Source: Bacteroidota bacterium
Lineage (GTDB): Bacteria; Bacteroidota; Bacteroidia; Bacteroidales; B18-G4
Assembly: GCA_003648575.1 (NCBI GenBank)
Contig: QMPN01000127.1
Span: 1 to 8,467, forward strand
DNA: 8,467 bases
Direction of reading: 5' to 3'
Of this stretch, positions 1 through 8,467 are shown piece after piece. The translations under genes were made by a program, and so were the position numbers. The notes below the pieces were generated by a model. That model searched no databases. It had not been told where the DNA came from and saw only the letters and a list, made by a program, of their open reading frames with translations. Each line of letters begins with the position of its first letter. Position 1 is the stretch's first letter.

Positions 1-494
1 GTGTGTACTTTGTCACCGGGATTGATACGCTCCGGTGAATACCCGCAATAGAAATCTTTATTGAACTTCAGTCCACTATGCTTTTCCAGTATTGGAACAC
101 ATTCTTCCTCTGTCGCTCCCGGATAAACAGTAGATTCATAGATCACGATATCGCCTTTCGACAGCACCTTGCCTACAGATTCTGATGCCTTAATCAGGGG
201 GGTAAGGTCGGGGCGCTTGTTCTTATCAATGGGTGTAGGCACTGTAACAATGTAGTAGTTACAGGCTTTCAGATCATTTAACTTTGAAGTATAGCTAAGC
301 TTAATAGCCCCCTTCATGTCTTCATCCTCAACTTCCAGTGTACGGTCATAGCCGGCCTCCAGCTCTTTGATCCTTACTTCATTAATATCAAAGCCTATGG
401 TATCGATCTTCTTACCAAATTCAACAGCCAACGGCAGACCCACGTATCCAAGGCCAATTACCCCAATTTTAATATTCTCATTCTTCATTTTCAT
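1..494 (-). CDS. Nucleotide-sugar 6-dehydrogenase (UDP-HexNAc dehydrogenase type), N-terminal part, cut by window edge
   Basis: Cytoplasmic NAD-dependent enzyme that oxidises C6 of a UDP-sugar to the uronic acid, supplying precursors for capsule, exopolysaccharide or O-antigen. Read on the minus strand, the frame is open from about 494 to the window edge (about 164 residues). It shows the Rossmann motif GVIGLGYVGLPLA near the N-terminus, then the segment TVPTPI, then ESTVYPGATEEE, and SPERINPGDK near the cut end. SPERINPGD is typical of the WbpA/TviB group (UDP-GlcNAc or UDP-GalNAc dehydrogenases) rather than plain UDP-glucose dehydrogenase, but the substrate cannot be fixed from this part. 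The catalytic cysteine region lies outside the window. Two in-frame ATGs exist, at 494 and 488. AAGGA upstream is 3 bases from the first and 9 from the second, so 488 is equally possible. The wHTH/NTase gene lies upstream in the same direction. Confidence 0.9.
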   Translation of the reverse strand, partial: MKMKNENIKIGVIGLGYVGLPLAVEFGKKIDTIGFDINEVRIKELEAGYDRTLEVEDEDMKGAIKLSYTSKLNDLKACNYYIVTVPTPIDKNKRPDLTPLIKASESVGKVLSKGDIVIYESTVYPGATEEECVPILEKHSGLKFNKDFYCGYSPERINPGDKVH

Positions 495-500
495 TCTTCC

Positions 501-556
501 TTCTAATTCTTATTTCTTGTTCCTTGTTCGCTATTCTCTATTCTCCCGTTCCCTAT
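501..556. repeat. Imperfect 7-bp tandem array (TYCYTRT-like)
   Basis: On the plus strand the sequence divides into units TTCTAAT, TCTTAT, TTCTTGT, TCCTTGT, TCGCTAT, TCTCTAT, TCTCCCGT and TCCCTAT. These are mostly 7 bases with one 6-mer and one 8-mer. The array ends a few bases upstream of the dehydrogenase start and is purine-rich on the coding strand, so its last unit may also supply the AAGGA ribosome-binding sequence. It is non-coding. The weak plus-strand frame through it shows no family features. Confidence 0.65.
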
Positions 557-585
557 TCTATCAGCTTGCTGCTATTATGGGTCCA

Positions 586-593
586 CAAAAGTA
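586..593 (-). promoter_or_regulatory. Candidate Bacteroidota -7 element for the nucleotide-sugar dehydrogenase gene
   Basis: The minus strand reads TACTTTTG, an exact match to the TAnnTTTG box of the primary Bacteroidota sigma factor. It lies about 90 bases upstream of the dehydrogenase start. No clear TTTG/TTG -33 box is seen at the expected distance, so this rests on a single short motif. If it is used, the 7-bp array at 501-556 lies inside the mRNA leader. Confidence 0.35.
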
Positions 594-602
594 GTGTTTT
601 TA

Positions 603-671
603 AGGTACAGGGGCCCCGATACCGGATATCGGTATCTTGATTTTCCTGGTATCTTGTGCCTGGTATCCAGG
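603..671. repeat. GGTATC-rich palindromic repeat cluster
   Basis: Contains the 7-bp inverted repeat GATACCG (618-624) / CGGTATC (630-636) around GATAT, the palindrome GGGGCCCC just upstream, and two direct copies of CCTGGTATC (645-653 and 659-667). It lies between the stop of the wHTH/NTase gene and the dehydrogenase gene. Similar words recur at 1232-1255, 1766-1789 and 7787-7816. A transcript could fold into short hairpins here, but there is no T-run of the kind expected for an intrinsic terminator. Confidence 0.6.
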
Positions 672-675
672 ACCA

Positions 676-1224
676 TTATATATTTTCTCCATTTTCCGTC
701 CAGAGTAATAAGATCTCGTCTTTTGCATATCCGTCAATGATCGACTTAAATTCACCAGTATTGTAAATTAAGTAGCGAATTTTCCTCTTAATCAGCTTTT
801 TTCCCCTATCGGTCAACCTGGCAAGGTATTCCCGATTGATGTCGTTACCAACAAGCAAAAGGTCGATTACCTCGCTGTCGACACCCCTTGCAAAGCTGCC
901 TACCAGGTAAACTTTTTGCACATTCCCCAGTTTCGAGATCACATTATCTATGATCTGGTCGAAGCCGATGTATTTCAGCAGAATATTGTGGATGTCCCTG
1001 AAAAGGGGATGGCCGGTATTGGCCTGGTAGAGCTTCTTGTTGCCCGACATATGCGATTGCAGCAACCCGGCCTTCTCAAACTTGTTCAGCTCAAGACGGA
1101 TACCATTGGTGCTTTCCTGAAACTCCCCCTCCAGATTCCTGAGATATGAACAGGCATTGCTGTTCAAAAAGAACTTAAGCAACAGCTTAATACGGGTTTT
1201 GCTGGTTATGAGAGTATCTAGCAT
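676..1224 (-). CDS. Winged-helix DNA-binding protein with nucleotidyltransferase-fold domain, probable polysaccharide-locus regulator
   Basis: A 182-residue protein if it starts at the ATG at 1224. The frame stays open upstream to 1371, but those 49 codons run through repeat DNA and have no family features. Residues about 7-70 look like a winged helix-turn-helix: helical TSKTRIKLLLKFFL, then NGIRLELNKFEKAGLL, the usual recognition-helix pattern. Residues about 104-160 resemble an MNT-type nucleotidyltransferase core, KVYLVGSFARGVDSEVIDLLLVG. The usual D-x-D metal pair reads V119-I-D121, so one acidic residue is missing and catalysis is doubtful. From memory, Bacteroidota commonly place such wHTH/NTase proteins next to nucleotide-sugar dehydrogenase genes in capsule loci, as here, so a regulatory role is inferred. 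No strong ribosome-binding site is visible, which is usual in this phylum. Confidence 0.75.
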   Translation of the reverse strand: MLDTLITSKTRIKLLLKFFLNSNACSYLRNLEGEFQESTNGIRLELNKFEKAGLLQSHMSGNKKLYQANTGHPLFRDIHNILLKYIGFDQIIDNVISKLGNVQKVYLVGSFARGVDSEVIDLLLVGNDINREYLARLTDRGKKLIKRKIRYLIYNTGEFKSIIDGYAKDEILLLWTENGENI

Positions 1225-1231
1225 TATTGAA

Positions 1232-1255
1232 AGGTGCAAGGTACCGGGTGCAGGG
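1232..1255. repeat. GGTACC/GGTGC repeat
   Basis: Plus-strand sequence with GGTGCA, GGTACCGGGTGCA and GGG in close succession. It resembles the words at 1766-1789 (CTGGTACCCGGCACCC) read on the other strand. It lies immediately upstream of the ATG at 1224, in the presumed leader of the wHTH/NTase gene. Confidence 0.45.
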
Positions 1256-1258
1256 AGA

Positions 1259-1286
1259 TTGTATATTGTAAAGTGTAATTTGTAAA
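1259..1286. repeat. 7-bp tandem array (TTGTAAA)
   Basis: Four consecutive 7-base units on the plus strand: TTGTATA, TTGTAAA, GTGTAAT, TTGTAAA. This is the same unit length as the array at 501-556 but a different sequence. It lies upstream of the wHTH/NTase start, next to a hairpin at 1288-1303. Confidence 0.55.
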
Positions 1287-1287
1287 T

Positions 1288-1303
1288 CATCGCGTCAGCG
1301 ATG
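1288..1303. repeat. Small perfect hairpin, CATCGC-GTCA-GCGATG
   Basis: A perfect 6-bp inverted repeat with a 4-base loop, directly next to the 7-bp array. It lies about 65 bases upstream of the wHTH/NTase start and would fall in its leader if transcription begins further upstream. It is not followed by a T-run, so it is not called a terminator. Confidence 0.4.
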
Positions 1304-1437
1304 CACGGCTTCGCCTCCTGAGTCCCATTGAATTGCCTCAGTTTTGGGGCACTTTTATAAAGATTGAGCAATAAAAGTACTCGTTTTTACGAAAAGGCAC
1401 GAAAAAGGTTATATAAATAATAAATTATTATAATAGT

Positions 1438-1469
1438 ACTGTTCCACTGCTTCACTGTTTCATTGTTAT
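1438..1469. repeat. 8-bp tandem array, left arm of the truncated four-helix-bundle unit
   Basis: Units on the plus strand are ACTGTTCC, ACTGCTTC, ACTGTTTC and ATTGTTAT. The orientation is opposite to the array at 1664-1727, so the two form an inverted pair around the broken four-helix-bundle gene. A similar end (ACTGTTTCATTGTTATT) precedes the intact copy at 4757-5134, showing that the arm is part of the shared unit. Confidence 0.75.
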
Positions 1470-1505
1470 TATTGTGACATTTTGTAATAATTCGTATTAA
1501 TAAGT

Positions 1506-1673
1506 ATGAGGGAGCGATACTTATCAGTTGAAGATCTGGATGCATACAAGGGTTCATTTGAACTATCAAACTACGTCTGGAAAATAATTATCCGTTGGGG
1601 GTATTTTGAAAAAGACACTGTTGGAAAACAATTTGCACGCGCCATAGATTCCATATCAGCAATGAAACAGTGA
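1506..1673 (+). pseudogene. Truncated four-helix-bundle (23S rRNA IVS-protein family) gene, 5' part only
   Basis: An ATG at 1506 opens a frame whose first 52 residues match the intact protein at 4757-5134 at 45 of 52 positions (MRERYLSVEDLDAY against MKERYLSVEGLDAY; YFEKDTVGKQFARAIDSISA against YFEKDTVGKQFVRAIDSISA). Homology stops after the serine-alanine at 1655-1660. The next bases are the 8-bp array, which gives MKQ and a stop at 1671-1673. The intact copy continues with NIAEGFGR and two further helices, so about 70 residues are lost and the product cannot form the full bundle. At the break, AGCAA (1658-1662) is shared by the gene and by repeat units of the form GGAGCAAT, suggesting a deletion at microhomology. 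The 36 bases before the ATG also align with those before the intact copy. Confidence 0.85.
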
Positions 1674-1727
1674 AACAGTGCAACAATGAAACAGTGAAAC
1701 AATGAAACAGTGGAGCAATGGGGCAAT
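1664..1727. repeat. 8-bp tandem array, right arm of the truncated four-helix-bundle unit
   Basis: Eight consecutive units on the plus strand: GAAACAGT, GAAACAGT, GCAACAAT, GAAACAGT, GAAACAAT, GAAACAGT, GGAGCAAT, GGGGCAAT. It starts at the exact point where the four-helix-bundle homology ends. In the other strand's reading frames it encodes a pseudo-repetitive FHCFIV-like peptide that has no support as a protein. Confidence 0.85.
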
Positions 1728-1765
1728 AAAAAAGGGACAATGAAAGTATATTCCACTGTCCCCCT

Positions 1766-1789
1766 CCTGGTATCTGGTACCCGGCACCC
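1766..1789. repeat. GGTATC/GGTACC repeat overlapping a stop codon
   Basis: Plus strand reads CCTGGTATCTGG, TACCCGG, CACCC. It ends at the first base of the stop codon (1789-1791) of the coiled-coil gene, so it lies right at the 3' end of that message. Related words occur at 603-671, 1232-1255 and 7787-7816. Confidence 0.5.
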
Positions 1790-2715
1790 TATTTCAGTAT
1801 AAACTGCGTATGGCCGATCACTTCGTCGCCATAAAAGACTTCTACATGATAGGTGCCTTTCATAATCTCTTTCTCTTTATAGCTCTTTTCCCAGTATAAG
1901 CACATGTTCATGCTCAGGTTCTGGTAATCGATGAGCTTCTTGATAGAATACTGGATTTTTTCACCCTGATACTCGAAAGTGTAGGTGTCGGAGCGGTCCT
2001 TGGTCAGGATGAGCTTATCGGGACGGGCGATCCTGACAAAAATGTCTTTGGTTCCTGCTTCAACGATCTTGTTTTCACCGATGGTGAAGCAAACTTTGAT
2101 CTTATCCACCCTGCTGGCTTTGTCTGTATCCTTCTCTTTGCTGCTTCCGCGGTCACGAACACCCATGGCGATCATATTATAGACCTGAAGAACCGATGCT
2201 TGTCCAACTTTTTCGTTTAGTTGTTCATTGTCCTGGGCGATCATCTCATTTTCTTCCCGCGCCTCCTGCAGATCCTGCCTGATCACAATATTTTCTTCTG
2301 TCAGGACCTTGTTCACGGTATACAATGAATCCATCTGCCTGATATAACCCTGGCTTACCTTTTGAAGCAACTCCAGTTTTCTCTTTACTTTATAATATTC
2401 CCACTGGGTGTCGAGCAGTTTTCGGATCTCCTGCGCATTAGCCTGGATAATGCTGTCTTTCACAAAAAGGGAATCCGAGAGCGTGCCATAATCTTCCTTG
2501 ATCATATCATGCTCATACATAAGCGAATCCAGCTCTGCCTGAAGTTCAACACGCTGTACTTCCTTCTCTTCCAGAAGCGTATTCATATCTTTTTTAATGG
2601 AAAAATTCCAGATCAACAATCCTGCAATGGCCAGGACCAGGATCACCAGTATGACGATCATCCCTTTTCCGGATTTCTTTCTGCCACTGTCTACTTGAGG
2701 GGTTTGCTCGTTCAT
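1789..2715 (-). CDS. Membrane-anchored coiled-coil protein, function unknown
   Basis: A 308-residue protein that I cannot assign to a named family. Residues 1-18 are polar and basic (RKKSGK). Residues 19-37 form one hydrophobic segment (MIVILVILVLAIAGLLIWN), so a type II topology with the bulk outside the cytoplasm is likely. Residues about 40-175 are rich in E, K, Q and L with heptad-like spacing (LLEEKEVQRVELQAELDSL, LLQKVSQGY, EENEMIAQDNEQLNEKV) and should form a long coiled coil. Residues about 190-308 are mixed and probably beta-rich, with the segments KIKVCFTIGENKIVEAGTKD, VRIARPDKL and GTYHVEVFYGDEVIGHTQF. A structural or envelope-spanning role is possible but not shown. The gene appears to stand alone, with repeat arrays on both sides. 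A TATCTTTG box lies about 100 bases upstream of the ATG. Confidence 0.8.
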   Translation of the reverse strand: MNEQTPQVDSGRKKSGKGMIVILVILVLAIAGLLIWNFSIKKDMNTLLEEKEVQRVELQAELDSLMYEHDMIKEDYGTLSDSLFVKDSIIQANAQEIRKLLDTQWEYYKVKRKLELLQKVSQGYIRQMDSLYTVNKVLTEENIVIRQDLQEAREENEMIAQDNEQLNEKVGQASVLQVYNMIAMGVRDRGSSKEKDTDKASRVDKIKVCFTIGENKIVEAGTKDIFVRIARPDKLILTKDRSDTYTFEYQGEKIQYSIKKLIDYQNLSMNMCLYWEKSYKEKEIMKGTYHVEVFYGDEVIGHTQFILK

Positions 2716-2816
2716 GACTCAGGGTATTTATGGGTTTGTTCTGTATTATTAACGCCCGGAAGAGCTATAATTATCTGTTATTACGCGTTTCTGCGCTAAT
2801 TATTATAAATTTTTAA

Positions 2817-2824
2817 CAAAGATA
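2817..2824 (-). promoter_or_regulatory. Candidate -7 element for the coiled-coil gene
   Basis: The minus strand reads TATCTTTG, an exact TAnnTTTG match and the same octamer as the box upstream of the GldH-like gene. It implies a leader of about 95 bases. The expected -33 position falls in the edge of the 8-bp array at 2831-2902, and no TTTG is present there. Confidence 0.4.
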
Positions 2825-2830
2825 CAGGAA

Positions 2831-2902
2831 ATTGTTCCATTGTCTCATTGTTTCATTGCTTCACTGTTCCATTGTTTCACTGTTCCATTGTTTCACTGTT
2901 AT
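2831..2902. repeat. 8-bp tandem array, long arm of a unit without a gene
   Basis: Nine consecutive plus-strand units: ATTGTTCC, ATTGTCTC, ATTGTTTC, ATTGCTTC, ACTGTTCC, ATTGTTTC, ACTGTTCC, ATTGTTTC, ACTGTTAT. The array starts 7 bases upstream (on the minus strand) of the -7 box of the coiled-coil gene. An oppositely oriented short array follows at 2925-2956. Confidence 0.8.
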
Positions 2903-2924
2903 ATTGCTAATGTTTAAATGGTAA

Positions 2925-2956
2925 ACAACAATGGAGCAATGAAACAGGGTAATAGT
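2925..2956. repeat. 8-bp tandem array, short inverted arm of the gene-less unit
   Basis: Units on the plus strand are ACAACAAT, GGAGCAAT, GAAACAGG and GTAATAGT, inverted relative to 2831-2902 and separated from it by 22 bases (ATTGCTAATGTTTAAA and following). The outer units are degenerate. The arm ends 12 bases from the stop codon of the exosortase gene. Confidence 0.55.
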
Positions 2957-2968
2957 GGGTTTATTCAT

Positions 2969-3538
2969 TTAGGAAGCATTGCGACGAATCCTTTCAACCC
3001 ACCACACCCACAGGGCAAAAATCACAACATAAAAAATAAAGCGAAAGATATTATCATGGAAGAAGTCCCACTGATAGGGCCAGTTGTTCATAACCACACC
3101 CAATCCCACCATGCGGAATATGTTAGTGAAATGCATGACCAGTATTCCCAGTGGAATAAACCAGAGTTTCTTCTTCCAGGGTCCCGGAAAAATAAGCATC
3201 AGAAGGGTGAACTGTATCAACTGTTTGAGGCCCGAACAGCTGTTGTTCACATACATAATAGCCTTGTTCGGGAAATACATGTACATGGTCTCATCCACCC
3301 TCACAATATCGATCATCCCCGAGATGATCCAGACTGATTCACGATAGACCTCTTTTGCCATCATGGTCATCAGTCCATACATTTGCTCCCTGATGGGTGC
3401 ATAGTTAAACTGTGTTTGCCAGATCCTCCAGGTAATATGTATAGCCAGGGTGATGATAATGAACAAGGCCACCTCTTTCAGTGCATCCAGCTGGTGCTTC
3501 CTGATAAAATCCTTTATAGATGTATAAAGCTTTTTCAT
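2969..3538 (-). CDS. Exosortase/archaeosortase family membrane protein, short Bacteroidota type (XrtF/XrtX-like)
   Basis: Predicted integral membrane cysteine protease/transpeptidase of 189 residues. Exosortases process C-terminal sorting signals of secreted proteins. The sequence shows the conserved active-site cysteine in VNNSCSGLKQ (C101), the arginine in NIFRMVGL (R142) and a histidine in FFHDNIFRF (H161). These lie at the ends of hydrophobic segments at about 22-40, 106-118, 124-150 and 163-180, as in the family. I chose the ATG at 3538 because it follows the RNase H stop by one base (TAA-G-ATG), giving translational coupling. An upstream start at 3571 would overlap that gene by about 30 bases. 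The exact subfamily (XrtF, XrtX or other) cannot be set by eye. No associated protein or substrate with an obvious sorting tail is visible in the window. Confidence 0.85.
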   Translation of the reverse strand: MKKLYTSIKDFIRKHQLDALKEVALFIIITLAIHITWRIWQTQFNYAPIREQMYGLMTMMAKEVYRESVWIISGMIDIVRVDETMYMYFPNKAIMYVNNSCSGLKQLIQFTLLMLIFPGPWKKKLWFIPLGILVMHFTNIFRMVGLGVVMNNWPYQWDFFHDNIFRFIFYVVIFALWVWWVERIRRNAS

Positions 3539-3539
3539 C

Positions 3540-4166
3540 TTATTTCCGGCCAAAGTCAGCCGGGATCTCACCCCATGCTGCTGTTTCCCACTTGATGATC
3601 TTATTCGGATAATTATTTGACTCCAGCCATGTTATGGCCCGTTCAACAAGTTCAAAAACCTTTTCGTTATTGGGCTTCTTTTCCAGCTTGGTCCTGATAC
3701 GTTTGTCGCGCACCCATTTCATGGCAGTCCTTGAATCAGTATAGATTGGGAAAACCTGGTTGCGCTCAGCCATATATGCAAGCCCATGTACGATGGCCAG
3801 GAACTCACCTATGTTCACGGTGGCATTCGGGAATGGGCCCTGCCGGAAAAGCTGCGCACCAGAAAGGGTATCCACACCCCTGTATTCCATGATGCCGGGA
3901 TTACCGCTGCAGGCAGCATCCACGCTGATAGTGTCGCCTATTGGTTTTCCATATGGGATCTTTTCAGCTTCCGTGAGCTTGCCAAAATCTTTTCCAATAT
4001 AGTTTTTTGGATCATCATCAAGGGCTTTATGAGCCAGCTCCTTGTCGACAAATGATTTGTATTTGGCCCCATCAAAGTCCCTGATCTGGCGCTCACACTC
4101 TTTCCAGTTCTCATACACCCCGGGTTCTTTTCCAACCCATACCACATAATATTTTTGCTTCGCCAT
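3540..4166 (-). CDS. Ribonuclease H with N-terminal viroplasmin-type hybrid-binding domain
   Basis: A 208-residue cytoplasmic enzyme that cuts the RNA strand of RNA:DNA hybrids, for example at primers and R-loops. Residues 1-50 (MAKQKYYVVWVGKEPGVYENWKE...) form the caulimovirus-viroplasmin/HBD-type domain that binds hybrids. Residues about 79-208 form the RNase H fold. The acidic active-site residues are D83 in SVDAACSGNPG, E121 in NIGEFLAI, D144 in YTDSRTA and D204 in the terminal WGEIPADFGRK. The start at 4166 gives the usual MAK(Q/K)KYYVVW opening. The frame is open upstream to 4331, but that part overlaps the divergent gldH gene and is not conserved-looking. It is followed at one base by the exosortase gene, so the two are likely co-transcribed, although no functional link is evident. 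Confidence 0.95.
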   Translation of the reverse strand: MAKQKYYVVWVGKEPGVYENWKECERQIRDFDGAKYKSFVDKELAHKALDDDPKNYIGKDFGKLTEAEKIPYGKPIGDTISVDAACSGNPGIMEYRGVDTLSGAQLFRQGPFPNATVNIGEFLAIVHGLAYMAERNQVFPIYTDSRTAMKWVRDKRIRTKLEKKPNNEKVFELVERAITWLESNNYPNKIIKWETAAWGEIPADFGRK

Positions 4167-4174
4167 CCTATATA

Positions 4175-4182
4175 CAAAGTTA
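4175..4182 (-). promoter_or_regulatory. Possible -7 element for the RNase H-exosortase pair
   Basis: The minus strand reads TAACTTTG, matching TAnnTTTG. It lies only about 9 bases from the RNase H ATG, so the message would be nearly leaderless. This makes the call tentative. Confidence 0.25.
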
Positions 4183-4204
4183 ACAAAAGAAGCACAGCAT
4201 ATCT

Positions 4205-4212
4205 TATCTTTG
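4205..4212 (+). promoter_or_regulatory. Candidate -7 element for the GldH-like gene
   Basis: TATCTTTG on the plus strand, an exact TAnnTTTG match, 20 bases before the ATG at 4233. That would leave a leader of roughly 14-16 bases. No TTTG is seen at -33. The 66-base gap between the divergent genes must hold both promoters. Confidence 0.4.
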
Positions 4213-4232
4213 CTGAAGCAAAGCCACCAAAC

Positions 4233-4664
4233 ATGAAAAACCTGTTTCTGAGAACCATCCTGATAATTGTCCTTTTGATGGGATGTAATAGCGATAATAT
4301 CATTCACTCGTACTATTCGTTTCCGGAACAAAACTGGAAACGCTTCGATAATCCCATTATTGAAATTGATATCAACAAACCCGGGATCTTTTATGATATG
4401 TGGATCGAGTTGGATTATGATGTTTCCAAAACACTTGATGAATTTCTGATCACCGTAATCATGTCAACGCCCTCCGGCGAGATCAGAAGCAGGAATCTTA
4501 CCCTCGACATGGCTACCGGTGACGGAAAAATCCGTATAATCCTACGTAAAGACTTTGCTTTCTCTGAAAAAGGACCCTGCACCTTCGAGATTGAAAACCG
4601 CTCTCAAAATATTGAAACGAAGGGTTTGAAGAGGATTGGGATTGTATTGGAAAAGTCAAAATAA
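4233..4664 (+). CDS. gldH: GldH-like gliding-motility family lipoprotein
   Basis: A 143-residue precursor with a lipoprotein signal: MKNLFLRTILIIVLLMGC, lipobox cysteine at residue 18. The mature part fits the GldH pattern as I remember it: an early SYYSFPEQNWKRFDNPIIEIDI, a beta-rich middle with ELDYDVSKTLDEFLITVIMSTPSGE, and a C-terminal TFEIENRSQNIETKGLKRIGIVLEKSK. GldH is an envelope lipoprotein needed for gliding in Flavobacterium and linked to the type IX secretion/gliding machinery. Homologues are widespread in non-gliding Bacteroidota, where the role is unclear. The start at 4233 is chosen because it begins the signal peptide. The frame also opens at 4155, but that would overlap RNase H. 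No other gld gene is nearby. An 8-bp repeat array begins 13 bases after the stop. Confidence 0.75.
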   Translation: MKNLFLRTILIIVLLMGCNSDNIIHSYYSFPEQNWKRFDNPIIEIDINKPGIFYDMWIELDYDVSKTLDEFLITVIMSTPSGEIRSRNLTLDMATGDGKIRIILRKDFAFSEKGPCTFEIENRSQNIETKGLKRIGIVLEKSK

Positions 4665-4677
4665 AACCTGACGTATC

Positions 4678-4725
4678 ACTGTTTCACTGCTTCATTGCTT
4701 CATTGTTCCACTGTTTCATTGTTCC
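4678..4725. repeat. 8-bp tandem array, 3'-side arm of the intact four-helix-bundle unit
   Basis: Six plus-strand units: ACTGTTTC, ACTGCTTC, ATTGCTTC, ATTGTTCC, ACTGTTTC, ATTGTTCC. It begins 13 bases after the gldH stop and ends 31 bases before the stop of the four-helix-bundle gene. It is inverted relative to the array at 5179-5234. Confidence 0.85.
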
Positions 4726-4756
4726 ACCGATTTTCGAATATATTAAACACTCATTC

Positions 4757-5134
4757 TTAGTATTTTAACTTAGTATTTGTGAACTGTATAAGCTGATATA
4801 TTTCTTTGGGTAAACGATCAAGCTTACTTTTAATGTATATGAATTCTTCTGTTTTAATGATTGACCTATTATGACATTTATTATTCCAATCCTTACATTC
4901 TAAAACAGAACCCAGGCTGTAGTAGTAAAATCTTATTTTATCTTTTTTTGAAAATCTACCAAAGCCCTCTGCAATATTTGCTGAAATGGAATCAATTGCC
5001 CTGACAAATTGTTTTCCAACAGTATCTTTTTCAAAATAACTCCAATGAATTATTATTTTCCAAACGTAGTTTGATAATTCAAATGAAAGTGCGTAGGCAT
5101 CCAGCCCCTCAACAGATAAGTATCGTTCCTTCAT
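4757..5134 (-). CDS. Four-helix-bundle protein, 23S rRNA intervening-sequence (IVS) protein family
   Basis: A 125-residue, mostly helical protein of normal family length (TIGR02436/PF05635 type). It has the family's central signature RAIDSISANIAEGFGRFSKKDKIRFYYYSLGSVLECKDW at about residues 45-83. The segments before and after it give the other helices (FELSNYVWKIIIHWSYFEKD; FIYIKSKLDRLPKEIYQLIQF). Members are known from ORFs inside 23S rRNA insertions and as scattered intergenic genes. Their biochemical role is not established, although nucleic-acid binding through a basic oligomer is proposed for the related Avd proteins. Here the gene lies between octamer arrays in inverted orientation, and a truncated relative sits at 1506-1673. 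It is about 106 bases downstream of ribF on the same strand. Codon and base use is more AT-rich than its neighbours by eye, consistent with acquired DNA. Confidence 0.9.
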   Translation of the reverse strand: MKERYLSVEGLDAYALSFELSNYVWKIIIHWSYFEKDTVGKQFVRAIDSISANIAEGFGRFSKKDKIRFYYYSLGSVLECKDWNNKCHNRSIIKTEEFIYIKSKLDRLPKEIYQLIQFTNTKLKY

Positions 5135-5178
5135 ACCTATTAATACTATTTATTGAAAAATGTCCCCAATAATTAACA

Positions 5179-5234
5179 ATAACAATGAAACAGTGGAACA
5201 ATGAAACAGTAGAACAGTGAAACAGTGAAACAAT
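5179..5234. repeat. 8-bp tandem array, 5'-side arm of the intact four-helix-bundle unit
   Basis: Seven plus-strand units: ATAACAAT, GAAACAGT, GGAACAAT, GAAACAGT, AGAACAGT, GAAACAGT, GAAACAAT. It ends 6 bases before the ribF stop codon (5241-5243) and is inverted relative to 4678-4725. Confidence 0.85.
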
Positions 5235-5240
5235 AGAATT

Positions 5241-6164
5241 CTACAATATCCCCTGAACCGTTTCCCTATCCAGAGTTAACTGGGCTTTCAGTGCATCCAG
5301 ATCCTTGAATTTTACCTCGTTACGGATCCTGTCGACGAAGAAAATAGTAATGGTCTCATCATAGATCTCAACATCGAAATCGAAGATATGTACTTCAATG
5401 GTCAGGTCGCTGTTGTTGATGGTAGGCCTGTATCCAATATTTCCCATGCCCAGGTACATTTTTCCATCCCGGAGGATGCGGCAAGCATACACGCCTATCG
5501 CTGTGATCAGCTTGTATTCATCCTGCAGGTTGATATTGGCCGTAGGAAAACCGATCTTCCGGCCAATCTTATTCCCGCTCACAACAATACCGGTGATCGA
5601 ATACTCATACCCCAGGAGATTGTTTGCAGTTTTGATGTCACCCTGATGCAGGGCATTCCTGATCTTGGTTGAGCTAACGGCAATACTATCGATATCCTGT
5701 GCTGGTATCTGTTCTACTTTGAATCCAAACTCATTGGCCAGACCTAGCAATTCTTCGAAAGAACCCTCCCTGTTCCTGCCAAAATGATGATCGTAACCAA
5801 CCACCAGCTCACATACGCCGATCTTTTCAACCAGGACATTTTTTACAAATACAGATGCATCTGTGGAAGCAAATTCTTTTGTAAAGGGTATGATTAACAA
5901 GTGGTCAATGCCGTTGTTTTCTATGAGCTCGTATTTCCGCTCCAGTGTATTGATAAACTTCAGGTTTTTGCTGTCGGGGTGAACCACCAGACGCGGATGC
6001 GGATGGAAAGTGATAACAAGGGTCTCCCCGTCACAGGCTTCCGCCATGGTTTTCATGGTCGAAAATATCTTGCTGTGGCCTACATGTACCCCATCGAAAG
6101 TCCCCACTGTCGCCACCGGGTTCTTTATCCTTTCAAAGCTATCCAAACCATGGTAGATCTTCAC
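5241..6164 (-). CDS. ribF: Bifunctional riboflavin kinase / FMN adenylyltransferase
   Basis: A cytoplasmic enzyme that converts riboflavin to FMN and FMN to FAD with ATP. Its 307 residues are the normal length. The N-terminal adenylyltransferase half has VATVGTFDGVHVGH (residues 17-30, the HIGH-like nucleotide site), TFHPHPRLV, VVGYDHHFGRNREG and VSSTKIRNAL. The C-terminal kinase half has GRKIGFPTANI (201-211), MGNIGYRPTI and the catalytic-site segment TIEVHIFDFD with E257. The start is a GTG at 6164, three bases after the asd stop (TAG GAC GTG), and it gives the typical opening KIYHGLDSF. No better ATG precedes the conserved core. The tight spacing implies translation from the asd message. 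Confidence 0.97.
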   Translation of the reverse strand: MKIYHGLDSFERIKNPVATVGTFDGVHVGHSKIFSTMKTMAEACDGETLVITFHPHPRLVVHPDSKNLKFINTLERKYELIENNGIDHLLIIPFTKEFASTDASVFVKNVLVEKIGVCELVVGYDHHFGRNREGSFEELLGLANEFGFKVEQIPAQDIDSIAVSSTKIRNALHQGDIKTANNLLGYEYSITGIVVSGNKIGRKIGFPTANINLQDEYKLITAIGVYACRILRDGKMYLGMGNIGYRPTINNSDLTIEVHIFDFDVEIYDETITIFFVDRIRNEVKFKDLDALKAQLTLDRETVQGIL

Positions 6165-6167
6165 GTC

Positions 6168-7160
6168 CTATACAAATTTGTTTGTAACGAGATATTCGGC
6201 AATTTGTACGGCATTAGTTGCAGCACCTTTGCGCAGGTTGTCTGATACAACCCAGAGATTCAGTCCGTTGGGAATGCTCTCATCCCGGCGAATCCTTCCA
6301 ACAAAAACATCGTCCTTGCCCTCTGCATAGAGCGGCATGGGGTATTCATTCGCTTCAACATTATCCTGTATGGTGATGCCTGGCGTATCCGATAAAAGCT
6401 CTCTGACCTCATTCAGATCATAGGCGTTTTTCAGTTCAACATTAATGGCTTCAGAGTGCCCTCCATATACCGGGACCCGGACCACTGTGGCGGTTAGCAT
6501 AATACCGTTGTCATCAAGGATTTTCCGGGTTTCATCCACCAACTTCTGCTCCTCTGTGGTATAACCGTTATTAAGGAACTTTCCTCCATGCGGAAAAAGG
6601 TTCAGGTCGATCCTGTGCGGATAAGCCTTTTTACCATCGATGCCTTTTCTTTCATCATCAAGCTGGCGGGCTGCGGGAACTCCGGATCCAGTCACAGACT
6701 GATAGGTGGAAACCACCACCCTCCTGATGCCATAATTACGATGCAGGGGCATGAGCGCCAACACCATTTGTATAGTTGAGCAGTTGGGATTAGCAATGAT
6801 CCTGGTATTGTTATTTATGCTCCCTGCATTGATCTCGGGTACCACCAGAGGGATACCTTCATTCATCCTCCATGCCGAAGAGTTATCGATCACAAAAGTT
6901 TGCCTTTCAGCAAAGCGTGGCGCCCACTCAATGGAAACTTCTGTTCCCGCAGAAAAAATGGCAATATGAGGGTTTTCAATTACAGCATCTTCCAGGCTGC
7001 ACACCGTAATTTCATTCCCGTGAAACAGCACTTTTTTACCAACAGATCGTTTCGAGGCAGTCGGGATCAGGTCAATATTATTGAAGTAGGTGCTTTCTTC
7101 AAACACCCTGATCATAACCTTGCCAACCAGGCCTGTTGCACCAATAATTGCAATTTTCAT
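6168..7160 (-). CDS. asd: Aspartate-semialdehyde dehydrogenase
   Basis: Catalyses NADPH-dependent reduction of aspartyl phosphate to aspartate semialdehyde, the branch point to lysine/diaminopimelate, threonine and methionine. The 330 residues match the family. The N-terminal Rossmann motif is IGATGLVGKVMIRVF, followed by FSAGTEVS and DNSSAWRM. The nucleophile is C127 in ANPNCSTIQM. Next come VVSTYQSVTGSG, and RVPVYGGHSEAINVE with the active-site R228 and H235. The ATG at 7160 opens directly on the beta-strand of the Rossmann fold, so the start is secure. It is followed at three bases by ribF, and it is divergent from the lamin-tail gene across an 81-base gap. Confidence 0.97.
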   Translation of the reverse strand: MKIAIIGATGLVGKVMIRVFEESTYFNNIDLIPTASKRSVGKKVLFHGNEITVCSLEDAVIENPHIAIFSAGTEVSIEWAPRFAERQTFVIDNSSAWRMNEGIPLVVPEINAGSINNNTRIIANPNCSTIQMVLALMPLHRNYGIRRVVVSTYQSVTGSGVPAARQLDDERKGIDGKKAYPHRIDLNLFPHGGKFLNNGYTTEEQKLVDETRKILDDNGIMLTATVVRVPVYGGHSEAINVELKNAYDLNEVRELLSDTPGITIQDNVEANEYPMPLYAEGKDDVFVGRIRRDESIPNGLNLWVVSDNLRKGAATNAVQIAEYLVTNKFV

Positions 7161-7172
7161 TTAAAAACAATT

Positions 7173-7206
7173 CCCCGCCGGGGCGGACATTTTACCAAAA
7201 TTGGTA
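7173..7206. repeat. Two small dyads in the asd / lamin-tail divergent gap
   Basis: CCCCG-C-CGGGG at 7173-7183 and TACCAA-AA-TTGGTA at 7193-7206. They lie in the 81-base region that must hold the promoters of both divergent genes. They could be operator-like, but no exact TAnnTTTG box is visible on either strand, and their role is unknown. Confidence 0.3.
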
Positions 7207-7241
7207 TTAATCAATAGAAACAAGACAAAAATACGAATTCG

Positions 7242-8467
7242 ATGAATAAGTACACCTTTATAAAACGCTGCATTTATTTGATTGTTTTAATTCCCTCCCT
7301 GTGTGCTGCCCAGGTGGCTGATGATTTTTCAGATGGGAACTTCACTCATAGTCCTGTCTGGACGGGCGATACCCATCACTTTATGGTGAACAATTACTTT
7401 CAGCTTCAGCTGAATGATGATGAGTCCGGGGAAGCTTCCATGTTTACAGACTTGCCGCTTCTTGATGAAATGGAATGGCGTGTCTGGATACGTCTGGCTT
7501 TTAGTCCTTCAGGGAATAACCATGCCAGATTTTACCTCTCCGCCCTGCCAGATGATACCACCGATATGCCCGATGGACTCTTTATACAATTGGGTGAGGC
7601 CGGTTCCGATGATGCCATTCGACTGATGATACAGGATGCCGGCGACACCTCCACTCTGATCAGGGGAACAGCAGCAGCCATCGCATCATCATTCAAATGC
7701 AGGGTGAAGGTGCTACTAAAAAACGACAGTTGCCATCTTTTTGTTGATTACACCGGAGGTTTCGACTTCCAGCCGGAGGGAAGCTGTACCTGGTATCAGG
7801 AACCCGATACCAGGTACTTGGGTGTATTCTGTAAATATACCTCCAGCAACAGCAAAAAATTTTATTTTGATGATTTCTATGCCGGACCGGAGCTGTATGA
7901 TACTATACAGCCTGAAGTGAAGCGGTATGATGTCGTGATCAATGAGATTATGGCTGATCCCTCACCTCCGCAGCAATTGCCCGAACATGAGTACCTGGAA
8001 CTGTATAATACCACAACTGTGAACCTCAACCTTGATCAATGGGTGTTGATGATCGGGGGCAGTGAAAAGTTGCTTACAGGGGCAAAAATCGACCCTGAGG
8101 GCTATTTAATCCTTGGAAAGGATGATCACGCGGCTGAGTTTACAGCCTATGGCTCTTTTTACGGCCTCGAAAGCTTCTCCCTTACCAACGCAGGACAGGA
8201 GATACTGCTGATCGATCACAAAGGGGAAATGATCTCCGGTATATATTACCGAGATGAATGGTATGATGATGATGAGAAGGCAGACGGAGGGTGGTCATTG
8301 GAACAGATCAATCCTTACAATCCCTGTCTGGGGCATAACAACTGGACGGCTTCTATGAATAACAAAGGCGGAAGCCCGGGAACCAAAAATGCTGTGTTTG
8401 AAGACTATTACCTTGCCCCGGAAATCGTTCGTGCATGTGCTATAGATTCGGTGCGGATAAGGATTGA
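7242..8467 (+). CDS. Secreted lamin-tail domain protein, N-terminal 408 residues, cut by window edge
   Basis: Begins with a signal peptide MNKYTFIKRCIYLIVLIPSLCAAQ, probably cleaved after CAAQ or close by, so the product is exported. Residues about 27-225 look like a beta-sandwich (DDFSDGNF...WTGDTHHFMVNNYFQLQL...FYFDDFYAGP), perhaps of a concanavalin-like fold. Residues about 231-385 form a lamin-tail (LTD) domain: VINEIMADPSPP, EYLELYNTTTVNLNLDQWVL, LESFSLTNAGQEILLID and a closing GWSLEQINPYNPC...NWTAS...GGSPGTKNAV. Bacteroidota proteins of this type are usually long, cell-surface or secreted, and often end in a type IX secretion or gliding-associated C-terminal domain, which here would lie beyond the window. 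A perfect GGTATC-type inverted repeat is embedded at codons 182-192. The frame is open to the last base. Confidence 0.85.
   Translation, partial: MNKYTFIKRCIYLIVLIPSLCAAQVADDFSDGNFTHSPVWTGDTHHFMVNNYFQLQLNDDESGEASMFTDLPLLDEMEWRVWIRLAFSPSGNNHARFYLSALPDDTTDMPDGLFIQLGEAGSDDAIRLMIQDAGDTSTLIRGTAAAIASSFKCRVKVLLKNDSCHLFVDYTGGFDFQPEGSCTWYQEPDTRYLGVFCKYTSSNSKKFYFDDFYAGPELYDTIQPEVKRYDVVINEIMADPSPPQQLPEHEYLELYNTTTVNLNLDQWVLMIGGSEKLLTGAKIDPEGYLILGKDDHAAEFTAYGSFYGLESFSLTNAGQEILLIDHKGEMISGIYYRDEWYDDDEKADGGWSLEQINPYNPCLGHNNWTASMNNKGGSPGTKNAVFEDYYLAPEIVRACAIDSVRIRI
7787..7816. repeat. Perfect 11-bp inverted repeat of the GGTATC type inside a coding region
   Basis: TACCTGGTATC (7787-7797), an 8-base loop AGGAACCC, then GATACCAGGTA (7806-7816). 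It uses the same words as the intergenic repeats at 603-671 and 1766-1789. Translated, it gives TWYQEPDTRY within the N-terminal sandwich domain of the lamin-tail protein, with the frame preserved. Confidence 0.7.

What the first reader, a model, noticed from the sequence alone, without database searches (positions are those of the whole stretch)
4678..5234. IVS-like element between genes: a four-helix-bundle gene enclosed by inverted arrays of an 8-bp repeat
The gene is flanked by six octamers (ACTGTTTC type) on one side and seven (GAAACAGT type) on the other, in inverted orientation, so a transcript could fold into a long imperfect stem with the ORF in the loop. That is the architecture of 23S rRNA intervening sequences, whose ORFs encode this same family, yet no rRNA is present and the unit sits between gldH and ribF. 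A tandem octamer array used in place of ordinary terminal inverted repeats is unusual. Seen directly: arrays, orientation, gene. Known: family link to IVS. Inferred: that it is one element.
Basis: partly seen in the sequence, partly recalled or inferred. Interest (0 to 1): 0.75.

Follow-up and report, generated by a model that had tools for sequence, protein, structure and literature searches.

The report
Competence-linked four-helix-bundle repeat-array element
A small gene of unknown function, boxed in by mirrored arrays of an 8-letter DNA word, turns out to be one copy of a widespread bacterial element, and its gene carries a DNA motif that also stands before the DNA-uptake (natural transformation) genes of a close relative.

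Summary
In detail: six and seven octamers in inverted orientation enclose a PF05635 ("23S rRNA IVP", four-helix-bundle) gene between convergent gldH and ribF. The unit is an insertion: nine relatives have this junction with no room for it. The window also holds two degraded copies. The layout is the rule for this family: 88 of 126 IVP loci have inverted flanks scoring >=18, against 27 of 352 control genes. The arrays are period 7 or 8 in 109 of 126 loci, and the period follows the protein clade, though not at depth. A true 23S rRNA IVS in Azospirillum has the same arms. Between array and ORF lies a 26-bp motif. In the nearest genome it precedes dprA, recA, recJ, comEC, a ComEA-like gene, comM, ssb, radC, topA and 6 of 11 IVP genes. 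A second lineage has another motif shared by IVP, ssb and GIY-YIG genes. I conclude: a competence-type IVP array element. That IVP reads the words in single-stranded DNA and spreads by transformation is inferred. Against: most 7/8-bp arrays stand alone, and no recent within-genome copies were found.

The parts
4678..4729 (+). U3 array A: six 8-bp units (TTYCAYTG type)
4757..5134 (-). U3 IVP gene, 125 aa, PF05635/TIGR02436, predicted four-helix bundle (pLDDT 94)
5139..5164 (-). 26-bp motif GACATT-N12-GTATTAAT directly before the IVP start codon, between array and ORF; candidate competence-type promoter or activator site
5179..5238 (-). U3 array B: seven 8-bp units, inverted relative to array A; ends 2 bp short of ribF
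1438..1465 (+). U1 array (left), three units and a half
1476..1501 (+). U1 copy of the 26-bp motif, perfect match
1506..1673 (+). U1 truncated IVP ORF (55 aa), running into the right array; window 1501-1660 is 82.5% identical to the matching U3 DNA
1660..1723 (-). U1 array (right), eight units
2835..2898 (+). U2 unit without IVP ORF, left array, eight units
   Evidence: fold z -3.3
2929..2944 (-). U2 unit without IVP ORF, right array, two units
7186..7211 (+). third perfect copy of the 26-bp motif, before ORF 7242 (looks secreted); also present before the G001 counterpart (L347)
4233..4664 (+). gldH, left neighbour of the insertion
5241..6164 (-). ribF, right neighbour of the insertion

Best explanation
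The unit is one copy of a widespread element: an IVP (S23-family, four-helix-bundle) gene enclosed by inverted arrays of a tandem 7- or 8-bp word. In this lineage the gene carries a motif that it shares with natural-transformation genes. Most likely IVP is made when the cell is competent, and its oligomer (five chains in both solved relatives) binds the repeated word, probably in single-stranded DNA where the arms fold back into a hairpin. The element spreads between cells as taken-up DNA and settles in gene junctions; copies decay to truncated genes, ORF-less hairpins and solo arrays. Shown: layout, association, clade-linked period, insertion at gldH-ribF, motif shared with dprA, recA, comEC and others. 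Inferred: that the motif is a promoter or activator site, that IVP binds the words, the single-strand substrate, movement by transformation, and the decay series.
For: Inverted flanks: 88/126 IVP loci score >=18 against 27/352 control genes; >=25: 39/126 against 1/352. Period 7/8 (with 14/16) is best in 109/126 loci, 31/126 shuffled. Left and right words match within a locus beyond other loci, also inside the window's own clade (30 loci): 22.6 against 18.2, 0 of 10,000 permutations as high. Period label needs 10 changes on the IVP tree against 31.6 shuffled, 0/500 as low. Junction without the unit in nine relatives. Motif GACATT-N12-GTATTAAT: 29 sites in G001, all 26 bp although 20-30 bp were allowed, reversed-pattern control 0. 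With one mismatch and a final A, 34 sites, control 2. Of these 34, 9 precede comM, a ComEA-like gene, comEC, recA, recJ, dprA, ssb, radC and topA, and 6 precede IVP genes (6 of the 11 IVP matches). Second lineage: 13 sites of GTAAGGAATT-N-TCTTACTT in 5 of 8 genomes, control 0; 6 precede IVP, 2 ssb, 3 GIY-YIG.
Against: No copy-number bursts: the most similar within-genome IVP pair among the fetched loci is 75% identical (133 pairs). Most 7/8-bp arrays sampled do not flank an IVP: 2 of 23 octamer places, 2 of 16 arrays in 800 kb. 16 of 126 IVP loci show no inverted match (<14), among them Pseudanabaena L066 without arrays; L028/L029 carry direct arrays. 5 of 11 G001 IVPs lack the motif, and one of the six that have it (C212) is under the Pfam cut-off. 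The period signal vanishes when rows are thinned at 50% or 45% identity. The best structure matches are S23 proteins, then Avd at E 0.025; no nuclease or recombinase stands out. In the second lineage several sites look like orthologs between related genomes, so the 13 are not independent. Regulation rests on shared motifs, without expression data.
Confidence: 0.55

Rival explanations
1. RNA-level IVS-like element: the read-through operon transcript folds into the long stem and RNase III removes the ORF-bearing loop, so that insertion is harmless.
For: Very stable RNA fold (z -6.9 and -6.1). IVP in sense orientation between its neighbours: both co-directional in 83/101 loci against 163/298 controls, p 3e-7. 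A true 23S IVS has the same arms (L133), and RNase III excision is published for the Coxiella 23S IVS (PMC4990558, abstract and passages).
Against: Arm mismatches are strand-symmetric (164 G-U, 169 A-C). The candidate promoter motif lies between left arm and ORF, so a transcript from there lacks one arm. The window unit sits at a convergent junction, not inside an operon.
Confidence: 0.18
2. Host-useful module: IVP is a transformation accessory protein (for example one that protects or routes incoming ssDNA) and the arrays are its binding sites, not a selfish element.
For: Shares the motif with dprA, recA, ssb and comEC in G001, and a motif with ssb in a second lineage. No near-identical copies within a genome among the fetched loci.
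Against: 24 of 99 Bacteroidota genomes have no IVP match; copies sit at unrelated junctions; truncated and ORF-less copies lie in the window.
Confidence: 0.2
3. DNA transposon independent of competence, with IVP as an unrecognised transposase and the arrays as terminal inverted repeats.
For: Inverted, strand-symmetric ends; insertion at gldH-ribF; related proteins beside different genes in different phyla (L010 and L013, 78% identical).
Against: No catalytic-looking invariant set by eye and no transposase among the best structure matches; no near-identical copies within a genome. The window protein has no match in 50,697 phage records and one in 72,556 plasmid records; a cyanobacterial IVP matches 13 plasmid records.
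Confidence: 0.1
4. The arrays are replication-slippage satellites, unrelated to IVP.
For: Most arrays sampled lie away from IVP genes.
Against. Also 28 arrays in 30 IVP-bearing genomes against 2 in 24 IVP-less ones (confounded by G+C content 0.40 against 0.52).
Confidence: 0.05

Closest known systems
23S rRNA intervening sequences (IVS) with S23/IVP ORF
   Same: Same protein family, inverted-repeat-closed unit with the ORF in the loop; in Azospirillum lipoferum L133 even tandem 7-bp arms
   Different: Not in rRNA; carries a motif shared with transformation genes; RNase III excision not shown
REPIN / RAYT (REP-associated Y1 transposases)
   Same: Short hairpin repeats dispersed with a small protein gene; two Y1-type genes carry the same motif in G001
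   Different: IVP is not a Y1 transposase; the ends are tandem arrays, not single REPs (RAYT biology recalled)
Cyanobacterial STRR (recalled) and TAACTGA heptamer repeats (PMC4679880)
   Same: Intergenic 7-bp tandem arrays in Cyanobacteria, Bacteroidetes and Beggiatoaceae; horizontal transfer suspected, no mechanism evident
   Different: Described there as direct repeats; 'S23', 'intervening' and 'four helix' do not occur in that paper's main text
Avd, accessory protein of diversity-generating retroelements
   Same: Similar fold (4dwl, 8ub7; TM about 0.7, E 0.025 and higher)
   Different: 6-10% sequence identity; no reverse transcriptase seen in the window
Foldback (FB) elements of Drosophila (recalled)
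   Same: Long inverted ends built of short tandem repeats
   Different: Eukaryotic, unrelated proteins

Membership tests
23S rRNA IVS | PF05635 ORF | tested here: met
   E 3.5e-23
23S rRNA IVS | closed by inverted repeats | tested here: met
23S rRNA IVS | located in a 23S rRNA gene | tested here: not met
   no Rfam match in the window; lies between gldH and ribF
23S rRNA IVS | excised from the transcript by RNase III | not testable with these tools
   needs RNA data
S23 / IVP protein family | four-helix-bundle fold | tested here: met
   model pLDDT 94; 2gsc E 4.6e-6, 2rld E 3e-4
natural-transformation regulon | shares its control motif with dedicated transformation genes | tested here: met
   G001: dprA, comEC, ComEA-like, comM, ssb, recA. 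Shown in the relative; in the window itself the motif precedes two IVP copies and ORF 7242
natural-transformation regulon | induced in competence | not testable with these tools
   no expression data
mobile element | site without the insertion in relatives | tested here: met
   nine gldH-ribF junctions without the unit
mobile element | recent multiple copies | tested here: inconclusive
   no within-genome pair above 75% protein identity among fetched loci; window U1/U3 82.5% DNA identity over 160 bp
REPIN / RAYT | Y1 transposase partner | tested here: not met
   IVP is PF05635 with an S23 fold; whether a RAYT elsewhere acts on these arrays was not tested
diversity-generating retroelement | reverse transcriptase and template/variable repeat | tested here: inconclusive
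   no reverse transcriptase among the seven window ORFs searched in Pfam; other ORFs judged by eye only, and the window is 8.5 kb

The most novel reading that the evidence does not exclude
IVP arrays are a class of competence-coupled single-strand DNA elements, alongside Y1/REP transposases and small GIY-YIG nucleases that carry the same motif. IVP lineages read words of period 7 or 8. Their remnants are the long-unexplained heptamer/STRR/TAACTGA repeats, and 23S rRNA IVSs are the copies that landed in rRNA.
Probability: 0.4. Interest if true: 0.95.

Novelty: new variant of a known kind. Interest (0 to 1): 0.85.

Why it matters
PF05635 is common (75 of 99 Bacteroidota genomes, up to 16 matches each), and I know of no established function for it outside DGRs. 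A motif shared with the transformation machinery, and a clade-linked repeat period, give a testable function. They would also tie together three separately described puzzles: 23S rRNA intervening sequences, tandem heptamer repeats in cyanobacteria and Bacteroidota, and Avd-like proteins. The motif itself is a candidate transformation-regulon signature for uncultured Bacteroidota and points to new candidate genes, such as ORF 7242 of this window.

Tried and rejected
RNA-strand selection on the arms: no G-U over A-C excess. Host composition as the cause of the word: 13 of the 14 genomes or contigs with three or more IVP loci hold both period classes (L025 is a single contig; G007 is the exception). 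Period as a fixed property of deep clades: lost when thinned at 50% or 45% identity. Phage carriage: no match of the window protein in 50,697 phage records; the best structure matches among viral proteins are mainly Avd-like, none at E <= 0.001. Array density in IVP-less genomes: 2 against 28, but the G+C difference leaves it suggestive, and in the G+C<0.45 subset only 5 IVP-less genomes remained. A genome-wide test in the window's own organism: not possible, none held.

Literature: seven full-text searches named IVP, S23, intervening sequence, STRR, heptamer, Avd or tandem-repeat terms and three named transformation or GIY-YIG terms. No title or abstract opening in these (capped) listings links IVP genes to tandem arrays or to transformation; the library misses most subscription journals. 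In the FLSHclust paper (PMC10910872, one passage read) IVP is a label in a figure legend. In PMC10053308 (two passages read) PF05635 is related to Avd.

Full report
1. What is in the window. gldH (+) and ribF (-) converge and are 576 nt apart. The gap holds six 8-bp units (TTYCAYTG type), an IVP gene on the minus strand, and seven units in inverted orientation. The arms are 51 nt and 88% complementary; ACTGTTTC-like octamers number 32 in the window against 7.2 expected (0/200 shuffles). The gene is PF05635, E 3.5e-23, TIGR02436, with a four-helix-bundle model at pLDDT 94. Its nearest solved structures are 2gsc and 2rld, then Avd of the Bordetella phage DGR at E 0.025. The same word occurs in two degraded units: U1 (1438-1723) encloses an IVP ORF cut short by the array, and U2 (2835-2944) has no IVP ORF. 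Folded as RNA the three units give z -6.9 (U3), -6.1 (U1) and -3.3 (U2).

2. It is an insertion. The nearest genome found is G001 (RibF 72% identical). There gldH and ribF converge with no unit. Of 30 ribF loci examined (of 143 genomes with a match), nine have gldH convergent next to ribF, at most about 120 nt apart between aligned ends, which leaves no room for an IVP gene.

3. The layout is general. One scan of GTDB genomes for close IVP relatives gave 35 loci, in Bacteroidota, Ignavibacteria, candidate-phyla MAGs and Armatimonadota by record title. Most show, by eye, matching inverted words beside the gene, but the word differs by locus (more loci). IVP is multi-copy: 4 to 15 matches in each of 10 genomes chosen because they hold one, and present in 75 of 99 Bacteroidota genomes. 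The statistics use 126 non-redundant IVP loci (137 hits covering at least 70 profile positions; 3 dropped for short flanks, the rest as repeats) and, as controls, 352 other ORFs of 95-230 aa from the same held loci. Inverted flank similarity reached 18 in 88 of 126 against 27 of 352, and 25 in 39 against 1 (Mann-Whitney p 6e-37). Direct similarity reached 18 in 18 of 126. The best repeat lag is 7, 8, 14 or 16 in 109 of 126 loci and in 31 of 126 shuffled. Within-locus left-right matching exceeds matching between loci (22.1 against 12.2), also inside the window's own clade (22.6 against 18.2), with 0 of 10,000 permutations as high in either case. 16 of 126 loci fall below 14, among them Pseudanabaena L066 without any array; L028 and L029 carry direct arrays.

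4. Cyanobacteria and a true IVS. Of 13 plasmid records matched by a cyanobacterial IVP I opened 11, ten cyanobacterial and one Azospirillum. Nine of the ten cyanobacterial loci have inverted 7- or 8-bp words beside the IVP (for example GGGAACA, GTCAGGA, GGGTGTA; scores 19-41), and L066 has none (score 8). Three of these IVPs sit between cas genes (L129, L130, L134). In Azospirillum lipoferum 4B an IVP ORF (L133; no feature listed there in the incomplete plasmid table) lies inside a 23S rRNA gene (RF02541, 1136 bits) with inverted 7-bp arrays. This ties the window unit to the classical IVS by layout, although the window unit is not in rRNA.

5. The period goes with the protein. On a 126-row IVP tree the period label (61 period-7, 40 period-8, 25 unlabelled) needs 10 changes against 31.6 for shuffled labels, 0/500 as low. 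The window's clade (30 rows, SH-aLRT 96) has 26 period-8, 0 period-7 and 4 unlabelled, although its hosts, by record title, lie in several phyla. With rows thinned at 60% identity the signal holds (7 against 11.2, 0/500); at 50% and 45% it is gone. So the period is inherited over moderate divergence and has switched several times. Many forks of the tree are unresolved.

6. Arrays without IVP. This is the main evidence against a tight unit. An octamer pattern hit 30 times in 11 of 99 genomes (reversed-pattern control 7), at 23 places; 2 places flank an IVP, and others look by eye like solo arrays or ORF-less hairpins such as L139 and L158. In 800 kb taken at even steps from G075 and G039, intergenic arrays number 25 at lags 7, 8, 14 and 16 (one array can count at two lags) and 4 at the other thirteen lags; of 16 merged arrays 2 lie beside an IVP. 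In 54 other genomes, 28 arrays were found in 30 genomes with at least four IVP matches and 2 in the 24 without any (p 2e-4 per intergenic base; by genome 12/30 against 2/24, p 0.008). G+C content differs (0.40 against 0.52), so this is suggestive only. I read the solo arrays as remnants of such units, which is inference.

7. RNA or DNA. Both neighbours run in the IVP direction in 83 of 101 loci, against 163 of 298 controls (p 3e-7), so the units tolerate or need transcription in their own direction. But arm mismatches are 164 G-U and 169 A-C (88 loci): selection for pairing in the sense RNA would favour G-U. The motif of paragraph 8 also lies between the left arm and the ORF.

8. The competence link. 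Both IVP copies in the window have, between array and start codon, a perfect GACATT-N12-GTATTAAT; a third perfect copy precedes ORF 7242 (the chance figure printed there is for up to 3 mismatches, 1.3 expected, and 33 of 200 shuffles had three such). A pattern with free spacing of 6-16 found 29 sites in G001, every one exactly 26 bp, reversed-pattern control 0; ten other genomes had 0-3, with controls of 0-5. With one mismatch and a final A there are 34 sites in G001 (control 2). Read one by one (IVP positions): 6 precede IVP genes; 9 precede comM/yifB, a ComEA-like gene, comEC, recA, recJ, dprA, ssb, radC and topA; 2 GIY-YIG; 2 Y1/REP transposases; 2 ORF6N; 1 each of PDDEXK_3, Gp49-like and LanC-like; one more looks like a broken GIY-YIG gene; 9 are unassigned or unread. 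yifB, ssb, radC and the ComEC N-terminal domain pass curated cut-offs. recA, recJ, dprA and topA are cut by the stretch ends and fall short of theirs with E from 3e-36 to 8e-92; the ComEA-like and REP-transposase matches (E 5e-12, 2e-17) are under cut-off. Among the unassigned is the counterpart of ORF 7242 (L347). With 2,500-3,000 genes assumed, 6 of 11 IVPs has a chance near 1e-9. ComEC, ComEA, DprA and ComM are dedicated transformation proteins (established knowledge), so I take the motif for a transformation-regulon signal.

9. A second lineage. IVPs of G075 and G064 share another leader, GTAAGGAATT-N-TCTTACTT. It occurs 13 times in 5 of 8 genomes searched, control 0. Downstream (Pfam; IVP positions) are 6 IVPs, 2 ssb, 3 GIY-YIG (one broken, by eye), 1 weak metallo-beta-lactamase match (E 7e-4, under its cut-off; ComEC-like by my reading) and 1 protein with no Pfam match. 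Some of these look like orthologs in related genomes, so they are not 13 independent cases. A different motif with the same gene company is the best support for the link.

10. How it most likely works. IVP is made in competence and binds its own word array, probably in single-stranded DNA where the two arms fold back. The unit travels as taken-up DNA and settles in gene junctions. In line with this are related proteins beside different genes in different phyla (78% identity between L010 and L013), no phage match of the window protein, and no near-identical copies within a genome (best pair 75% of 133). Binding, substrate and movement are not shown. The absence of bursts equally fits a host-useful transformation protein.

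11. Known background. The Coxiella IVS is described as a selfish element excised by RNase III, with remnants of transposition among the hypotheses (PMC4990558, abstract and passages). Heptamer TAACTGA repeats in Beggiatoaceae, Cyanobacteria and Bacteroidetes were described with horizontal transfer suspected and "no mechanism is evident" (PMC4679880, abstract and passages). RAYT, foldback and STRR biology is recalled. None of my ten paper searches listed a title or abstract opening joining IVP genes to arrays or to transformation.

Noticed in passing
window 7186-7211 and ORF 7242-8465: Perfect copy of the competence-type motif before a protein that looks secreted; also present before the G001 counterpart (L347). 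Candidate transformation gene.
   Followed up: partly
L133 626-1057: IVP ORF with inverted 7-bp arrays inside a 23S rRNA gene of Azospirillum lipoferum 4B plasmid AZO_p2; no feature listed there in the (incomplete) plasmid table.
   Followed up: yes
L129, L130, L134: IVP units between cyanobacterial cas genes (cas6/cas4; cas10/cmr3), a possible reason why IVP appears as a CRISPR-linked label in PMC10910872.
   Followed up: no
G001 motif sites L313, L322, L326, L335, L329, L332, L342: GIY-YIG, Y1/REP transposase, ORF6N and PDDEXK_3 genes carry the same motif as dprA and comEC.
   Followed up: partly
L206 856 to the IVP ORF at 1689 (G001 C77): Motif, then radC, then an IVP unit on the same strand: this IVP has no motif of its own but may be co-transcribed with radC.
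   Followed up: no
window 600-680, 1240-1290, 1770-1800, 7790-7830: GGTACC/GGTATC-type word runs like the flanks of another IVP lineage (L059), perhaps remnants of other units.
   Followed up: no
L007, L018, L027, L017: IVP units of different period classes seem to sit at the same sdhA-sdhB junction, read by eye from the flanks.
   Followed up: no
L028, L029, L031: IVP subgroup with longer direct-type arrays (AATGACAACAAATGACAGCG type in L028/L029) instead of inverted octamers.
   Followed up: no
window 2969-3571: Exosortase-family gene (PF09721; best NCBIfam match XrtX, under its cut-off).
   Followed up: no
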